This document shows positions 1 to 64,000 of a stretch of DNA of 64,000 nt, in pieces. The notes beneath the pieces were generated by a model. It had not been told where the DNA came from. It saw only the letters and a list, made by a program, of their open reading frames with translations, and did not search any database. The DNA comes from Archangium gephyra. GTDB lineage: Bacteria > Myxococcota > Myxococcia > Myxococcales > Myxococcaceae. Location: the NCBI RefSeq assembly GCF_001027285.1, contig NZ_CP011509.1:3914501-3978500 (forward strand), given 5' to 3'. Numbering within the stretch: the first letter of the stretch is position 1; the number at the start of each line of letters is the position of its first letter. Position numbers and translations under genes: made by a program.

Positions 1-609
1 CTGGCGGGTGGGGCGTTCGTGGTGGGGCGTCGGTTCGGGACGGCTCCCGCGGAGCCGGTGGCTCAGCTGCCTCAGCCCGTGGTCCAGGCCGCTCCGCCCC
101 CGACGCCCGTGTCTCCGCCGGCCCCCACGCAGCCCGCTCCGGCGTCACCGGAAGCCGCGCTCCCGGGGAGTGTCGTGGCCGCCGTCGCCGAGGCCGCGCC
201 TTCCGCCCAGGTTCCGCCCGCCCAGACGGCGCTGGCCGCCGCGCCGGAGTCCACCGAGGCTCCTCCCGCCGAGCAGGCCGAGCCACCCGCGGCGAAGGCG
301 CCGTCGCGGACGCAGAAGCGCGTGACGCTGGAGGCCGCGGACATCCAGAAGGTGGTGTCGCGCAACCGGGCGCGCATCATGTCGTGCTTCGAGCAGTTCA
401 AGCGCGACCTGCCCTCGGACGAGGGCAACGTGCAGGTGCGCTTCACCATCTTCTCCTCGGGCAAGGCGGACGCGGCCACGCAGGGGCCGCTGGCGACGCG
501 GCCCGTGGGCAAGTGCCTGGAGAAGCAGGTGGAGCGCCTGCGCTTCCCCGCGCACCGGGACAAGGAAGTGACGGTGGTGCTGCCCTTCGGCTACCGCGTG
601 ACGCGGTAG
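1..609 (+). CDS. C-terminal part of an AgmX/PglI-type C-terminal-domain protein (5' end outside window)
   Basis: The frame is open from the first base and the first residues (LAGGAFVVG) look like the end of a membrane helix, so the real start lies upstream; the internal GTG at 19 is not needed. About 90 residues rich in Pro, Ala and Glu follow, probably a periplasmic spacer. The last ~85 residues form a conserved-looking domain starting near SRNRARIMSCFEQF and ending PFGYRVTR, with two cysteines (SCFEQ and GKCLE). This resembles the TonB-C-like AgmX/PglI C-terminal domain found on many Myxococcales zinc-ribbon, kinase and gliding-related proteins. The biological role cannot be read from the fragment. 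It converges on recR with a 10-bp gap. Confidence 0.7.
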   Translation: MAGGAFVVGRRFGTAPAEPVAQLPQPVVQAAPPPTPVSPPAPTQPAPASPEAALPGSVVAAVAEAAPSAQVPPAQTALAAAPESTEAPPAEQAEPPAAKAPSRTQKRVTLEAADIQKVVSRNRARIMSCFEQFKRDLPSDEGNVQVRFTIFSSGKADAATQGPLATRPVGKCLEKQVERLRFPAHRDKEVTVVLPFGYRVTR

Positions 610-619
610 CCGGGGCGGC

Positions 620-1213
620 TCACAGCTCGCGCCGGGCGCTGAGCGCCTTGGCCAGCGTGGCCTGGTCGGCGTACTCGAGGTCTCCGCCCATGGGCAGGCC
701 CTGGGCGATGCGGCTCACCCGGATGCCCATCGGCTTGAGCAGCCGCGTGAGGTAGAGCGCGGTGGCCTCGCCCTCCACGTCCGGGTTGGTGGCGAGGATG
801 ATCTCCTCGACATGGCCATCCCCCAGGCGCGTGAGCAGCTCCTTGATGCGCAGCTGCTCGGGGCCCACGCCATCCAGCGGCGAGAGCACGCCGTGCAGCA
901 CGTGGTAGCGCCCCTTGAACTCGCGGGTGCGCTCCAGGGCCATCAGGTCCGCGAACGTCTCCACCACGCACAGCGTGCGCTCGTCGCGCCGGTTGTCCCG
1001 GCAGAAGCCGCACAGCTCCGAGTCGGTGAGGGAGAAGCAGCGGGCACACAGGTGCACCTTCTCCTTCACCTCGCGGATGGCCTGGGACAGCTCCTGGGCG
1101 TACTCGCCGGGAGCGCGGAGGATGTGGAACGCCAGCCGCTGCGCGGTCTTCTCCCCGATGCCAGGGAGCTTCGCGAGCTGGGCAACCAGCCGGTTGAGCG
1201 GGTCAGGAGTCAT
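620..1213 (-). CDS. recR: Recombination protein RecR
   Basis: A 197-residue protein of normal RecR length. It begins with the helix-hairpin-helix segment LAKLPGIGEKTAQRLAFH. A C4 zinc finger follows (C56, C59, C68, C71: CARC...CGFC), then a Toprim domain (about residues 79-175) with the acidic pattern VVETFADLMALE and ATNPDVEGEATA. RecR works with RecO and RecF to load RecA on single-stranded gaps. It is the last gene of a dnaX-ybaB-recR unit, 6 bp after the ybaB stop, an order conserved in many bacteria. The ATG at 1213 directly precedes the HhH region, so the start is secure. Confidence 0.97.
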   Translation of the reverse strand: MTPDPLNRLVAQLAKLPGIGEKTAQRLAFHILRAPGEYAQELSQAIREVKEKVHLCARCFSLTDSELCGFCRDNRRDERTLCVVETFADLMALERTREFKGRYHVLHGVLSPLDGVGPEQLRIKELLTRLGDGHVEEIILATNPDVEGEATALYLTRLLKPMGIRVSRIAQGLPMGGDLEYADQATLAKALSARREL

Positions 1214-1219
1214 TCGGTA

Positions 1220-1537
1220 TCAAGTAATGCCGGGGATCTTCACGCCGCCCGAGATCTTGCCGAGCTCGCGCTGCATCTTCTCACGGCTGCTCGCCAGGGC
1301 GGCGTTGACGCCGGCGGTGACCAGGTCCTCGAGCATGCCCAGGTCGTTGGGGTCCACGAGGGACTTGTCGATCTTGATGCTCTTGATCTCCTGCACGCAG
1401 TTGGCGACCACGGTGACGCGGCCGTCGCCGGCCTGGGCCTCGACGGTCTCCTCGGCCAGCTCCTTCTTGCGCTGTTCGATCTTCTCCGTGAGCTTGTTGG
1501 CCTGACGGATGAAGTAGTTCAGGTCGATGCCGGGCAT
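1220..1537 (-). CDS. ybaB: YbaB/EbfC family nucleoid-associated protein
   Basis: A 105-residue protein with the YbaB layout: an N-terminal helix (FIRQANKLTEKIEQRKKELA), a beta region (EETVEAQAGDGRVTVVANCVQEI), the motif KIDKSLVDPNDLGMLEDLV, and a C-terminal helix ending in a Gly/Val-rich tail. Members bind DNA as dimers and are nearly always encoded between dnaX and recR, as here. The gap to the dnaX stop is 88 bp and to recR 6 bp, so co-transcription with recR is likely. The precise role in recombination or nucleoid structure is not known from sequence. Confidence 0.93.
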   Translation of the reverse strand: MPGIDLNYFIRQANKLTEKIEQRKKELAEETVEAQAGDGRVTVVANCVQEIKSIKIDKSLVDPNDLGMLEDLVTAGVNAALASSREKMQRELGKISGGVKIPGIT

Positions 1538-1625
1538 GAGCTTCCTCGTGGGGCGTGCGAGCGGGCATCGGAAGACCGCTCGGTGTGGTGCGAAGCGCGC
1601 ACCCTAGCGTCGGGCGAGCCGGTTG

Positions 1626-3825
1626 TCAGGGGCTCTCGTCGGGGAGGTCGTTCGTCGGGGCGGCCACCGGGCGCGCGGGCTGGTCGTACACCTGGATGTG
1701 TTCGATTTCGCCCCCGAGGAACTTCAGGGTGGCGCGGATGGCGGGGTGGGTGCGCACACGGCCCTCGGTGCTCTTCTCGTAGGCGGCGCGCTCCTGGGCG
1801 TCCTCCTGGGCGATGCTGATGAGGCCCGCGCCAGGACCCTGGACATCGTTCTCGGAGGCGTCCTGCACCACGAGCTTCGTGGGACGGCCGAAGTGCTCGG
1901 AGAGGGCCTTCTCGACGATGGTGCGCCCGGCCCCTCCGGCCACGGTCGTCTTGTGGAAGCCGTCCTTGGGTGTGTAGGCGATCGCCACCTCGCCCTCGCG
2001 GATCCACAGCAGGCGGCCGCAGGCGAGCGACTTGGCGTGCCGGCCGGAGGCATCGCGCACGGTGTCCACCGTGGCGCGCCACCGGTCCTGGAGCGGCTTC
2101 CTGGGGTTGTCGCGGCCCGCGGCGGCCATGGGGACCGCGGCGCGCCCCGCGTGGTGGACGTCGAAGGGCCGGACGGAGTCGGGCTCCGGTTCCGGCTCGG
2201 CGGCAGGGACGGGGGGCGCGTCCGGCAGGCACTCACCGGAGGCACAGCCCTCGGGGGAGCCCTCCTCGGGGAAGTAGCGCTCGTCGTCGACGGGAGGAGG
2301 GGGCTGTGGCGGCTGCGGAGGCAGACGCACGTTCGTCACACGCACCACGGGCTGTGTGGGCGCGGGAGCCTCGGGTGCGCGCGCGACGGGCACGGGGCCG
2401 CCCCGGGACATGCCAAACGGAGACGAGGCCGGAGCCATGGCCGGCCGGGCGGGCTCCGCCGCCTGGACAGGTGCCGGGACACGCGGGGCCGGAGTGGGGG
2501 CGGGAGCCGCTGCTGGCGGACGCGACGGGGCCATGGCCGCCGCAGGAGGTGCGGCGGGCTCGGGTGCGCGAGGCGGTGGGGCAGGGGCCCGGGCGGGCTC
2601 CGGGGGACGCTCAGTGGGAGCGAAAGTTGGCGGGACCGGGGCGACCTCCGGGCGCCCCAGCAGCTACCTTGCGCGCGTCCTCGGGACCGAGTCCGGAGGC
2701 GAGACGATCCACCCGAGCGAGCAGCTCCGGGATGGAGCCGGCCGGCGAGAGCTGGATGGCCTTGAGCAGCGCCATCTCCAGCGCGAGCCGGGGATGGGCC
2801 GCGCGAGACACCTCCCACACGCACCCGTGCACCACGTCGAAGAGGCGGGAGATCTGCGCCGGGTCCGCGTCCTTGGCCAGCGCGGTGAGTGCGTTGCGCT
2901 CGGACTCGGCGAGCTCCGCGGGGGCCTCGCCCAGTGTCTTGGCGACGAAGAGGTGGCGCAGCTGCAGCGCGAGCTCCTCGGTGAGGCGCTTGAGGTCCGT
3001 GCCGCGGTTGAAGACCTCCTCCACGCGCTCGAGCACGCGCCTGGCGTCCTTGCGCACCAGCGCCTCGGCGAAGTCCTGCACCACCGTGCGATCGATGGTC
3101 CCCAGCGCGTCGGCGATGTCCTCGTCCTTGGGCTCGGGGCCACAGGCGGAGAAGATCTGATCCAGGAGGCTGAGCGCGTCGCGCATGCCGCCCTCGGACT
3201 GGCGCACCACCATGGAGAGCGCGCGCTCGGAGATGGCGACCTTCTCCTGCTCGCAGATGTACTTGAGCCGCTGGAGCATCACCGCGGCGGAGATGCGGCG
3301 GAAGTTGTGGCGCTGGCAGCGCGAGAGGATGGTGTCCGGGAGCTTGTGGGCCTCGGTGGTCGCGAAGATGAACTTCACGTGGCCGGGCGGCTCCTCGAGC
3401 GTCTTCAGGAGCGCGTTGAACGCGGCTCCCGAGAGCATGTGGACCTCGTCGATGATGTAGATCTTGTGCCGGTCGCGCTGCGGCAGGTACTTGGCGTTCT
3501 CGCGGATCTCGCGGACGTTCTCCACGCCGTTGTTGGAGGCACCGTCGATCTCCGCCACGTCCACCGAGGTGCCCGCGGCGATCTCCATGCACGCCTGGCA
3601 CTTGCCACAGGGCTCGGGGGTGGGCCCGTGCTCACAGTTGAGGGCCTTGGCGAGCAGGCGGGCGGCGGTCGTCTTGCCCACACCTCGCGGGCCGCAGAAC
3701 AGGTAGGCGTGCGCCACCCGGTTCATCTTGATGGCGTTGGCGACCGTCCGGACCACGTGCTCCTGGCCGGTCATGTCGTCGAAGGTCTGCGGGCGCCATT
3801 TACGGGCGAGGACGAGGTAGCTCAT
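1626..3825 (-). CDS. dnaX: DNA polymerase III subunits gamma/tau, tau region in a second frame (frameshift at about 2614-2663)
   Basis: The clamp-loader ATPase starts at ATG 3825 (MSYLVLARKWRPQTF, the classical DnaX start). It has Walker A GPRGVGKT (residues 45-52), a zinc site (C64, C73, C76, C79), Walker B IYIIDEVHML and sensor 1 TTEAHKLPDTILSRC. The zero frame stops at 2611-2613 after 404 codons, giving a gamma-sized product. A second open frame, one base further on (+1, or -2), runs from about 2663 to 1626. It encodes a Pro/Ala linker and a tau-like tail (DRWRATVDTVR...SLACGRLLWIREGEVAIAYT). The switch must fall in the ~50 nt between the TAG of the second frame (2664-2666) and the TGA of the first. 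No A-rich slippery heptamer is present, only GGGG and CCCC runs, so an assembly indel, a pseudogene and programmed recoding all remain possible. A full tau would be about 733 residues. It leads the dnaX-ybaB-recR operon. Confidence 0.9.
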
Positions 3826-4023
3826 GGGGGCGGCGAATCTAAACACGGAGAACACCCCAGCGCACGACTTCCATGCACCGGCCGCTCTACTTTTCCAGTC
3901 CTGCCCGGAAGTCCAGGAGTGGGACGCAGGAGGTCGGGTGCTGTTCACTCCGCGTCCGAGGGCCTTCTCGCCTCCTGGCTTGCGCTTCCACGAGAGGGCG
4001 GGGAGAGTCGCGGGGCCCTTCCC

Positions 4024-5469
4024 ATGACCGCTTCCGCGCCCGTTCCCGCTCCTCCGTCCTCCGCCGTCCCGGCGTCCGAGGTGCCGCTCTCGGGGAGGCG
4101 TCCGCGGTGGCCGCTCAGGGTGCTACTGGGCGGGGTCGGACTGTTGCCCGCGCTCATCGCGGTGGCGCAGCTCGGGCGCATCCACCCGGACGAGGTGTAC
4201 CAGTTGCTCGAGCCGGCCTGGTTCCGTGCCCACGGCTATGGGGTGCTGGCCTGGGAGTGGCACGCGGGCCTGCGCAACTGGGCGATGCCCGGACTGGCCG
4301 CGTGGCTGTTGCGGCTGGCGGACGTGCTGGGACTCACGCACCCGGTGGCGTACCGGACGTTGATCGCCGTGCCGCAGGTGGCGCTGCACGGGTGGATGTT
4401 GTGGGCCACGTATCGCTACGCCGAGCGCCGGGCGGGACGCTCGGGGGGCCTCTTCGCCCTGTTCGCCGTGGGCCTCTATGGGCCCGTGCTCGTCTTCGCG
4501 GGCCGCACGCTGGGCGAGTCCCTCTCCACCGCCTTCCTCGTGGTGGCGCTGGAGGCACTGGACCGGACGGAGCGCCCGGTGCGCGCGGGCCTGGTGGGCG
4601 GACTGGCGCTGGGACTGGCGGTGGTGGCGCGATACGGCTCGGCGGTGGTGGTGCTGGCGGCGCTCGTCTGGCTGGCGGCGGCCTGGCGCTGGCGGGTGCT
4701 CGCCTTCGCGTGCCTCGGGGGACTGCTCGTCGCGCTGGGCCTGGGCGCCCTCGATTGGGCAACGTGGGGCAAGCCCTTCCATTCCTTCTTCGCCTACGTG
4801 GACTTCAACGTCCTCTCCGGGCAGGCCGCGAGGCAGTTCGGCGCTTCACCGCCGGGCTTCTACCTGTGGCCCTTCCTCTCCGGGTTGCCCCTCTGGCTCT
4901 GGGCCGTGTTGCCCGTGGGGCTGTCCTCGCTGCGCCGGCGGCTCGCGCTCCCACTTCCGCTCTTCTGCGCGGGGGCCTACCTCTTCGCCATCACCACCAC
5001 GGCCCACAAGGAGGAGCGCTTCCTCTACCCGGCACTGGTGCTGCTGACCCTGGCCGCCGCTCCAGCCCTGGCCGCCCTGGTGCTCGGCCGCGAGAGTGCC
5101 CGCTCGAGGTGGGGGTGGGGCGCGGTGGCCCTGGCCACCACGCTGCTGGCGGGGCACTTCTTCCCGCCGGTGGATCCGCGGGGAGACCAGTTCCGCGCCA
5201 TCGTGAAGGCCACGCGAGGGGAGGGCGCTCGCGGACTGCTCATCGTCAACGAGGGCCTGTGGGGAGCGGGGGGCTTCTTCTACGTCGGCAAGAACATCCC
5301 CTGGTCCACCTGTGACTGGCCCCACGACGCCAACTTCCAGGCGGCCATGAGGGACAGGCGCTTCAACCGCGCCGTCACCTTCGAGGGCCGGGCCCTGGCG
5401 GAGCTCCAGGCGGCCGGCTTCCAGGTGGTGGGGCAGGTGGGCCGCGAGACGGTGCTCGCGCGGGACTGA
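4024..5469 (+). CDS. GT22-like (Alg9/PIG-B type) membrane mannosyltransferase
   Basis: A 481-residue polytopic membrane protein. The first luminal loop carries the acidic motif [11 protein letters not shown] (H54-E57 region) typical of lipid-linked GT-C enzymes. The motif HKEERFLYP at residues 328-336 matches the HKExRF(I/L)YP signature of the GT22 Alg9/PIG-B family. About ten hydrophobic segments can be seen. Such enzymes transfer a sugar from a polyprenyl-phosphate donor on the outer face of the membrane; donor and acceptor here are unknown. The frame stays open far upstream, but antisense to dnaX, so ATG 4024 ([10 protein letters not shown]) is taken as start. It is divergent from dnaX with no obvious partner gene. 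GT22 is the best guess; another GT-C family is possible. Confidence 0.8.
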
Positions 5470-5474
5470 AGGGC

Positions 5475-5521
5475 AAAAAAAGAAGGAGCCGAATCCTCTT
5501 TTCAGAAGATTCGGCTCCTTC
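5475..5521 (-). terminator. Rho-independent terminator of the SRP RNA/tRNA transcript
   Basis: A perfect 14-bp stem (5482-5495 pairing with 5508-5521) with a 12-nt loop. On the minus strand it is followed by a run of seven T (5475-5481). It lies directly 3' of the SRP RNA gene and just past the stop of the convergent mannosyltransferase gene. On the plus strand there is no T run, so strong termination is expected only for the minus strand. Confidence 0.9.
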
Positions 5522-5529
5522 ACAAGAAC

Positions 5530-5609
5530 GGCCGGGACACACGCGGAGGTGCGCTACCGTTGCTTCCTTCCGGACCTGGCGGGGTTCACGTCCCCACGTT
5601 GTCCCGACC
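5530..5609 (-). ncRNA. ffs: Signal recognition particle RNA, small bacterial (4.5S) type
   Basis: The minus strand contains the SRP RNA apical core CAGGTCCGGAAGGAAGCA within a long imperfect hairpin. The ends pair (GTCGGGAC near 5608 with GTCCCGGC near 5531). The size of about 80-100 nt fits the short Alu-less bacterial form. The RNA binds Ffh and FtsY for co-translational membrane targeting. A strong terminator starts 9 nt downstream and a tRNA-Ser gene lies ~30 nt upstream. Exact ends are estimated from the base pairing. Confidence 0.9.
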
Positions 5610-5638
5610 ACAAGCTCTTGGTACTGCAAAACAGACTA

Positions 5639-5725
5639 CGGAGAGGGTGGGATTCGAACCCACGATACCCTTTCAGATATACACGCGTTCCAGGCGTGCG
5701 CCTTCAACCGCTCGGCCACCTCTCC
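5639..5725 (-). tRNA. tRNA-Ser(GGA)
   Basis: An 87-nt class II tRNA. Acceptor stem GGAGAGG/CCTCTCC, discriminator G, D arm GCCGAGCGGTTGAAGGC, anticodon stem CACGC/GCGTG with loop CTGGAAC (anticodon GGA), a long variable arm as in serine tRNAs, and T arm with GGTTCGAATCC. It reads UCC/UCU. CCA is not encoded. It lies between tRNA-Ser(CGA) and the SRP RNA gene on the same strand. Confidence 0.97.
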
Positions 5726-5738
5726 ATGAGACACTCTG

Positions 5739-5825
5739 CGGAGAGCGTAGGATTCGAACCTACGATACCGTTCCCGGTATGCCTGATTTCGAGTCAGGTG
5801 CCTTCGACCACTCGGCCAGCTCTCC
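5739..5825 (-). tRNA. tRNA-Ser(CGA)
   Basis: An 87-nt class II tRNA with acceptor GGAGAGC/GCTCTCC, discriminator G, anticodon stem CCTGA/TCAGG and loop CTCGAAA (anticodon CGA), a long variable arm and a canonical GGTTCGAATCC T loop. It reads UCG. CCA is not encoded. Its 5' end is 5 nt from the tadA stop codon, so processing out of a joint tadA transcript is likely. Confidence 0.97.
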
Positions 5826-5830
5826 AATAT

Positions 5831-6298
5831 TCACTTGTCGCGTTTCTTCTCGCGCAGTCGCTCGAAGAAATCCTTCAGCATCTGGCGGCTGTCGTCCGCC
5901 AATATTCCACTCATCACCTGGAGCCGGTGGTTGTGCCGGGGCTCCTCGGCGAGGTTGTAGAGCGAGCCAACGGCTCCGGCTTTCGGGTCCATCGTTCCGA
6001 AAACCAGCCGCGTGACCCTCGACTGGACCAGCGCTCCGGCGCACATGGCACACGGCTCCAGCGTCACATACAGGGTGACACCCGTGAGCCGCCATGCTCC
6101 TAGCGCCTTGGCTGCTGCGTCCAGCGCGAAGATCTCCGCGTGGGCCAGGGGATTCCGGTCGATTTCCCTGCGATTGAAGCCGACGCCGATGACCTTGCCA
6201 TCGTGTACGGCTACCGCACCCACAGGGACTTCCCCGAGTCCAGCGGCTTCCCGCGCGAGCGCGAGTGCCTGCTGCATGAAAGCTTCGTCCAGACTCAT
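5831..6298 (-). CDS. tadA: tRNA-specific adenosine deaminase TadA
   Basis: A 155-residue protein of the cytidine-deaminase fold. The zinc-binding catalytic residues are H53-A54-E55 (PLAHAEIFAL) and P82-C83...C86 (EPCAMCAGAL). TadA converts A34 of tRNA-Arg(ACG) to inosine so that it can read CGU, CGC and CGA. The gene sits 24 nt downstream of a tRNA-Arg(ACG) gene, its canonical substrate, on the same strand. The ATG at 6298 leads into MSLDEAFMQQALALA, the normal N-terminus. The adjacent serine tRNA genes suggest one mixed tRNA-mRNA transcript. Confidence 0.96.
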   Translation of the reverse strand: MSLDEAFMQQALALAREAAGLGEVPVGAVAVHDGKVIGVGFNRREIDRNPLAHAEIFALDAAAKALGAWRLTGVTLYVTLEPCAMCAGALVQSRVTRLVFGTMDPKAGAVGSLYNLAEEPRHNHRLQVMSGILADDSRQMLKDFFERLREKKRDK

Positions 6299-6322
6299 GA
6301 GGGAATGAGACGGGGGGAAGGT

Positions 6323-6399
6323 TGGCGCTCCCTGGAGGATTCGAACCTCCGGCCTTCGGATTCGTAGTCCGACGCTCTATCCAGCTGAGCTAAGGGAGC
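6323..6399 (-). tRNA. tRNA-Arg(ACG), CCA encoded
   Basis: A 77-nt class I tRNA: acceptor GCTCCCT/AGGGAGC, discriminator G followed by encoded CCA, D arm AGCTCAGCTGGATAGAGC, anticodon stem TCGGA/TCCGA with loop CTACGAA (anticodon ACG), and a GGTTCGAATCC T arm. A34 is the TadA target, and tadA lies immediately downstream. Confidence 0.97.
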
Positions 6400-6421
6400 T
6401 TGCCGTTTCCTTCACCGCATC

Positions 6422-6471
6422 TACCACAACCGCGACCTCTGTACCACAACCACTTTCGCGCTACCACAACC
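6422..6471. repeat. Three copies of TACCACAACC at exact 20-bp spacing between tRNA genes
   Basis: TACCACAACC occurs at 6422-6431, 6442-6451 and 6462-6471, each start exactly 20 bp after the previous one. The intervening 10 bp differ (CGCGACCTCT GT, ACTTTCGCG C). A partial fourth copy (TACCACAAGA) begins at 6597, in the next tRNA spacer. On the transcribed strand the unit reads GGTTGTGGTA. Function unknown. Confidence 0.85.
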
Positions 6472-6479
6472 AAGATGAG

Positions 6480-6569
6480 TGGCGGAGAGAGAGGGATTCG
6501 AACCCTCGATACCCTTTCGAGTATGCAGGTTTAGCAAACCTGTGCCTTCAGCCTCTCGGCCATCTCTCC
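6480..6569 (-). tRNA. tRNA-Ser(GCT), CCA encoded
   Basis: A 90-nt class II tRNA: acceptor GGAGAGA/TCTCTCC, discriminator G and encoded CCA, anticodon stem CAGGT/ACCTG with loop TTGCTAA (anticodon GCT), a long variable arm and a GGTTCGAATCC T arm. It reads AGC/AGU. The 3' end abuts the spacer with the 20-bp-phased TACCACAACC repeats. Confidence 0.97.
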
Positions 6570-6612
6570 ACTGCCTTTACTGTCAAAGAACCGCATACCA
6601 CAAGAACAAAAA

Positions 6613-6699
6613 CGGAGGAGGTAGGATTCGAACCTACGGGAAGCTTGCGCCACCTGCGGTTTTCAAGACCGCTGCCTTCAGCCGCTCGGCCACTCCTCC
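6613..6699 (-). tRNA. tRNA-Ser(TGA)
   Basis: An 87-nt class II tRNA: acceptor GGAGGAG/CTCCTCC, discriminator G, anticodon stem GCGGT/ACCGC with loop CTTGAAA (anticodon TGA), a long variable arm and a GGTTCGAATCC T arm. It reads UCA and by wobble other UCN codons. CCA is not encoded. It is the first tRNA downstream of serS (107-nt gap, same strand). Confidence 0.97.
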
Positions 6700-6806
6700 A
6701 CTTCTTGGAGCCGCGCGGACCACCGAACTGCGTGGGCCGCCCTTCTACATCATCCGGGGCCCATTGCAACAACGTTATCGGGCCCCGGAAGCTGACAGCA
6801 CGCGGA

Positions 6807-8177
<1,371 letters not shown>

Positions 8178-11100
8178 CTACTCGAGGAAGCTGATCTCGT
8201 CCTCGACTTCCTTGCGCTCCACCGCGTCGGTCTTGCTGTTGGCCATGTACTCCTGGAAGGCCTTGACGGCGTCCTTCTTCTTGCCCTTCTCCTTGTAGGC
8301 GTAGCCCAGGTGGTACCAGATGTCGGCCCGCTTGGGCTCGGTCTTGGAGGCCTTCACGTACCAGTCGATGGCCTTGGCGTACTGGTTCAGCTCGCTCCAG
8401 GCGCGGCCCATCTTGAAGTAGACGGCCGTCTGGTTCGGGTCCGCCTTGAGGGCCTGCTCGTAGAAGCGGATGGCCTCGCGCCAGCGCGTGGCGCCGAAGT
8501 GCGTGTTGCCAATGGAGACGATCACCCGGTTGCGCGAGGGATCCGCCTTGAGCGCGGCCTGGAAGGCGTCGAGGGCCTCGTCGAACTCGTTGCGCTCCAG
8601 GTGGGCCAGGCCGAGGGCCTCGTGGGCGTTGGCCATCTTCGGATCGAGCGTCACGGCCTCCTGCCACTCCTTGATGGCCTCGGGCAGCTGCTTGGCGTCC
8701 TGGTAGAGGACACCGAAGGCGTAGCGGTAGTCGGCCCGCTTGGGCGAGCGCTCCACGGCGGCCTTCATGCTCTCGATGGCCTGGGCGTAGTCACCCTCGG
8801 GGACCGGCTCCGGCTCCTTGTTCTCCTTCTCGGCCTTGGCCTGGGCCGCCTTCTTCTGGGCAGTCACCTGGGCCTTCACCTGGGCCACCTTCACCTGGGC
8901 CATGTAGAAGTTGGCCTCGGAGTTGGAGGGCTCGCTCTTGAGGGCCAGCGTCAGGTTGACCTCGGCCTCCTTGAAGCTGTTGGTGGCCTCCGTCTCCTTG
9001 CCCTCGGGGGCGGCGTTGCCCTTGTCGAGATGGACGGCGCCCAGGGTGATGAGCGTGCCCACCGCGCGCGGCTCGGCCTTCTTGGCCTGAGCCAGCTCGG
9101 CCAGCGCCTCGTCCAGCTTGCCCTGACGCCACAGCACGACGCCGCGATGCAGGCGGGCGCCCCGGAGCGTGTAGGGATCCAGCTCCAGCGCGGTGTCGGC
9201 TTCCTTCTGGGCCTTCTCCATGTCCCCGATGCGCACCGCCAGGCGCGACAGCCCCAGGTGCGCCTCCGCGAGGTTGGCATCGAGTGAGACGGCACGCTCG
9301 AGGGCCTCCTGGGCCCGGGCGGTGTCGTCCTCGGCGAGCGCCAGCTCACCCAGGCCCAGCTGCACCCAGGCGTTGTCGGGCGCCAGGGCGGCGGCGGCCT
9401 CGAAGCGGGCCTTGGCCTGGTCGTTGCGGCGCAGGCGCAGGTGGAAGCGGCCCAGGGCGACCTGTGCCTCGACGAGCTTCTCGTCGGCCTTGAGGGCGCG
9501 CGTGTAGTGCTCCTCGGCGGAGGTGTTGCTGTCACGCGCCTCGTCGATGCGGCCGCTGAGGTACTCGAGGCGGGCGTTGTTCTTGAAGCGCTTGAGGGCC
9601 TCCTCCACCTGCTTCTGCGCGTCCTGCACCTTGCCGAGCGCCACCAGGGTGGTGATGTAGCCATCCGTGGCCTCGAGGTTCTGCGGCTCGGCCTTGGCCA
9701 CCTCCTGGTAGAAGGGCTGGGCGTCCTGGAACTTGCGCTGGGTCTGCAGCACGCGCGCCAGGTAGCTCTTGAGGAGCAGGGACTTGGAGTCCTTCTCCAG
9801 CGCCGCGCGCATCTCCTTCTCGGCGTCCTCGAGCTTGCCGAGCTGGAAGAGGGCGATGCCCTTGAAGGTCCGGGCGCGCGAGAGCTCCGAGGGGCTCATC
9901 TTCGCCTGGCTCTTCTCGTCGAGCGCGCGCTCGGCGGCCTCGAGGCCCTTCTGCGCGTCCTTGCGCAGCATCAGCTCCACCGAGGCCAGCTCCACCGCGG
10001 AGCCGAGGTGGGTTGCATCCGTCTTGAGCGCGGCCTCGTAGGCCTTGACGGCCTCATCCGCCTTGCCGCTGGCCTGGTAGACGTTGCCGAGGGCGTAGTG
10101 GGCCCGGGTGAGGTCCGGCTGCGCCTTGAGCACGCGGTTGAGCGTGTCGATGGCCTCCTTGCTGTCCTTCTTCTTGGCCGTCTGGGCCTCGGCGAGCAGC
10201 ATGCCCAGCTCGGCATCGCCCTGGTTGGCCTCGCGGCTCCAGGCGTCCTTGGCCAGCTGCATGGCCGTGCCGGCGTCACCCGTGACGAGCGCCTTGCCCA
10301 CCTGGTACTTGGTGTACTCGACGTTGTTCTCCCCCAGCAGCTCCAGGCTCGCGGCCTCCTCCTCGGAGCGGCAGCGGGACAGATCGCCAGCGTTGGCGGC
10401 GGAGTAGTGGCGCTGGAGGTGGAAGACGGTCTGGCACCAGATGGCGCGCACTTCCGGGTACTCGTCCCCGGCCAGCACCTTCGCCGTCAGCGTGTGGGCC
10501 TGCTTGTAGCCCTCGAAGGAGTCCTTGAGCATCGCCTTGCGCGCGGCCTCGACGTCCGCGTGCTGCGAGGTGCCGGGCTTGACCTTGGCGGGGAGGAACT
10601 TCTTCAACCCGAAGGCGCCATAGCGCGTGGCGCTGAAGCTGAAGCCCACGATGAGCACCAGCAGCACCGCCGCGGCGGCGACGACCTGCTTCAGGTGCTG
10701 CTTCACCTTGCCGAGGAAGATCTCCAGCTTGGTGGTGCTGTCCGTCACCGCCACCGGCGCCATGCGGCCGCCGTACATCTGCTGCAGCTTCTCCATGTTG
10801 GCGGCGGAGTTGAGGTTGGCCTTGGAGCCGGGCTCGGCGGCGGCCGTGGGCGGCGGGGCCGCGGCGACGGCGGGAGTCCCCGGGCCCTCCATCAGCTTCT
10901 GGATGGCCGCGGCGAAGGTGGGCACCGTGCCGATGGGCGTCCAGGAGTCCCCGTCGTTGGAGACGTCCTCGTTGCCCAGGAGCTGGCCGTCCTCGAGCAT
11001 CTTGACGACGACGCCCTCCTCGAACGGGCCGAACACCTTGCCGGAGCGGCGGCGCACGTGGAAGCGGCGCACGTTGGACTTCGTCTTGCTGGCCCCGCTG

Positions 11101-12503
11101 TCCTTGGCCGCGTCGTCGATGAAGCTCAGCATCTCCAGGCCGTCCGCCGTGCCCGGGTGGGTGGGCGGCGGCAGCGGCGCGGAGAGGTCGGCCTCGAGGT
11201 CATCTCCCGCGGCCATGGGCGCGGAGGGATCGAACTCGAGCGCGTCGGGGATGGAGGCGTCGGCGGACGCCATGGGCGCCGCGGGCGGAGGCTCCGAGAA
11301 GTCCATGCCCACGTCCACCGTGGAGGGCGCGGGCTCCGAGAAGTCGAGGTCCGTCGCCTGCGCGGCCGGCGCGGGCGGCAGGGCGAACGGGTCCTCATCG
11401 GCGAAGGGATCCGCCGAGGGCGCCGGCGCGGGAGGCAGGGCGAACGGGTCCTCCTCGGGCGCGGCGGGGGCGGGAGGCAGGCCGAACGGGTCCTCCGCAC
11501 CGGAATCCGCGGCGAAGGCATCCGCGGCCGGCGCGGGAGGCAGGCCGAAGGGATCGTCCTCGGGCTCGACTTGAGCGGGAGGCAGGCCGAACGGATCCTC
11601 GGCGCCCGCGGCGTCCGCGTACGGATCCGCGGCGGGCGGAGGCGGCAGCGCGAACGTGTCCACCTCGGACGTGTTCGGCTGGTGCGACGCCATGAACGAG
11701 TCGTCGGCGCTGGCGTACGGGTTGTCCGCGGGCGGAGGCGGCAGCGCGATGGCGCCCGCGGGCGTGGCGGCGTACGCGTAGGGCTCGTCGGAGGAGGGAG
11801 GGGGCGGCAGGGCGATGGCGTCCGCCTGGGGCGCGGCGGCGTACGGATCCTCGGCATACGGATCGCCGTACGGGTTGCCGGCGGGAGGAGGCGGCAGCGC
11901 GATGGCGTCACCCTGCGGGGGCGCGGCGGCGTACGGATCCTCGGCGTAGTCGAAGCCGCCCGAGTTGTCCGCGTAGCCATCGGAGGCACCGGGCAGGGGC
12001 ACGGCGTCGCCCTGCTGCGCGCCGCCCGCGTACGGATCATTCCCGTACGGGTTCGCGTACGGATCGCTCGCGCCGGGCAGCGGGATGGCGCCGCTCGAGG
12101 CCGCGCTCACGTCATAGGCGAGTGCCGGTTGGGACGGGGCGTTGCCGTAGCCCTGCGAAGGGTCGGAGTAGTCGCCGGAGGGCACGGCGGCACCGGGCAG
12201 CGGGATGGCCTGCGAGGTGGTGGCATCGCGGTAGGCCGCGCTCGGCACGGGCAGCGAGACGACGCGCGTGGCCTCGGACTCCGCGGGCCGCTGGAAGTCA
12301 TCGTAGCCCGCGTAGGGATCCGCCTGGGGCGCGGTGGGGCCGGGCAGCGGGATGGCGGCGGGAGGCGGCGCGCTGACCGGCTCCTCGGCCTTGATGGGGA
12401 AGGTGTTCTGACACCGGGCGCACTTGAGCTTCGCGCCGCCCGGCGGGATCCGCTTGTCATCGATGTTGTAATTCGTCTGGCAAGACGGGCAGGAGACTTT
12501 CAT
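8178..12503 (-). CDS. Large zinc-ribbon/GYF/TPR membrane protein
   Basis: A 1441-residue protein. The N-terminus is an MJ0042-type zinc ribbon (CPSC near residue 5, CARC near 28). A ~400-residue low-complexity stretch rich in Pro, Ala, Asp and Tyr follows (repeats such as DPFGLPPAPA and GDAIALPPPPA). Then comes a GYF_2-like domain (RRFHVRRRSGKVFGPFEEG...DSWTPIG, about residues 475-540), one transmembrane helix (VVAAAAVLLVLIVGFSF, about 622-640) and some 750 residues of TPRs. The ribbon and GYF parts should be cytoplasmic and the TPRs periplasmic. Zinc-ribbon plus TPR proteins are common in Myxococcales and some act in gliding and protein-protein scaffolding, but no specific role can be assigned. 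Start ATG 12503 precedes MKVSCPSC directly. Confidence 0.85.
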   Translation of the reverse strand: MKVSCPSCQTNYNIDDKRIPPGGAKLKCARCQNTFPIKAEEPVSAPPPAAIPLPGPTAPQADPYAGYDDFQRPAESEATRVVSLPVPSAAYRDATTSQAIPLPGAAVPSGDYSDPSQGYGNAPSQPALAYDVSAASSGAIPLPGASDPYANPYGNDPYAGGAQQGDAVPLPGASDGYADNSGGFDYAEDPYAAAPPQGDAIALPPPPAGNPYGDPYAEDPYAAAPQADAIALPPPPSSDEPYAYAATPAGAIALPPPPADNPYASADDSFMASHQPNTSEVDTFALPPPPAADPYADAAGAEDPFGLPPAQVEPEDDPFGLPPAPAADAFAADSGAEDPFGLPPAPAAPEEDPFALPPAPAPSADPFADEDPFALPPAPAAQATDLDFSEPAPSTVDVGMDFSEPPPAAPMASADASIPDALEFDPSAPMAAGDDLEADLSAPLPPPTHPGTADGLEMLSFIDDAAKDSGASKTKSNVRRFHVRRRSGKVFGPFEEGVVVKMLEDGQLLGNEDVSNDGDSWTPIGTVPTFAAAIQKLMEGPGTPAVAAAPPPTAAAEPGSKANLNSAANMEKLQQMYGGRMAPVAVTDSTTKLEIFLGKVKQHLKQVVAAAAVLLVLIVGFSFSATRYGAFGLKKFLPAKVKPGTSQHADVEAARKAMLKDSFEGYKQAHTLTAKVLAGDEYPEVRAIWCQTVFHLQRHYSAANAGDLSRCRSEEEAASLELLGENNVEYTKYQVGKALVTGDAGTAMQLAKDAWSREANQGDAELGMLLAEAQTAKKKDSKEAIDTLNRVLKAQPDLTRAHYALGNVYQASGKADEAVKAYEAALKTDATHLGSAVELASVELMLRKDAQKGLEAAERALDEKSQAKMSPSELSRARTFKGIALFQLGKLEDAEKEMRAALEKDSKSLLLKSYLARVLQTQRKFQDAQPFYQEVAKAEPQNLEATDGYITTLVALGKVQDAQKQVEEALKRFKNNARLEYLSGRIDEARDSNTSAEEHYTRALKADEKLVEAQVALGRFHLRLRRNDQAKARFEAAAALAPDNAWVQLGLGELALAEDDTARAQEALERAVSLDANLAEAHLGLSRLAVRIGDMEKAQKEADTALELDPYTLRGARLHRGVVLWRQGKLDEALAELAQAKKAEPRAVGTLITLGAVHLDKGNAAPEGKETEATNSFKEAEVNLTLALKSEPSNSEANFYMAQVKVAQVKAQVTAQKKAAQAKAEKENKEPEPVPEGDYAQAIESMKAAVERSPKRADYRYAFGVLYQDAKQLPEAIKEWQEAVTLDPKMANAHEALGLAHLERNEFDEALDAFQAALKADPSRNRVIVSIGNTHFGATRWREAIRFYEQALKADPNQTAVYFKMGRAWSELNQYAKAIDWYVKASKTEPKRADIWYHLGYAYKEKGKKKDAVKAFQEYMANSKTDAVERKEVEDEISFLE
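11300..12370 (-). repeat. Low-complexity Pro/Ala/Asp repeat region inside the zinc-ribbon TPR gene
   Basis: The region encodes irregular tandem repeats of about 8-25 residues, with units such as EDPFGLPPAPA, ADPYADAAG and DAIALPPPP. Recurrent DNA blocks include GCGGGAGGCAGG and GCGTACGGATCC. It is likely a disordered linker and a candidate site for length variation between strains. Confidence 0.75.
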
Positions 12504-12722
12504 GGGTTTCCTTCAGCGGGGGCTGGACGGTCGCGAGCGGCCGCGCTCCCGCGGCGGGCGAAGGTTATCAGAGGCATTTTCCAGGCGGCAAAGAACGAGA
12601 CGCCTCCCCGGGGACATCGCCCTGGCGGCAGGGCAGGCGGGCAGGGGACCCCCCTCCCGGGCGCTCCCGGTGACGCTCCTGTTGCCCGGGGTGGCTCCGA
12701 AGGTGGTAGACCCGGTTTTTCC

Positions 12723-14036
12723 ATGGATCCCATCGTCATCCTCGGCGCGGGCCTCGCGGGGCTGTCCGCCGCTCATTTCCTGCAGCGCCCCTGGCGCCTC
12801 ATCGAGAAGTCCGAGCGGGTGGGTGGCCTCATCAAGACCGAGGTCATCGAGGGGTGCGCCTTCGATCCCACCGGCCACTGGTTGCACCTGAGAGACCCGG
12901 AGATCAAGGAACTGGTGAACACCCGCTGGCTGCCGGAGCAGCTGGTCACCATCCAGCGCAAGGCGGCCATCTACTCGCGGGGCGTCTTCACGCGCTTTCC
13001 GTACCAGGTGAACACCCACGGTCTGCCCGCCGAGGTGGTGGCGGAGAACCTCATCGGCTACGTGGAGGCCGTCTACGGGGAGAAGGGCCGGGAGCTGCGC
13101 GAGCGCGAGCCGCGCGACTTCGCCGAGTTCATCCTGCGCTACATGGGGGAGGGGTTCGCGAAGAACTTCATGTTCCCCTACAACAAGAAGCTGTGGACGG
13201 TGGACCCGTCCGAGCTGTCCGCCGCCTGGGTGGGCCGTTTCGTGCCGCGTCCCACCTTGAAGGAGGTGGTGGACGGGGCCCTGGGCGTGGGGAGCGATGC
13301 GCTGGGCTACAACGCCTCCTTCGTCTATCCGCGCGAGGGCGGCATCGAGAGCCTCGCCCGGGGCATGCTCGCCCACCTGAAGGGCGGGGAGCTGAGCGTC
13401 AACACCGAGCCCACCGCCATCGACTGGAAGGCCCGGCAGGTGACGCTGTCGGACGGGCGCACGCTCGGCTACTCGGAGCTGCTCTCCACCATCTCGCTGC
13501 CGGGGCTGGTGCGGCTGGTGGCCAAGGGGGCCTCGGGTGTACCCGACGAGGTGCTCGCCGCCGCCGGACGCCTGCGCGCCACCACGGTGACGTACGTGTG
13601 CGTGGCCGCCCGCGGGAAGAATCCGCAGCCGTGGCATTGGATCTACCTGCCCGAGCCCGAGTTCAAGACGTACCGCATCGGCTCGCCCTCGGCGGTGTAC
13701 GCGCCGCTGGCGCCTCCGGACACCTCCACCTTCTATGTGGAGTACAGCCACCACGGCGAGCTCTCCATGGCCCAGGCCGAGTCCTATGCGGTGGAGGACC
13801 TGGTGCGCTCGCGGATGGTGAACGCGGCGGACGACATCCTCTTCGCCCGGGCGCGTGAGATTCCCCATGCGTACGTCCTCTATGACACCGCCTATGGGCC
13901 GGCGAAGACGGAGATCCTCCGCTTCCTGGAGCACGCGGGCATCCTCACCGCGGGGCGGTACGGGCAGTGGGAGTACTCGTCCATGGAGGACGCCATCCTG
14001 GGTGGGCGGGCCTGCGCGCGCCGGTTGAACGGCTGA
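12723..14036 (+). CDS. FAD-dependent oxidoreductase of the UDP-galactopyranose mutase/protoporphyrinogen oxidase-like group
   Basis: A 437-residue flavoprotein. The N-terminal dinucleotide-binding motif is IVILGAGLAGLSAAHFL, followed by an acidic strand end and the GG motif (EKSERVGGLI). The region PTGHWLHLRDPEI and the central PYNKKLWTVDPSELSAAWVGR resemble UDP-galactopyranose mutase-like amine oxidases found in polysaccharide clusters; the latter part is typical of these and not of HemG proper. It leads a plus-strand set with a GT2 (72 bp downstream) and a deacetylase, suggesting sugar modification for an envelope glycan or glycolipid. Start ATG 12723 directly precedes the FAD motif. Substrate unknown. 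Confidence 0.85.
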   Translation: MDPIVILGAGLAGLSAAHFLQRPWRLIEKSERVGGLIKTEVIEGCAFDPTGHWLHLRDPEIKELVNTRWLPEQLVTIQRKAAIYSRGVFTRFPYQVNTHGLPAEVVAENLIGYVEAVYGEKGRELREREPRDFAEFILRYMGEGFAKNFMFPYNKKLWTVDPSELSAAWVGRFVPRPTLKEVVDGALGVGSDALGYNASFVYPREGGIESLARGMLAHLKGGELSVNTEPTAIDWKARQVTLSDGRTLGYSELLSTISLPGLVRLVAKGASGVPDEVLAAAGRLRATTVTYVCVAARGKNPQPWHWIYLPEPEFKTYRIGSPSAVYAPLAPPDTSTFYVEYSHHGELSMAQAESYAVEDLVRSRMVNAADDILFARAREIPHAYVLYDTAYGPAKTEILRFLEHAGILTAGRYGQWEYSSMEDAILGGRACARRLNG

Positions 14037-14108
14037 CGGAGGCCGGGGGGCGGCGATAGTTGTGCATCGACGGGGCCCGCGGGGGCGTGCTAGGTCGCAC
14101 GTCCGCCC

Positions 14109-14819
14109 ATGGCCCCGTACCTCTCCATCGTCATCCCGGTCTACAACGAGGCGTCCATCGTCGCCTCCGCCGCGGCGGAGCTCTCCCAGGGCCTGGATGC
14201 GCGCGGCTGGGACTACGAGATCATCTTCGCGGAGAACGGCTCGCGCGACGCCACGCCACAAATCCTCGAGGACATGTGCGCGAAGAACCCGCGCCTGCGC
14301 TGGTTCCACTCGGAGCGGCCCAACTATGGGGTGGCGCTGAAGGCGGGCATCGAGAAGGCCCGGGGCACCTACGTCTTCTGCGATGAGATCGACCTGTGCG
14401 ACCTGAGCTTCTACGACACCGCGCTGCCGGTGCTGGAGAAGGGTGGGGCGGACATGGTGGTGGGCTCGAAGGCGGCCAAGGGGGCGAGTGATCAGCGGCC
14501 CCTGGTGCGGCGCGTGGCCACGCGGGTGCACAACAAGCTGCTGCGGGTGGCGCTGGGCTTCCAGGGCACGGACACGCACGGGCTGAAGGCCTTCCGGCGC
14601 GAGGCGCTGATGCCGGTGGTGGCCAAGTGCGTGGTGGACATGGACGTGTTCGCCAGCGAGTTCGTCATCCGCGCCTGGCGCGAGGGGCTGCGGGTGGTGG
14701 AGATCCCCATCCAGCTCCACGAGAAGCGCCAGCCCTCCATCCACCTCTTCAAGCGCGTGCCCAACGTGCTGAGGAACGTGGGCAAGCTGGTCTACGTCAT
14801 CCGCATCCGCGGGACCTGA
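14109..14819 (+). CDS. Family 2 glycosyltransferase (DPM1/ArnC-like)
   Basis: A 236-residue soluble GT-A enzyme. It shows the N-terminal nucleotide-binding strand (LSIVIPVYNEAS), AENGSRDAT, and in place of the usual DxD the acidic segment CDEIDLCD near residues 92-99. GTDTHGLKAFRR fits the acceptor-side region of dolichyl/undecaprenyl-phosphate sugar synthases. No C-terminal membrane helices are present. The neighbouring polysaccharide deacetylase makes an ArnC/ArnD-like pair (lipid-linked sugar synthesis followed by deacylation) an attractive inference. Start ATG 14109. Confidence 0.88.
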   Translation: MAPYLSIVIPVYNEASIVASAAAELSQGLDARGWDYEIIFAENGSRDATPQILEDMCAKNPRLRWFHSERPNYGVALKAGIEKARGTYVFCDEIDLCDLSFYDTALPVLEKGGADMVVGSKAAKGASDQRPLVRRVATRVHNKLLRVALGFQGTDTHGLKAFRREALMPVVAKCVVDMDVFASEFVIRAWREGLRVVEIPIQLHEKRQPSIHLFKRVPNVLRNVGKLVYVIRIRGT

Positions 14820-14829
14820 GGAGGCGCGG

Positions 14830-15774
14830 GTGGCGCGGCGGCTCGCATCCATCTCCGTCGACCTGGACTCGCTGCCCCACTACTGCCGCATCCACGGGCT
14901 GCCCGAGTCGCTGCTGGACACGCGGGCCCGGGGGCTCGTCTACACCACGGCGGTGCCCCGGTTGAGGCAGCTGCTGGCGGAGGTGGGCGTGCCGGGGACG
15001 TTCTTCGCCATCGGCGAGGACGTGGCGGCGGACGCGGGGGCGGGGGCGGCCTTGCGCTCGGCGCACGAGGCGGGTGTGGAGGTGGCGAGCCACAGTTTCT
15101 CGCACGACTACGCGCTGACGCGGCGCTCGCCCGAGAGCATCCGCGAGGACCTGCGGCGCGCGGACGAGGTGCTCGAGGCGGCCACGGGCGTGCGTCCGGT
15201 GGGCTTCCGCGCGCCGGGCTATACGCTCAACGCCGCCCTGTACGCGGCGACGGTGGAGCGCGGCTACCGCTACGGCTCCTCCGCCTTTCCCGCCGTGCCG
15301 TACTACACCGCCAAGGCGGCGGTGATGGGCTCGTTGGCCCTGCTGGGACGTCCCTCGCGGGCGGTGCTGGACTCGCCCCGGGTGCTGCTCGCGCCCCGTA
15401 CGCCGTACCGGCCAGACCCGGCCCGGCCCTACCAGCGGGGCTCGGGGGCCGTGCTGGAGCTGCCCATGGCGGTGACGCCCGGCGTGCGCTTCCCGTTCAT
15501 CGGCACCTTCGCCCTCACGCTGCCCCTGCCGGCCATCCGGATCGCCTACCGCTCGCTCCAGGGCGACACGTTCTTCAACCTCGAGCTGCACGCGGCGGAC
15601 GTGCTGGACGCCCAGGACGGCATCCCGCCCGAGCTGGTGCGCCAGCAGAGGGACCTGCGGGTGCCCGTCGCGCACAAGCTGGAGCGGTTGAGGCTCCTCT
15701 TCGGCTGGCTGAAGTCCGACTACGACGTGGTGACGCTGCGCGATGCGGCCTCCCACCTCGCGCTCACCGTGTAG
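14830..15774 (+). CDS. Polysaccharide deacetylase family (NodB-homology) protein
   Basis: A 314-residue protein with the NodB pattern: motif 1 ISVDLDSLPHY carries the catalytic/metal Asp-containing segment, motif 2 is EVASHSFSHDYALT (HSxxH, metal ligands), and motif 3 is RAPGYTLNAAL. These enzymes remove N- or O-acyl groups from glycans with a divalent metal. It starts with GTG 14830, 10 bp after the GT2 stop, within a three-gene glycan operon. There is no signal peptide, so it likely acts in the cytoplasm on a lipid-linked sugar, like ArnD. It converges on the kinase gene with a 9-bp gap. Confidence 0.88.
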   Translation: MARRLASISVDLDSLPHYCRIHGLPESLLDTRARGLVYTTAVPRLRQLLAEVGVPGTFFAIGEDVAADAGAGAALRSAHEAGVEVASHSFSHDYALTRRSPESIREDLRRADEVLEAATGVRPVGFRAPGYTLNAALYAATVERGYRYGSSAFPAVPYYTAKAAVMGSLALLGRPSRAVLDSPRVLLAPRTPYRPDPARPYQRGSGAVLELPMAVTPGVRFPFIGTFALTLPLPAIRIAYRSLQGDTFFNLELHAADVLDAQDGIPPELVRQQRDLRVPVAHKLERLRLLFGWLKSDYDVVTLRDAASHLALTV

Positions 15775-15783
15775 ACGCCTCGC

Positions 15784-18750
15784 TCAGGGGAGGGGCACCG
15801 CGATGCGGGTCCCCTCGCCCTGTTTGCTGGTTCCTCCCGGGCGCGTCCGCTCCAGCACCCGGGCCAGGGTGTCGCGCGACTCCGCCACCAGGGGGTGTCC
15901 GGGCCCCAGTGCCTTCTCGCGGAGGGCCAGTGCCCGCTCATACCTCGCCCGGGCCTCGTCGTACTTCCCCAGGTCCCGCAGCACGTTGCCCAGGCCATTG
16001 AGCGAGATGGCGAGGTCGGGGTGCCCGGGCTCCAGCGCCTTCTCCTGGATGGCCAGCGCGCGTTGGTGCCGTGCCCGCGCCTCGCCGGGCTTCTTCATGA
16101 GCCGCAGCACCTCACCCAGATCATTGAGCGTGCTGGCCACGTCGGGATGGTCCGCTCCCAATACCTTCTCGCGCAGGGCCAGCGCGCGCTCGAGCCGCCG
16201 CCGCGCCTCCTCGTACCGGCCCAATCCCTTGAGCGCACTGCCCAGGTTGTTGAGGGTGTTGGCGACGTCGGGATGCCCCGGCTTCAGCAGTTTCTCGCGC
16301 AGGGCCAGCGCGTCCTCGAGCAGCCTCAGCGACTCCTCGTAGCGGCCCAGGTCATTGAGCGCGACGGCCAGGTTGTTGAGGGAGATGGCCACATCGGGAT
16401 GCTCGAGCCCCAGGGCGCTCTTGCGGATGGCCAGTGCGTGTTCGTACAGCTCCCGGGCCTCTTCGTGCTTGCCCAGCTGCCCGAGTGCCGTGCCCAGGTT
16501 GCTGTAGGAGTTGGCGACGAGCGGGTTGTCCGGTCCCAGCGTCTTGCGCCGGAGGTTGAGCGCCTGCTCGTACGCGGCCCGTGCCTCCTCGTACTTGCCC
16601 AGCGCCCCGAGCGCGACGCCCAGGTTGTTGAGCGAGGCGATCACCTTCGGATGCTCGGGGCCCAGCACCTCGCGCCGGAGCTCCAGCACGCGCTCGTACG
16701 CGGCCCGGGCCTCCTCGTAGCGGCCCATCTCCTGGAACGCGATGGCCTGATCATTGAGCGAGTCCGCGCGTGTCTCGTCGTCATCCGCCACCTCCACGAC
16801 GGACTCCATGGCCAGCGTCAGTCCCTGCGCCTCCTGGTAGCGCGCCTGCCTCCACCCCACCTCCCGGAAGAGCAACGTCCAGGCCCTGGCCACCATCACC
16901 AGGTCCTTGCTCTTCGCGGCCACGGTGATGGCCCGCCGCGCCAGGGCCTCCGCGCCGGCGTAATCCCCGTCCATGTCCTTGAGCGAGGCGACCTCGTACA
17001 GCGTCTGCGCCACGAGCGGCCCGTAGCCCACCTGCTCCACCCGCGGCAGCAGCGCCTCGCCGGGCGCCAGCGCCTCGCGGTACCGGCCGGCCATTCGCAG
17101 CGTGGCCAGCCGATCCACCTGGGCCCGCAGCGCCTCCACCGTGGTGCGCACCGAGGGCTCCTCCGGGAGGGGCACGGTGGCCGTCAGCGCCTTGGCATCC
17201 GCGCAGGCGCTCAGCGGCGGCAGTGACTGCACCACCTGCACGGCCTTGGACAGGTTGTCCCGGTCAGGACCGCGGGCGAACAGCTCCGTCAGCTCCCGCA
17301 GCTGGGCGCGCCGCCGCTCCAGGCAGTCCACCTTCAGCACGTCGAGCTTTCCGGGCGACGGAGCCTGGAGGGCCTCGCACGCCTCGGTCCGCATCCGCAC
17401 CCACGTCCCCGTGTAGCCGTCGAGCAGTGAGGCCGCGCGTTGGAAGGTGTCCTGGGCATACGGCAGCTGGGTGCCCAGGAAGGCCCGCTTCATCCGCGCC
17501 TTCACCGTCCCGTCCCAGGTGCCGGTGAGCCTGCGCTCCAGGCCCGTGCACCCCGACTCCTGCTCCCGGTGCAGCAGCCCGCTCCAGAGCGTCAGGCCCG
17601 CCATGCCCGCCACCAGCGCCACCAGGGCCACCTTGCGCCGCCGGGCCCGCCGCCGCGCATCGAGGTCCACCTCCAGCTCCGCGACCAGCTTCCGCATGGA
17701 AGCGGGGCGTTGCGCCGCGTCCGCCCGCAGGCCCTGCACCAACGTGCGCTCCACCCACGCGGGCACGTCCGTGGTGTCGGGAGGCGGCTTCACCCGGCCC
17801 TCGAGCTGGGCCTCGGTGGACTCGGCCTGGGTGGCGCCGGAGAAGGGGTGCTGCCGGTACAGCGCCTCGTAGAGGGCCACGCAGAAGGCGAACAGATCGC
17901 TTCGCGCATCGGCCGGGCCGGCCCGCAGCAGCTCGGGGGCCATGTAGCGGGGCGTGCCCAGCAGCGTGCCCTGCAGGGTGAGAGGGCTGTCCAGGGCGCC
18001 CGGCGGCAGGGGCAGGGGCGTGTTCGAGGACACCTCGGGCGGCGAGGAGCCGGCACGCGCCAGGCCGAAGTCCGTCACCCGCACCCGCCCGTCCTTGCCC
18101 ACCAGGACGTTCTCGGGCTTGAAGTCGCGGTGGACGAGGCCCGCCTCGTGCGCGGCCGCCAGCCCGCGCCCCGCCTCCAGGTATACGTCCAGCGTCTCCC
18201 GCCAGGTGCGCGGGGCCTGGTCACTCCAGCGCCGTAGCGTCTGCCCCTCCACCATCTCCATGGCGATGAAGATGGCGCCGCCCTCCAGGGTGCCCACGTC
18301 GTAGATGGCCACCACGTTGGGGTGCGAGAGGCGCGCCATGGCCTGGGCCTCGCGCAGCATGCGCGTCTCCAGGTCGTGCTGGGACAGGCCAGGGTCCCAA
18401 TCGCGGCGCAGCAGCTTGAGGGCCACGCGCCGGTCGAGCCGCGAGTCATAGGCGGCCACCACCTCGCCCATGCCGCCCTGGCCCAGCCGGTTGAGCACCG
18501 TGTAGCGGCCCGCCAGAGTCTGTCCCGGGGCGGTGGAGACGGGTCCGCTCCGCGGTGTCCCGGCGGGGGAAGGGCCCGTGGGGAACAGCGGCGTGGCGAG
18601 GCTGCGGACCTGGGTGGCGGCCTCTCCCAGCGCGTCCGCGTACAGCAGCGTCTGGGCGGGTGGAGAGGACAGGGAGCGCACCACCGTGGCGTCCACCTCC
18701 GGTGCGCCGGTGCCCGAGTCCCCCTTGTCCCGTGGCCCGTTCTCGCTCAT
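15784..18750 (-). CDS. Serine/threonine protein kinase with C-terminal kinesin-light-chain-type TPRs
   Basis: A 988-residue eukaryotic-type kinase. The kinase domain (about residues 80-350) has the glycine loop LGQGGMGEVVAAYD, catalytic lysine in VALKLL, catalytic loop HRDFKPENVL, DFGLAR and the activation/P+1 segment GTPRYMAPELL, so it should be active. A membrane helix (VALVALVAGMAGLTLWSGLL, ~380-400) separates it from a ~580-residue outer part ending in 42-residue TPRs (LGPEHPDVASSLNNLG type). This architecture is abundant in myxobacteria. The ligand and targets are unknown. A perfect 8-bp inverted repeat lies 20 bp upstream of the ATG. Confidence 0.93.
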   Translation of the reverse strand: MSENGPRDKGDSGTGAPEVDATVVRSLSSPPAQTLLYADALGEAATQVRSLATPLFPTGPSPAGTPRSGPVSTAPGQTLAGRYTVLNRLGQGGMGEVVAAYDSRLDRRVALKLLRRDWDPGLSQHDLETRMLREAQAMARLSHPNVVAIYDVGTLEGGAIFIAMEMVEGQTLRRWSDQAPRTWRETLDVYLEAGRGLAAAHEAGLVHRDFKPENVLVGKDGRVRVTDFGLARAGSSPPEVSSNTPLPLPPGALDSPLTLQGTLLGTPRYMAPELLRAGPADARSDLFAFCVALYEALYRQHPFSGATQAESTEAQLEGRVKPPPDTTDVPAWVERTLVQGLRADAAQRPASMRKLVAELEVDLDARRRARRRKVALVALVAGMAGLTLWSGLLHREQESGCTGLERRLTGTWDGTVKARMKRAFLGTQLPYAQDTFQRAASLLDGYTGTWVRMRTEACEALQAPSPGKLDVLKVDCLERRRAQLRELTELFARGPDRDNLSKAVQVVQSLPPLSACADAKALTATVPLPEEPSVRTTVEALRAQVDRLATLRMAGRYREALAPGEALLPRVEQVGYGPLVAQTLYEVASLKDMDGDYAGAEALARRAITVAAKSKDLVMVARAWTLLFREVGWRQARYQEAQGLTLAMESVVEVADDDETRADSLNDQAIAFQEMGRYEEARAAYERVLELRREVLGPEHPKVIASLNNLGVALGALGKYEEARAAYEQALNLRRKTLGPDNPLVANSYSNLGTALGQLGKHEEARELYEHALAIRKSALGLEHPDVAISLNNLAVALNDLGRYEESLRLLEDALALREKLLKPGHPDVANTLNNLGSALKGLGRYEEARRRLERALALREKVLGADHPDVASTLNDLGEVLRLMKKPGEARARHQRALAIQEKALEPGHPDLAISLNGLGNVLRDLGKYDEARARYERALALREKALGPGHPLVAESRDTLARVLERTRPGGTSKQGEGTRIAVPLP
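15892..16665 (-). repeat. Six in-frame 126-bp (42-codon) TPR repeats plus a partial copy
   Basis: Six full 42-residue units run from LGPEHPKVIAS (starting at 16665) to the LGPGHPLVAES partial copy at 15892-15909. Each has the form L-G-x-x-H-P-x-V-A...LNNLG...LGKYEEAR...YE.AL.LR.K. The DNA similarity between units makes this a likely site for recombination or assembly collapse. Confidence 0.9.
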
Positions 18751-18769
18751 GTGCGCTTCTCCCCGGGAG

Positions 18770-18793
18770 TGACTGTCGCCAATGGGACAGTCA
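18770..18793 (-). promoter_or_regulatory. Perfect inverted repeat upstream of the TPR kinase gene
   Basis: TGACTGTC (18770-18777) and GACAGTCA (18786-18793) form perfect 8-bp arms with an 8-bp spacer, 20-43 bp upstream of the kinase ATG (18750). It could be an operator, or a 5'-UTR hairpin that masks translation. No T run follows, so it is not a terminator. Confidence 0.5.
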
Positions 18794-18859
18794 TACCTTG
18801 AACCCGGGGAGGGGGAGTAGCGGCCGCGTGTGGGTCTTCAGGCGCGGGGCCGGGGCCGC

Positions 18860-19534
18860 TCAGTCCCCGAGGTAGCCCTTGAGCAGCTCGGCCCGCTGCA
18901 GATGGCCGCTGAGCACGGGGGCCGTCCTCCCGAGGAACACGGCCAGTGTCGTGTCGTCGCGGTACTCGTCCAGACCCTCCTCGACGAGCTCCTTGGCCCG
19001 GTCCTGGTCGTCCGTCACCTGCTCGAGGAAGGCCTTGTCGAACTCGCGTCCGCTCAGGCCCGCCAGCGCGTCGCGCTTCTCGTAGAACTTCTCCACCTGC
19101 TTGTCGTACTGCTTGTTGTACTTCTTCTCGCCCTTCTCCAGGCCCTCGAGGGCTCCCTCGGTGCCCGCGCCGCCGATGGCCAGCTCGTCCGTGGACAGCG
19201 CTTCCGTGGACAGCTCCACGGTGGCCAGCGACAAGGCCTTGGACTCGGCCAGCGTCTCCAACTCCTCCTGGTTGCGCTGGTGGTCGCGGATCAGCTCCTG
19301 GGCGAAGCGCCGCACCTCGGGGTTGTCGGAGCGCTGGAGGGCCAGGTGGGCCAGGGTGATCTGCTCCTGGTTGAGCAGGGAGAGCTGATCCGCGAAGCGG
19401 ACCTTGTGGGCGAAGGCCTCGCCCACCTGCTCGCCCCGGTGGCGCGCCTGCTTCGCCTCGTCATGGGCACAGCCCGCGCCCAGGCCCACCCCGGCCAGCA
19501 GACCCGCGCTCCACAGCCATCGCCGCATCCGCAT
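18860..19534 (-). CDS. DUF4142 family lipoprotein
   Basis: A 224-residue protein with a lipoprotein signal peptide (lipobox LGAGC, Cys22). The mature part is helical and charged. It matches DUF4142 features: FADQLSLLNQEQITLAHLALQRSDNPEVRRFAQELIRDHQRNQEELE followed by a second helical half with FDKAFLEQVTDDQ. DUF4142 proteins are ferritin-like helical bundles of unknown function, often stress- or envelope-related. An acidic/Ser-Thr insertion (SLATVELSTEALSTDELA) sits between the halves. It is divergent from the acyltransferase gene. Confidence 0.85.
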   Translation of the reverse strand: MRMRRWLWSAGLLAGVGLGAGCAHDEAKQARHRGEQVGEAFAHKVRFADQLSLLNQEQITLAHLALQRSDNPEVRRFAQELIRDHQRNQEELETLAESKALSLATVELSTEALSTDELAIGGAGTEGALEGLEKGEKKYNKQYDKQVEKFYEKRDALAGLSGREFDKAFLEQVTDDQDRAKELVEEGLDEYRDDTTLAVFLGRTAPVLSGHLQRAELLKGYLGD

Positions 19535-19751
19535 GTCCCCGTCCTCCCGCCATCTGTTGAATGCCGCAAAACTGGGGAGCGGTGCAGGGGCCTACAACTC
19601 CCGAGGGCAGGCGGCGCGGCGAGTGCCCGGCGAGGGCGTCCCGGGAATGGACGCCGGGACTTGCACGGGCGTGCACGGATGGACAGCCCCGGTGGGCACC
19701 CGGGCCCCGTTTCCCTCCCAGCGCGGGGGGCGATGGTGTAGACACGCCCCC

Positions 19752-20606
19752 ATGCTCGAGCAGCTCTCCGACAAGGTGAAGCAGGAGCTCCGGGAATGGA
19801 CGGAGCGCATGGTGGGGCCGGAGCGCAAGGAGCGCCTGCAGGCGCTCGCCCGCACCGGTAACGAGTACGGGGTGGATCCGTTCGGCTTCAACCTCGACTA
19901 CAGCCTGTCGGCGCTCGCCCCCTTCTTCTGGCTCTACCGCCACTACCACCGGGTGGAGACCTTCGGCATCGAGAAGGTGCCCGAGGGCCGCGTCCTCCTC
20001 ATCTCCAACCACTCGGGCCAGCTGCCCATGGACGGGGCGATGATCGGCGTGTCCCTGCTGCTGGAGGCGGATCCGCCCCGCGCCATCCGCAGCATGGTGG
20101 AGAAGTGGGTGCCCTCGCTGCCCTACGTCTCCACCTTCATGGCCCGGGTGGGGCAGATCGTCGGCACCCCGGAGAACTGCCGCCGCCTGCTGGAGGCCGA
20201 CGAGGCCATCCTCGTCTTCCCCGAGGGCGTGCGCGGTCTGGGCAAGCTGTGGCCCCAGCGCTACCAGCTGCAGGACTTCGGTCTGGGCTTCATGCGCCTG
20301 GCCCTGGAGACGGACACCCCCATCGTCCCCATCGCCGTGGTGGGCGCCGAGGAGCAGTCCCCCGCGCTGGTGGACATCAAGCCCCTGGCGAAGCTGCTCG
20401 GCTTCCCCTCCTTCCCGCTCACCGTCACGGGCATGCCCCTGCCCCTGCCCACCAAGTACCGCATCTACTTCGGAGATCCGCTGCGCTTCACCGGCCGCGC
20501 CGACGACGAGGACAGCGAGCTGGACAAGAAGGTCCGCACCGTGAAGACCGCCATCCAGGGCATGCTCAACCAGGGACTCAAGGAGCGCCAGGGCGTCTTC
20601 TGGTGA
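19752..20606 (+). CDS. PlsC-type lysophospholipid acyltransferase
   Basis: A 284-residue protein of the 1-acylglycerol-3-phosphate acyltransferase superfamily. Motif I is NHSGQLPMDG (H87...D94), an HX6D spacing instead of the usual HX4D but common in a branch annotated as lysophospholipid acyltransferase. Motif III is VFPEGVRG (residues 155-162) and motif IV the Pro-containing segment TPIVPIAVVGAEEQ. It probably acylates a lysophospholipid or similar acceptor at the inner membrane. The start ATG 19752 was chosen over longer upstream frames. It is followed after 19 bp by an SDR gene, a likely operon. Confidence 0.85.
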   Translation: MLEQLSDKVKQELREWTERMVGPERKERLQALARTGNEYGVDPFGFNLDYSLSALAPFFWLYRHYHRVETFGIEKVPEGRVLLISNHSGQLPMDGAMIGVSLLLEADPPRAIRSMVEKWVPSLPYVSTFMARVGQIVGTPENCRRLLEADEAILVFPEGVRGLGKLWPQRYQLQDFGLGFMRLALETDTPIVPIAVVGAEEQSPALVDIKPLAKLLGFPSFPLTVTGMPLPLPTKYRIYFGDPLRFTGRADDEDSELDKKVRTVKTAIQGMLNQGLKERQGVFW

Positions 20607-20625
20607 CGCACCCGGCACCCGCGCC

Positions 20626-21570
20626 ATGAATCAGGATCCTTCCAAGAGACCGGCCGTCGTCATCACCGGCATCAGCGGCAACCTGGGCCGTGCCCTCGCC
20701 AAGGTGCTGCACAAGCACGAGCGCATCATCGGTATCGATCGGCGTCCCTTCGTGGGCCGGCCGAAGGACATCGAGATGCACCAGTTGGATCTGCGCAAGA
20801 AGAAGGCGGAGGACGTCTTCCGCAAGAACGACATCCGCGCCGTCATCCACATGGGCATCATGCATGACCCGCGCATGAGCGAGGAGGAGCACCACTCCTT
20901 CAACGTGGTGGGCACCACGCGCCTGCTCGAGTACTGCGCCCGCTACAAGGTGCCCAAGGTGGTGGTCCTCTCCTCCGCCAACGTCTACGGCCCCAGCCCG
21001 GACAACTCCAACTTCCTCACCGAGGACGCGCCGCTCATGGCGGCCAGCCGCTTCTCGGGCGTGCGCGATCTCATCGAAGTGGACATGCTGGCGCACAGCT
21101 TCTTCTGGAAGCACCCCCACATCCAGACGGTCATCCTCCGGCCCGTCCACATCGTGGGGCCCACCATCAAGAACGCGCCCAGCAACTACCTGCGCCTGCG
21201 CCGCCCGTGGGTGCTGGCGGGGTTCGACCCCATGGTGCAGCTCATCCACGTGGACGACGTGGCGCGCGCCATGGTGGAGGCCGCCCTGCGCCCCGAGCCC
21301 AAGGGCGTCTACAACGTGGTGGGCCCCGGCGAGGTGCCCCTGTCCGCCATCCACCGCGAGCTGGGCCACAGCGCCGTCCCCGTGCCCCACCCCGTGGCCC
21401 GGCCCCTGCTGGGCCTCCTCTTCAAGTACCGGCTCGCCAACTTCCCCCCGCCCGAGCTCGACCACATCCAGTTCCTCTGCAACGTGGACGGCTCGCGCTG
21501 GCGCCAGGACGTGGACTGGACGCCGCGCTTCTCCATGCGCGACACCATCCGCTCCGTCGTCGGCGACTAA
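20626..21570 (+). CDS. Extended SDR (NAD-dependent epimerase/dehydratase-like) protein with altered active site
   Basis: A 314-residue Rossmann protein with TGISGNLG (G15xxG18xxG21) for NAD(P) binding and LSSANVYGPSP, where extended SDRs carry the catalytic Ser/Thr. At the usual YxxxK site the sequence is F143-S-G-V-R147, so both catalytic Tyr and Lys look replaced. This suggests a non-redox or regulatory role, or a displaced active site. The cofactor fold and downstream VYNVVGPGEVPLS region remain typical of epimerase-like proteins. It is probably co-transcribed with the acyltransferase gene. Family assignment is firm, substrate unknown. Confidence 0.85.
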   Translation: MNQDPSKRPAVVITGISGNLGRALAKVLHKHERIIGIDRRPFVGRPKDIEMHQLDLRKKKAEDVFRKNDIRAVIHMGIMHDPRMSEEEHHSFNVVGTTRLLEYCARYKVPKVVVLSSANVYGPSPDNSNFLTEDAPLMAASRFSGVRDLIEVDMLAHSFFWKHPHIQTVILRPVHIVGPTIKNAPSNYLRLRRPWVLAGFDPMVQLIHVDDVARAMVEAALRPEPKGVYNVVGPGEVPLSAIHRELGHSAVPVPHPVARPLLGLLFKYRLANFPPPELDHIQFLCNVDGSRWRQDVDWTPRFSMRDTIRSVVGD

Positions 21571-21589
21571 GCGGCGGGTACGGGGTTCT

Positions 21590-21607
21590 CCTGACGGCGC
21601 TGTCAGG
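21590..21607 (+). promoter_or_regulatory. Upstream palindrome 1, candidate activator binding site
   Basis: CCTGACGGCGCTGTCAGG is an 18-bp palindrome with one mismatch between its 8-bp arms, centred about 166 bp upstream of the predicted sigma-54 start at 21765. It nearly matches the second copy 46 bp downstream. The distance and dyad form fit an NtrC-type enhancer-binding protein site. Confidence 0.6.
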
Positions 21608-21635
21608 GGGGCAACTCGCGCTGCTCCGAGGGGAC

Positions 21636-21653
21636 CCTGACAGCCCTGTCAGG
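21636..21653 (+). promoter_or_regulatory. Upstream palindrome 2, candidate activator binding site
   Basis: CCTGACAGCCCTGTCAGG is a perfect 18-bp dyad (8-bp arms, 2-bp centre), centred about 120 bp upstream of the predicted sRNA start. Palindrome 1 differs from it at two positions. Two such sites upstream of a sigma-54 promoter are the classical enhancer layout. Confidence 0.65.
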
Positions 21654-21738
21654 CCCCCTGGCTTTTCCAGTACGGGCTTTTCCCCAGGGCCGGCGCGCAA
21701 CCCCTTGATTTCAGGTAGGCGGCGGGCGGCCGGGCGAC

Positions 21739-21754
21739 TGGCACCCGCATTGCT
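21739..21754 (+). promoter_or_regulatory. Sigma-54 (RpoN) -24/-12 promoter
   Basis: TGGCACCCGCATTGCT fits the consensus TGGCAC-N5-TTGCW. The GG (21740-21741) and GC (21752-21753) are separated by exactly 10 bp. The predicted transcription start is the G at 21765. It sits downstream of two palindromes and upstream of a three-hairpin RNA with a terminator. Confidence 0.8.
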
Positions 21755-21764
21755 CTAGTGACGG

Positions 21765-21890
21765 GACATGAAACGCGGTGGGGGCGGGCCCGCAGTGCCC
21801 CTCACCCCGTGACCTGTCCAGGGAGGTTCCATGGGGGAACCTCCGACGCCCACCATCTCGGCCGGCCCCGGGGTGGTGGGCGGTTTTTTT
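21765..21890 (+). ncRNA. Sigma-54-driven ~126-nt small RNA with three stem-loops; candidate Pxr-like sRNA
   Basis: The segment between promoter and terminator has no convincing ORF but folds well by eye. Stem-loop 1 spans 21773-21810 (G-rich arm with C-rich arm CCCCTCACCCCGT, one mismatch and one bulge). Stem-loop 2 is a perfect 9-bp stem (21822-21830 with 21836-21844). Stem-loop 3 is the terminator. Size, sigma-54 control and three-hairpin shape match what is known of Pxr, the sRNA that blocks fruiting-body development in Myxococcus xanthus until starvation. I could not align it to Pxr, so homology is inference. It overlaps by one base the 3' end of the convergent lipoprotein gene. Confidence 0.7.
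21847..21890 (+). terminator. Intrinsic terminator of the sigma-54 small RNA
   Basis: A 9-bp stem, CGCCCACCA (21847-21855) with TGGTGGGCG (21874-21882), encloses a GC-rich loop that can pair further and is followed by seven T (21884-21890). It is a textbook Rho-independent terminator on the plus strand, ending at the stop codon of the minus-strand lipoprotein gene. Confidence 0.9.
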
Positions 21891-22330
21891 CAGGGGAGCT
21901 CTCCGTCGAAGGGTCCCCCGGCCTGCTTCTCCAGCAGCCACTTGCCGTCGCGGTAGATGAACTCGGAGGTGACGGTGTCGCTCTGCTCGGACACCGAGGG
22001 CAGGCGCATCCACTTGATGCGGCTGGTGACGATGGCCCGCTCGCCCTCCTCGACGACCTCGACCTCTTCGATCTCGTAGTCGGTGATGGACAGGTCCCGC
22101 TCGTCCTGCTTCTCCCGGCGGCCCCTCTCGAAATCCTGACGGCGCTCGGGGACGATGAAGCGGGCGGCGATCCGGTAGTCCTTCCAGCGCACGCGCTGGT
22201 GGAAACTTTCCACCACGGGGCGAAGGGTCTCCAGGTCGGATTTCTTCTTCGTGTGGGCGCAGCCCGCACCGAGGGCGAAAACGAGCAGCACAGCAAGCAG
22301 GCGAATCACCCGGAGGACGCTAGCACCCAT
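21890..22330 (-). CDS. Small lipoprotein of unknown function
   Basis: A 146-residue protein with a lipoprotein signal peptide (lipobox LGAGC, Cys24) and a short basic linker (THKKK-like). The mature domain of about 115 residues has a mixed alpha/beta pattern (RPVVESFHQRVRWKDYRIAARFIV...SEFIYRDGKWLLEKQ) resembling NTF2-like/SnoaL folds by eye. The function is unknown. It is divergent from the large TPR gene (51 bp apart) and its stop touches the sRNA terminator. Confidence 0.8.
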   Translation of the reverse strand: MGASVLRVIRLLAVLLVFALGAGCAHTKKKSDLETLRPVVESFHQRVRWKDYRIAARFIVPERRQDFERGRREKQDERDLSITDYEIEEVEVVEEGERAIVTSRIKWMRLPSVSEQSDTVTSEFIYRDGKWLLEKQAGGPFDGELP

Positions 22331-22380
22331 TGCGGAGGGGGCGAAACGGAAGAGGCGCCGGTGCTATGGTCCCGGGCCGC

Positions 22381-25300
22381 ATGGCCAAATCGTTGGTGGA
22401 GCGCTACGAGCAGCTCCTCGCCCAGGATCCTGCATCATCGGTATTCGTCGAGCTGGCCAAGGCGCTGGTCGCCAAGGGCGAGCACGCCCGCGCCATCGCC
22501 GTGTGCGAGCAAGGCATCTCACACCATCCCAACTCGGTGACGGGGCGGGTGTTGTGGGGCAAGGCCCTCATCCTGATGGGGCGCCCCGCCGAGGCGATGG
22601 CGCAGTTCGATCAGGCGGTGTCGATCGACAAGGAAAACCCGCACGCCTACAACCTCATCTCCGAGGTGCTGCTGCAGCGGGGCTTGTACCGCTCGGCACT
22701 GCCCATCCTGCGCAAGGCGCTGGCGTTGCAGCCGAATGACGCCCGCGTGCGCGGATGGATGGAGCAGGCGCAGGCGGCGCTCGCGGGTGGGCCCGCTCCG
22801 GCCTTCGGAGACCTGAACGCCCTCGAGCCCACGGCCGCGGAGGAGTCCGCCGCGCAGGCGGAGGCGTCCGGGTCCGCTCCCACCGAGGCTCCCGAGGCTC
22901 CGGCCGCTCCGGAGCTGGGGCCCGAAGCGGTGACCGCCGAGACGGCGGCTCCAGAGGCGTCCCCGGCGCCGGTGCTGGAGGCCGCCCCGGCCGAGGCCCC
23001 CGTGGAGCTGGCGCTGGAGGCCAGTGACATCGATGGAGGCCCGCCGTCCGAGGCCGCGCCGTCCGAGGCCGCCCCGTCCGAGCCCGAGGAGGCGCTGACC
23101 GTCGACGAGGAGCCGCCCGCCGTGCCGGCGGAAGCCGCCGCCGGTGAGGAGGCGCTGGAGACGCTTCCGGTCGAGGCCGCCCCCGAGGAGGCCCCCGAGG
23201 ACGAGGGCGGGCTGCTCGCGGATCTTCCGCCGCTGGAGACCGCGCCCGCTCCCGCCGCTCCCCAGGAGCCCGAGGCTCCGGCCCTGCACTCCGTCCCCGA
23301 TGCTGCTTCGGGTGGGACGGGCTCCCGGCGCGGGTTGCTCGCGGAGCTGCCCGAGGCGACCGTGCCCACCAAGGTGGCGCCCGCGCCCGCCGCCGCTCCG
23401 GTGGCCAAGGCCCCCGTGCAGGACGTGGCCACCATCACGGCGGCCTACGAGCGCGAGCTGCGCGACAAGCTCCTTCCCAAGGACGCGGCCGCCTTCCTGC
23501 CACCCCGTGCGTTGAAGGCGGTGGTGGCGGCGGCCGTCCTGGTGCTGCTGTGCGGCGTGTTCATCGTCGTGCGGGCGAAGCAGGGAGGCCAGGCGCTCGC
23601 CGCGGCGTTGGATCGCGTCTCCCGGCTGCTGGAGCAGGACACGGAGTCCTCCCGGCAGGAGTCGCTCGCGCTGCTCTCCCACGTGGTGCGGTTGGAGGAC
23701 GAGAACACCCGGGCCTGGGCCCTGTCGGCCTATGTCCACGCCCTGCGGTACGCCGACACGGCTTCCGCCGAGGAGCGGACCCAGGCGCTCGAGGCGCTCG
23801 GCCGCCCCAACGTGCGCGCGGAGCACCCCACGAGCGCCGTGCTCGTGGACGTACTGGTGGCCGATGCCCAGGGCCGTGACGCCGCCCGCCGCGCCTTGCT
23901 GAACGCGAAGGTGGAGAGCGCGGAGGCGTTGGGGATGGCCGGCGGCGTCCTGCTGGAGCAGGGCAAGGAGAAGGAGGGCCTGGAGCGCCTCGAGCGCGCG
24001 CTGAAGCTGTCGCCGCGCAACGTGCGCGCCCTGGTGTCGCTCGGCGCCTACTACCGGGACGCGGGCGATCCGGTGAACGCCCTGAAGATGTACTCGACCG
24101 CCGCGAAGCTGGCCCCCGAGCACCCGGTGGCGCGCCTCGGCGTGGCGGAGAGCCGGTTGGAGCTGGGCCAGGAGCTGGATCAGGCCCTCTCGGACGTGCA
24201 GGGGCTGACGGGGGATGCGCTGCCCGTCTTCCTGCGCGAGCGCCAGCGGTTGGTGCAGGGCCGGTTGATGACGGCCCTGGGCAAGGCCGGCGAGGCACGG
24301 ACGCTGCTGTCCGAGGGCACGAAGGGACCGCTGGCCTACGAGCTCTTCCTGGCGCTCGGCGAGGCGAACCGCGTGGCCGGAGACATGGCCGCCGCCCAGC
24401 GGGCCTTCGAGCAGGCCCTGACGCTGAAGCCCAGTGGCGAGGAGGCCGCGGCGGGCCTGGGCCGGGCGCTGCTGGATCGCGATCGTGCGTCCGAGGTGCT
24501 CTCCCGGGTGGAAGGGGAGGGCGGCGAGGTGGCGCTGGTGCGGGCCGCGGCGTACACGAAGCTGGGAGACTTCAAGCGCGCCCGGGTGGAGCTGGCCCGC
24601 ACGCGCGTGGAGGACCGCTACCCCGCCGAGGCCATCATCTACCTGGCCCAGGCTGACGCCGCCGAGGGCGAGCGCGACCGGGCGCGGGAAGCCCTGGAGA
24701 AGACGCTCGCGGCGACGAAGACGGCCAAGGCCCAGGTGCGCACGGCGCTGGGGTTGCTGCACTGGCAGGACAAGGCGCTGGACAAGGCGAGCACCCTGCT
24801 GGAGGCGGCCGTGGCGGAGGGCTCGCGGGACTACGAGGCCTCGTGCGCGTTGGGCCGGCTGCTCATCGCCCGGGGACTGCCGGACCTGGCGATGAAGCCG
24901 CTGACGCAGGCGGTGGAGCGCAATGGCGCGCACGGCGAGGCGCGCGAGGCGCTCGGCCGGGCGCTGCTGGCGCTGGGCCGTACTCCCGAGGCGCTCAAGC
25001 AGTTCGAGGAGTGGCAGCTGGACAACCCGGGGGCGGCGGGGGCCCACAAGGGCTTCGCGATGGCCCTCTTCCAGACGGGGAAGACGAAGGACGCGGAGGC
25101 GGCCTCCGGGCGCGCGGTGAAGCTGGTGGCGAACGATCCCGAGGCGCACCGCGTGCGCTCGGACATCCTCTTCGCGCTGGGCGACACGCGGGGCGGCTTC
25201 GGCGCCCTGGAGAACGCCAACCGGCTGGACAGCAAGTCGGCGGAGACGTTCTGCGGCATCGCCCGGGCGTTCCTGCGGCAGGGCCTGGTGGCCAACGCGA

Positions 25301-25818
25301 GCAAGGCCTACGAGGCGGCGCGGCGCGAGGGTCCGGACACGCCGTGCGGCCGCTCGGGCGAGCACTGGGTGGATGACTCGGGCGGCAAGGCCGCGGCGAA
25401 GGTGCTGCAGGGGGTTGCCGACAAGGCGGCCACCACGTGGGACAAGGCGTTCGCGCAGGCGACCATGGCGCGGGTGCTGCTGGCCGCTGGAGCGGTGAAG
25501 GACGCGCGCGCGGCCGCGGACGAGGCGGTGCGGCTGGAGCCCTTCTCCGGACGCAACCACCTGGTGCTGGGGCAGGTGGCGCTGAAGCAGCGCGACGAGG
25601 CCTCGGCCATGAAGGCGCTCCAGCGCGCGGTGGAGCTGGAGCCCGTGGACGGACTGGCGTGGCTGGCGCTGGCGGACGCGCTGGTGCGCAACCCCGCCGA
25701 GACGGAGAAGGCGGTGCAGGCCTACGGGACGTTCCTGAAGCTCGCGGGCGCCTCTCCCGAGGCGGGCCGGGTGAAGAAGGCCCTCAAGCCGCTCCAGAAG
25801 AAGCTGGGAGGCAGGTAA
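22381..25818 (+). CDS. Large TPR membrane protein with N- and C-terminal TPR blocks
   Basis: A 1145-residue protein. Residues 1-135 are TPRs (VERYEQLLAQDPASSVFVELAKALVAKGEHARAIAVCEQG...), followed by a ~240-residue Ala/Pro/Glu-rich linker. One transmembrane helix follows (LKAVVAAAVLVLLCGVFIVV, ~380-400), then ~740 residues of TPR-like helices. The topology suggests a cytoplasmic N-terminal TPR and linker with a periplasmic solenoid, a layout parallel to the 1441-residue protein at 8.2-12.5 kb. It is likely a scaffold, and the partner is unknown. ATG 22381 (MAKSLVERYEQ) is preferred over upstream in-frame codons that overlap the divergent lipoprotein start. A small membrane protein gene follows after 2 bp. 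Confidence 0.85.
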   Translation: MAKSLVERYEQLLAQDPASSVFVELAKALVAKGEHARAIAVCEQGISHHPNSVTGRVLWGKALILMGRPAEAMAQFDQAVSIDKENPHAYNLISEVLLQRGLYRSALPILRKALALQPNDARVRGWMEQAQAALAGGPAPAFGDLNALEPTAAEESAAQAEASGSAPTEAPEAPAAPELGPEAVTAETAAPEASPAPVLEAAPAEAPVELALEASDIDGGPPSEAAPSEAAPSEPEEALTVDEEPPAVPAEAAAGEEALETLPVEAAPEEAPEDEGGLLADLPPLETAPAPAAPQEPEAPALHSVPDAASGGTGSRRGLLAELPEATVPTKVAPAPAAAPVAKAPVQDVATITAAYERELRDKLLPKDAAAFLPPRALKAVVAAAVLVLLCGVFIVVRAKQGGQALAAALDRVSRLLEQDTESSRQESLALLSHVVRLEDENTRAWALSAYVHALRYADTASAEERTQALEALGRPNVRAEHPTSAVLVDVLVADAQGRDAARRALLNAKVESAEALGMAGGVLLEQGKEKEGLERLERALKLSPRNVRALVSLGAYYRDAGDPVNALKMYSTAAKLAPEHPVARLGVAESRLELGQELDQALSDVQGLTGDALPVFLRERQRLVQGRLMTALGKAGEARTLLSEGTKGPLAYELFLALGEANRVAGDMAAAQRAFEQALTLKPSGEEAAAGLGRALLDRDRASEVLSRVEGEGGEVALVRAAAYTKLGDFKRARVELARTRVEDRYPAEAIIYLAQADAAEGERDRAREALEKTLAATKTAKAQVRTALGLLHWQDKALDKASTLLEAAVAEGSRDYEASCALGRLLIARGLPDLAMKPLTQAVERNGAHGEAREALGRALLALGRTPEALKQFEEWQLDNPGAAGAHKGFAMALFQTGKTKDAEAASGRAVKLVANDPEAHRVRSDILFALGDTRGGFGALENANRLDSKSAETFCGIARAFLRQGLVANASKAYEAARREGPDTPCGRSGEHWVDDSGGKAAAKVLQGVADKAATTWDKAFAQATMARVLLAAGAVKDARAAADEAVRLEPFSGRNHLVLGQVALKQRDEASAMKALQRAVELEPVDGLAWLALADALVRNPAETEKAVQAYGTFLKLAGASPEAGRVKKALKPLQKKLGGR

Positions 25819-25820
25819 GC

Positions 25821-26186
25821 GTGCAACAGTCCCACCTGCCGCCACCGCTGCCGTTGATGCGCATCATGGGAGGCAATGCCTTCCTGCTGTCCGTCCTCTA
25901 CCTGCTGGTGGGCATCGGGGTGGAGGGGGCGCGGCGGGTGTGGCCGTCCATCTTCCTGCAGCGGCTCTCCCTGTCGCTGGACTCGCTGCCGGCGCGGGCG
26001 TTGGAGCTGGTGGGGTTGATGCGGCCGCTGCGCGATGCGTACTTCGCCGGGCAGATCCGCGAGTCCGTGGTGCGCCTGGTGTTCGGCGCCACCACCATCG
26101 TCATCATCTTCCTGCTCGCGGTGGTGGTGGGCGTGTTCATGGGCTCGCTGCGCAGCCTCGCGCTGCGCTGGTCCGCGCGCCGGTAG
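25821..26186 (+). CDS. Small membrane protein in operon with the TPR protein
   Basis: A 121-residue protein with two hydrophobic segments (GNAFLLSVLYLLVGIGV near residues 17-33 and ATTIVIIFLLAVVVGVFMG near 88-106) and an amphipathic middle. It starts at GTG 25821, 2 bp after the TPR stop, with GGAGG about 10 bp upstream; ATG 25857 is an alternative. Tight coupling suggests that it works with the TPR membrane protein. No family recognised. Confidence 0.7.
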   Translation: MQQSHLPPPLPLMRIMGGNAFLLSVLYLLVGIGVEGARRVWPSIFLQRLSLSLDSLPARALELVGLMRPLRDAYFAGQIRESVVRLVFGATTIVIIFLLAVVVGVFMGSLRSLALRWSARR

Positions 26187-26230
26187 TAGGTGGAGACGGC
26201 GGGAAGTGAACCTTCCACGCGGAACACCCT

Positions 26231-26479
26231 CTACTTCGCCGCGCGTCCGAAGAACCGGGGCAAGCCCAGGAGGAGCAGGGAGAACAACGCCACACAGTAG
26301 TTTGATGCCGCGCCTTTGTGCTTCGCGGCCGTCTGCACCAGCGGCCATGCCGAGAAGACGAAGGCGAGTAGGGCAGAGACAAGCGCTTCGGGTATTTCCT
26401 CGGTGAGAACCGTGAGCACCTCTACCACCGCGAAAACCGTTTCCGGTCCTCGTGGGCGCCGACTATCCTGCCGCGCCAC
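26231..26479 (-). CDS. Possible small hydrophobic protein, uncertain
   Basis: An 82-residue reading frame with two hydrophobic stretches (ALVSALLAFVFSAWPLV and YCVALFSLLLLGLPRFF) and less biased codon third positions than its neighbours. This means either recently acquired DNA or a chance frame. No recognisable family and no clear ribosome binding site. It lies between the small membrane protein gene and the TerB-like gene. Confidence 0.35.
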   Translation of the reverse strand: MARQDSRRPRGPETVFAVVEVLTVLTEEIPEALVSALLAFVFSAWPLVQTAAKHKGAASNYCVALFSLLLLGLPRFFGRAAK

Positions 26480-26541
26480 GTAGCCCGGCCCCCCCTCATC
26501 TGCCCGCGAGCCACTGGCCAGCTGCTCGCCCAGGAGACGAC

Positions 26542-26970
26542 ATGACGCGCGACTATCCCCAGGACCAGCTGATGGCGTTCGTTCAGGCCATGGCCAACGT
26601 GGTGGCCAGCGACGGCCGCGTCACCGAGGACGAGCGCCAGCACCTCGACAACGTGGTGGCCGGCGTCGGCCTGTCGCCCCGCGATCCGGAGGTCTCCGCG
26701 CTCATCGAGCGGGAATTCCAGAAGCCCGGCCGCCTCACCGACATCGTCAGCAAGATCCAGAACCGCGAGATGCGCGCCGCCCTCCTGCGCATGCTCGTCG
26801 AGGTGGCGTGCGCCGATGGTGAGATCGCCAACGAGGAGCGCACGTCGGTGAAGGAGGCCGCCAGCACCTTCGGCTTCGACGCGTCCATCGCCGACGAGCT
26901 CATCGACTGGGCGCTCGCCTCGATCAAGCTCGATCAGCGCGAGCAGGAGATCATGGCGAAGCTGCGCTAG
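26542..26970 (+). CDS. TerB-like (tellurite resistance TerB/DUF533-type) protein
   Basis: A 142-residue all-helical protein with two internally similar halves, each with a TerB-like acidic helix-turn: NVVASDGRVTEDERQHLD and EVACADGEIANEERTSVKEA. TerB-family proteins bind metal ions and link to membrane or stress systems. No other ter genes are present, so a tellurite role is not implied. ATG 26542 has GGAGA about 8 bp upstream. It is followed tail-to-tail by the radical SAM gene. Confidence 0.8.
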   Translation: MTRDYPQDQLMAFVQAMANVVASDGRVTEDERQHLDNVVAGVGLSPRDPEVSALIEREFQKPGRLTDIVSKIQNREMRAALLRMLVEVACADGEIANEERTSVKEAASTFGFDASIADELIDWALASIKLDQREQEIMAKLR

Positions 26971-26983
26971 TCCGCTCGCCACT

Positions 26984-28702
26984 TCACGCCGGCTGCAGGA
27001 AGCGTCCGTTCACGAGATGCTCGATCACCTCGCGCGCCGAGTGCGGGTCGAGCTTCACCTTCGCTCCCAGCTGTGTCACCGCGCTGGCGACCGTCGTCGG
27101 GCGCTCGAAGGCGGCCAGGGCGGCCAGGAGGATCCGGCCGTCCTCGCCTTGATCCAGCGTCGGATCGGAGAACCTTCGCGGGCTGAGCGATGGCGCACAG
27201 GCCATGCTCGTTCCCTCCACCGACCGGACCACCGTCACCTGCTCCTGCGCCACCTTCGCGGGAACATGGTGCGCTCCCAACCAATCCCCCAGCTTGACCT
27301 GGAACGTCGCGGGCGCGGTGTTCAACAGGCGTGTGCCCCCGTTGATCACCACCCTCCGCTTCTTCTCCTCGTGCTTCCTCGCCAACGCATCCACGTGCTC
27401 CGACGTGCGCTGCACCGCCCGCTCGAGCGCCGCATCGCGGAAGCGCAGCATCGGCACTGACACATCGCCGGGCTCGCGCTGCTCGAAGTACTCGAGGAAC
27501 TCCGTGAACGTTCGCGCTTCGCTCACCATGTCGAACCGCGCGGGGTGCTCGGTGGCGAGCGCCCCCGGCTGCGCTTCGAGCCGCTGATAGCCCACCAGGC
27601 AGTCCAGGCTGATCATCCGCTCCACCAGCCGGACTTCCTCCTTCAGCGTGGCGGTGCTGGCGAAGGGGAGGCCCGCGATGCCGGAGACCTCCACGTCCAG
27701 GTTCTTGTGGCGGCGGCAGTGCTCGATGATCTCCAACAACTGCTGGTCCGAGGCACACTGCTTGAGCAGACCGCGACGCATCTGCTCGTGCCGCTGCTGT
27801 TCCGAGAAGCAGCCGATGTCGAGCACCATGTGCACATGCTCGAAGGTCCCGGCCAGGGCGTCGATGAGCTCCGCCCGTGCCACCCCCCACAGGAAATACA
27901 TGCAGGAGTGGCGGGAGAGATCGACCCCCGCCCAGGTGCCTTGCAGAAACTCCGCCGAGCTTCCCGAGAAGTCGTAGCGGAGCTGCCACGTCCGGGGGGC
28001 GATCTCCTGGTGATCGCGGCGCACGCTCTCCTCGGAGCGCAGGAACGGCTTCGCGCGTCCGAAAGCCGCCTTCTGGTTGCCTCGGGCACCTCCACAATAA
28101 AGACAGTTCTCGCCACACCCCTTGCCCGGCGCGACCCACCCCGAGAAGGCATGGCGATCCTGATGGCTCAGGAAGATGTCATTGAAGTGTGAGTAATAGA
28201 CATCCTCGCTGTTCGTGGCGCCTTGCACGTACTCCAGGGGCAAGCGCCGCGGGGTGCCATCCGGAGCCCGGGTGACGCAGTTGGGCGGGGAGGGCTCGCC
28301 CTGGCAGAGCGCCAACAGCGGCCGCTCGCCGTCACCCAGGACGATGTGATCGATGCAGTCGAGCTCCTTCAGCTCCCGCCACCAGTACGACGCCGTGTTT
28401 CCACCCACGACGATCCGGATCTCGGGGTCGAGCTCACGCAGCGTCCGGGCCAGGAGCAACGCGCGGTGGACGTGGTGGAACCACTTGAGGCTGATGCCCA
28501 CGAGCCGGGGGCGCACACGGGCCACCAGGGCTTCGAGCGAGCGTGCCACCTCCTCCTCGGTCTGGTCCCCGTCGTAGAGCCGGACGAAGGCCTCGATCCC
28601 GCCGCGTCGCAGGTAGCTCGCGAGATAGAGGATACCGCAGGTGGCCTCGCCGGTTCCGGCGCCGACAAGGAGGACTGGAGAGAGGACGCGACGGCCATTC
28701 AT
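26984..28702 (-). CDS. B12-binding-domain radical SAM protein
   Basis: A 572-residue protein. The N-terminal ~135 residues form a cobalamin-binding-like Rossmann domain (GILYLASYLRRGG...PRLVGISLKWF...RIVVGGNTASYWW...IVLGDGERPL) without the DxHxxG signature, as is usual for this class. The radical SAM cluster is C196-x3-C200-x2-C203 (CGENCLYCGG), a variant of CX3CX2C. The C-terminal ~70 residues (GRILLAALAAFERPTTVASAV...SAREVIEHLVNGRFLQP) look like a winged-helix domain. Such enzymes methylate or rearrange unactivated carbons. No substrate gene is evident nearby. ATG 28702 starts right at the Rossmann domain; a further 66 codons upstream look untranslated. It lies in the 26-33 kb accessory patch. 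Confidence 0.85.
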   Translation of the reverse strand: MNGRRVLSPVLLVGAGTGEATCGILYLASYLRRGGIEAFVRLYDGDQTEEEVARSLEALVARVRPRLVGISLKWFHHVHRALLLARTLRELDPEIRIVVGGNTASYWWRELKELDCIDHIVLGDGERPLLALCQGEPSPPNCVTRAPDGTPRRLPLEYVQGATNSEDVYYSHFNDIFLSHQDRHAFSGWVAPGKGCGENCLYCGGARGNQKAAFGRAKPFLRSEESVRRDHQEIAPRTWQLRYDFSGSSAEFLQGTWAGVDLSRHSCMYFLWGVARAELIDALAGTFEHVHMVLDIGCFSEQQRHEQMRRGLLKQCASDQQLLEIIEHCRRHKNLDVEVSGIAGLPFASTATLKEEVRLVERMISLDCLVGYQRLEAQPGALATEHPARFDMVSEARTFTEFLEYFEQREPGDVSVPMLRFRDAALERAVQRTSEHVDALARKHEEKKRRVVINGGTRLLNTAPATFQVKLGDWLGAHHVPAKVAQEQVTVVRSVEGTSMACAPSLSPRRFSDPTLDQGEDGRILLAALAAFERPTTVASAVTQLGAKVKLDPHSAREVIEHLVNGRFLQPA

Positions 28703-28936
28703 GAGACGAAACCCGACCTTCCGAACGCCCGAGTATAACGGTCCTCCGCCTCGAACCCTCCGGGAAGAGTGAGTCGCGGGACGCAAGCCCGTCTCCCCAG
28801 GGACCCCACCGAGGTGCGCAGGCGGGCCTGGAGCGCCTGTCCCATCGGCTGCTGGGCCGCCGGGGGGGTGACCGGTTATCGACGAAGGCCGGTCTCCCAT
28901 GTTGTAGGCAGGCCTCCTTCCATCCTAGAGAACTCC

Positions 28937-30292
28937 ATGCACGAACAACTTCGACCCAGTGGACTCTCGGCCGTGGGCTCACTGCCCTGGGGATCGCACT
29001 TCTGCCAGTTCTACGGAGTGCAAGAAGACCTCGTGGATTCGCTCGTGCCCTTCTTCAAGGCGGGCCTCGAGAGCAATGAGAAATGCCTCTGGGTGACCTC
29101 GCAGCCGCTTCCGGCCAGCGACGCGCGGACGGCCCTTCGCCATGCCGTCCCGGACCTCGCCGAACGCGAGCGGCGCAACCAGATCGAGATCATCGACCAC
29201 CACGACTGGTACATGGCGACGGGAAAGGCCGACCCGGACGCCACCCTGCGAGGATGGGTGGAGCGGGAAGAGCGCGCCCGGGCCGATGGCTTCGCCGGAT
29301 TGCGGCTGACGGGCAATACCTACTGGGTCGAGCGCTCGGACTGGAACGGCTTCGTCGATTACGAGGCCCGCGTCTCGAAGACCTTCCAGGGCCGCAACAT
29401 CATTGGCCTGTGCAGCTATTGCCTCGACCGGTGCCAGCCCCACGACATCCTGGATGTGGTCGCCAACCACCAGTTCGCCCTCACGCGCAGGGCGGGCGGC
29501 TGGCAGATCATCGAAAGCGCCGCGCTGGGCATGGCGAAGGATGAGCTGCACCGCCTCAACGCGGAGCTCGAGCAGCGGGTGCTCGAGCGGACCGCCGCGC
29601 TGGAGCACGCCGTCCGCACGCGCGATGAGTTCTTCTCCGTCGCGTCGCACGAGCTGAAGACTCCCATCACCTCGCTCCAGCTCTATGTGCAGGGAATGGT
29701 TCGCGCCCAGTCGAAGGGAACGCTGACGGCGGAGCAGCTCAACGCCCGGCTCAACCGCGTCCAGGTGCAGTGCGGACGGCTCGAGAAACTCATCAACAAC
29801 CTGCTCGATGTCTCACGGGCCGAGGCCAGGACTCCGGCGCTCCAGCGCGAGTCCTTCGACATGTCGGAGCTCGTGGCGGATGCCACGGAGCGCTTCGCGG
29901 AAGAGCTCGCACGGGCCGGCTGCGAGGTCACGGTCGACGCGCGTGAACCCCTCGTGGGCTGCTGGGACAAGATGCGTCTGGAGCAGGCGGTCACGAACCT
30001 GCTGCAGAACGCGGCACGCTACGCCCCGGGCTCCTCCGTGCATGTACGGGTCCAGAGCGAAGGCCCGTGGGTGCGAATCGTGGTTCGGGACACCGGCCCG
30101 GGCATCGACGAGAGGGACCACGCCCGAATCTTCGAGCGCTTCGGACAGGCGGCGAGCGAGCAGTTCACGGGTGGCTTCGGCCTGGGGCTGTGGATCGTGA
30201 AACAGGTGGTCGAGGCCCACGAGGGCAGTGTGACGCTCGCCAGCAGACCCGGAGCGGGCGCGGCGTTCACCCTCATGCTTCCCTGGGACTGA
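28937..30292 (+). CDS. MEDS-domain sensor histidine kinase
   Basis: A 451-residue soluble kinase. The N-terminal part (~15-190) matches the MEDS/DcmR sensory domain (GSHFCQFYGVQEDLVDSLVPFFKAGL...LRLTGNTYWVERSDW...NIIGLCSYCLDR). A short coiled coil (ELHRLNAELEQRVLERTAAL) leads to the HisKA domain with H238 (SVASHELKTP). The HATPase has N (NLLQNAARYAP), G1 (DTGPGID) and G2 (GGFGLGLWIV). MEDS domains are proposed to sense small organic or redox signals. No response regulator is adjacent. It is divergent from the radical SAM gene and convergent (1 bp) with the oxoamine synthase gene. ATG 28937. Confidence 0.9.
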   Translation: MHEQLRPSGLSAVGSLPWGSHFCQFYGVQEDLVDSLVPFFKAGLESNEKCLWVTSQPLPASDARTALRHAVPDLAERERRNQIEIIDHHDWYMATGKADPDATLRGWVEREERARADGFAGLRLTGNTYWVERSDWNGFVDYEARVSKTFQGRNIIGLCSYCLDRCQPHDILDVVANHQFALTRRAGGWQIIESAALGMAKDELHRLNAELEQRVLERTAALEHAVRTRDEFFSVASHELKTPITSLQLYVQGMVRAQSKGTLTAEQLNARLNRVQVQCGRLEKLINNLLDVSRAEARTPALQRESFDMSELVADATERFAEELARAGCEVTVDAREPLVGCWDKMRLEQAVTNLLQNAARYAPGSSVHVRVQSEGPWVRIVVRDTGPGIDERDHARIFERFGQAASEQFTGGFGLGLWIVKQVVEAHEGSVTLASRPGAGAAFTLMLPWD

Positions 30293-30293
30293 C

Positions 30294-31550
30294 TCACGCA
30301 GCGCCACGGAGGCTGCCGTCCCGGTCTCGGACCCGCTTCATCGCGCGCAGGAACTGCTCCACCTCTTCCTCGGTGTTCTCCGCCGTCACCGTCGCGCGGA
30401 TGATGCCCTTGTTGCGCGCGATGGCGGGGAAGAGCATCAGCGTCACGTAGATGCCTTCTTCCATCAGGAGCTGTGCCACCTTCTGGGCATCCGCGTCCTT
30501 TCCAAAGGGCGTCGCGACGATGGGAAAGTAATGGGTGGTATCCGGCGCCATGCCCAGCTCCCGCAGGCCATCCACCATCCGCTTCGTGAGGTGGAAGAGC
30601 TTGCGCCGGATCTGATCGCCGTGCGTCCGGTTGATCTCCAGGGCCGCGAGTGTGGACGCGAACGCGGCCGTGGGCACGGGCCCTGAATACACATACGTAT
30701 CGATGTGAAGCTTCAGGTAGTCCTTGAGCCGGGCCGGGCACGACATGAACGCGGCCATGGAGGAGTAGGCCTTGGACAATGCTCCCACGTAGATGACGTT
30801 GTCGTAGGTCTGGCCCAGATGCTGGACGATGCCATTTCCCTTGCGCCCGTAGGGGTGCTCCGGTGAGGGGTCCTCTCCGATGATGCCAAACCCGTGCGCA
30901 TCGTCGATGTAGAGGATGGCGTCGTACTTCCGAGCCAGTGCCACGAGCGCCGGCACGTTCGCGAACCCGCCGTTGGGGCTATAGACGCCGTCGACACAGA
31001 TGAGACGGCTGGGCTCCCCTCCCGCCTGGCGCAGGCGCTCCTCGAGCTCCTCCATGTCGTTGTGACGGAAGGTCTCGATGGTCGCGCCGCGTGCCTTGGC
31101 AATGGCGCATCCGGTCTGGACGGAGTTGTGCGCGTGACGGTCCACGAGCACCAGGCTCCCCTTCATCGTCAACGCCGGGATGAGGCCGTGGTGGATGAGC
31201 GTCGCCGTGGGGATGACGAATACGTTCTCGACCCCGATCAACTCCGCCAGCCGGGCCTCCATCTCGAGGTAGGGCTCGGGCTGCATCACCGCCTTGGACC
31301 AGCTGGGATGGACACCCCACTTGCGCAACATCTCCGGGATGGAGGCGATGACCTCCTCGTGGAGATCCAGGCCGAGATAGTTGCAGGAGGCGAAGTCGGT
31401 CACCCATCTGCCGTCCACCCGGACCTGGCGGCCCTTCTGCTCGGTCGCGACCTTGTAGAGCATGGTGTCGCCAGCGGCGAGGTCGGCCAGGGCGTTGTAC
31501 CGCTGGAACTTGTTCTCGATGAGCTGCTTGTAGGGGTCTCGACTGGTCAT
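30294..31550 (-). CDS. Alpha-oxoamine synthase family PLP enzyme (KBL/AONS/CqsA-like)
   Basis: A 418-residue fold-type I PLP enzyme. It shows FASCNYLGL, the cofactor Asp motif in YIDDAHGFG (D216/H219 region) and the Schiff-base Lys260 in GALSKAYSS. The family joins an acyl-CoA to an amino acid with decarboxylation (biotin, 2-amino-3-ketobutyrate, sphingoid base, or CAI-1-type autoinducer synthesis). The usual glycine-rich substrate loop is replaced by VHPSWSKAVMQPEPYLE, so the substrate is probably non-standard. No biotin or threonine genes are nearby. The ATG at 31548-31550 overlaps the stop of the JmjC-like gene (ATGA), implying translational coupling and a joint pathway. Confidence 0.88.
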   Translation of the reverse strand: MTSRDPYKQLIENKFQRYNALADLAAGDTMLYKVATEQKGRQVRVDGRWVTDFASCNYLGLDLHEEVIASIPEMLRKWGVHPSWSKAVMQPEPYLEMEARLAELIGVENVFVIPTATLIHHGLIPALTMKGSLVLVDRHAHNSVQTGCAIAKARGATIETFRHNDMEELEERLRQAGGEPSRLICVDGVYSPNGGFANVPALVALARKYDAILYIDDAHGFGIIGEDPSPEHPYGRKGNGIVQHLGQTYDNVIYVGALSKAYSSMAAFMSCPARLKDYLKLHIDTYVYSGPVPTAAFASTLAALEINRTHGDQIRRKLFHLTKRMVDGLRELGMAPDTTHYFPIVATPFGKDADAQKVAQLLMEEGIYVTLMLFPAIARNKGIIRATVTAENTEEEVEQFLRAMKRVRDRDGSLRGAA

Positions 31551-32374
31551 GTTCCCTCGGGACGTGCACCGGCTTGGATGATGGGTTGATGGCAGGCACA
31601 CCAGCCCCACCGGTAGAGACGGAGGCGGTGGAGCGTATCGAGCACGAAATGCGGTGTGGCCTGCAGGACTTCCAAGGTGCTCGCGCCACCGGAGTTCACG
31701 CTGATGCTCGTGTCGAGGGCACACGTGTAGTGCCACCACTTCTTGGGGATGAACAGGACGTCTCCCGGCTCGAGGATGACCTCCGCGACGTCGGCCTCCG
31801 CGAAGCGTGGGTGCCGCACGCGGTCCCAGGCTTCCACCGCCACCTCGCTGGGGTACGTCAGGAAGTCGTACTTCCGGCTGACGTAGACGCAGTCACTCTG
31901 CTCGGGCGAGACGAGCTTGAGGAGCTTGCGGCCAGATACCTGGGCGAGGACGTTGTCGAAGATGTCGTAGTGGAGCCCGGAGATGGTCCCCCTGGCTCCA
32001 ATCCACGCCCGGCGGTAGTGCATCTTCCGCCCCTGGAGGAAGTTGAACGACACGTCCTCCAGCAGCTGGGGGAAGAGGCCGAAGGCATCGAAGACGGCGA
32101 GGTACCACTGGCCCCGCTCCGCTTCACCCGACTGGAGGGCATCGATGTACGCGCCCAGGGTCATCCTCAAACGAGGATTGGCCCCCTGCATGGCGTTGCC
32201 GACCTCCACCTCGACCGGTTGCTCGGCGCCCAGCGAGCGCAGGCGTTCCAGGGTCCACTGCCGCAGGGCAGGCCAGTGGCTTGCTCCGCCCCTGAGAACC
32301 ACGGGGCGTCCAGGCTTCACGTAGCTCCGAGTGAACTCGGGAATGGAGAGGTCTCGGCGTTCGTCGATGAGCAC
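31547..32374 (-). CDS. JmjC/cupin_8-type Fe(II)/2-oxoglutarate oxygenase
   Basis: A 275-residue protein with the JmjC-like double-stranded beta helix. N-terminal GRPVVLRGGASHWPALRQW is typical of cupin_8 hydroxylases. Iron ligands appear as H135-x-D137 (ISGLHYDIFDN) and H215 (KKWWHYTCALDTSISVN), with the lysine K153 (KLLKLVSP) possibly contacting 2-oxoglutarate. These enzymes hydroxylate protein residues, RNA or small molecules. The start is GTG 32374 (VLIDERRD). Its stop overlaps the start of the oxoamine synthase, so the two likely act on the same product. A broken phosphotransferase gene lies just upstream on the same strand. Confidence 0.85.
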   Translation of the reverse strand: MLIDERRDLSIPEFTRSYVKPGRPVVLRGGASHWPALRQWTLERLRSLGAEQPVEVEVGNAMQGANPRLRMTLGAYIDALQSGEAERGQWYLAVFDAFGLFPQLLEDVSFNFLQGRKMHYRRAWIGARGTISGLHYDIFDNVLAQVSGRKLLKLVSPEQSDCVYVSRKYDFLTYPSEVAVEAWDRVRHPRFAEADVAEVILEPGDVLFIPKKWWHYTCALDTSISVNSGGASTLEVLQATPHFVLDTLHRLRLYRWGWCACHQPIIQAGARPEGT

Positions 32375-32416
32375 GTACGAACCCTCTCGTCTCGGATATG
32401 GAAAGTCAACGCGGGC

Positions 32417-33357
32417 TCACAGCGCGAGGCTCTCCTTGAGCATGGCGAGGCCGAACGCCCACTGGCCGTCCGCCGTGCCGAGCTTCAGCGCGCCCGTCAT
32501 CATCCGCTGATAGAACTCGCCGAGCGAGGGCGTGGCGTCGAGCGTCTCCGCGCCGGTGGCCCCCGCGTGCTTCATCTGGCGGGCGAGGTACAGCTGGAAG
32601 GCGCCGGCGAGCGCCGCCGCCAACCGGCGGTGGTAGAGGAAGCCCCTGGGGAGCCCGGTGCACGGCGTGCCCTCGTAGGCCGAGAGCAGGCGCAGGCTGG
32701 TGCCCTCGTCCAGGCGCAGGAAGACGGAGAGCACCGCGAGATCGTAGTAGGCGTCCATCGGCGCGGCGGTGGCCCAGTCGAGAATCAGGATCGACTCGCC
32801 GTCATAGATGAGGTTGGTGGGGTTGAGGTCGTTGTGGCCGAGCACCAGGGCGCGGTCGCTGGGGGGGGCTCCTCGGCGAGCACGCGCTGGACCGCGTCGC
32901 CGACGAAGCCCGGGAGGGCGAAGCCAGCCAGGGCGCCGCTCCAGACCTGGGCGAGCATCTCGCGGGGATCGCGCCTGCGTGCGTCGGCGGGGAGGGGGAG
33001 CGCGTGGATGCGGCGCACGGTGCGGCCGAGCTGGGTGAGCGCGGCTTCGTGGGTGCTCGGGTTCCTCAAGAAGGCCACGAACGAGCGGTCGGCGACGAAG
33101 GCGGTCACCACCGCGCGCCGCGCCTCGTCGACATGGACGATGCGAGGCGCGAGGCCCGCGTCGGCGGCGAGCCGCTGGACGTGAAGCGCGTGGCGCCAGT
33201 CGGCGTCGTTCTCGGCCTCACCGGCCACCTTGAGCACGAAGGCCTGACCGGCGGCCTCGACGCGGTAGACGCCAGCGCCCGACATCCCCGCGGCGATCCG
33301 GGTGACGGTGGTGGCGGGGCCCTTGAGGTCCGCGGGCAAGCAGTCTTCAACGCTCAT
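32417..33357 (-). pseudogene. APH/choline-kinase-like phosphotransferase, split by a homopolymer frameshift
   Basis: The N-terminal half (from ATG 33357, MSVEDCLPADLKG) has the kinase N-lobe pattern GMSGAGVYRVEAAGQAFVLKV. After 'AEEPPP' it leaves the family frame at a run of eight C on the coding strand (8 G at about 32861-32868). The C-terminal half in the next frame carries the catalytic motif LGHNDLNPTNLIYD and ILDWATAAPMDAYYDLA. One added (or two fewer) C restores a normal ~313-residue aminoglycoside-phosphotransferase-fold enzyme. All catalytic motifs are intact, so a sequencing error or phase variation is as likely as true decay. It is upstream of, and probably co-transcribed with, the JmjC-like and oxoamine synthase genes. 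Confidence 0.8.
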
Positions 33358-33451
33358 GTGAGGGGCTCCTTTGATGGGGCCGCTGGATTCTACAGGTTTA
33401 TCATCGTAAGGAGGTATTTCTTGGATTGAGTGGTTCAATCGGTGGAGGTCG

Positions 33452-35548
33452 GTGAACGTGATCCGGATGGATGAAGGCAGGAAGGCGCTCGGGCGGATGG
33501 GCCTGGCCGCGGCGGGGTTGTTCCTGGTGTTGCCGCAGGGGGCGCGAGCGATCGTTCCCCAGGACAGCACCTTCTTCTCCACCGTGCACATCGAGTCGTC
33601 GGACTCGCTGAGCTCGGTGTCGGACGGAGATCTCTGGCCCTCGTGCTGGTCCGACGACGGCTACCTGTATGCGGCGAATGGAGATGGACGCGGGTTCACC
33701 CTGGTGGAACCCCGTCCGAATCCCGTCTACGACATCGCGGTCAGCCGCATCCAGGGACTGCCCGGGAGCCTGACGGGCACCACGCTGACGACGCGGATCA
33801 GCCAGACCTGGAAGGCCGGCGAGTACAACCGCAAGCCCACGGGCATGGTGTGTGTCGACGGCGCGCTCTACATGGCCGTCCAGGATCTCTCCTGGGACTT
33901 CAACGACGCGCCCAACGCGACCATCGCGAAGTCCACGGACCACGGCGCGACCTGGACCTGGAACACGTCCGCGCCCATGTTCGGCAACTACGTGTTCACG
34001 ACGATCATGTTCCTGGACTACGGCAAGAACAACGCCTGGAACACGTTCGACTCGTATGTGTATGCGTATGGGCTCGACAACAACTGGCGTGACTCGTTCG
34101 ACAACTCGGTGCCGGATCCGACGAAGCTCTTCCTGGCCCGGGTCCCCAAGACGAGCCTCCAGAACCGCTCGACCTGGCAGTTCTACACGGGCGATCTGAA
34201 TGGCAACGCCACCTGGAGCTCGGACATCAACCTGCGCAAGCCCGTGCTGCAGGATGACCGGCGCCTCTACGTCAGCACCCGGGCTCCCTCCGGCCAGCCG
34301 CGCGACCTGTCGGTGATCTCCCAGGGCAGCGTCGTCTACAACAAGGCGCTCAACCGCTACCTCTATACGTCCTGGACCGAGTACACGTTCGAGTTCTACG
34401 AGTCGCCCACTCCCTGGGGCCCGTGGAAGAAGTTCCTGAGCAAGGATTACGGCGGCTATCCCTGGTCGGACACGAAGAACGGCGGTTACTCCACGACGAT
34501 TCCCTCCAAGTTCATCAGCACCGACGGCAAGACGATGTACGTGCAGTCCAACACCTTCATGGGCGGACTCGAGAACTACAACTTCTCGCTGCGCAAGCTG
34601 GTGGTGGAGCCTCGGGTCACCACGACGCCCTCCAACGTCAAGAGCGACACGGCCAACCTGGCCGCCCCCGCCAACGGGACGCGGGCCATCGAGAAGGTCG
34701 CGCACTTCGGCAACCTGGCCTGGTTGAACAACGGCTACCTCAACGACAACGAGGACAGCTGGGACCAGGAGAACAAGGCCCTGGATTGGTGGGGCTATAC
34801 GTGGCCGCGCAACTACCACCTGAACAAGCTCAGCTACACCACCGGTGGCATGTTCACCGACGGCGGTTGGTTCAGCGGCAACCTCTGGGTCCAGGTCCGG
34901 CAGAACGGGCAGTGGGTCAACGTCACCAACCTGCGGAGCTCCCCGTCCTACCCGCTCACCTCCGCCGCGGGCGCCAACAAGACGTACTCGTTCGTGTTCA
35001 ACGACACCTGGGGGGATGGCATCCGCATCCTCGGCACCCCGGGCGGCAGCGCGTACTTCACGTCCATCGGCGAGCTGGCCGTCCACTACGCGAGCACCGT
35101 CCCGCCCGCGCTCCTCCAGGACTCGGGCTTCGAGAGCCAGACCAGCGGCACCGTGTCCTTCCCCTGGTACGTGCAGGGGACCGACGCCAAGGGCATCGAC
35201 CGGGCACTGGGCTACTCGCACGGCGGCGCCAACAACGGATGGATCCGCACCTCCTCGACCAACTGGAACGCCCTCAAGCAGGACGTGCAGGTCACCCCGA
35301 ACACGAACTACGTCCTGACGGCGTGGATCCGCAGCTCCGCCAACGTCGTCGGCGGCTACTTCGGCGTCTGCACCGTGCCGGGCACCATCATCAGCGAGCT
35401 CAACTTCGGCTTCCTGCCCGAGTACACGGCCAAGACCGTCTCGTTCAACTCCGGCTCCAACACGACGGTGAGCGTGTTCGCCGGCTTCTGGGCCCCCGGC
35501 GCCGACTCGCTCATCCAGGTGGATGACTTCACGCTGACGAAGCTGTAG
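33452..35548 (+). CDS. Secreted DUF4185-type beta-propeller protein with C-terminal carbohydrate-binding-like domain
   Basis: A 698-residue exported protein. The Sec signal peptide covers the first ~33 residues (GLAAAGLFLVLPQGARA). The main domain (~40-385) shows DUF4185/sialidase-like repeats: DGDLWPSCWSDDGYLYAANGDG, ATIAKSTDHGATWTW, SQGSVVYNKALNRYLYTSWTEYTFEFYESPTPWGPWKKF. Some DUF4185 proteins are glycoside hydrolases acting on D-arabinan, so polysaccharide degradation fits a predatory bacterium, but this assignment is inference. The C-terminal ~145 residues (LLQDSGFESQTSGTVSFPWYV...IQVDDFTLTKL) resemble a CBM_4_9-type beta sandwich, with another ~120-residue module between. GTG 33452 is the likely start; ATG 33467 is possible. 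Confidence 0.75.
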   Translation: MNVIRMDEGRKALGRMGLAAAGLFLVLPQGARAIVPQDSTFFSTVHIESSDSLSSVSDGDLWPSCWSDDGYLYAANGDGRGFTLVEPRPNPVYDIAVSRIQGLPGSLTGTTLTTRISQTWKAGEYNRKPTGMVCVDGALYMAVQDLSWDFNDAPNATIAKSTDHGATWTWNTSAPMFGNYVFTTIMFLDYGKNNAWNTFDSYVYAYGLDNNWRDSFDNSVPDPTKLFLARVPKTSLQNRSTWQFYTGDLNGNATWSSDINLRKPVLQDDRRLYVSTRAPSGQPRDLSVISQGSVVYNKALNRYLYTSWTEYTFEFYESPTPWGPWKKFLSKDYGGYPWSDTKNGGYSTTIPSKFISTDGKTMYVQSNTFMGGLENYNFSLRKLVVEPRVTTTPSNVKSDTANLAAPANGTRAIEKVAHFGNLAWLNNGYLNDNEDSWDQENKALDWWGYTWPRNYHLNKLSYTTGGMFTDGGWFSGNLWVQVRQNGQWVNVTNLRSSPSYPLTSAAGANKTYSFVFNDTWGDGIRILGTPGGSAYFTSIGELAVHYASTVPPALLQDSGFESQTSGTVSFPWYVQGTDAKGIDRALGYSHGGANNGWIRTSSTNWNALKQDVQVTPNTNYVLTAWIRSSANVVGGYFGVCTVPGTIISELNFGFLPEYTAKTVSFNSGSNTTVSVFAGFWAPGADSLIQVDDFTLTKL

Positions 35549-35552
35549 CCGC

Positions 35553-36986
35553 TCACGTCTCGAAGGCCCGGGTGAGTCTGGCCATCGCCGCCGGGAGCGC
35601 CCGGACCTTCAGCCGCCGGCCCGTCTCGTCGTAGGCCTCGGAGAGGACCCGGGCATGCTCGTACACCTCTCCGATGCGCGCCTGGCGGGAGTAGGGAATC
35701 ACCAGCTCCGCCTCCACCATCGAGCGCTCGAAGAACTCGATGATCGTCTGACGGAGCGCCGCCACGTCGTCCGGCGCGTGCGCCGAGAGGACGAGGGCCT
35801 CGGGATGCTGCTGGAGCAGGGCCTCCCGGGCCTCGGGCGTGAGCCGGTCCGCCTTGTTGAACAACAGCCGGCTCGGGACGCTCTGCGCTCCAATCTCCCG
35901 GAGCACCGAGCGGGTCACCTCGAGCTGGGCCTCCCAGGTGGGGTCGGAGCCATCCACCACGTAGAGCAGCAGCGATGCCTCCAGCGCCTCGTCCAGCGTG
36001 GAACGGAACGAGGCCACGAGATCGTGCGGCAGCTTCTGGATGAAGCCCACCGTGTCCGAGATCAGCACCCGCGGCCGGGTCTCCGGTTGCAGCGCCCGCA
36101 CCGTGGTGTCGAGCGTGGCGAAGAGCTGATCCGCCACCAGCACCTCGCTGCCCGTCAGCGCTCGCATGAGCGAGGACTTGCCCGCGTTGGTGTACCCGAC
36201 CAGCGCCACCCGCAGCTGGTCCCTGCGGGCATAGCGCCGGTGATCCTGGTCCTGCTGGATGGCCGCGAGCCCCTCGCGCAGCTCGGCGAGCCGGTCCCGA
36301 ATCTTGCGGCGATCCAGCTCCACCGCCGAATCACCCGAGCCCCGGCCCTGTTGACGCTCGCTGCTCCCCGTCGACTCGCGCATACGGGGGGCGAGGTAGT
36401 TGAGCCGGGCGATCTCCACCTGCATCTTCGCCTCACGGCTCCGCGCGTGGCGGTGGAAGATGTCCACGATGACGCCCGTGCGGTCGAACACCTGCGCACC
36501 GGTGGCCCGCTCCAGGTTGCTCAGCTGGCTGGGGGAGAGCTCATGGTCCACCACCACCACCGTGGGCCTCTCCGTGAGGGGCTCCTCGCTGGCCTCGGCG
36601 GACAGCTCCTCCTCGGGGACCTCGTCCTCCTCGGCCACGTCCTCGTCCGCTTCGGCCGCGGCCTGCTGCTCCTCGGCCTCATCGGCTTCCTCGGCTTCGG
36701 CCTCCCAGCGCTCACGTGCCTTCGACTTCCGCCCCTGCGCCCCCGAGGGCACGGTGCCACGGCCTCCGGTGAGCTGGGCCAGCTCCGCGAGCTTTCCGCT
36801 CCCGAGCACCGTTCCCGGCGCGAGCTTGTCGCGGCGCTGGCTCACGGTCGCGACGACCTTGTAGCCGAGCGTGTGCACCAACCGCCCGAGCTCAGCCAGG
36901 TCGGCGGCGTGTTCAGTGTCCGAGACGCCAGGGAGCTGGACGCCCACCAGCACGGCGAGCGGGCGCGGAGTAGAGGAGTTCGACAT
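35553..36986 (-). CDS. hflX: Ribosome-associated GTPase HflX with a long acidic insertion
   Basis: A 477-residue HflX. The N-terminal domain has VLGSGKLAELAQ and, after the insertion, VVVDHELSPSQLSNLERATGAQVFDRTGVIVDIF, both family hallmarks. The GTPase domain has G1 GYTNAGKSS, G3 DTVGFI and G4 NKAD. HflX splits stalled or hibernating 70S ribosomes under stress. A stretch of about 65 residues (~80-145), very rich in Glu, Ala and Asp, interrupts the N-terminal domain between the GSGK motif and VVVDHE. It converges on the DUF4185 gene with only 4 bp between stops. Start ATG 36986. Confidence 0.95.
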   Translation of the reverse strand: MSNSSTPRPLAVLVGVQLPGVSDTEHAADLAELGRLVHTLGYKVVATVSQRRDKLAPGTVLGSGKLAELAQLTGGRGTVPSGAQGRKSKARERWEAEAEEADEAEEQQAAAEADEDVAEEDEVPEEELSAEASEEPLTERPTVVVVDHELSPSQLSNLERATGAQVFDRTGVIVDIFHRHARSREAKMQVEIARLNYLAPRMRESTGSSERQQGRGSGDSAVELDRRKIRDRLAELREGLAAIQQDQDHRRYARRDQLRVALVGYTNAGKSSLMRALTGSEVLVADQLFATLDTTVRALQPETRPRVLISDTVGFIQKLPHDLVASFRSTLDEALEASLLLYVVDGSDPTWEAQLEVTRSVLREIGAQSVPSRLLFNKADRLTPEAREALLQQHPEALVLSAHAPDDVAALRQTIIEFFERSMVEAELVIPYSRQARIGEVYEHARVLSEAYDETGRRLKVRALPAAMARLTRAFET

Positions 36987-37013
36987 GACTCCTCTCGTAC
37001 CACGCCGGGCCCC

Positions 37014-37937
37014 CTATCTGGAGTCGCGCTGGATGCGCCGGGTGACGCCCAGCAACAGCAGGGTCTGGTCGAAGCCCCCGTCCAGGATGGGAAGCCTCGT
37101 GGTGGGCTCGCTCAGCTCGCCCCGGTCGGTCACGACGAGCTCGGCGAACAGGTCCCAGTCCTCGATGTAGGAGAGGACGCCTCCCAGCCGGACGTTCACG
37201 CGGGTCTGCGGGTCCAGGTCCGCTCGCGCACTGGCGGGCGAGGCGCTCCTCACGACGGGGAAGCGGAACTCGGTCCCCAGCCACATGGCCGCCGCTCCAT
37301 TGGGCGCACGCAGCACCACCTCTCCGCCGGCCACCACCTCTCCGAAGCCGAGTCTCCGCTCGGGATTGCCCTCGAGGAACAGCGCCGTCGCGCTGCCTCC
37401 CAGCAGTCCCTGGACCCTCAGGGTCTCATGGAGGCTCTTGCGGGCCTCGACGCCCACGTCGGTGGTGACCCAATACCCGGTGTGCGCGAGGGCCGGACCG
37501 ACAGTGGCTCGGAGCGAGGCCGCGAAGCGCTCCGCGAAGCCCACGCGCCCGCCGAGGCTGCTGCCCTGCCAGAGCAGCTCGCCGGTGCGGCTGGGCTGCT
37601 TGGGCAGCAGCGTGGTGCTGGCGAAGAGCTCGCCCGTGCCGCCCAGCGAGAGCCGCCCGTTCACGTCCAGCAGGACCACGTCCGTGAAGCGCAGCGCCTC
37701 GTCGCCAAGGCCTCCCTCGGCGGTCAGGAACCGGAGGTGTCCTCCCACCGTGGCGCCGCCCGCGGGAAGGATGAGCCAGTCCTCGGCGTAGCCGCGTGGA
37801 TCCCCACCGGTGATGACGTATCCCCCCTCGGGACTGGTGGCCCCTTGCACGGGCTCACCCTCCTGCGCGAGCACCGTGGGGGAACCGAGCACTGTCCCCG
37901 CGATGATCCAGGCGAAGAACCTCGCGACGTGGCGCAT
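37014..37937 (-). CDS. Putative outer-membrane beta-barrel protein
   Basis: A 307-residue protein with an N-terminal signal peptide (FFAWIIAGTVLGSPTVLAQ). The mature part has many alternating polar/hydrophobic strands (RLSLGGTGELFASTTLL, GLGGRVGFAERFAASLRATV, WVTTDVGVEARKSL, RVNVRLGGVLSYIE, WDLFAELVVTD), as in outer-membrane barrels. No specific family was recognised. It lies 27 bp downstream of the hflX start on the same strand but is unlikely to be functionally related. An outer-membrane location is inference. Confidence 0.65.
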   Translation of the reverse strand: MRHVARFFAWIIAGTVLGSPTVLAQEGEPVQGATSPEGGYVITGGDPRGYAEDWLILPAGGATVGGHLRFLTAEGGLGDEALRFTDVVLLDVNGRLSLGGTGELFASTTLLPKQPSRTGELLWQGSSLGGRVGFAERFAASLRATVGPALAHTGYWVTTDVGVEARKSLHETLRVQGLLGGSATALFLEGNPERRLGFGEVVAGGEVVLRAPNGAAAMWLGTEFRFPVVRSASPASARADLDPQTRVNVRLGGVLSYIEDWDLFAELVVTDRGELSEPTTRLPILDGGFDQTLLLLGVTRRIQRDSR

Positions 37938-38092
37938 GACACCCTCCCGGTAGTGAGGAGCACGCTACCACTGTCTCGCTCGCTGGCTCGACCGTGTCTC
38001 CTGGTGCCATACCGAGGGCATCGCTCGGGCTGGCCCATCACTTGCTCATGGATTCCTGGAGGCCGGCACGGCCCGTTCGCAGGGGGGAATCC

Positions 38093-38533
38093 ATGAGGAA
38101 GACGACATTCTTGTTGCTGGTGCTCTTCGCCTTGCCCGCTCTCGCCCATTCCAACAAGGACAGCAGGTGCACGACGTCCGATATCGCCGGTGTCTACGGC
38201 TTCAAGGGCGAGGGCTTCATCGTCGCGGAGGGCGTGGGCTTCCCCGTGGGGCCCCTCACCACCGTGGGGACCATCACCTTCAACAAGGACGGCACCTGGC
38301 GGGTGAAGCAGGACGTCAGTGCCAGCGGGACGCTCCATCGAAACGTCGTCTTCGCCGGCACCTACGCGCTCAACCCGGACTGCACCTTCTCGCTCTTCGA
38401 GCCCACTGTCTCGAATAGCGCCATCGACATCGGTATCTTCATCGCGGACGGCAAGGAATTCGTGCTCATGCCCAACCTGGAGGGCTACGCCATCACCTTC
38501 GCGGGCAAGCGCATCTTCAAGGCCAGACATTGA
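38093..38533 (+). CDS. Small exported protein of unknown function
   Basis: A 146-residue protein with a clear Sec signal peptide (MRKTTFLLLVLFALPALAHS) and a compact beta-rich mature domain. It has two cysteines (RCTTSDIAGVYGF near the N-terminus and NPDCTFSLFEP in the middle) that could form a disulphide. The pattern GTITFNKDGTWRVKQDVS...AGTYALNPDCTFSL is like small lipocalin-type periplasmic proteins. ATG 38093 has a GGGGGGAA stretch just upstream. The function is unknown. Confidence 0.8.
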   Translation: MRKTTFLLLVLFALPALAHSNKDSRCTTSDIAGVYGFKGEGFIVAEGVGFPVGPLTTVGTITFNKDGTWRVKQDVSASGTLHRNVVFAGTYALNPDCTFSLFEPTVSNSAIDIGIFIADGKEFVLMPNLEGYAITFAGKRIFKARH

Positions 38534-38566
38534 TAGGCCTGTGCATGGTCCGCGGGCCCGTGAATG

Positions 38567-38705
38567 CTCCCTCGCCCACCGGGAGAGGGTTGGGGTGAGG
38601 GTTCCCGAGCCCGTTCTTCCAACCCGTGGACCACGGTGTGGACAGGGTGTTCAACCTGGGAGCCGTGGCACCCTCACCCCGTCCCTCTCCCGGAGGGCGA
38701 GGGGA
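38567..38705. repeat. REP/MITE-like inverted-repeat element
   Basis: The left arm (38568-38601, CCCTCGCCC...GGGAGAGGG...GGGGTGAGGG) and right arm (38671-38704, CCCTCACCCC...CCCTCTCCC...GGGCGAGGGG) are near-perfect reverse complements of about 34 bp, enclosing ~70 bp. The CCCTCACCCC/CCCTCTCCC wording is typical of dispersed intergenic palindromic repeats in GC-rich proteobacteria. It lies between the small exported protein gene and the recQ stop and may also stabilise or end transcripts. Confidence 0.75.
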
Positions 38706-38753
38706 AATTGGTCGCGGTGGGCAGCACATGTCCGCGGGGGCGCTCCCGCGCTC

Positions 38754-40829
38754 TCAGTGCCGGGCGCTTCGGGACTTGCGCACCTTGGGCGGCACGGGCG
38801 CCACTGGAATGGGCTCGTGCCCGGCGGCGCGCGCCATCAGGCAGATCTCCACCACCTTGGGCCCGAAGCGCTCCCAGCGGCTCTCCCCCGTGCCCTTCAC
38901 CGTGAGGAACGACTCCCGATCGATGGGCAGCGCGGCGGCGAGCCCTCGCAGCGTCTCGTCATTGAAGATGATGAAGGGCGGCACCTCGAGATCCCTCGCG
39001 AGTTCCTTGCGCCAGCGGCGCAGCTCGGTGGCGGCCAGCTCGCTGTAGCCGTCGGGGCGCCCGGGGGCCAGGGTCGGCGTGGCGCGGGGCGCGGTGGCGG
39101 AACGGTCGAGCCCCTCCAGGCGCTTGAGCCGGCCGCCGGCGCACGTGTCACAGTTGCCGCACGTGGCCTCCACGTCCTTCTGCCCGAAATACTGGAGGAT
39201 GAAGGCCCGCCGGCATTTCTTCGTGTAGGCGTAGTCCGTCATCTGCTTGAGGTGCAGCAGCGAGCGCCGCTCCTGCTCGCGCACCTTGCTCAGGTCCACG
39301 CCCAGCTCGCGGAAGGGCACCGTCGACAGCGCGCGGATGGTGCGTCCGGAGAAGGGCCGGCGCACCTGCAGCGCTCCGGCCCGCTCCAGCAGCTTGAGCG
39401 CGTGTTGAATCTCGTCGCCCGACAGTCCCGTGCGCCGCGCGAGGATGGGCAACTCGGTGGTGGCCGAGCGCCCCACCGGGAACGTCTCCAGCAGCGAGGC
39501 CAGCAGGCGCCTCGCATCCGGGGCATGGGGCTGCGCGCCCGGCGCCTTCTCCGTCAGGGTGATGCCGTACTCGCCCTCGCCCCGGCTGCCACGCTCAATC
39601 TTCCCCTCGCGCTCCAGGATGCGCAGCGCGGCGGAGATCTCGAACTCGCTCGCGCCCGCCTGGGCCGCCAGCACGTGCTGGCCCTTGTCGTACTCGGGCA
39701 CGGAGCGCAGCACGTTCCACAGGTCCGAGAGCACCGCCTCCGAGGGGTGGTTGCTCTCGATGAGCCGCTCCTGCGTGTACACGTCCGCGTGGTTGAAGAG
39801 CAGCGCGGCGAAGGCCGGCCCCCGGTCACGGCCCGCGCGGCCGATCTCCTGGTAGTACGCCTCCACCGCCTTGGGGATGTTGGCGTGGGCGACGAAGCGG
39901 ATGTCCGGCTTGTCGATGCCCATGCCGAAGGCGTTGGTGGCCACCGCCACCGCCTCCTTGGCGGACATGAAGTCATCCTGGGCCCGGCGCCGCGCGTCGT
40001 CGTCCATGCCCGCGTGGTAGAGGATGGCGTTCACCTTGCGCTCCAGCAGCGCCGAGTGCGTGTTCTCCGCCGACTTGCGCGTGGAGCAGTAGATGATGCC
40101 GCTGCCGCCGCCCAGGGACGCGAGCCCCGCGCAGGCCCGGCGCTTCTCCTCGTCCCCGCTCACCTGGAACACCTCCAGGAAGAGGTTGGGCCGGTCAAAG
40201 CCCTCGGCGAACACCTGTGGGTCTTTCATCAGCAGGGAGCGGACGATGTCGTCACGCACCTCGGGCGTCGCGGTGGCGGTGAGAGCCACGGTGCGCGGCG
40301 GACGCAGGCGCTTGCGCACCTGGCCCAGCTGCGCGTAGTCCGGCCGGAAGTCATGGCCCCACTGGGAGATACAGTGGGCCTCGTCGATGGCGAGCAGCTC
40401 CACCCCCACCTGGCTCAGCGCGTCCAGGAAGCTGGGGCTGCGGAAGCGCTCGGGCGCCACGTAGACGAGCTTGAACTCGCCGGCCCGCATGCGGCGGATG
40501 CGGTCCGCCCGCTCCAGGTCCGACAGGGACGAGTTGATGAACGTGGCGGAGATGCCGCGGCCCGTGAGCTGCTCCACCTGATCCTTCATCAGCGCGATGA
40601 GCGGGGAGATGACGAGCGTCACCCCGGGCAGCAGCACGGCGGGCAGCTGGTAGCACAGGCTCTTCCCCGCGCCCGTGGGCATGACCACCACGGTGTTGCG
40701 TCCGCTCAGCACGGAGCTGATGACCTGGGCCTGCCCCGGCCTGAACTCGCTCAGGCCGAAATGACGGACCAGTCCCTCCTGGGCTTGCTCGTAGTGGGGG
40801 AGGGCCTCCGGCATCCGCCGCATATTCAC
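38754..40829 (-). CDS. recQ: ATP-dependent DNA helicase RecQ
   Basis: A 691-residue RecQ. It has an N-terminal FGLSEFRPGQAQVI, Walker A MPTGAGKS, DEAH box (AIDEAHCISQWGHDFRP), the helicase C domain with the arginine finger (QEIGRAGRDRG), a zinc-binding RQC (CRRAFILQYFGQ...CGNCDTC) and a C-terminal HRDC domain (RRWRKELARDLEVPPFIIFND). It unwinds 3'-5' for recombination and fork repair. GTG 40829 overlaps the stop of the upstream DUF3006-like gene; ATG 40823 is an alternative start. It forms a radC-DUF3006-recQ run on the minus strand. Confidence 0.96.
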   Translation of the reverse strand: MNMRRMPEALPHYEQAQEGLVRHFGLSEFRPGQAQVISSVLSGRNTVVVMPTGAGKSLCYQLPAVLLPGVTLVISPLIALMKDQVEQLTGRGISATFINSSLSDLERADRIRRMRAGEFKLVYVAPERFRSPSFLDALSQVGVELLAIDEAHCISQWGHDFRPDYAQLGQVRKRLRPPRTVALTATATPEVRDDIVRSLLMKDPQVFAEGFDRPNLFLEVFQVSGDEEKRRACAGLASLGGGSGIIYCSTRKSAENTHSALLERKVNAILYHAGMDDDARRRAQDDFMSAKEAVAVATNAFGMGIDKPDIRFVAHANIPKAVEAYYQEIGRAGRDRGPAFAALLFNHADVYTQERLIESNHPSEAVLSDLWNVLRSVPEYDKGQHVLAAQAGASEFEISAALRILEREGKIERGSRGEGEYGITLTEKAPGAQPHAPDARRLLASLLETFPVGRSATTELPILARRTGLSGDEIQHALKLLERAGALQVRRPFSGRTIRALSTVPFRELGVDLSKVREQERRSLLHLKQMTDYAYTKKCRRAFILQYFGQKDVEATCGNCDTCAGGRLKRLEGLDRSATAPRATPTLAPGRPDGYSELAATELRRWRKELARDLEVPPFIIFNDETLRGLAAALPIDRESFLTVKGTGESRWERFGPKVVEICLMARAAGHEPIPVAPVPPKVRKSRSARH

Positions 40830-41164
40830 CGTTCCTTATCGGCCGTCAACGACCCAGAAGCTCCTGAGGACAGATCCAGCCCGTCAGGTACCGGGACGGC
40901 CAGGCGTGCCCGCCACTCGGCGACCTCGCGCGCCAGCCGGGCACCTGCCTCGGCGTCCAGGCGGCCGTCCCTCACCACGTCTCCTTCCCGTGCCCCCGGG
41001 GGAAGGGTGGCGCGCGGCACCGTGCGGGCCTTGCCGCCGCCCACGGGCACCACCTGCGCCACCTCGTCCTCCAGCACCTCCACCTGCACGGCCCCACCCG
41101 CCCCACCGCACGCCACAACACCCAATGCCCCCAGCATCATCCACGCTCTCCCACCATGCTCCAT
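40826..41164 (-). CDS. Small DUF3006-like lipoprotein
   Basis: A 112-residue protein. From ATG 41164 the N-terminus (MEHGGRAWMMLGALGVVACGG) reads as a short lipoprotein signal ending at Cys19. ATG 41140 overlaps the radC stop as ATGA but would leave a signal peptide without a basic region. The rest (VEVLEDEVAQVVPVGGGKARTVPRATLPPGAREGDVV...EAGARLAREVAEWRARL) matches the DUF3006 pattern of a short beta domain followed by a charged helix. The function is unknown. It is coupled to recQ (4-bp overlap). Confidence 0.7.
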   Translation of the reverse strand: MEHGGRAWMMLGALGVVACGGAGGAVQVEVLEDEVAQVVPVGGGKARTVPRATLPPGAREGDVVRDGRLDAEAGARLAREVAEWRARLAVPVPDGLDLSSGASGSLTADKER

Positions 41165-41910
41165 GGCCCTCGGGTCTCCCCGCCCAGCAGCGGCAGCTCA
41201 CCCCGCTCCAGCAGCGAGGTGTACGTCCCATCTCCAATCACCACGTGATCCAACACCTTGATGCCCAGCACCCGGCCCGCCTCGATGAGCTGGGCGGTGA
41301 GGCCCAGGTCCTGTCCTGACGGCTCCGGGTCCCCCGAGGGGTGGTTGTGCGCCAGCACGATGGCCGAGGCCCGCGAGGTGATGGCCGCGGCGAACACCTC
41401 GCGTGGATCCACCGGGCAGGAGTTGATGGTGCCCTCGGCCACGCGGGCGTCGTGCAGCAGCACGTTGCGCGCGTTGAAGCACAGCACGTGGAACACCTCG
41501 CGCCGCAGCGCGCTCAGGTTGGGCGCCAGGTACGCGGAGATCTCCTTCGGGGTGCGCAGGCGGGGCCGCCGCTCGGTGACACGCTGGGCGCGGCGTCCCA
41601 GCTCCAGCGCCGCCATCACCTGCGCCGTGCGCCCCGGCCCCATTCCCGGGTGCGCGCACAGCTCCCTCGGATCCCTCTGCACCAGCTGCTTGAGTCCCCC
41701 TCGCGTGGCGAGCAGGGCCTCCGCCAGCGCCCGCGTGCGCGCTCCCGAGCCCAGCAACACGGACAACAGCTCCGGATCGGTGAGGGCCGCCGCCCCCAAC
41801 CGGAAGAGGCGCTCCCGGGGGCTCTCCGCCTCCGGAAGCTTCTCCCTCACCGATCCTTCGCCCGCGGACTCCTCCCACCCCACCGTCACCACCGCCGCCG
41901 TCCTGTCCAT
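41137..41910 (-). CDS. radC: RadC family JAB/MPN-domain protein
   Basis: A 257-residue protein. The N-terminal UPF0758 helix-hairpin-helix part (PRERLFRLGAAALTDPELLSVLLGSG...LCAHPGMGPGRTAQVMAALELGRR) precedes the JAB metalloprotease-like core. The metal motif is HNHPSGDPEPSGQD, with the upstream Glu in VAEGTINSCPVDPREVF. Despite the name, a direct role in radiation repair is doubtful for the family. ATG 41910 (MDRTAAVVTVGWEES) is chosen because longer in-frame starts add a low-complexity basic stretch. It is the first gene of the radC-DUF3006-recQ run. Confidence 0.9.
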   Translation of the reverse strand: MDRTAAVVTVGWEESAGEGSVREKLPEAESPRERLFRLGAAALTDPELLSVLLGSGARTRALAEALLATRGGLKQLVQRDPRELCAHPGMGPGRTAQVMAALELGRRAQRVTERRPRLRTPKEISAYLAPNLSALRREVFHVLCFNARNVLLHDARVAEGTINSCPVDPREVFAAAITSRASAIVLAHNHPSGDPEPSGQDLGLTAQLIEAGRVLGIKVLDHVVIGDGTYTSLLERGELPLLGGETRGPWSMVGERG

Positions 41911-42180
41911 CCCGCCCTCCGTCCGCGTCACGGACTTCTCACCGCACCGCCACCCTCGCCGCCCGCCCACCATCCCGCCCTTCATCCGTGCCGGGCGGTA
42001 GAGCAACGCGCGTGCCGACGGGGTTTCCCTCGGGAGGCACCCGACACAACCGTCTCATGGTGTGTGGAGCGGCCTACAGTCGAGACGGGGAAGATTGGCG
42101 GGCCCCTGCGCATCGTGTCACGTCAGGACGCCGCGAGCCGTCCGTGTGCGGGGACGCTGACCGCGCGAGGAGATCGTCCG

Positions 42181-42615
42181 ATGCTCACCCATTCCGTACC
42201 GATGAATGAACGCCTGTGGGGGCTCTACCCCTGGCACGGGCAATCCGAGTCCGAGCGCCGTCTCATCCATCCCGAGGACCTCGAGCGGCTGACGGCCCTG
42301 TGGCCCTACTGCAAGGTGCTGGAGCGGCTCGGGGAGGCCACGGAGCAGGGCTTCATCCTGTTGCGCTACGCCGAGAGCATCTTCCGCGTCCGGCCCGAGC
42401 TCTTCCAGCCCGTCTCCGCGCCCGCCTTCGACTTCGGCGGCGAGGTGCGGCTGCGCAAGGACACCGGGCGCACCGGCGTCATCGCCGCCATCTACTGGCA
42501 CTACAAGCAGGCCCGGCCCTTCTTCCTCCTCCGGCTCGGAACGAAGCGCCCCCTCAAGCGCTACTTCGCCGAGGAGCTCCTGCCCCGCTCGGCCCCCCTG
42601 TCTCCGTGTGCCTGA
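42181..42615 (+). CDS. Small soluble protein of an uncharacterised family
   Basis: A 144-residue protein with no signal or membrane segments. It contains LWGLYPWHGQSESERRLIHPEDLERLTALWPYCKVLERLGE and a basic C-terminal half (EVRLRKDTGRTGVIAAIYWHYKQARPFFLLRLGTKRPLKRYF). The GLYPW...HPxDLE wording resembles a widespread DUF family (possibly DUF6960), but I am not certain. ATG 42181 follows AGGAGATCGTCCG, a good ribosome binding site. It is convergent with the diguanylate cyclase gene. Confidence 0.65.
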   Translation: MLTHSVPMNERLWGLYPWHGQSESERRLIHPEDLERLTALWPYCKVLERLGEATEQGFILLRYAESIFRVRPELFQPVSAPAFDFGGEVRLRKDTGRTGVIAAIYWHYKQARPFFLLRLGTKRPLKRYFAEELLPRSAPLSPCA

Positions 42616-42621
42616 GCCGGC

Positions 42622-44682
42622 TCAGCGCTCGATGCGGTTGCCGCCCTGGGCCTTGGCCCGGTACAGCCGCTCGTCCGCCGCGCGCAGCAGGGACTCCACG
42701 TCGGTGCCGTCCTGGGGCGCCACCGCGAGCCCCGCGCTGAAGGTGACCCGGAAGTGCTCGCCCTTGTCGCCCTCGAAGTCGGCCTGCGCCAGCTCCGCCG
42801 CCATGCGCGCCAGGATGTCCCGCGCCCCCTCCGCCTGCGCCCCCACCAGGGCCACCACGAACTCCTCGCCTCCCCACCGGCACTGCAGGTCCTCCTTGCG
42901 GAAGCGCGAGGCCAGCAGCCGCCCCATCTGCATCAGCACCCGGTCTCCCGCCAGGTGGCCGTGCGTGTCGTTCACCTTCTTGAAACGGTCCACGTCCAGG
43001 AAGCCCAGCGCCAGGGACCTGCCCGTCCGCTGCGCCTCGGCCAGCCGCGCGCGCACGGCCTCCAGGAAGGGGCGGCGCAGCAGCAGGCCCGTGAGGGCAT
43101 CCCGCTCGGTCCGCTCGCGCGCCAGCCGCGCCCGCTCCAGCCGCGACTGCACCCGGGCCCGCAGCTCCTCGCGCAGCACCGGCTTGGCCAGGTAGTCGTC
43201 CGCTCCCGCCTGGAAGGCCGCCACCCGGAAGTCCACCCCCGTGTGCGCGGTGATGAAGAGGACGGGCAGTGCCTGCCACTCGGGCATGGAGCGCACGATG
43301 CGGCACAGGTCGAAGCCGCTCGGCCCCGGCATCTCCACGTCCAGCAGCAGCAGGTCCGGCCGGTGCTCGGCCAGCGCGTCCACCAGGCGGTAGGAGTCTC
43401 CCAGTCCCACCACCTCCACCTGCGGGCTCGTCAGCGCCACGCTGAGGGTGCGCACCGCTTCCGGATCATCATCCACCACCAGCACCCGCGCGCGCTCCGG
43501 ACGCCGGACGGCCACCATCCGCTCCACCGCCTCCGCCAGCTCCAGCGCGGAGAAGGGCCGCGACAGGTAGAGCGACGCGCCCGCGTGGATCGCCGCCATG
43601 CGGTAGGTGACATCTCCCCCCGCGCCGAAGAAGGCCAGCGGCAGCGTCCGCAGCTCCTCCAGGGCGCGCAGCCGCTCCGCCACGGCGAAGCCTCCCTCCT
43701 CGCCGCCCACGTCCACGTGCACCAGCGCTCCATCCAGCCGCTGCTGCCGCGCCACCTTCATCGCCTCGTCCGCGCCGTGCGCCGTCACCACGCGCACCAG
43801 CCGGTCCTTCCCCATCCGCTCCACCTCGGCCAGCCACGCCGCGTCGTCGTCCACCACCAGCACCGTGCCTCGGGGCTCCACCTCCACGGCCGAGCCCTTC
43901 GCCGGCCCGGCACCCGGCGCCGGAGCGGGCGCGCTGCCCCGCGCGTTGCCGGGTGTCGCGTTCCGGACGGCCGTGGCCAGCGCCTGCCGCGCCGCCTCCA
44001 GGGCCCCCCAGTCCGGGGCCGCCTTGGCGTCCCGGGCCGGCCGCAGCAGCACCTCCAGGTGCCGTGCCGCGCCGCTCACCGCGTGGAAGCCGTAGGAGCC
44101 CGCCGTCCCATGCAGCTTGTGGGCGAGCTCGAAGGCCGCCTCCAGGCCTTCCTTGCTTCCGGCCCGCGCCCGCTCCATCGCCCCCGTCAGCTCCCGCAGC
44201 TTGTCCTCCAGGCGCGCTCCGTACTCGGCGCACAGCGTCCGGAAGGTGGCGTCCAGGTCGTCCGCGGAGTCCTGGCTCTCGGCCAGCGCCGCGGGGGGCG
44301 GGGGAGGGGGCCTCGCCACCAGCATCTGCTCCAACCAGAGGAGCAGCTCCTGGGGCGTGTAGGGCTTGTGCAGCACGCGCGACACCTTGAGCTGGCGCGT
44401 GAGGTGATCGTGGCTCTTGAGATCCTTCCAGAAGGCCGAGGCGAAGAGGATGGGCAGCGCGGGGTGCTGCTGGCGCAGCTCCTGGATGAAGTCCGTTCCC
44501 ATCATCCCCGGCAGCAGGCCGTCCACGACGGCGGCATCCACCCGGATGCAGGCCATCACCGTGCGCGCTTCCTTCACGGTGCGGGCCGTCTCCACCTCGT
44601 ACCCCCGCTCGCGCAGGTAGGCGGAGACGAGCGATTGCAGATCCTGATCATCCTCGAGGAAGAGGATGGTTCCCCGGCTCAT
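42622..44682 (-). CDS. Multi-receiver diguanylate cyclase (REC-Hpt-REC-REC-GGDEF)
   Basis: A 686-residue response regulator. REC1 (~1-125, phospho-Asp in AAVVDGLLPGMMG) is followed by an Hpt domain (~155-245, His in AHKLHGTAGSYGF), REC2 (~275-390, ALVHVDVGG), REC3 (~395-510, LLLLDVEMPGPSG) and a GGDEF domain (~515-686). The active-site signature is WGGEEF, and an inhibitory I-site R-K-E-D lies exactly five residues before it, so c-di-GMP synthesis with product inhibition is expected. An internal phosphorelay through the Hpt is possible. It is the last gene of a four-gene signalling operon; its ATG overlaps the stop of the hybrid kinase by 4 bp. Confidence 0.93.
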   Translation of the reverse strand: MSRGTILFLEDDQDLQSLVSAYLRERGYEVETARTVKEARTVMACIRVDAAVVDGLLPGMMGTDFIQELRQQHPALPILFASAFWKDLKSHDHLTRQLKVSRVLHKPYTPQELLLWLEQMLVARPPPPPPAALAESQDSADDLDATFRTLCAEYGARLEDKLRELTGAMERARAGSKEGLEAAFELAHKLHGTAGSYGFHAVSGAARHLEVLLRPARDAKAAPDWGALEAARQALATAVRNATPGNARGSAPAPAPGAGPAKGSAVEVEPRGTVLVVDDDAAWLAEVERMGKDRLVRVVTAHGADEAMKVARQQRLDGALVHVDVGGEEGGFAVAERLRALEELRTLPLAFFGAGGDVTYRMAAIHAGASLYLSRPFSALELAEAVERMVAVRRPERARVLVVDDDPEAVRTLSVALTSPQVEVVGLGDSYRLVDALAEHRPDLLLLDVEMPGPSGFDLCRIVRSMPEWQALPVLFITAHTGVDFRVAAFQAGADDYLAKPVLREELRARVQSRLERARLARERTERDALTGLLLRRPFLEAVRARLAEAQRTGRSLALGFLDVDRFKKVNDTHGHLAGDRVLMQMGRLLASRFRKEDLQCRWGGEEFVVALVGAQAEGARDILARMAAELAQADFEGDKGEHFRVTFSAGLAVAPQDGTDVESLLRAADERLYRAKAQGGNRIER

Positions 44683-47213
44683 GGGAGCTCCTGTCGCGGC
44701 GCCTCGCCGCCATCCTTGTGGGCCAGCAGCCCGTTGAGCAGCTCCCTCACGGAGACGAGCAACTCGTCCTCGGACGTGCGCGCCTTGGTGAGGTGGCGGG
44801 TGATGCCCAGCGACAGCTGGCGCTGATCCCCGGACGACAGCTCGCGCCCGGTGAAGACGATGAGCGGCGTGCCGCGGCCCTTGCCCTGGCGGAGGATGTC
44901 CACCACCTCGAAGCCATCCAGCCGGGGCAGGCCCACGTCCAGGACGATGAGATCCGGCGGCGTGGTGCGTGCCAGCGCCACCGCGCTCTCGCCGTCCTCG
45001 GCCTCGTAGCAGGCCACCCCCAGCCGCTCCAGTTGGGCGCGCAGCACCTGGCGCGTGCTCACGTCGTCGTCCACGATGAGCACCCGCGCCTGGCCCGGCC
45101 GGCGGATGGCGTGGCGCAGCGACAGCAGGAAGCGTTGCTCGTCGAAGGGCTTCTGCATCCAGTCCACCAGCAGCGGCTGGACGACACCCTCCTCCTGCGG
45201 CGAGCGCCCCGACAGCATCAGCACCGGCATCTCACGGGTGCGCGGCTCCTCACGCAGCTTGCGGACGAGCTCCAGCCCGCTGCCGTCCGGGCCCTGCGCG
45301 TCCAGCACGAGCAGGTCCGGTGCGCCCACCTCGATGAGCTTCTCCGCCTCTTCCACCGAGGGGCTGCGCAGCACGCGGTAGCCCTCGTGGGTGAGCAGGC
45401 CGCGCAGCAGGCCGGACAGCTCCGAGTCCGTCGTCACCACGAGGATGGTGTAGCGCGACTCGTCCATCACCACGGAGTTGCTGCCCGAGCCCAGGCGCAG
45501 CGCCGTCAGCGAGAAGGTGAAGGTGGCGCCGTGGCCCGGCTCGCTGTGCACCTCGATGCGGCCGCCGTGCTGCTCGACGATGGCCTGGGAGATGGCCAGG
45601 CCCAGGCCGGTGCCGCCCTTGGTGCGCGTGTCCGAGCTGTCCAGCTGCTGGAACTTGCCGAAGAGCCGGGCGCGTTGATCCAGGGGGATGCCCGGCCCCT
45701 GGTCCACCACGGAGAAGCGCACCTGGCCGCGCGCGTCCCGGGCGGCCCGCACCTCCACCTGGCTGTCCGGAGGGGAGAACTTGATGGCGTTGGAGACGAG
45801 GTTGGTGAGCACCTGGATGAGCCGGTCCCGGTCCGCCCGCACCGGGCCCGCCCCCGCCGCCTCGGCGTGCAGGCGCACCCGCGCCGCGTCCGCCATGGCC
45901 TGGACTCCACTGAAGGTGGCCTCGATGACCTCGGCCGTCTCCACCGACTGGAGCTTCAGCTCCAGCTTGCCGGACTCGATCTTCTCGAGGTCGAGGATGT
46001 CGTTGATGAGGCGGATGAGGCGCTCGGTGTTGGTGCGGGCGATGCGCACCATGTCCTGGGCCTGGGCGGGCAGCTCGCCCAGGATGCCGCCCTCCAGCAG
46101 GCCGAGCGAGCCACGGATGGAGGTGAGGGGCGTGCGCAGCTCATGGCTGACGGTGGAGACGAACTCGTTCTTCAGCCGCTCCACCTCGCGGCGCTCGGTG
46201 ATGTCGCGCACGTAGGAGGTGAAGCGCGCGGGGCCCTCGCTGCGCACGCGCAGGACGGTGAGCTCGGCGGGGAAGGTGCCGCCATCCGCGCGCAGGCCCT
46301 GCAGCTCCAGGCGGGTGGCACGGCCCGGAGCGGCATCGGCCCGGAGCGCGCGGGCCACCATGCCGCGCTGCTCGGCCTTCACGGTGGCGGCCAGGGCCAG
46401 GGAGACGAAGTCCCGGCCCAGCGCCTGGGGCCGCGGCAGCCGGAAGATGTGCTCGGCGGCGGGGTTGAACTCCAGGATGCGGCCCGCCTCGTCCAGGGAG
46501 ATGATGCCGTCGAGCGAGCTCTCCAGGATGGCCGCCTTGCGGGCCTCGCTCTCGCGCAGCTCCATGTTGGCGGTGGACAGGGCGGTGGTGCGCTCCTCCA
46601 CCCGGGCTTCCAGCTGCGCGTTGAGCGTGTCGAGCGCGGCACCCGTGCGCGCCAGCCGCACCAGCACCGCCAGCACGAAGGCGACGAGCAGCAGCGAGAA
46701 GGCGAAGAGGATGATGCGGAAGCGCTCGGCGCGCGACAGCGCCCCCTCGTAGAGCTGGAGATAGGTGGTGATGAGCCGCTCGGCCTCGGGGCTGGCGGGG
46801 CTGTCCAGCAGCTGCCGGAGCGTGGCCTCCGCCTGGTCCGCCCCTTGCGCCTGGAGGCGCACCAGCAGGACCTCCTCGTCCGCCAGGGCGCGCAGGTAGT
46901 CGTCCAACACGGCGCCCAGCGTCTGGCGCTCCGGCTCCTTGAGGAACGAGGGGAAGGCGCGCAGCTCCTCCGCCCTCGCGCGCAGCGCGGCGAGCTCCTC
47001 GCGCGGCTCGCCATGGAGCCGGGGCATGCCCACGTGGGCACGCAGGATGTCCTGCTCCATCTCCGCGCTCAGGACGCGGAGCTGGCGCAGCCGGGTACGG
47101 TAGTCGTCATGCTCGCCGGCCGGCATCGGGCGGCCCAGGGCGAAGAGCACACACAGGAGCGCGAGCGCCCCCCCGGCGAGCACCACGGAGCTTCTGGAGA
47201 GACGGGTCTTCAC
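44679..47213 (-). CDS. Hybrid histidine kinase (CHASE3-like sensor-PAS-HisKA-HATPase-REC-REC)
   Basis: An 844-residue membrane kinase. TM1 (VVLAGGALALLCVLFAL) and TM2 (FRIILFAFSLLLVAFVLAVLV, ~165-188) flank a helical periplasmic sensor of about 140 residues, CHASE3-like by pattern. Next come PAS (~225-345), HisKA (SHELRTPLTSIRGSLGLLEGG), HATPase (GGTGLGLAISQ) and two receivers. The first receiver starts VVTTDSE, so its acidic pocket is degraded although DAQGPDG keeps the acceptor Asp. The second (VDDDVSTRQ, LDVGLPRLDG) looks normal. GTG start at 47213. The DHp segment is almost identical in DNA to that of the kinase at 47.6-49.2 kb. Confidence 0.93.
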   Translation of the reverse strand: MKTRLSRSSVVLAGGALALLCVLFALGRPMPAGEHDDYRTRLRQLRVLSAEMEQDILRAHVGMPRLHGEPREELAALRARAEELRAFPSFLKEPERQTLGAVLDDYLRALADEEVLLVRLQAQGADQAEATLRQLLDSPASPEAERLITTYLQLYEGALSRAERFRIILFAFSLLLVAFVLAVLVRLARTGAALDTLNAQLEARVEERTTALSTANMELRESEARKAAILESSLDGIISLDEAGRILEFNPAAEHIFRLPRPQALGRDFVSLALAATVKAEQRGMVARALRADAAPGRATRLELQGLRADGGTFPAELTVLRVRSEGPARFTSYVRDITERREVERLKNEFVSTVSHELRTPLTSIRGSLGLLEGGILGELPAQAQDMVRIARTNTERLIRLINDILDLEKIESGKLELKLQSVETAEVIEATFSGVQAMADAARVRLHAEAAGAGPVRADRDRLIQVLTNLVSNAIKFSPPDSQVEVRAARDARGQVRFSVVDQGPGIPLDQRARLFGKFQQLDSSDTRTKGGTGLGLAISQAIVEQHGGRIEVHSEPGHGATFTFSLTALRLGSGSNSVVMDESRYTILVVTTDSELSGLLRGLLTHEGYRVLRSPSVEEAEKLIEVGAPDLLVLDAQGPDGSGLELVRKLREEPRTREMPVLMLSGRSPQEEGVVQPLLVDWMQKPFDEQRFLLSLRHAIRRPGQARVLIVDDDVSTRQVLRAQLERLGVACYEAEDGESAVALARTTPPDLIVLDVGLPRLDGFEVVDILRQGKGRGTPLIVFTGRELSSGDQRQLSLGITRHLTKARTSEDELLVSVRELLNGLLAHKDGGEAPRQELP
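45963..46199 (-). repeat. Copy 1 of a duplicated DHp-domain DNA segment
   Basis: This segment of the hybrid kinase gene matches 48115-48351 with only a small number of differences over ~235 bp, including 88 bp without a mismatch (45979-46066). The flanking PAS and HATPase regions are not similar at this level, which suggests gene conversion or domain duplication. Confidence 0.85.
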
Positions 47214-47219
47214 GGTGCC

Positions 47220-47597
47220 TCAGGTGGGCGGCAGCAGCTTCTTGATTTCGGCGGGCAGGGTCATCGGATCGAACGGCTTGCCGATGACGCCCACGGCTCC
47301 CAGCTCCAGGTAGCGCGCCACTTCCTGTTTCTGGATCTTCGCCGTCATGAAGATGACGGGCGTCTTCGCGGTGGCCTCCTGGGCACGCAACTGGCCCAGG
47401 GTGGTGGGCCCGTCCATGCCCGGCATCATCACGTCCAGGAGGATGAGATCCGGCTGCTCGGCGGCGGCCTTGGTCACGGCCTCGGCGCCCGAGGCGGCGA
47501 GCACCGTCTGCCAGCCGCCCACGCGGCTGAGGCTCAGCTGGCCGATGGTGCGGATGTCGTCCTCGTCATCCACGAGCAGAACCTTACGAATCGTCAT
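47220..47597 (-). CDS. Single-domain response regulator
   Basis: A 125-residue CheY-like receiver with the acidic pair DDED (residues 10-13), phospho-acceptor D55 (LILLDVMMPGMDG), Thr in FMTAK and Lys107 in GKPFDP. There is no output domain, so it likely relays phosphate or regulates by binding. It sits between two histidine kinase genes: its start overlaps the end of the upstream kinase gene (14 bp), and the hybrid kinase starts 6 bp downstream. Confidence 0.94.
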   Translation of the reverse strand: MTIRKVLLVDDEDDIRTIGQLSLSRVGGWQTVLAASGAEAVTKAAAEQPDLILLDVMMPGMDGPTTLGQLRAQEATAKTPVIFMTAKIQKQEVARYLELGAVGVIGKPFDPMTLPAEIKKLLPPT

Positions 47598-49206
47598 GGG
47601 ACACCTCTTGGAGGCAGGGGTTGGGTGGTGGAGAGCAGGAGGGCGGAGGCGACTCGGGCAGCTCCACCCGGAAGGTGGTGCCAGCGCCCTCGGTGGTGAC
47701 GAAGTCCAGCGTGCCGCCCATCCGCTCCGCCAGCGCCCGAGCGATGGAGAGCCCCAGCCCGGTGCCTCCCTTGCGCCGGCTGTCGGAGCCGTCCGCCTGG
47801 GCGAACTTCTCGAAGATCCGGCCCCGGAAGGCCTCGGGGATGCCCGGCCCTCGGTCCTCCACGCTCACGCGCAACAGGGGGCCCACCCGCTCCAGCCGCA
47901 GCGTCACGCGCTCCCCGCGCGGAGAGAACTTGAGCGCGTTGGACAGCAGGTTGGCCAGCACCTGGAGGAAGCGGTCCCCATCGGCCATGACCCAGGCCCC
48001 GGGAGCCTCCACCGCCAGCTCCACGCTGGCGCCGCACTCCTTGGCGTAACCCTGGTGCGCCTCGACGGCCTGGGCGAGCAGCGCGCCCAGCTCCAGCGGC
48101 TCCAGGTGGAAGTCCAGCTTGCCGGATTCCATCTTCTCGAGGTCGAGGATGTCGTTGATGAGGCGGATGAGGCGCTCGGTGTTGGTGCGGGCGATGCGCA
48201 CCATGTCCTGGGCCTGGGAGGGGAGCTCGCCAATGATGCCGCCCTCCAGCAGGCCGAGGGAGCCGCGGATGGAGGTGAGGGGCGTGCGCAGTTCGTGGCT
48301 GACGGTGGAGACGAACTCGCTCTTCATCCGCTCCACCTCGCGGCGCTCGGCTTCCAGGCGCTTCTGCTCGGTGACGTCGCGCGCCACGCCGTAGAAGATG
48401 CCCTCCGCCGGATTGACGGTCGCGTTCCACTGGAGCCAGTGCCAGGTGCCGTCCTGGCCACGGCAGCGGTGCTCGAAGCAGGGGAGCAGCTCGCCCCGGG
48501 CACCCCGTGCCAGCCACTCGGTGGTGGAGGCCTTGTCCTCCTCGTGCACCAGCTCCAGCAGGGGCGTGGCGCGCAGCGTCTGCTCGGAGTAGCCGAGCGT
48601 CTGCATCCAGGCCCGGCTCAGCTGCCGGAAGGTGCCCTCCAGCCCGGCGATGCAGAGCATGTCCACGGACAGCGCGAAGAAGCGCTCCTGCTGCGCCAGC
48701 GCGGTGCGCGCCTCCTGGACGGTGAGGGCGTTGAGCTCCAGCTCCACCCACGAGGCCAGGTCTTCCAGTTGCTGGCGCTCCTCGGCGCTGAAGTCGCGTG
48801 CCCGGCGGTCGATGAGGCACAGCGTCCCCACGGGACTGCCGTCCGGGGCGTGGAGGGGGTGGCCCGCGTAGAAGCGCACGTGGGGCTCGCCGGTGACGAG
48901 CGGGTTGTCGGCGAAGCGCTGGTCCTCCAACGCGTCCCGCACCACGAAGGTGTCCGGAGTGAGGATGGCGTGGCCGCAGAAGGAGATGCTGCGCGCCGTG
49001 GAGGACGCGTCCAGGCCGACCCGCGCCTTGAACCACTGCCGCGAGCCGTCCACCAGGGACACGAGGGTGATGGGGACGCGGAACGTCCGCGCGGCCATCC
49101 GGACGATGCGGTCGAAGCGCTCCTCGGCCGGGGTGTCCAGCAGGCCCAGGCGCCGCAGGGCCTGGAGCCGCCTCGGCTCATCGGGCGGAAGGGAGGGTGG
49201 AATCAT
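47584..49206 (-). CDS. GAF-PAS histidine kinase
   Basis: A 540-residue soluble kinase. It has a GAF domain (~20-165: RFDRIVRMAARTFRVPITLVSLVDGSRQWFKARVG...), PAS (~175-300: FFALSVDMLCIAGLEGTFRQLSRAWMQTLGYSE), HisKA (TVSHELRTPLTSIRG) and HATPase (NLLSNALKFSP, DRGPGIPE, GGTGLGLSIA). It is the first gene of the operon kinase-receiver-hybrid kinase-diguanylate cyclase, so signals probably converge on c-di-GMP. ATG 49206. Confidence 0.93.
   Translation of the reverse strand: MIPPSLPPDEPRRLQALRRLGLLDTPAEERFDRIVRMAARTFRVPITLVSLVDGSRQWFKARVGLDASSTARSISFCGHAILTPDTFVVRDALEDQRFADNPLVTGEPHVRFYAGHPLHAPDGSPVGTLCLIDRRARDFSAEERQQLEDLASWVELELNALTVQEARTALAQQERFFALSVDMLCIAGLEGTFRQLSRAWMQTLGYSEQTLRATPLLELVHEEDKASTTEWLARGARGELLPCFEHRCRGQDGTWHWLQWNATVNPAEGIFYGVARDVTEQKRLEAERREVERMKSEFVSTVSHELRTPLTSIRGSLGLLEGGIIGELPSQAQDMVRIARTNTERLIRLINDILDLEKMESGKLDFHLEPLELGALLAQAVEAHQGYAKECGASVELAVEAPGAWVMADGDRFLQVLANLLSNALKFSPRGERVTLRLERVGPLLRVSVEDRGPGIPEAFRGRIFEKFAQADGSDSRRKGGTGLGLSIARALAERMGGTLDFVTTEGAGTTFRVELPESPPPSCSPPPNPCLQEVSHDDS
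48115..48351 (-). repeat. Copy 2 of the duplicated DHp-domain DNA segment
   Basis: Counterpart of 45963-46199 at an offset of 2152 bp, encoding the same helical hairpin SHELRTPLTSIRGSLGLLEG...ARTNTERLIRLINDIL in the GAF-PAS kinase. Same orientation, so recombination between copies would delete the receiver gene and fuse the kinases. Confidence 0.85.
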
Positions 49207-49351
49207 GGGGGCTCGGAGGCGCGAACAGCCGCCCGGGCCCAGTGTATCCGGGGCTCACGGAGAGTGGGGGCTCCTGGGAGGGTCCTCCGTCACCCCGCCC
49301 GCTCCCCGTGCCTCCGGGCGGGTGAGGGCCCGGACGGGCTGGGGCAGCGCG

Positions 49352-49810
49352 TCAGAAACGCGACAGCGCCAGGAACGTCTTCATCTTCTCGTTCGTCTCG
49401 CGCAGACGCACCGACAGTGTGCGGACGAAGCTCCACAGCAGCACGTAGGCCAGGTCCTTGTCGGTGAACATCAGGTGGTCCAACTGCTCGCGCTCGATGA
49501 CCCACAGGGTGCACGAGGTGTGGGCGTAGGCGTCGGCCGAGCGGGGGATGTCCTCGATGACGGACATCTCCCCGAAATACTGGCCCTTTTCCAGGATGGC
49601 GAGCGCCTCCTCGCCCATGCCGGGCACCTGCTGGGAGATGCGGACCTTGCCCTCCAGGATGATGAACATGTCCCGGCCGGCCTCTCCCTCGCGGAACAGG
49701 CAGGCGCCCGCCTCATAGCCCCGAGGACGGGCAATCGCGGCCACCCGGAGCAGCTGACTTTGGGTAAGGCCCTCGAAGAGCGCAACCTTCTGGAGGATCG
49801 AGGCATCCAT
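49352..49810 (-). CDS. Cyclic-nucleotide-binding (CAP_ED) domain protein
   Basis: A 152-residue protein, almost entirely one cNMP-binding domain: LFEGLTQSQLLRVAAIARPRGYEAGACLFREGEAGRDMFIILEGKVRI and the phosphate-binding cassette FGEMSVIEDIPRSADAYA. There is no DNA-binding HTH or kinase domain; the C-terminus is a helix (LLWSFVRTLSVRLRETNEKMKTFLALSRF). It likely binds a cyclic nucleotide and acts through protein contacts. ATG 49810 gives MDASILQKVALFEGL; seven more codons upstream are possible. It is divergent from trxB. Confidence 0.88.
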   Translation of the reverse strand: MDASILQKVALFEGLTQSQLLRVAAIARPRGYEAGACLFREGEAGRDMFIILEGKVRISQQVPGMGEEALAILEKGQYFGEMSVIEDIPRSADAYAHTSCTLWVIEREQLDHLMFTDKDLAYVLLWSFVRTLSVRLRETNEKMKTFLALSRF

Positions 49811-49893
49811 TGTGGCGCTGCTTCGTACCACGACCCGTGGGGCCTCTGGTACGGTGGCGCCCCAATTTCACGGAAACACAGGAGCGACGACCC

Positions 49894-50853
49894 GTGGCGG
49901 AGAAGATCAACAAGGTGACCATCATCGGCTCGGGGCCGGCGGGCTACACCGCGGCCATCTACGCCGCGCGCGCCAACCTGCAGCCCGTCATGTTCTCGGG
50001 TGGCCCCACCGTGGAGGACCCCCAGCGCGTGCCCGGCGGCCAGCTCATGGTCACCACGGACGTGGAGAACTACCCCGGCTTCCCCGAGGGGATTACGGGC
50101 CCGGAGATGATGGAGCGCTTCCAGAAGCAGGCCGAGCGCTTCGGCACCGTCATCCACATGGAGAACGTGGTGAAGCTGGACCTCTCCAAGCGCCCCTTCT
50201 TCATCCAGGGCGAGAGCGAGAGCTGCTACTCGGAGACGATCATCATCGCCACGGGCGCGACGGCGAAGTGGCTGAATGTGAAGGGCGAGGACACCTACAA
50301 GAACCGGGGTGTGTCCGCCTGCGCCACGTGTGACGGTGCCTTCTTCAAGAACCAGGACGTGCTGGTGGTGGGCGGCGGCGACACGGCCATGGAGGAGGCC
50401 ACCTACCTGGCGAAGATCGTCAAGAGCGTCACCGTGGTGCACCGGCGTGACAGCTTGCGCGCCTCGAAGGTGATGCAGGACCGGGCGCTGAACAACCCGA
50501 AGATCTCCTTCCTGTGGGACAGCGCCGTCGACGAGGTGGTGGGCGACAACAAGGGGATGACGGGCGCGGTGGTGCGCAACCTGAAGACGAACGACACGAA
50601 GCTGGTGGCGGCCACGGGCCTGTTCGTGGCCATCGGCCACACGCCCAACACGGGCCTCTTCCAGGGCGTGCTCGAGACGCACCAGGGCGGCTACCTGAAG
50701 ACGGTGGCGGGCAGCACCCGGACCAACATCCCCGGCGTGTTCGCTTGTGGCGACGTGCAGGACAGCTACTACCGGCAGGCCATTACGGCCGCGGGCACGG
50801 GTTGCATGGCCGCCATCGACGCCGAGCGCTGGCTCATCGAGCACGGCGAGTAG
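49894..50853 (+). CDS. trxB: Thioredoxin reductase
   Basis: A 319-residue low-molecular-weight TrxR. FAD motif IIGSGPAGYTAAIYAARA, redox-active CATC (ACATCDGAFF), NADPH motif VVGGGDTAMEEA and the C-terminal FAD segment GVFACGDVQDSYYRQAITAAG. It reduces thioredoxin with NADPH. The start is GTG 49894, preceded by AGGAG at 49880-49884. It is followed after 31 bp by a Cys/Met-metabolism PLP enzyme gene and then moaC, a likely sulfur-related operon. Confidence 0.96.
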   Translation: MAEKINKVTIIGSGPAGYTAAIYAARANLQPVMFSGGPTVEDPQRVPGGQLMVTTDVENYPGFPEGITGPEMMERFQKQAERFGTVIHMENVVKLDLSKRPFFIQGESESCYSETIIIATGATAKWLNVKGEDTYKNRGVSACATCDGAFFKNQDVLVVGGGDTAMEEATYLAKIVKSVTVVHRRDSLRASKVMQDRALNNPKISFLWDSAVDEVVGDNKGMTGAVVRNLKTNDTKLVAATGLFVAIGHTPNTGLFQGVLETHQGGYLKTVAGSTRTNIPGVFACGDVQDSYYRQAITAAGTGCMAAIDAERWLIEHGE

Positions 50854-50884
50854 GCCCTCGCGGCACGGCTCTCGGGAGACATTC

Positions 50885-52072
50885 ATGAGCACGAAGCGGA
50901 AGACGGTGGCGGTGCACGCGGGCTCGCAGCTGACGGGCAGCAAGTCCCAGCCCGTGGTGCCCCCCATCCACGTGTCGGCGGTGAGCTTCTTCGACAGCAG
51001 CGACGAGCTGGACGAGGCCCTGGACGGCAAGGACTACGTCTACTCGCGCATCGCCGCGCCCAACGCGGCGCTGCTGGAGGAGGCGGTGGCGGCGCTGGAG
51101 GGCGCGGAGGCCTGCGTGGCCTACGCGAGCGGCATGGCCGCCCTCAAGGCCGTCTTCGAGGCGCAGAACCTGAAGGCCGGCGACGTGGTGGTGATGTCGT
51201 CGGACGGCTACGGCGTCACCCGGTCGCTCTACAAGAACCTGGCGGCGCGGGCCGGGGTGCGCATCGAGGCACTCATGCTCACCGACGCGGCGGCGCCCGA
51301 GCGCATCGTCGCGCTGCGTCCCAAGCTGGTGCTGGCCGAGAGCGTCACCAACCCGCTGCTGCGCGTGCCGGACATCCGGGCGCTGGCGCGGGCGAGCCGG
51401 GAGGTGGGAGCGGCGCTGGCGGTGGATGCCACGTTCCCGTCTCCGTACGGCCAGCGCTCGTGCGAGCTGGGGGCGGACTACGCCATCCAGTCCACGACGA
51501 AGTGGCTCAACGGGCACAGCGACGCGCTGGGCGGCTCGGTGAGTGGCACGAAGGAGAAGCTGGCGCCGCTGCGGGCCGCGCGCCTGCTGGGCGGTGAGGT
51601 GCTGGGGCCCTTCGAGGCATGGCTCACCCTGCGCGGGGTGCGCACGCTGCCCATCCGCATGAAGGCCCACTGCGAGCACGCGGCCCACGTGGCGAAGCGG
51701 CTCTCCGAGTCCTCGCTCATCGAGCGCGTCCACTACCCGGGCCTGCCCAACCACCCGGACCACGCGGTGGCGAAGCAGGTGCTGGAGGGCGGTTTCGGCG
51801 GCATGGTGGCCTTCGACATCAAGGGCGCGGGCCGGCCGGACTGCTTCCGCTTCCTGGAGGCGGTGAAGCTGGCGCGGGCGGCGCCGTCGCTCGGGGACGT
51901 GTGCACGCTGGTGATGCACGCGGCCAGCGCGAGCGCGCGGCGGATGACGCCCGAGGAGCGGCAGGCGGCCGGCATCGGCGAGAGCCTCATCCGCGTCTCG
52001 GTGGGCCTGGAAGACCCGGATGACATCGCGGACGATCTGCTCGCCGCGGTGTCGGAGGCGATGAAGCGGTGA
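50885..52072 (+). CDS. Cys/Met metabolism PLP-dependent enzyme (trans-sulfuration family)
   Basis: A 395-residue fold-type I enzyme. It shows the family start VHAGSQL...QPVVPPIHVSAVSFF, cofactor-site AYASGMAALKAV, and the PLP lysine in IQSTTKWLNGHSDALGGSV. It could be cystathionine gamma-synthase, beta- or gamma-lyase or methionine gamma-lyase; these cannot be told apart by eye. ATG 50885. Its stop overlaps the GTG start of moaC (GTGA), so the genes are translationally coupled, and trxB lies upstream. Confidence 0.9.
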   Translation: MSTKRKTVAVHAGSQLTGSKSQPVVPPIHVSAVSFFDSSDELDEALDGKDYVYSRIAAPNAALLEEAVAALEGAEACVAYASGMAALKAVFEAQNLKAGDVVVMSSDGYGVTRSLYKNLAARAGVRIEALMLTDAAAPERIVALRPKLVLAESVTNPLLRVPDIRALARASREVGAALAVDATFPSPYGQRSCELGADYAIQSTTKWLNGHSDALGGSVSGTKEKLAPLRAARLLGGEVLGPFEAWLTLRGVRTLPIRMKAHCEHAAHVAKRLSESSLIERVHYPGLPNHPDHAVAKQVLEGGFGGMVAFDIKGAGRPDCFRFLEAVKLARAAPSLGDVCTLVMHAASASARRMTPEERQAAGIGESLIRVSVGLEDPDDIADDLLAAVSEAMKR

Positions 52073-52566
52073 AGATGGTGGACGTGGGAGGGAAGGAGAA
52101 GACCGAGCGCGTGGCCGTGGCCACCGCCCGGCTGCGCATGCTCCCCGCGACGCTCGAGCGGATCCTCCAGGGGAAGGTGGAGAAGGGAGACGTCCTGGCC
52201 GCTGCCCGCCTGGCGGGGGTGATGGCGGCCAAGCGGACCCCGGACATCGTTCCCCTGTGCCACCCCATCGCCCTCTCCGGGGTGGAGGTGCAACTGGAGC
52301 CCCAGAAGGACGCGCTGGAGATCCGCGTGACGGTGCGCACGGTGGACCGCACGGGCGTGGAGATGGAGGCGCTCACCGCGGCGTGTGCCTCGGCCCTCAC
52401 GGTCTACGACATGTGCAAGAGCGTGGATCGGGGCATGGTGATGGAGCAGGTGCAGCTGGACCACAAGTCCGGCGGCCGCTCCGGCACGTGGGATCGCGAG
52501 GCGGCTCCCGCGAAAAAGTCCGCGACGAAATCGCGCCGCAAGGCCGCCCGCTCATCGGGCCGGTAG
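52069..52566 (+). CDS. moaC: Cyclic pyranopterin monophosphate synthase MoaC with basic tail
   Basis: A 165-residue protein. MVDVGGKEKTERVAVA, PLCHPIALSGVEV and VYDMCKSVDRGMVM are the MoaC signatures, including the active-site Lys and Asp of the last motif. MoaC converts the MoaA product to cPMP in molybdenum cofactor synthesis. The N-terminus lacks the usual extra residues before MVDV. The last ~20 residues form an unusually Lys/Arg/Ser-rich tail (KKSATKSRRKAARSSGR) that the enzyme does not need. Start GTG 52069 (ATG 52075 possible). No other moa genes are in view. Confidence 0.94.
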   Translation: MKMVDVGGKEKTERVAVATARLRMLPATLERILQGKVEKGDVLAAARLAGVMAAKRTPDIVPLCHPIALSGVEVQLEPQKDALEIRVTVRTVDRTGVEMEALTAACASALTVYDMCKSVDRGMVMEQVQLDHKSGGRSGTWDREAAPAKKSATKSRRKAARSSGR

Positions 52567-52584
52567 TCCTCTTCGGAGGGGAAC

Positions 52585-52613
52585 CCCGGGGTCCACGCGG
52601 AAAGGACCCCGGG
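52585..52613 (+). promoter_or_regulatory. Perfect GC-rich hairpin between moaC and the kynureninase-like gene
   Basis: CCCGGGGTCC (52585-52594) and GGACCCCGGG (52604-52613) form a perfect 10-bp stem with a 9-nt loop, 24 bp upstream of the next start codon. No T run follows, so it may attenuate, protect the transcript end, or serve as an operator dyad. Confidence 0.5.
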
Positions 52614-52636
52614 CGTGGGAGGTGTTGGTCTGTGGC

Positions 52637-53839
52637 ATGCCTCCCGCCCAGACCGATTCGTTGCTGAAGTGGCGCTCGGAGTTCCCCATCCTCGAGCGCA
52701 AGACCGGCTACCTCATCAACAACTCGTTGGGCGCGATGCCTCGCAAGGCGCGCCAGTACCTCAACGACTACGCGGACCTCTGGGACACCGAGGGCGTGGT
52801 GGCGTGGCACTCGTGGCTGCCCATGGTGGCGCAGACGGCGGATCTGCTCGGCTCCCTCATCAACGCGCCGCCGGGCACCATGACGATGCACCAGAACGTG
52901 AGCACGCTCATCTCCGTGCTCATCTCGGGGCTGTCCTTCTCGGGCCGGCGCAACAAGGTGGTGCTCACCGAGCTGAACTTCCCCTCGGTCGTCTACAACT
53001 GGATGGCCCAGCGCAGGAACGGCGCCCGCATCGAGGCGGTGAAGAGCCGCGACGGTGGGCTGAATGTCGAGACGGAGGACCTGCTCGCCGCCATCGATGA
53101 CGAGACGCTGGTGGTGTCGCTGGACCTGGTGCTCTTCCGCTCCTCGGGGCTGGTGGACGTGAAGCCGGTCATCGAGAAGGCGCACAAGCACGGCGCGCTG
53201 GTCGTCCTCGACTGCTACCAGGCCACGGGCGCGGTGCCCATCGACGTGCGGGCGCTCGGCGTGGACTTCCTGGTGGGCGGGAGCGTGAAGTGGCTGTGCG
53301 GTGGCCCGGGGGCGGCGTACCTCTACGCGCGCCAGGACATCATCCCGGACTTCAAGCCGAGGATGACGGGGTGGTTCTCGGACGCGCACCCCTTCGATTT
53401 CCGCTTCGGCGACGTGGAGTACGCGGCGGACGCGCACCGCTTCATGGGCGGCTCACCGTCGGTGCCCGCGCTGCACGCGGCGCGCGCGGGCTATGAGATC
53501 ATCCGCGAGGTGGGCGTGGCGGCCATCCGTGAGAAGTCGCTGCGGCAGACGTCGCTGTTGATGGCGCTGGCGGACGAGCAGGGGCTGAAGGTGAACACGC
53601 CGCGCGCGCCGCACCGGCGGGGCAACACGGTGTGCCTGGACTTCGAGGGCAGCGAGGACGCGTGCCAACGCCTCATCGCGCAGGGCTTCGTGGTGGACTG
53701 GCGGCCCAACGGGGGCATCCGCATCTCGCCGCACTTCTACAACTCGGACAGCGAGTGCCGCTCCATCATGGACTCCATCCGCGAACTGCGGCGCTCCGGC
53801 ACGCTCCAGAAGGTGCCCACGGGTCCGCGGGCCCACTGA
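52637..53839 (+). CDS. Kynureninase-like class V PLP enzyme
   Basis: A 400-residue fold-type I PLP enzyme. It shows INNSLGAMPR, the dimer/substrate region ELNFPSVVYNW, SSGLVDVKPVIEKAHKHGALVVLDCYQATGAVPIDV and the PLP lysine in GGSVKWLCGGPGAAYLY. The GGxxKWLCGGPG wording is typical of kynureninase (kynurenine to anthranilate) rather than SufS. No other tryptophan-degradation genes are visible, so a different substrate or cysteine-desulfurase-like activity remains possible. ATG 52637. A GC-rich hairpin separates it from moaC. Confidence 0.8.
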   Translation: MPPAQTDSLLKWRSEFPILERKTGYLINNSLGAMPRKARQYLNDYADLWDTEGVVAWHSWLPMVAQTADLLGSLINAPPGTMTMHQNVSTLISVLISGLSFSGRRNKVVLTELNFPSVVYNWMAQRRNGARIEAVKSRDGGLNVETEDLLAAIDDETLVVSLDLVLFRSSGLVDVKPVIEKAHKHGALVVLDCYQATGAVPIDVRALGVDFLVGGSVKWLCGGPGAAYLYARQDIIPDFKPRMTGWFSDAHPFDFRFGDVEYAADAHRFMGGSPSVPALHAARAGYEIIREVGVAAIREKSLRQTSLLMALADEQGLKVNTPRAPHRRGNTVCLDFEGSEDACQRLIAQGFVVDWRPNGGIRISPHFYNSDSECRSIMDSIRELRRSGTLQKVPTGPRAH

Positions 53840-53905
53840 GGCACGGGCCGGCCCGCGTGGGCCACCCGGGCGCTCAGGCGGAGGCCTGGCAATGTGTCCG
53901 CTTCG

Positions 53906-56410
53906 TCAGGCGCGGGCCGCCCGCGGCGGCTCCGGTACGAAGGGTAGGGTGATAACAAAGGCGCTTCCCCGTCCTGGTTCCGACGCCACGGAGATGCTGG
54001 CCCCCAGCCTCTCCACCAACTGCTTGACGATGGCCAGCCCGAGGCCGAGTCCCGGTGTGCTCTTGTGGCGCTCCTGCTCGAGCTGCTGGAAGGGCTCGAA
54101 GATGCGCTCCTGGTCCTCCGGGGCAATCCCTCGTCCCGTGTCCCTGACGGCGAGCTGGCAGGCACCGGTGAGCACCTCGAGGGACAGCTCGACCGAGCCC
54201 TGGTCGGTGTTCTTCACGGCGTTGCTCAGGAGGTTGAGGAGGACGAGCTGCAGCAGGCGCGCATCCGTTCGCGCCCGCACCGGCTGGGCGGGCAGGCGGA
54301 GCTCCAGGGCGAGGAGCTTGCGCTGGGCCTCTGGCCGGAACTCCTCGGTGACCTCCCGCGCGAGGACGGCCAGGTCGACCTCGGACTCGGTGAGCGCCTG
54401 GTGCCCGGCCTCCAGACGGGTGTACTCGAGGATGGTCTCCATCAAGCGCTGAAGCCTGGAGGCGCCGCGCTTCAGCTTCTCCAGCAGGCCCTGCTGCCGT
54501 GGAGAGAGCGCGTCCCGCTCCCGCTCCAGCAGGTGCAGGTTGAGCAGGACCACGGACAGCGGCGTGCGCAGCTCGTGGGAGATGAGCCGGAGGAGTGTCC
54601 CCTTGAACTCGCTCGCGCGCTGGGCCTGCTCGCGGGCCTCCTGGGAGGCCTCGAAGGCGGCCTCCAGCTGCCGTTTGCGCAGGGCCAGCTCCCGGGCGAG
54701 GGCCTCCAGGTCGCCCGAGCGCACCTTCAACTCGTTCTGGAGCGCCTCCCGGGTGCGCTTGTGGGTGGCGAGGTTGCGCACGCGGGTGGTGAGCTCGGCC
54801 GCCTGGAAGGGCTTCACCACGTAGTCCTGGGCGCCGCCGCGCAGCAGCGCCACGCGCAGCGCATCGTCGGCTCGCGCGGACAGCAGCAGGACGGGCATGA
54901 GCTCCAACCCGGCCCGGGCGCGCACCTCGCGCAGCAGGACGTCCCCGCTCATGCGCGGCATCATGATGTCCGTGACCAGGACGTCGGGACGCAGGGCCTC
55001 CACCTTGCGCAGGCCCTCCTCGCCGTCCCGGGCCACCTCCACGTGGAACTCCTGTGCGAGTGTCCGGGCCACGAAGTCGCGCATGTCCGGCGTGTCCTCC
55101 ACCACCAGGACGCGGGGCGCGTCCACCGGGACTTGCGCAACGGGGGCAGATGCCGGGAGAGCCTGCTCGCGCAATGCCTCCACGGCCACGGAGGCCTCGG
55201 CCGCCAGCGCCTCGGCCCCCACCGAGGGCACGGCCCGCACGGCGGTGTCCCCGGGCGCCCGGAGCGGCAGCTCCACCACGAAACGGGCCCCGCCCCCCGG
55301 TGCTTCCTCCACGTGGAGGGTGCCCTCATGCAGGCGCACGAAGTCGCGGGCGATGGTGAGCCCCAGGCCCGTACCTCCGAAGCGGCGGGCGGGGCCCGTC
55401 TCCACCTGGCGGAAGCGCTCGAAGATGGCCTCCCTCATGTCCATGGGCACGCCGGGCCCGGTGTCCTCCACGACGAGCCTCGCGCGGCCCTCCCTCTCCT
55501 CCAGCGCACAGCGCACGCGGCCTCCGGCGGGGGTGAACTTGAACGCGTTGGACAGGAGGTTGAGCAGGACGCGCTCGAGCTTCTCCACGTCCGCCTGGGC
55601 TGGCAGCGCGCTGGGCGTTTCCACGCTGAAGGTGATTCCCCGCTCGCGCGCGAGCCCGTCGAAGTTGGCGGCTCCCAGGCACACGAGCGCGGCGAGCTCC
55701 GTCTCGGCGTACACCGGACGCATCGCCCCGGCTTCCAGCTTGGAGGCGTCCAGCAGCGTGTTGACGTGACGGAGCAGCAGGCGTGCGTTGCGCTCGACCA
55801 CTTCCAGCTCCCGCCGCAACCCGGCGGACATCCCCGCGTCGGCGAGCAGCCGCTCCATGGGTCCGAGGATGAGGGTGAGGGGCGTGCGCAGCTCGTGGGA
55901 GACGTTGGCGAAGAATTGCGTCTTGAGCTCGTCGGCCTCCCTCAACCGGCTGTAGAGCGTCTCGAGCTCCCGGTTCTTCGTCTCCAGCTCCACCCGCCGC
56001 TCCTCCGACACCCGCGCCGCATCCGTGACGGCGATGATGGTGGGCCTGGCCTTGACGAGGTAGACGCCGGTGAGCACCGAGGCCAGCGCGGTGAGGGCCT
56101 TCACCCACCCGGCCAGCCAGTAGGCGGAGTTCCAGATGTTCCACACCTCCATGAAGTGCGTCATCCCACAGGCGCCAATGAAGACGCCGAAGGCGACCAC
56201 CATGGTGCTGAAGGGCAACCGGATGCGCCGCACCAGTACGTACAGGACGGCGGAGATGAGGACATAGGCCGTGCCAATCAACGTGTCGGAGACGGCATGC
56301 AGCCAGACCAGGCCGGGCTTCCACAGGTAGCAGTGCCCGTGCGGCATGTACCAGGAGCCGGCGAAGATGTCCGTCAGCAGCCCGTCGAGCCAGGAGCCGT
56401 CATCCACCAC
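53906..56410 (-). CDS. Ethylene-receptor-like hybrid histidine kinase (EBD-HisKA-HATPase-REC-HisKA-HATPase)
   Basis: An 834-residue membrane kinase. The N-terminal ~120 residues form three helices with MPHGHCYLWKPGLVWLHAVSD and CGMTHFMEVW, as in plant ETR1 and cyanobacterial Etr1. The residues needed for copper/ethylene binding in ETR1 (D25, Y32, I62, C65, H69) correspond to D42, Y49, I78, C81 and H85 with identical spacing. Then follow a first kinase core (NVSHELRTPLTLILGP; GGTGLGLTIA), a receiver (VVEDTPDMRD; VTDIMMPRMSG) and a complete second kinase core (LISHELRTPLSVVLL; GLGLGLAIVKQ). GTG start at 56410. There is no neighbouring regulator. Cu(I) and ethylene binding is predicted, not shown. 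Confidence 0.92.
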   Translation of the reverse strand: MVDDGSWLDGLLTDIFAGSWYMPHGHCYLWKPGLVWLHAVSDTLIGTAYVLISAVLYVLVRRIRLPFSTMVVAFGVFIGACGMTHFMEVWNIWNSAYWLAGWVKALTALASVLTGVYLVKARPTIIAVTDAARVSEERRVELETKNRELETLYSRLREADELKTQFFANVSHELRTPLTLILGPMERLLADAGMSAGLRRELEVVERNARLLLRHVNTLLDASKLEAGAMRPVYAETELAALVCLGAANFDGLARERGITFSVETPSALPAQADVEKLERVLLNLLSNAFKFTPAGGRVRCALEEREGRARLVVEDTGPGVPMDMREAIFERFRQVETGPARRFGGTGLGLTIARDFVRLHEGTLHVEEAPGGGARFVVELPLRAPGDTAVRAVPSVGAEALAAEASVAVEALREQALPASAPVAQVPVDAPRVLVVEDTPDMRDFVARTLAQEFHVEVARDGEEGLRKVEALRPDVLVTDIMMPRMSGDVLLREVRARAGLELMPVLLLSARADDALRVALLRGGAQDYVVKPFQAAELTTRVRNLATHKRTREALQNELKVRSGDLEALARELALRKRQLEAAFEASQEAREQAQRASEFKGTLLRLISHELRTPLSVVLLNLHLLERERDALSPRQQGLLEKLKRGASRLQRLMETILEYTRLEAGHQALTESEVDLAVLAREVTEEFRPEAQRKLLALELRLPAQPVRARTDARLLQLVLLNLLSNAVKNTDQGSVELSLEVLTGACQLAVRDTGRGIAPEDQERIFEPFQQLEQERHKSTPGLGLGLAIVKQLVERLGASISVASEPGRGSAFVITLPFVPEPPRAARA

Positions 56411-56564
56411 GGTCCCGGCGGGGGGGGCATGTCATGATTCATGGGGGGGCCACGCTCCTCACGTGTGCGCTCGTGGCGGGGACGGATACTGGCACCGTGC
56501 GCCCCATCATGGGCGTTTCTCCCGCTACACTGCGCGCCCTCGCCGCCTCTGGGAGGGGCCCTGC

Positions 56565-57803
56565 ATGAAATTCCTCTTCTTCCTCATGCCCGCCCAGGGC
56601 CACGTCACCCCGTCGTTGCCCATCGCCCGCGAGCTCATCGCCCGGGGCGCGGAGGTGACGTACTACCTGACCGACGAGTACGCCTCCTCCGTGCGGCGCG
56701 TGGGCGCCACGTTCCGGCCCGTGGATGCGTCGCTCAGCCTGGATGAGCGCGAGGGCGCCAGCACCCTGGCGAAGCACGGCTCCCCGGCGTCCTTCAAGGA
56801 CATGATGCCCGTGATGTTCCGGTTCCTCGCCGATGGCATGCGCTACGCCCCCGAGCTGCTGGAGCCCGTGCGCGCCGAGGCCGCCGACTGCCTCGTCTAT
56901 GATCCGATGTGCGTCTGGGGCCGCTTCCTGGCCGGCGTGCTGCGTCTGCCCTCGGCCACCTTCAGCACGTCCTACGCGGTCGGTCCGCAATCCCCGCTCG
57001 GGAAACGCATCGCGGAGTCCGTGCGCGGGCCGCCTTCTCTCGCGATGGTCCGGTCCCTCGCGGCCATGCTGTGGAGCGGCGAGCGCATCCACCGCCGCTA
57101 CGGGCTGCCCCGCCTGTTCCCCACCAACATGTTCTCCGCGAATGAGGCCCTCAACCTCATCCCCGTGCCCCGGCGCCTCCAACCGGACGCGGACACCTAT
57201 GACTCGCGCTTCCTCTTCGTCGGGCCCACCGGCCTGCCCCGCGAGGAGGACGTGGGCGATTTCCCCGTGCAGCGGCTCGCGGGCCAGCCCACGCTCCTCA
57301 TCTCGCTCGGGACGACTCCGCTCAACCGGCGGCCCGACTTCTTCCGCGCCTGCTTCGAGGCCTTTGGTGGCTCGCGCTGGCAGGTGGTGCTGTCCACCGG
57401 CAAGTGGGTGGAGCCGGCCTCGCTCGGTGCCGCGCCCCCCAACTTCATCGTCCGCTCCTCCGTGCCCCAGCTCGCGGTGCTCGAGCACGCCCGCGTGTTC
57501 CTCACCCACGGGGGCATGAACTCCACCCTGGAGGCGCTGTGGCACGGCGTGCCCCTCATCGCCGCGCCGCAGATGCCCGAGCAGGGCCTCACCGCCGAGC
57601 GCATCGCCGAGCTCGGGCTGGGGCTCTCCCTCACCGAGGGCCTCACGGACCCGAAGCGGCTGCGCGAGCTGGTGGAACGGCTGGACACCGAGCCCGGCTG
57701 GCGCGAGCGCGTCGCGCAGTTCCAGGGGGCCGTGCGCGAGGGGGGCGGCGCGGCCCGGGCCGCCGAGGCCCTGCTGACCTTCGCCTCGGCCGGCAAGGCC
57801 TGA
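56565..57803 (+). CDS. MGT-family (GT1) glycosyltransferase
   Basis: A 412-residue GT-B enzyme. The N-terminus FLMPAQGHVTPSLPIARELIARG is the UGT/MGT acceptor-domain start, and the C-terminal nucleotide-sugar motif is VPQLAVLEHARVFLTHGGMNSTLEALWHGVPLIAAPQMPEQ. Such enzymes glycosylate macrolides, flavonoids, carotenoids or sterols. No polyketide or terpene genes are adjacent, so the acceptor is unknown. ATG 56565 follows GGGAGGGG. It is divergent from the ethylene-receptor-like kinase gene. Confidence 0.92.
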   Translation: MKFLFFLMPAQGHVTPSLPIARELIARGAEVTYYLTDEYASSVRRVGATFRPVDASLSLDEREGASTLAKHGSPASFKDMMPVMFRFLADGMRYAPELLEPVRAEAADCLVYDPMCVWGRFLAGVLRLPSATFSTSYAVGPQSPLGKRIAESVRGPPSLAMVRSLAAMLWSGERIHRRYGLPRLFPTNMFSANEALNLIPVPRRLQPDADTYDSRFLFVGPTGLPREEDVGDFPVQRLAGQPTLLISLGTTPLNRRPDFFRACFEAFGGSRWQVVLSTGKWVEPASLGAAPPNFIVRSSVPQLAVLEHARVFLTHGGMNSTLEALWHGVPLIAAPQMPEQGLTAERIAELGLGLSLTEGLTDPKRLRELVERLDTEPGWRERVAQFQGAVREGGGAARAAEALLTFASAGKA

Positions 57804-57845
57804 GCCGCTACGGCATGTCCGTGCGGGCCATGCCGCTCTTCCCGT

Positions 57846-59912
57846 CTAGCGGATCGGCACCGGCACCCGGAGCAGCTGACCGCCCGCGCTGGATTCGATG
57901 CTCACGGTCTGGGTGGCATTGGGCCGCCGGGAGGGATCGCGCTGGCGGAAGCTCCAGACTCCGCGCGCGTCCACCGTCACGCTGCCGAGCACCGGGTCGG
58001 CCAGGGTGGGCCCCAGGTGGAGGGTGAGGGTGTTGCCTGGCCCCGCCACGGTGGCGGTGCCCTCGATGAGCCACTCCCGCCGGGCGAGACTGAACTCGGC
58101 GCGTGTGACGGTGAGGGTGTCCTGGATGTTGGTGACCTGGACGGTATCGGTGGCGGTGCCGCCCGGGCCGCTCACGGTCAGCTCGAAGAGGAGCACCGTG
58201 TTCTGCCTCGGGAAGGTGAAGCCCGGCCGGGCGGTGTCCGCTCCGGTGAGGGTGACGGGCACGCCCGAGAGCTGGCGCCATTGGAAGCGGGTCGCACCCG
58301 TGGAAGCCGTCGCGTCGAGGGTGACAGCGCGCCCCTGCACCACCGTCTGGTCCGGGCCCGCGTTGGCCACCAGCGGGGACCCCGCCAGCACCTGGACCGT
58401 CACCGCGTCCACGGACGTCCCTCCGGGCCCGCTCACCGTCAGCTCGAAGGCCAGCGCGCCGCTCGTCCCCGGGGCGATGAAGGTGGCCGTGGACGTCGCG
58501 GCCCCCGTGAGGACGACGGGTGTGCCCGCGGTCTGCCGCCAGCTGAAGCCGGTGATGTTCCCGGAGGAGCCCGCCCCCGAGAGGGTGACGGACTGGCCCG
58601 ACTGCACGGACTGGTCGGGCCCCGCGTTGGCCACGACCGGCACCGCGGTGCCCGGCCCGAGCACGAGGACCGGCAGGGTGGCCGAGCCTCCCCGGGACGA
58701 GCGCACGGTGATGAAGGGCGGCGGCACGCTCACGCCCGTGCGCACGAGGGTTCCACCGGTGAGGACACCCCAGCCCTCGGCCGTGAGGACGGGGGGCTCC
58801 ACCTCATCGCTCGAGCGCGCGGCGATGCGCAGCTCCCGGGTGGCCAGGTCGTACTCCGCACGGGTGATGCTCACCAGGTCCACCGGTTGGATGGACACCA
58901 CCGTGTCCGGCTCATCCGTGATGTTGACCAGGGTGATCCCCGTGGGCAGGGGTCCGCTGCCCAGGGAGACCCGTGCGAAGTAGCTCCCGTCCGGAGAGCC
59001 TCCCAACGGTGTGGTGCTGAAGCCCGGGCTCCGCACCTGGATGGACTGCGCCGGCTGCGAGAAGGCGAAGACGTCCAGCGCGCCGCCGCTGGCGGTGCGG
59101 GAGTAGGTGGCCCGGAGCGGTCCCACTCCCCCGAGCGTGGCCCTCTTTCCCATCAGCGAGAAGAGCTCCGTCTGGATGCAGTCGGTGGCGGGCGGGCTGC
59201 ACAGGAAGGGCGAGCCGGGATCGCCGATGTCCGGCCCCTCGATGCGGAAGACATTGGTCCCGAAGGGGCTGCCCGTGATGGCGTGCGGCACGTTGGGGTC
59301 CCCGAAGAAGCCGGCGGGCGCGGAGGAGGGCGGGGACCAGGTGAGGAACGGGCCCACGTGGCTCTCGAGTGCATCCGCGAAGTTGCCGCTGCCGATGTCC
59401 TGGGTGAAGTCGATGCCGCGCTCACCGCCCTCCACGTCGGTGAACACGTTCACGCCGTAGGGATGGATGACCCGGTAGGTGGCGCCTGGCCGTGGGTTGT
59501 CCACCCGGATGCGGATGCGTCCGAAGCTGAGCTGATCTCCCGCCGCGACGGGCCCACTGGCGAACGCCGCCTCCAGGGCGAGCGTCAGGGTGGCCCGGCC
59601 TCCGCCGCGGGTGTTCATGGTCGAACTGGCCAGCATCCAGAAGGCTTCCTCGGGGAAGTTGCCCGGCACCGTCAGCGGTGCATCCGGATTGGGCACGTCC
59701 CCGGGGAGGAATCCACACAGCGGATTTCTCGCCTCCAGGCACAGCTCGGCACTCAGGCCATTTGCGTCCTTGTACCAGATGGGAAATCCGTGCGCCGGAT
59801 GCACGGGCCCCACCTGGACCAGGTGACTGCCTCCCGGATGGTCGGCGAGCACCAGTCCACCCACCAACACCCCAAGCACGACAACGCCCACCCACCTCTG
59901 GATGTGTTTCAT
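57846..59912 (-). CDS. Exported protein with C-terminal tandem PKD/REJ-type beta domains
   Basis: A 688-residue protein with a signal peptide (WVGVVVLGVLVGGLVLA). The N-terminal ~420 residues are unique (HPAHGFPIWYKDANGLSAELCLEARNPLCGF..., then two regions ending FLCSPPATDC and TVVSIQPVDLVSITRAEYD). Two ~85-residue PKD-like repeats follow (ANAGPDQSVQSGQSVTLSG... and ANAGPDQTVVQGRAVTLDA...), then a ~90-residue C-terminal domain. Secreted or cell-surface; PKD modules usually serve binding or spacing. The function is unknown. Confidence 0.75.
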   Translation of the reverse strand: MKHIQRWVGVVVLGVLVGGLVLADHPGGSHLVQVGPVHPAHGFPIWYKDANGLSAELCLEARNPLCGFLPGDVPNPDAPLTVPGNFPEEAFWMLASSTMNTRGGGRATLTLALEAAFASGPVAAGDQLSFGRIRIRVDNPRPGATYRVIHPYGVNVFTDVEGGERGIDFTQDIGSGNFADALESHVGPFLTWSPPSSAPAGFFGDPNVPHAITGSPFGTNVFRIEGPDIGDPGSPFLCSPPATDCIQTELFSLMGKRATLGGVGPLRATYSRTASGGALDVFAFSQPAQSIQVRSPGFSTTPLGGSPDGSYFARVSLGSGPLPTGITLVNITDEPDTVVSIQPVDLVSITRAEYDLATRELRIAARSSDEVEPPVLTAEGWGVLTGGTLVRTGVSVPPPFITVRSSRGGSATLPVLVLGPGTAVPVVANAGPDQSVQSGQSVTLSGAGSSGNITGFSWRQTAGTPVVLTGAATSTATFIAPGTSGALAFELTVSGPGGTSVDAVTVQVLAGSPLVANAGPDQTVVQGRAVTLDATASTGATRFQWRQLSGVPVTLTGADTARPGFTFPRQNTVLLFELTVSGPGGTATDTVQVTNIQDTLTVTRAEFSLARREWLIEGTATVAGPGNTLTLHLGPTLADPVLGSVTVDARGVWSFRQRDPSRRPNATQTVSIESSAGGQLLRVPVPIR

Positions 59913-59998
59913 CTGGCAGGGATGGGGATGTTTTCCTGGATGGCCAATTGCCTCCAGATGCCGAGGAAATGGCCTCTACCTACCGCAGGTCTGAGCCG

Positions 59999-61513
59999 CT
60001 ACGGAGAGAGGGGAATCCAGGGCGACGCGGCCTGAAGCCGGCCACCCTCCGGCTCCACCCGCACGAGCTGAGCGCCCCGGACTCCCACGCGCCTGTCCAC
60101 CCCGAACGTCACCGGAGGAGTCACGCCCGTGTCGATGTCACGCATCGACTCCAGCACGTGCACCAGCTCGGCCCGGGTCACGTCCGTGCCCGCACGCCGG
60201 AGTGCCTCCACCAGCACTCGTGCCGCGGCGTAGGCGTGGCGCTGGAGCGCCTCGTTTCCCGGACGCAGCCCATGGCGCCCGAGGAAGGCGGAGAGCACCC
60301 GGTGCCGCTCCTCGTCGCCCTCCAGGCCCGGTGGGTAGACGAACCGCACGCGCTGGCTCGCCCCGGCCACCATGGAGGGCCCGGCGAGGCTCGCGGGTGC
60401 GAACACCGGTACCTCCAGTCCATGGGACTCCAGCTGCCGGAGCAGGTCCTTCAATCCGGAGGTGGGCCCGGTGTAGAGGATGGCCGGGGGTGGCTCGTTC
60501 CCGTCTGGGAAGGCCGTCGATTCCAAGGGAGCGGGCAGCTCGCGCCGCAGGGCTTCCTCGCGCGCCGCCCAGGCCCACGCGAGGCCTGCCTCGTCCTCCG
60601 GCCGCACCACCCACAGCGGGCGCCGGCGCAGCACGTTCTCCTCGTCGGTGCGTGCCAGGTGCTGCACCACCAGCCGGGCCTGCTGGGACTCCTCCGGGTA
60701 CAGGTAGAAGCGGGAGCCCTCCTCGTCCCCTCCGTGGGTGGTGAGGGGCAGCAGGACCGGGATGTCCTCGCGCCGGAGCGGCGTGTCCGAGGCGGAGGAC
60801 GCCGTGCTCGGGCCTCCCACCAGCGCGAACACGCCGCGCTCGAGCAGCCGCGCGGTGGCCTCCGGGGCCGCCTCGTCCTCCACCACCAACTCCAACCGGC
60901 GCCGGAAGATGCCCCCCTCGGCGTTCACCTCCGCGAAGGCCGCGCGCAGCACCGCCTCCACCTCTCGCCCCAGCGCTTCGCGTTCGCCACTCAGCGGCAG
61001 GACGGCGCCGAGGGTGAGGGTGGTGGGCGAGAGGCCTGGATCCGGCGCCTCTCCGAGCCGCTCCAGATAGGCGAGCAGCTCCTCCCGCTCCACCTCACCG
61101 AGCTCGTACCGGGGCATGGCCACCCCGAGCTTCCGGCCACTGGCGGACACGCCTTCCGTGATGGCACGCAGCAGGGTGGCCCGGCCGTAGGCGGGACGGG
61201 CGCGATCATCCACCGCTCCCACTGCGTTCATCCGGGGATGCCCGAGCGCTCCCGGCCGGATGTCGGGCACCTCCACGCCTCCTTCGAGGCTGCCCCGGCC
61301 GGAGGAGCCATGGCAGCGCGCGCAGGCGGCCACGTGCCCGCTCAGCTCGATGCGCTCGGGCCCCAGCCGTCCCACGAGGGGCTCGCCGCGGGTGCTCTCT
61401 CCGCGCAGGAAAAGACTCCGCCCACGCCGGGCCAGCTCCGGAGCCGAAGAGGCTGTCTCCTTGCGGCACGCCCCCAGCATCCCCAGGTCGAGGACCAGCG
61501 CCGCCAGGGCCAT
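59999..61513 (-). CDS. Lipoprotein fusing a cytochrome c domain to a periplasmic amino-acid-type binding domain
   Basis: A 504-residue protein. ATG 61513 gives a short lipoprotein-like signal ending at Cys16 (LDLGMLGACRKE), with no basic n-region, so the start is provisional. Residues ~25-155 form a c-type cytochrome domain with heme motif CARCHGSS and a likely Met ligand in GVAMPRYELGEVE. From about residue 165 it is a Peripla_BP_6/LivJ-like binding domain (LTLGAVLPLSGEREALGREVEAVLRAAFAEVNAEGGIFRRRLELVVEDE...). A perfect dyad lies 67-89 bp upstream of the ATG. The combination suggests ligand-controlled electron transfer or redox sensing. Located 163 bp downstream of the double-SCO gene. Confidence 0.8.
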   Translation of the reverse strand: MALAALVLDLGMLGACRKETASSAPELARRGRSLFLRGESTRGEPLVGRLGPERIELSGHVAACARCHGSSGRGSLEGGVEVPDIRPGALGHPRMNAVGAVDDRARPAYGRATLLRAITEGVSASGRKLGVAMPRYELGEVEREELLAYLERLGEAPDPGLSPTTLTLGAVLPLSGEREALGREVEAVLRAAFAEVNAEGGIFRRRLELVVEDEAAPEATARLLERGVFALVGGPSTASSASDTPLRREDIPVLLPLTTHGGDEEGSRFYLYPEESQQARLVVQHLARTDEENVLRRRPLWVVRPEDEAGLAWAWAAREEALRRELPAPLESTAFPDGNEPPPAILYTGPTSGLKDLLRQLESHGLEVPVFAPASLAGPSMVAGASQRVRFVYPPGLEGDEERHRVLSAFLGRHGLRPGNEALQRHAYAAARVLVEALRRAGTDVTRAELVHVLESMRDIDTGVTPPVTFGVDRRVGVRGAQLVRVEPEGGRLQAASPWIPLSP

Positions 61514-61579
61514 CCGCCGCGCGCTGAGCCAAGAGGGTTGACTCCGATGAGGGGGAGGTTCCGGCGGCGCTCGGGAGCA

Positions 61580-61602
61580 ACTGGTCCGACTGTCGGACCA
61601 GT
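61580..61602 (-). promoter_or_regulatory. Perfect dyad upstream of the cytochrome/binding-protein gene
   Basis: ACTGGTCCGA (61580-61589) and TCGGACCAGT (61593-61602) are perfect 10-bp arms around CTG, 67-89 bp upstream of the predicted ATG 61513. No T run, so an operator is more likely than a terminator. If operative it supports the short start and separate control of this gene. Confidence 0.55.
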
Positions 61603-61676
61603 CGGCACGCCGCGCGGCCGGAGGGTGCCTGTCCTTTTCCGCGAGAGCACCCCTGAAAGAACCTGGTTTCGAGGGC

Positions 61677-62783
61677 CTACCGTGGGTCATCGAGGTGCTC
61701 CACGGCATAGACGAGGTTGTCGGCGGCGGACATGGCGGGGGCCTTCACCCACGTGCCGGTCGCGGCATCGCCGATGAGCAGCACCGAGCTGTGGGCGGCG
61801 GGGTCCTCGGTGTAGCCACCGAGCTTCTTGAGGACGAGGGCCACGTTCTCCCGGGCGCCGGTGAGGAAGTACCAGCCGGGCCCGGTGCTGAACTTCCGGG
61901 CGAAGCGGGCGAGGCTCTCCGGCGTGTCGTTGGCGGGGTCCACCGAGAGGGTGATCATCGTGATGTCCTGGCCCACGCGAGCGCCCAGCTTGCGCTGCAC
62001 CTCGGCGAGGTGCTTCGTCATGGGCGAGCACACGCCCTTGCAGGAGGTGAAGGCGAAGTTGATGAGCACCTTCCGGCCACGGATGAGGTCCTCGTAGAAG
62101 CGGTGGGGCTTGCCGTGCTGATCGATGAGCTCGGTGTTGGTGAAGTAGCGGGCGGCGGAGGCATCCCGGGCGGCGGTGGCGTCCTCCAACTCGGGAGGAG
62201 GCGCGGAGGCGGCGCGCACCTCGCGGAGGGCGTCGAGGATGGAGGAGGCGGAGCCGAGCCCGTCCACGCGCAGCCACCTGCCCGCGGTGGCGTTGCCCAC
62301 CAGCACGAGCGGCCGGTGCGCCTCCTTGTCCGGGGTGTAGCCGCCGAGCGCCACCAGGGCCTGCTTCACCTGCTCGGGCTCTCCGGTGAGGAAGGACCAG
62401 CGGGGTCCGGGCGAGAAGGGCTCGGCGAAGCGGGCCAGCTTTCCGGGCGTGTCGTGGGCCACATCCAGGGTGATGGAGATGAAGCGCACGGGAGCATTGG
62501 GGCCCAACTCCTTGCGCACGCGCGCCAGGGTGGCGGTCATGGGCGCGCAGATGGTCTTGCAGCGGGTGAAGACGAAATTGATGGCCACCACCTGTCCCCG
62601 GACGAGGTCGGACCACAGGCGCACCGTGCGCCCGTGTTGATCCACCAGGGAGACGTCGGGCACCTGCACCTGGAGGGACTCGGCGGGAGGTGGGGCGGGC
62701 ACGCGCACGGTGTCCTGTGCGGACGCGGCGGCGGCAGTGGACAACGCGAGGAGGACGGCGAGGCAGCGCAGGCGTGGGAGCAT
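61677..62783 (-). CDS. Double SCO1/SenC-domain protein
   Basis: A 368-residue exported protein (signal peptide LRCLAVLLALSTAAAASAQ). It contains two complete SCO thioredoxin-like domains in tandem: the first with CKTIC (FVFTRCKTICAPMTATL) and His in EAHRPLVLVG, the second with CKGVC (FAFTSCKGVCSPMTKHL) and His in AAHSSVLLIG. Both keep the CxxxC plus distal His copper triad. Single SCO proteins deliver copper to the CuA site of cytochrome oxidase. A two-domain form is unusual and could bind two Cu or relay electrons. Its ATG overlaps the stop of the upstream beta-propeller gene (cat/tca shared base), so they are coupled. Confidence 0.92.
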   Translation of the reverse strand: MLPRLRCLAVLLALSTAAAASAQDTVRVPAPPPAESLQVQVPDVSLVDQHGRTVRLWSDLVRGQVVAINFVFTRCKTICAPMTATLARVRKELGPNAPVRFISITLDVAHDTPGKLARFAEPFSPGPRWSFLTGEPEQVKQALVALGGYTPDKEAHRPLVLVGNATAGRWLRVDGLGSASSILDALREVRAASAPPPELEDATAARDASAARYFTNTELIDQHGKPHRFYEDLIRGRKVLINFAFTSCKGVCSPMTKHLAEVQRKLGARVGQDITMITLSVDPANDTPESLARFARKFSTGPGWYFLTGARENVALVLKKLGGYTEDPAAHSSVLLIGDAATGTWVKAPAMSAADNLVYAVEHLDDPR

Positions 62784-64000
62784 CAGGGTTGGACCTCGGA
62801 GACGTGGCGGAGGGTAGGAGCGGCCTGGACGCCGAGCTTGAAGTCACGCAGGGTGCCGAGCGTGGCCCCCCGGCTCTCGGCGCCGACGAGCAGCACGTAT
62901 TGGCCTGGCTCGGGCGGGGAGACATCGATCTCGAAGACGCCGTCCTCCACGCGCCGGGGCACGGGCCGCTCCAGCCAGTGCCCGGATGGGGGACGGAACA
63001 GCATCACCTGGAGCTCCTCGGGGACCAGCGGGCGCTGATCCTTCACGTGCGCGGCGGGCGTCAGCCGGAAGCGCAGCGAGGTGCGCTGGCCAGCGGTCAG
63101 CAACCGGGAGGGCTCGAAGCCAGGCTCGAGCACGAGGGGCGCCGTGCCCGCGGAGGCGGCGTCCTCGGGAACGCCGGACACCGTCCACGTGAGGCACACG
63201 GGCGTGCGCGGCGAGTCCAGCAGCACGTGGACGTCATGGGGGCCGTTCTTCCTCGGGCGAGCCTGGGCCGCGTAGACGCCGGGCTCCACCTCGCGCAGCG
63301 AGCGATCCAGCACCAGGACAGCGCGGGGCTCGCGGCCATAGTTCAGGTGGGTGCCGCGTGGGGCCATCATGCCCTCGGAGTACAGGTAGAGGGCGCGGTC
63401 GGCGGTGCCGGCGACGAGGACACTGTTGCCCTCGGGCAGGACGGCGATCGCCGGGGAGCGTCCGAGCTCCCGCGCCAGCGTGGGCTTCTTCTGGCCCATG
63501 GTGATCTGCACGACGGAGGGTGTGCCGGACTTCTCCAGAGAGGCCAGCTCGATGAGGGACACGCGGGCATCCCCGGTGTTGCGCACGTAGGCGAAGGAGG
63601 AGGTGAAGGTCACCTGGTCCGGCGCGGAGAAGCCGGTGAGCGAATGGGCCACCCGGTTGGAGGCCGTGTCGAGGATGTCCACCCGGTCGCCGCGCGGGTA
63701 GAGCACGAAGGCCCAGCGGCCCGAGGGCTCGAACCGCAGTGCACCCGGTCCTGGCGCCACCGGGAGGCGGTGCACCACCTCGCGCCGCGAGCCGTCCACC
63801 ACCAGCACCTCGTTCGCCTGCTCCCGCACCACGTAGAGCGCCCGGGCCACCTCGCTGTAGGCCAGCGCGCGGGTGCCCGGGCCCACCGTCACGCGCCCCA
63901 GCTCCTCGCGTGAGGCCACGTCCACCGCCACCAGCTCCTCGCTCCTGGAGCTGGAGAGCCACGCCGTCCGGCCGCCCTCTCCGAAGGCGAACGCCTTGGG
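62783..64000 (-). CDS. YVTN-type beta-propeller protein (5' end outside window)
   Basis: The frame is open to the window edge, giving 405 visible residues of a longer protein. Repeats of the surface-layer/YVTN propeller kind are seen (LVAVDVASREELGRVTVGPGTRALAYS, VLVVDGSRREVVHRLPVAPGPGALRFEPSGRWAFVLYP, VDILDTASNRVAHSLTG). A C-terminal beta domain of about 180 residues follows (PVCLTWTVSGVPEDAA...FEIDVSPPEPGQYVLLVGAESRG). In many genomes such propellers neighbour cytochromes and copper chaperones. It is followed by the double-SCO gene with overlapping stop/start, suggesting a redox or copper-handling operon that extends beyond 64000. Substrate unknown. Confidence 0.8.
   Translation of the reverse strand, partial: PKAFAFGEGGRTAWLSSSRSEELVAVDVASREELGRVTVGPGTRALAYSEVARALYVVREQANEVLVVDGSRREVVHRLPVAPGPGALRFEPSGRWAFVLYPRGDRVDILDTASNRVAHSLTGFSAPDQVTFTSSFAYVRNTGDARVSLIELASLEKSGTPSVVQITMGQKKPTLARELGRSPAIAVLPEGNSVLVAGTADRALYLYSEGMMAPRGTHLNYGREPRAVLVLDRSLREVEPGVYAAQARPRKNGPHDVHVLLDSPRTPVCLTWTVSGVPEDAASAGTAPLVLEPGFEPSRLLTAGQRTSLRFRLTPAAHVKDQRPLVPEELQVMLFRPPSGHWLERPVPRRVEDGVFEIDVSPPEPGQYVLLVGAESRGATLGTLRDFKLGVQAAPTLRHVSEVQP

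Follow-up and report, generated by a model that had tools for sequence, protein, structure and literature searches.

In this work, we identified a candidate sigma-54-dependent small RNA gene in Archangium gephyra, whose product belongs, by sequence and covariance-model comparison, to an RNA family that is absent from Rfam and has a two-hairpin core of ~80 nt; the RNA varies little across the Myxococcus family. Its most likely role is that of an RNA component in an envelope regulon under NtrC-type control. The gene lies within the window, the whole 64,000-nucleotide stretch of contig NZ_CP011509.1 that was analysed. Our analysis supports the original prediction of a small RNA gene that depends on sigma-54 and has enhancer sites of the NtrC type, but not its identification with the developmental RNA Pxr.

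Two predicted enhancer sites, both unstranded palindromes of the form CCTGAC-N6-GTCAGG, are located at 21590-21607 (the distal dyad 1, CCTGACGGCGCTGTCAGG) and 21636-21653 (the proximal dyad 2, CCTGACAGCCCTGTCAGG, of the TGAC-N6-GTCA type found in homologous upstream regions). Their centres are 166 and 120 bp 5' of the predicted start near 21765, the spacing originally given for two 18-bp palindromes. The perfect dyad occurs three times in the 12.49-Mb genome, twice at the sRNA locus; with one mismatch it occurs at 27 places versus 61 for a reversed control, which is no enrichment, and therefore only the perfect form is special. An unstranded box, CAACCCCTTGATT (YAANNNNYTGATW), lies between the dyads and the promoter at 21698-21710 and is a candidate IHF-like site by its resemblance to the IHF consensus. 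The proposed -24/-12 element, TGGCACCCGCATTGCT, was confirmed on the + strand at 21739-21754, where it matches 10/10 scored consensus positions, and this exact string is unique in the genome.

The 125-nt segment from 21765 to 21889 is predicted to fold into three stem-loops (-74.2 kcal/mol, z = -3.58; 0/200 shuffles equally stable). All three stem-loops announced by the original prediction are recovered in the predicted fold, but only the last two form the conserved core. On the + strand, a variable 5' leader with a lineage-specific hairpin (21765 to approximately 21818) is followed by core hairpin 1 (21822-21844; 9 bp, loop AUGGG at 21831-21835) and core hairpin 2 (21847-21882; apex CGGCCGGCCCCG at 21859-21870). 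Hairpin 2 serves as the terminator stem, and with the T7 tract at 21884-21890 (U7 in the RNA) it makes up the predicted intrinsic terminator. Outside the RNA, the upstream neighbour encodes an NAD-dependent epimerase/dehydratase family protein (20626-21570, + strand), and the convergent downstream neighbour encodes a 146-aa putative lipoprotein (21890-22330, - strand) that has no Pfam or NCBIfam match.

Covariation supports the core structure. In alignment A2, made by sequence alone, 12/24 pairs had changes on both sides; in A3 (53 rows, including f2, f3 and a paralogue), which was aligned to the model's structure and is biased towards it, the figure was 18/24 pairs and 151 cells, compared with 0/500 shuffles as high and 8-18 cells when the partners were slid. 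These A3 changes affected 8/9 pairs of hairpin 1 and 10/15 pairs of hairpin 2, and pair 42-59 was poorly supported (31/52 unpaired). The 12-nt apex of hairpin 2 was invariant in 53/53 rows, most of which were found with a pattern holding the apex; the fairer count is 30/30 BLAST-found loci, which also carry it, together with the eight loci from f2, f3 and the paralogue. Loop 1 was likewise invariant in 53/53 rows at columns 17 (A), 18 (U) and 20 (G), and it reads AUNGG across most of the family. Conservation of the hairpins in related myxobacteria thus holds for the two core hairpins, but the 5' leader with the first hairpin is missing or short in many relatives.

Plain BLAST found the locus in 37/59 relatives, and a covariance model built from 30 sequences extended the family to 101/147 genomes of the class, including 95 of the 96 genomes listed from family f1; 26 genomes without a match lay outside that listing. 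The single f1 miss among the genomes listed, G088, is a 79% complete assembly; outside f1, one f2 genome and five f3 genomes among those listed carry the RNA. A scan of 195 genomes of the phylum made no additions to the tally of 101, and a plasmid collection gave no match to the model. Named carriers include Myxococcus xanthus (locus L139), Corallococcus, Pyxidicoccus, Hyalangium, Citreicoccus and Archangium. Among pattern matches in the named collection, 57/65 loci fit model R1; the remaining eight (L134, L136, L143, L148, L157, L158, L159 and L163, from four actinomycetes, a planctomycete and others) had no R1 match and were dropped as chance.

The genomic setting is conserved as well. The neighbours of the locus are 90-98% identical to those in A. 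violaceum Cb vi76 (L124). At the BLAST loci, the epimerase gene lies upstream on the same strand in 26/29, the gene for the 146-aa lipoprotein lies downstream in convergent orientation in 26/29, and 25/29 have both; at the named loci, many of which are cut by contig ends, the corresponding figures are 42/56, 49/56 and 37/56. Exceptions with long enough flanks are L021, L022, L026, L031, L122, L125, L131, L137, L138, L156 and L164, some of which are the same genomes.

In genus g23 (Myxococcus), to which the named Myxococcus and Pyxidicoccus loci correspond, 27/27 genomes carry 2-4 tandem units with a period near 71 nt. At the 11 named multi-unit loci, internal units have 4-6 T in the eight positions past the stem, with ends like GGATTCTTGTAGGG, and the final unit has 7 T, with the exception of L147, whose last unit escaped the scan. 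This pattern points to one long RNA with repeated units, and we infer that termination inside these loci is weak. Two further loci were noted. A diverged second copy of the RNA (L284, G012 C6:375221) lies elsewhere in its genome, behind an exact dyad of its own and a sigma-54 element scoring 10/10. L152, labelled Comamonas sp. KCTC 72670, has three tandem units and an 89% identical epimerase; its genome label looks wrong, and the source is probably a Myxococcus relative.

The promoter is conserved together with the RNA. The best upstream sigma-54 element scored at least 9/10 in 59 of 62 homologous loci, which comprise the 57 matching named loci except L115, whose sequence breaks off within the core (56 loci), and six others. 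Dyads and IHF-like boxes were counted at the 54 loci with at least 150 bp upstream, the other eight being shorter and left out. TGAC-N6-GTCA was exact in 38/54 upstream regions and matched at least 7/8 in 49/54, against 0.1 and 3.2 in shuffles, and the best IHF-like box within 70 bp before the promoter reached at least 8/9 at 33/54 loci, against 0.7 in shuffles. At the eight f2, f3 and paralogue loci, seven had a dyad of at least 7/8 and six a sigma-54 element of at least 9/10; L282 (f3) had neither a dyad nor a strong sigma-54 promoter. Distances from dyad to promoter cluster near 58, 69, 77, 90, 101, 112, 147 and 157 bp, resembling steps of ~11 bp, as counted in related sequences only.

Five of the 54 upstream regions lacked even a 7/8 dyad, and three of these belong to small-genome g20 relatives. 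In these three loci (L122, L137 and L156; genomes of 2.1-2.7 Mb), the RNA is kept and the dyads, compared by eye, are TTGCATTT(A/T)GCA-like, a change that is a possible switch of activator specificity. To judge from their isolate names, the three g20 genomes may be termite-gut MAGs.

The dyad itself marks a small regulon, as judged from its distribution across genomes. CTGACA-N4-TGTCAG occurs at 44 forward-strand sites in 20 genomes, versus 1 for the reversed control, and is present in 19/20 of them (G015 has none). The sRNA locus accounts for nineteen of the 44 sites, spread over 17 genomes, and the other 25 lie elsewhere. Among 24 of these other sites, 13 have a sigma-54 element of at least 8/10 at 50-120 bp, versus 0.9 expected (0.037 per site; such a match arises by chance in 1.9% of random 71-bp windows), and the 25th (G001) also has a sigma-54 element. 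The remaining 11/24 sites have no such element; seven of them have the sequence CTGACACGCGTGTCAG or CTGACACACGTGTCAG (or its complement) and may have another role.

The genes behind the 13 dyad-promoter sites fit a lipobox pattern in 12/13 cases (L323 fails), in a test for which some gene starts were picked by eye. Because the lipobox of L307 falls in a cysteine-rich stretch unlike a signal, lipoprotein-like starts were put at 11/13, as a raw count. The best case is the P0001 lipoprotein family, which has no Pfam or NCBIfam match and has relatives in 10/39 genomes: the dyad and promoter are kept in all five homologues of at least 47% identity, in G000, G001, G004, G018 and G008 (47-100% identity, query included). 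The pair is missing at three distant relatives, L213-L215 (30-36% identity), in a count that excludes L216-L219. Given the shared operator, the RNA is probably induced alongside genes for cell-surface lipoproteins. A lipoprotein family with no Pfam or NCBIfam match was seen behind the same dyad and sigma-54 promoter at L065, L209-L212, L320, L324, L326 and L328.

The activator of the regulon was sought among proteins matching PF00158. The genome of the window has 65 hits, of which 56 were compared (two proteins of region L274 and seven weak hits were excluded) with the enhancer-binding proteins of six small relatives that keep the RNA (30/35 strong hits). Two orthologue sets were common to both small clades among the proteins compared, L234 (6/6 genomes) and L224 (5/6). 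L234 is of the FHA type, and its DNA-binding helix differs in f3, where the dyad is kept. L224, a receiver-sigma54-Fis protein adjoining gspC at C1:9.21 Mb, had no orthologue among the enhancer-binding proteins compared from G139, a small genome with the RNA. Its helix reads GIAARTIYRKL in the genome of the window, G048 and G052, and GIATRTIYRKL in g20, where the dyad is changed; it reads GISPRTIYRKL in G043, where the dyad is kept, and the link between L224 and the dyad is therefore loose. No dyad with at most one mismatch was found in the L224 region, and the one dyad near an enhancer-binding protein (L226) is consistent with chance. By elimination, the activator may be the NtrC-type regulator next to gspC, which we offer as a lead only. 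Another possible activator is M. xanthus HsfA, which has six lipoprotein genes in its RNA-seq regulon (PMC9109919).

The original prediction took the locus for Pxr, or at least for an RNA of the same build that blocks fruiting until starvation. It is extremely improbable that the locus is Pxr or a diverged Pxr paralogue with this function. The two do share a sigma-54 promoter, a similar length, a myxobacterial distribution and, in this genome, three predicted stem-loops, and tandem pxr paralogues are known in Cystobacter (PMC5568312). However, judged by sequence and orthology, the locus is not Pxr. The Rfam Pxr model (RF01812, curated cut-off 80 bits), by which the original identification was to be checked, gave no match at cut-off in the window and scored the locus at 14.4 bits (E 3.8) in a local scan. 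The true pxr is found in the same genome, 1.2 Mb away at C1:2,696,414-2,697,442 (L046), as four copies in tandem that score 86.4, 81.6, 81.6 and 72.9 bits; all but the last exceed the cut-off. It lies downstream of an NtrC-family regulator gene (~2.69 Mb), which corresponds to the published pxrR-pxr arrangement, with pxr downstream of the NtrC-like gene pxrR (PMC5684412); the neighbours of the present locus are instead the epimerase and convergent lipoprotein genes. By eye, sigma-54-like elements precede those of the L046 pxr copies that were read. Other members of the genus carry up to five copies matching the Pxr model, which matches 34/59 relatives, 13 over its cut-off. Pxr itself holds back development under nutrient abundance and is processed to a short form; nothing in our analysis ties the locus to fruiting, the developmental role originally proposed for it.

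The operators also differ. TGAC-N6-GTCA, even at 7/8, was found in 0/13 pxr upstream regions (13 of the 30 pxr loci were used). In a raw count, TTCA-N4-TGAA dyads, a candidate PxrR site, precede 11/13 pxr genes (L035-L047); this difference in dyad makes it likely that the two RNAs have different activators. Conversely, the model of the new family reached at most 17.5 bits in 19 pxr loci, versus 50-100 bits at its own members. Two of its weak matches coincide in part with the 3' ends of pxr copies (L055 1786-1855, 16.6 bits, E 0.014; L041 2187-2233, 10.2 bits, E 0.71), which would favour a relationship, but these may be terminator-like hairpins. Both RNAs are myxobacterial, short and stem-looped, with a sigma-54 promoter behind upstream dyads, an intrinsic terminator and tandem copies in some lineages; they differ in sequence family, locus, enhancer and neighbours. 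Moreover, in Cystobacter the tandem pxr paralogues come with promoters of their own (PMC5568312), whereas the tandem units of the new RNA appear to share one. Two candidates were rejected along the way: L034, one of three loci with a 1-mismatch match to the printed Pxr primer string, proved on reading not to be pxr, and ncS035 of Burkholderia, the best sub-threshold Rfam match (18.0 bits, cut-off 79, E 0.047), was judged a chance match.

Other explanations were weighed against the same conservation. It is highly unlikely that the locus is only a strong terminator for convergent genes preceded by a promoter-like sequence that arose by chance: it does lie between convergent genes, and hairpin 2 with its T tract is a + strand terminator, but hairpin 1, the loops, the -24/-12 element, the IHF-like box and the dyads are all conserved alongside, the unit is duplicated in tandem, and the second copy in G012 has its own exact dyad and 10/10 sigma-54 element. 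That the sigma-54 promoter drives a gene for a small protein is scarcely credible. Frames are formally open across the locus in this GC-rich DNA, so the statement that there is no ORF does not hold to the letter, and one frame is stop-free through the 80-nt core in 30/30 sequences. However, the substitution pattern is unlike that of a gene: variable core columns show no codon period (8/20, 11/21 and 11/20 by codon position), paired changes are compensatory, no start codon is kept in that frame (A2, by eye), and the frame is broken in f3, where the cores are 77-78 nt. More room must be left, though still as the doubtful alternative, for a protein sponge, in which the hairpin-2 apex, loop 1 or both would bind an RNA-binding protein and the tandem copies of Myxococcus would add sites per transcript. 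This would fit the invariance of the apex while the stems covary, the 2-4 head-to-tail units of g23 with a 71-nt period that leaves no room for promoters between them and with interrupted internal T tracts, and the report that hfq is missing from M. xanthus (PMC5684412). On the other side, one unit per locus in most genera is weak for titration, no protein partner is known, and a pairing seed would predict the invariance equally.

We therefore hold it reasonably probable, with some reserve, that the locus encodes a sigma-54-dependent trans-acting sRNA, ~125 nt in this genome with the ~80-nt two-hairpin core, which would serve as the post-transcriptional arm of an envelope regulon; that role is proposed because the RNA would share its activator with lipoprotein genes. 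In the proposed mechanism, an NtrC-type enhancer-binding protein would bind both dyads, IHF would bend the DNA between the dyads and the promoter, and sigma-54 RNA polymerase would start near 21765 and stop at 21884-21890. By analogy with QseF, IHF and GlmY in Escherichia coli (PMC6075780), an envelope signal may activate the NtrC-type protein and so turn on lipoproteins and RNA together. The RNA would then act on translation by pairing with mRNAs through its constant loops, CCGGCC in hairpin 2 and AUNGG in hairpin 1; alternatively, these loops may bind a protein, which their invariance would fit as well as pairing. A bolder version, which we think improbable, is that the Myxococcaceae have an unrecognised sigma-54 regulon of lipoprotein (envelope) genes, which is controlled by the gspC-linked NtrC-type regulator and has this ancient, nearly invariant sRNA as its RNA arm, and that the multi-unit form of Myxococcus titrates a protein or pairs with many mRNAs without Hfq. 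The absence of L224 from G139 and the overlap of weak model matches with two pxr copies lower our confidence in both the preferred explanation and its gspC-linked version.

Several known systems share parts of this design. The Qrr sRNAs of Vibrio, which are controlled by LuxO, combine sigma-54 with an NtrC-type activator, end in terminators, often occur in several copies and need Hfq. This last property sets them apart, as M. xanthus has no hfq (PMC5684412). GlmY with QseF/GlrR in Enterobacteriaceae is similar in having an NtrC-family regulator, several upstream sites, IHF, a sigma-54 promoter and an sRNA under envelope control; it differs in that the QseF/GlrR UAS is TGT-N12-ACA, compared with GACA-N4-TGTC here, and in that glmY adjoins the operon of its own regulator (both from PMC6075780). 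Rfam scans gave no match to GlmY/GlmZ or Qrr, either in the window at the gathering score or in the local scan up to E 10. The NmpR and Nla28 regulons of M. xanthus also rely on NtrC-type activators that use paired sites in front of sigma-54 promoters, and their sites, GCGCA-N5-TGCGC for NmpR (PMC11841059) and CT(C/G)CG(C/G)AG for Nla28 (PMC9765219), are not TGACA-N4-TGTCA. More generally, earlier work has linked sigma-54 with the cell exterior (PMC3162934).

No description of the present RNA was found in the literature consulted; the survey of M. xanthus noncoding RNAs by Whitworth and Swain (2020), as cited in PMC8538405, may include the copy from M. xanthus, and sRNAs without names are mentioned in a predation transcriptome (PMC9548883). 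Pxr is the regulatory RNA discussed in the myxobacterial papers cited here, and the present RNA would be a second one. It occurs in M. xanthus, a species with routine genetics, and it is accompanied by a rare operator of its own and by a few lipoprotein-like genes that would be co-regulated with it, so that an envelope sRNA circuit operating without Hfq would be directly testable.

Two other features of the window were noted. Five tRNA genes and a bacterial small SRP RNA are clustered on the - strand at 5522-6699 (Rfam). Also on the - strand, positions 15784-18750 encode a 988-aa protein that, judged by eye from its translation, has a kinase-like N-terminal part and tetratricopeptide-like repeats.
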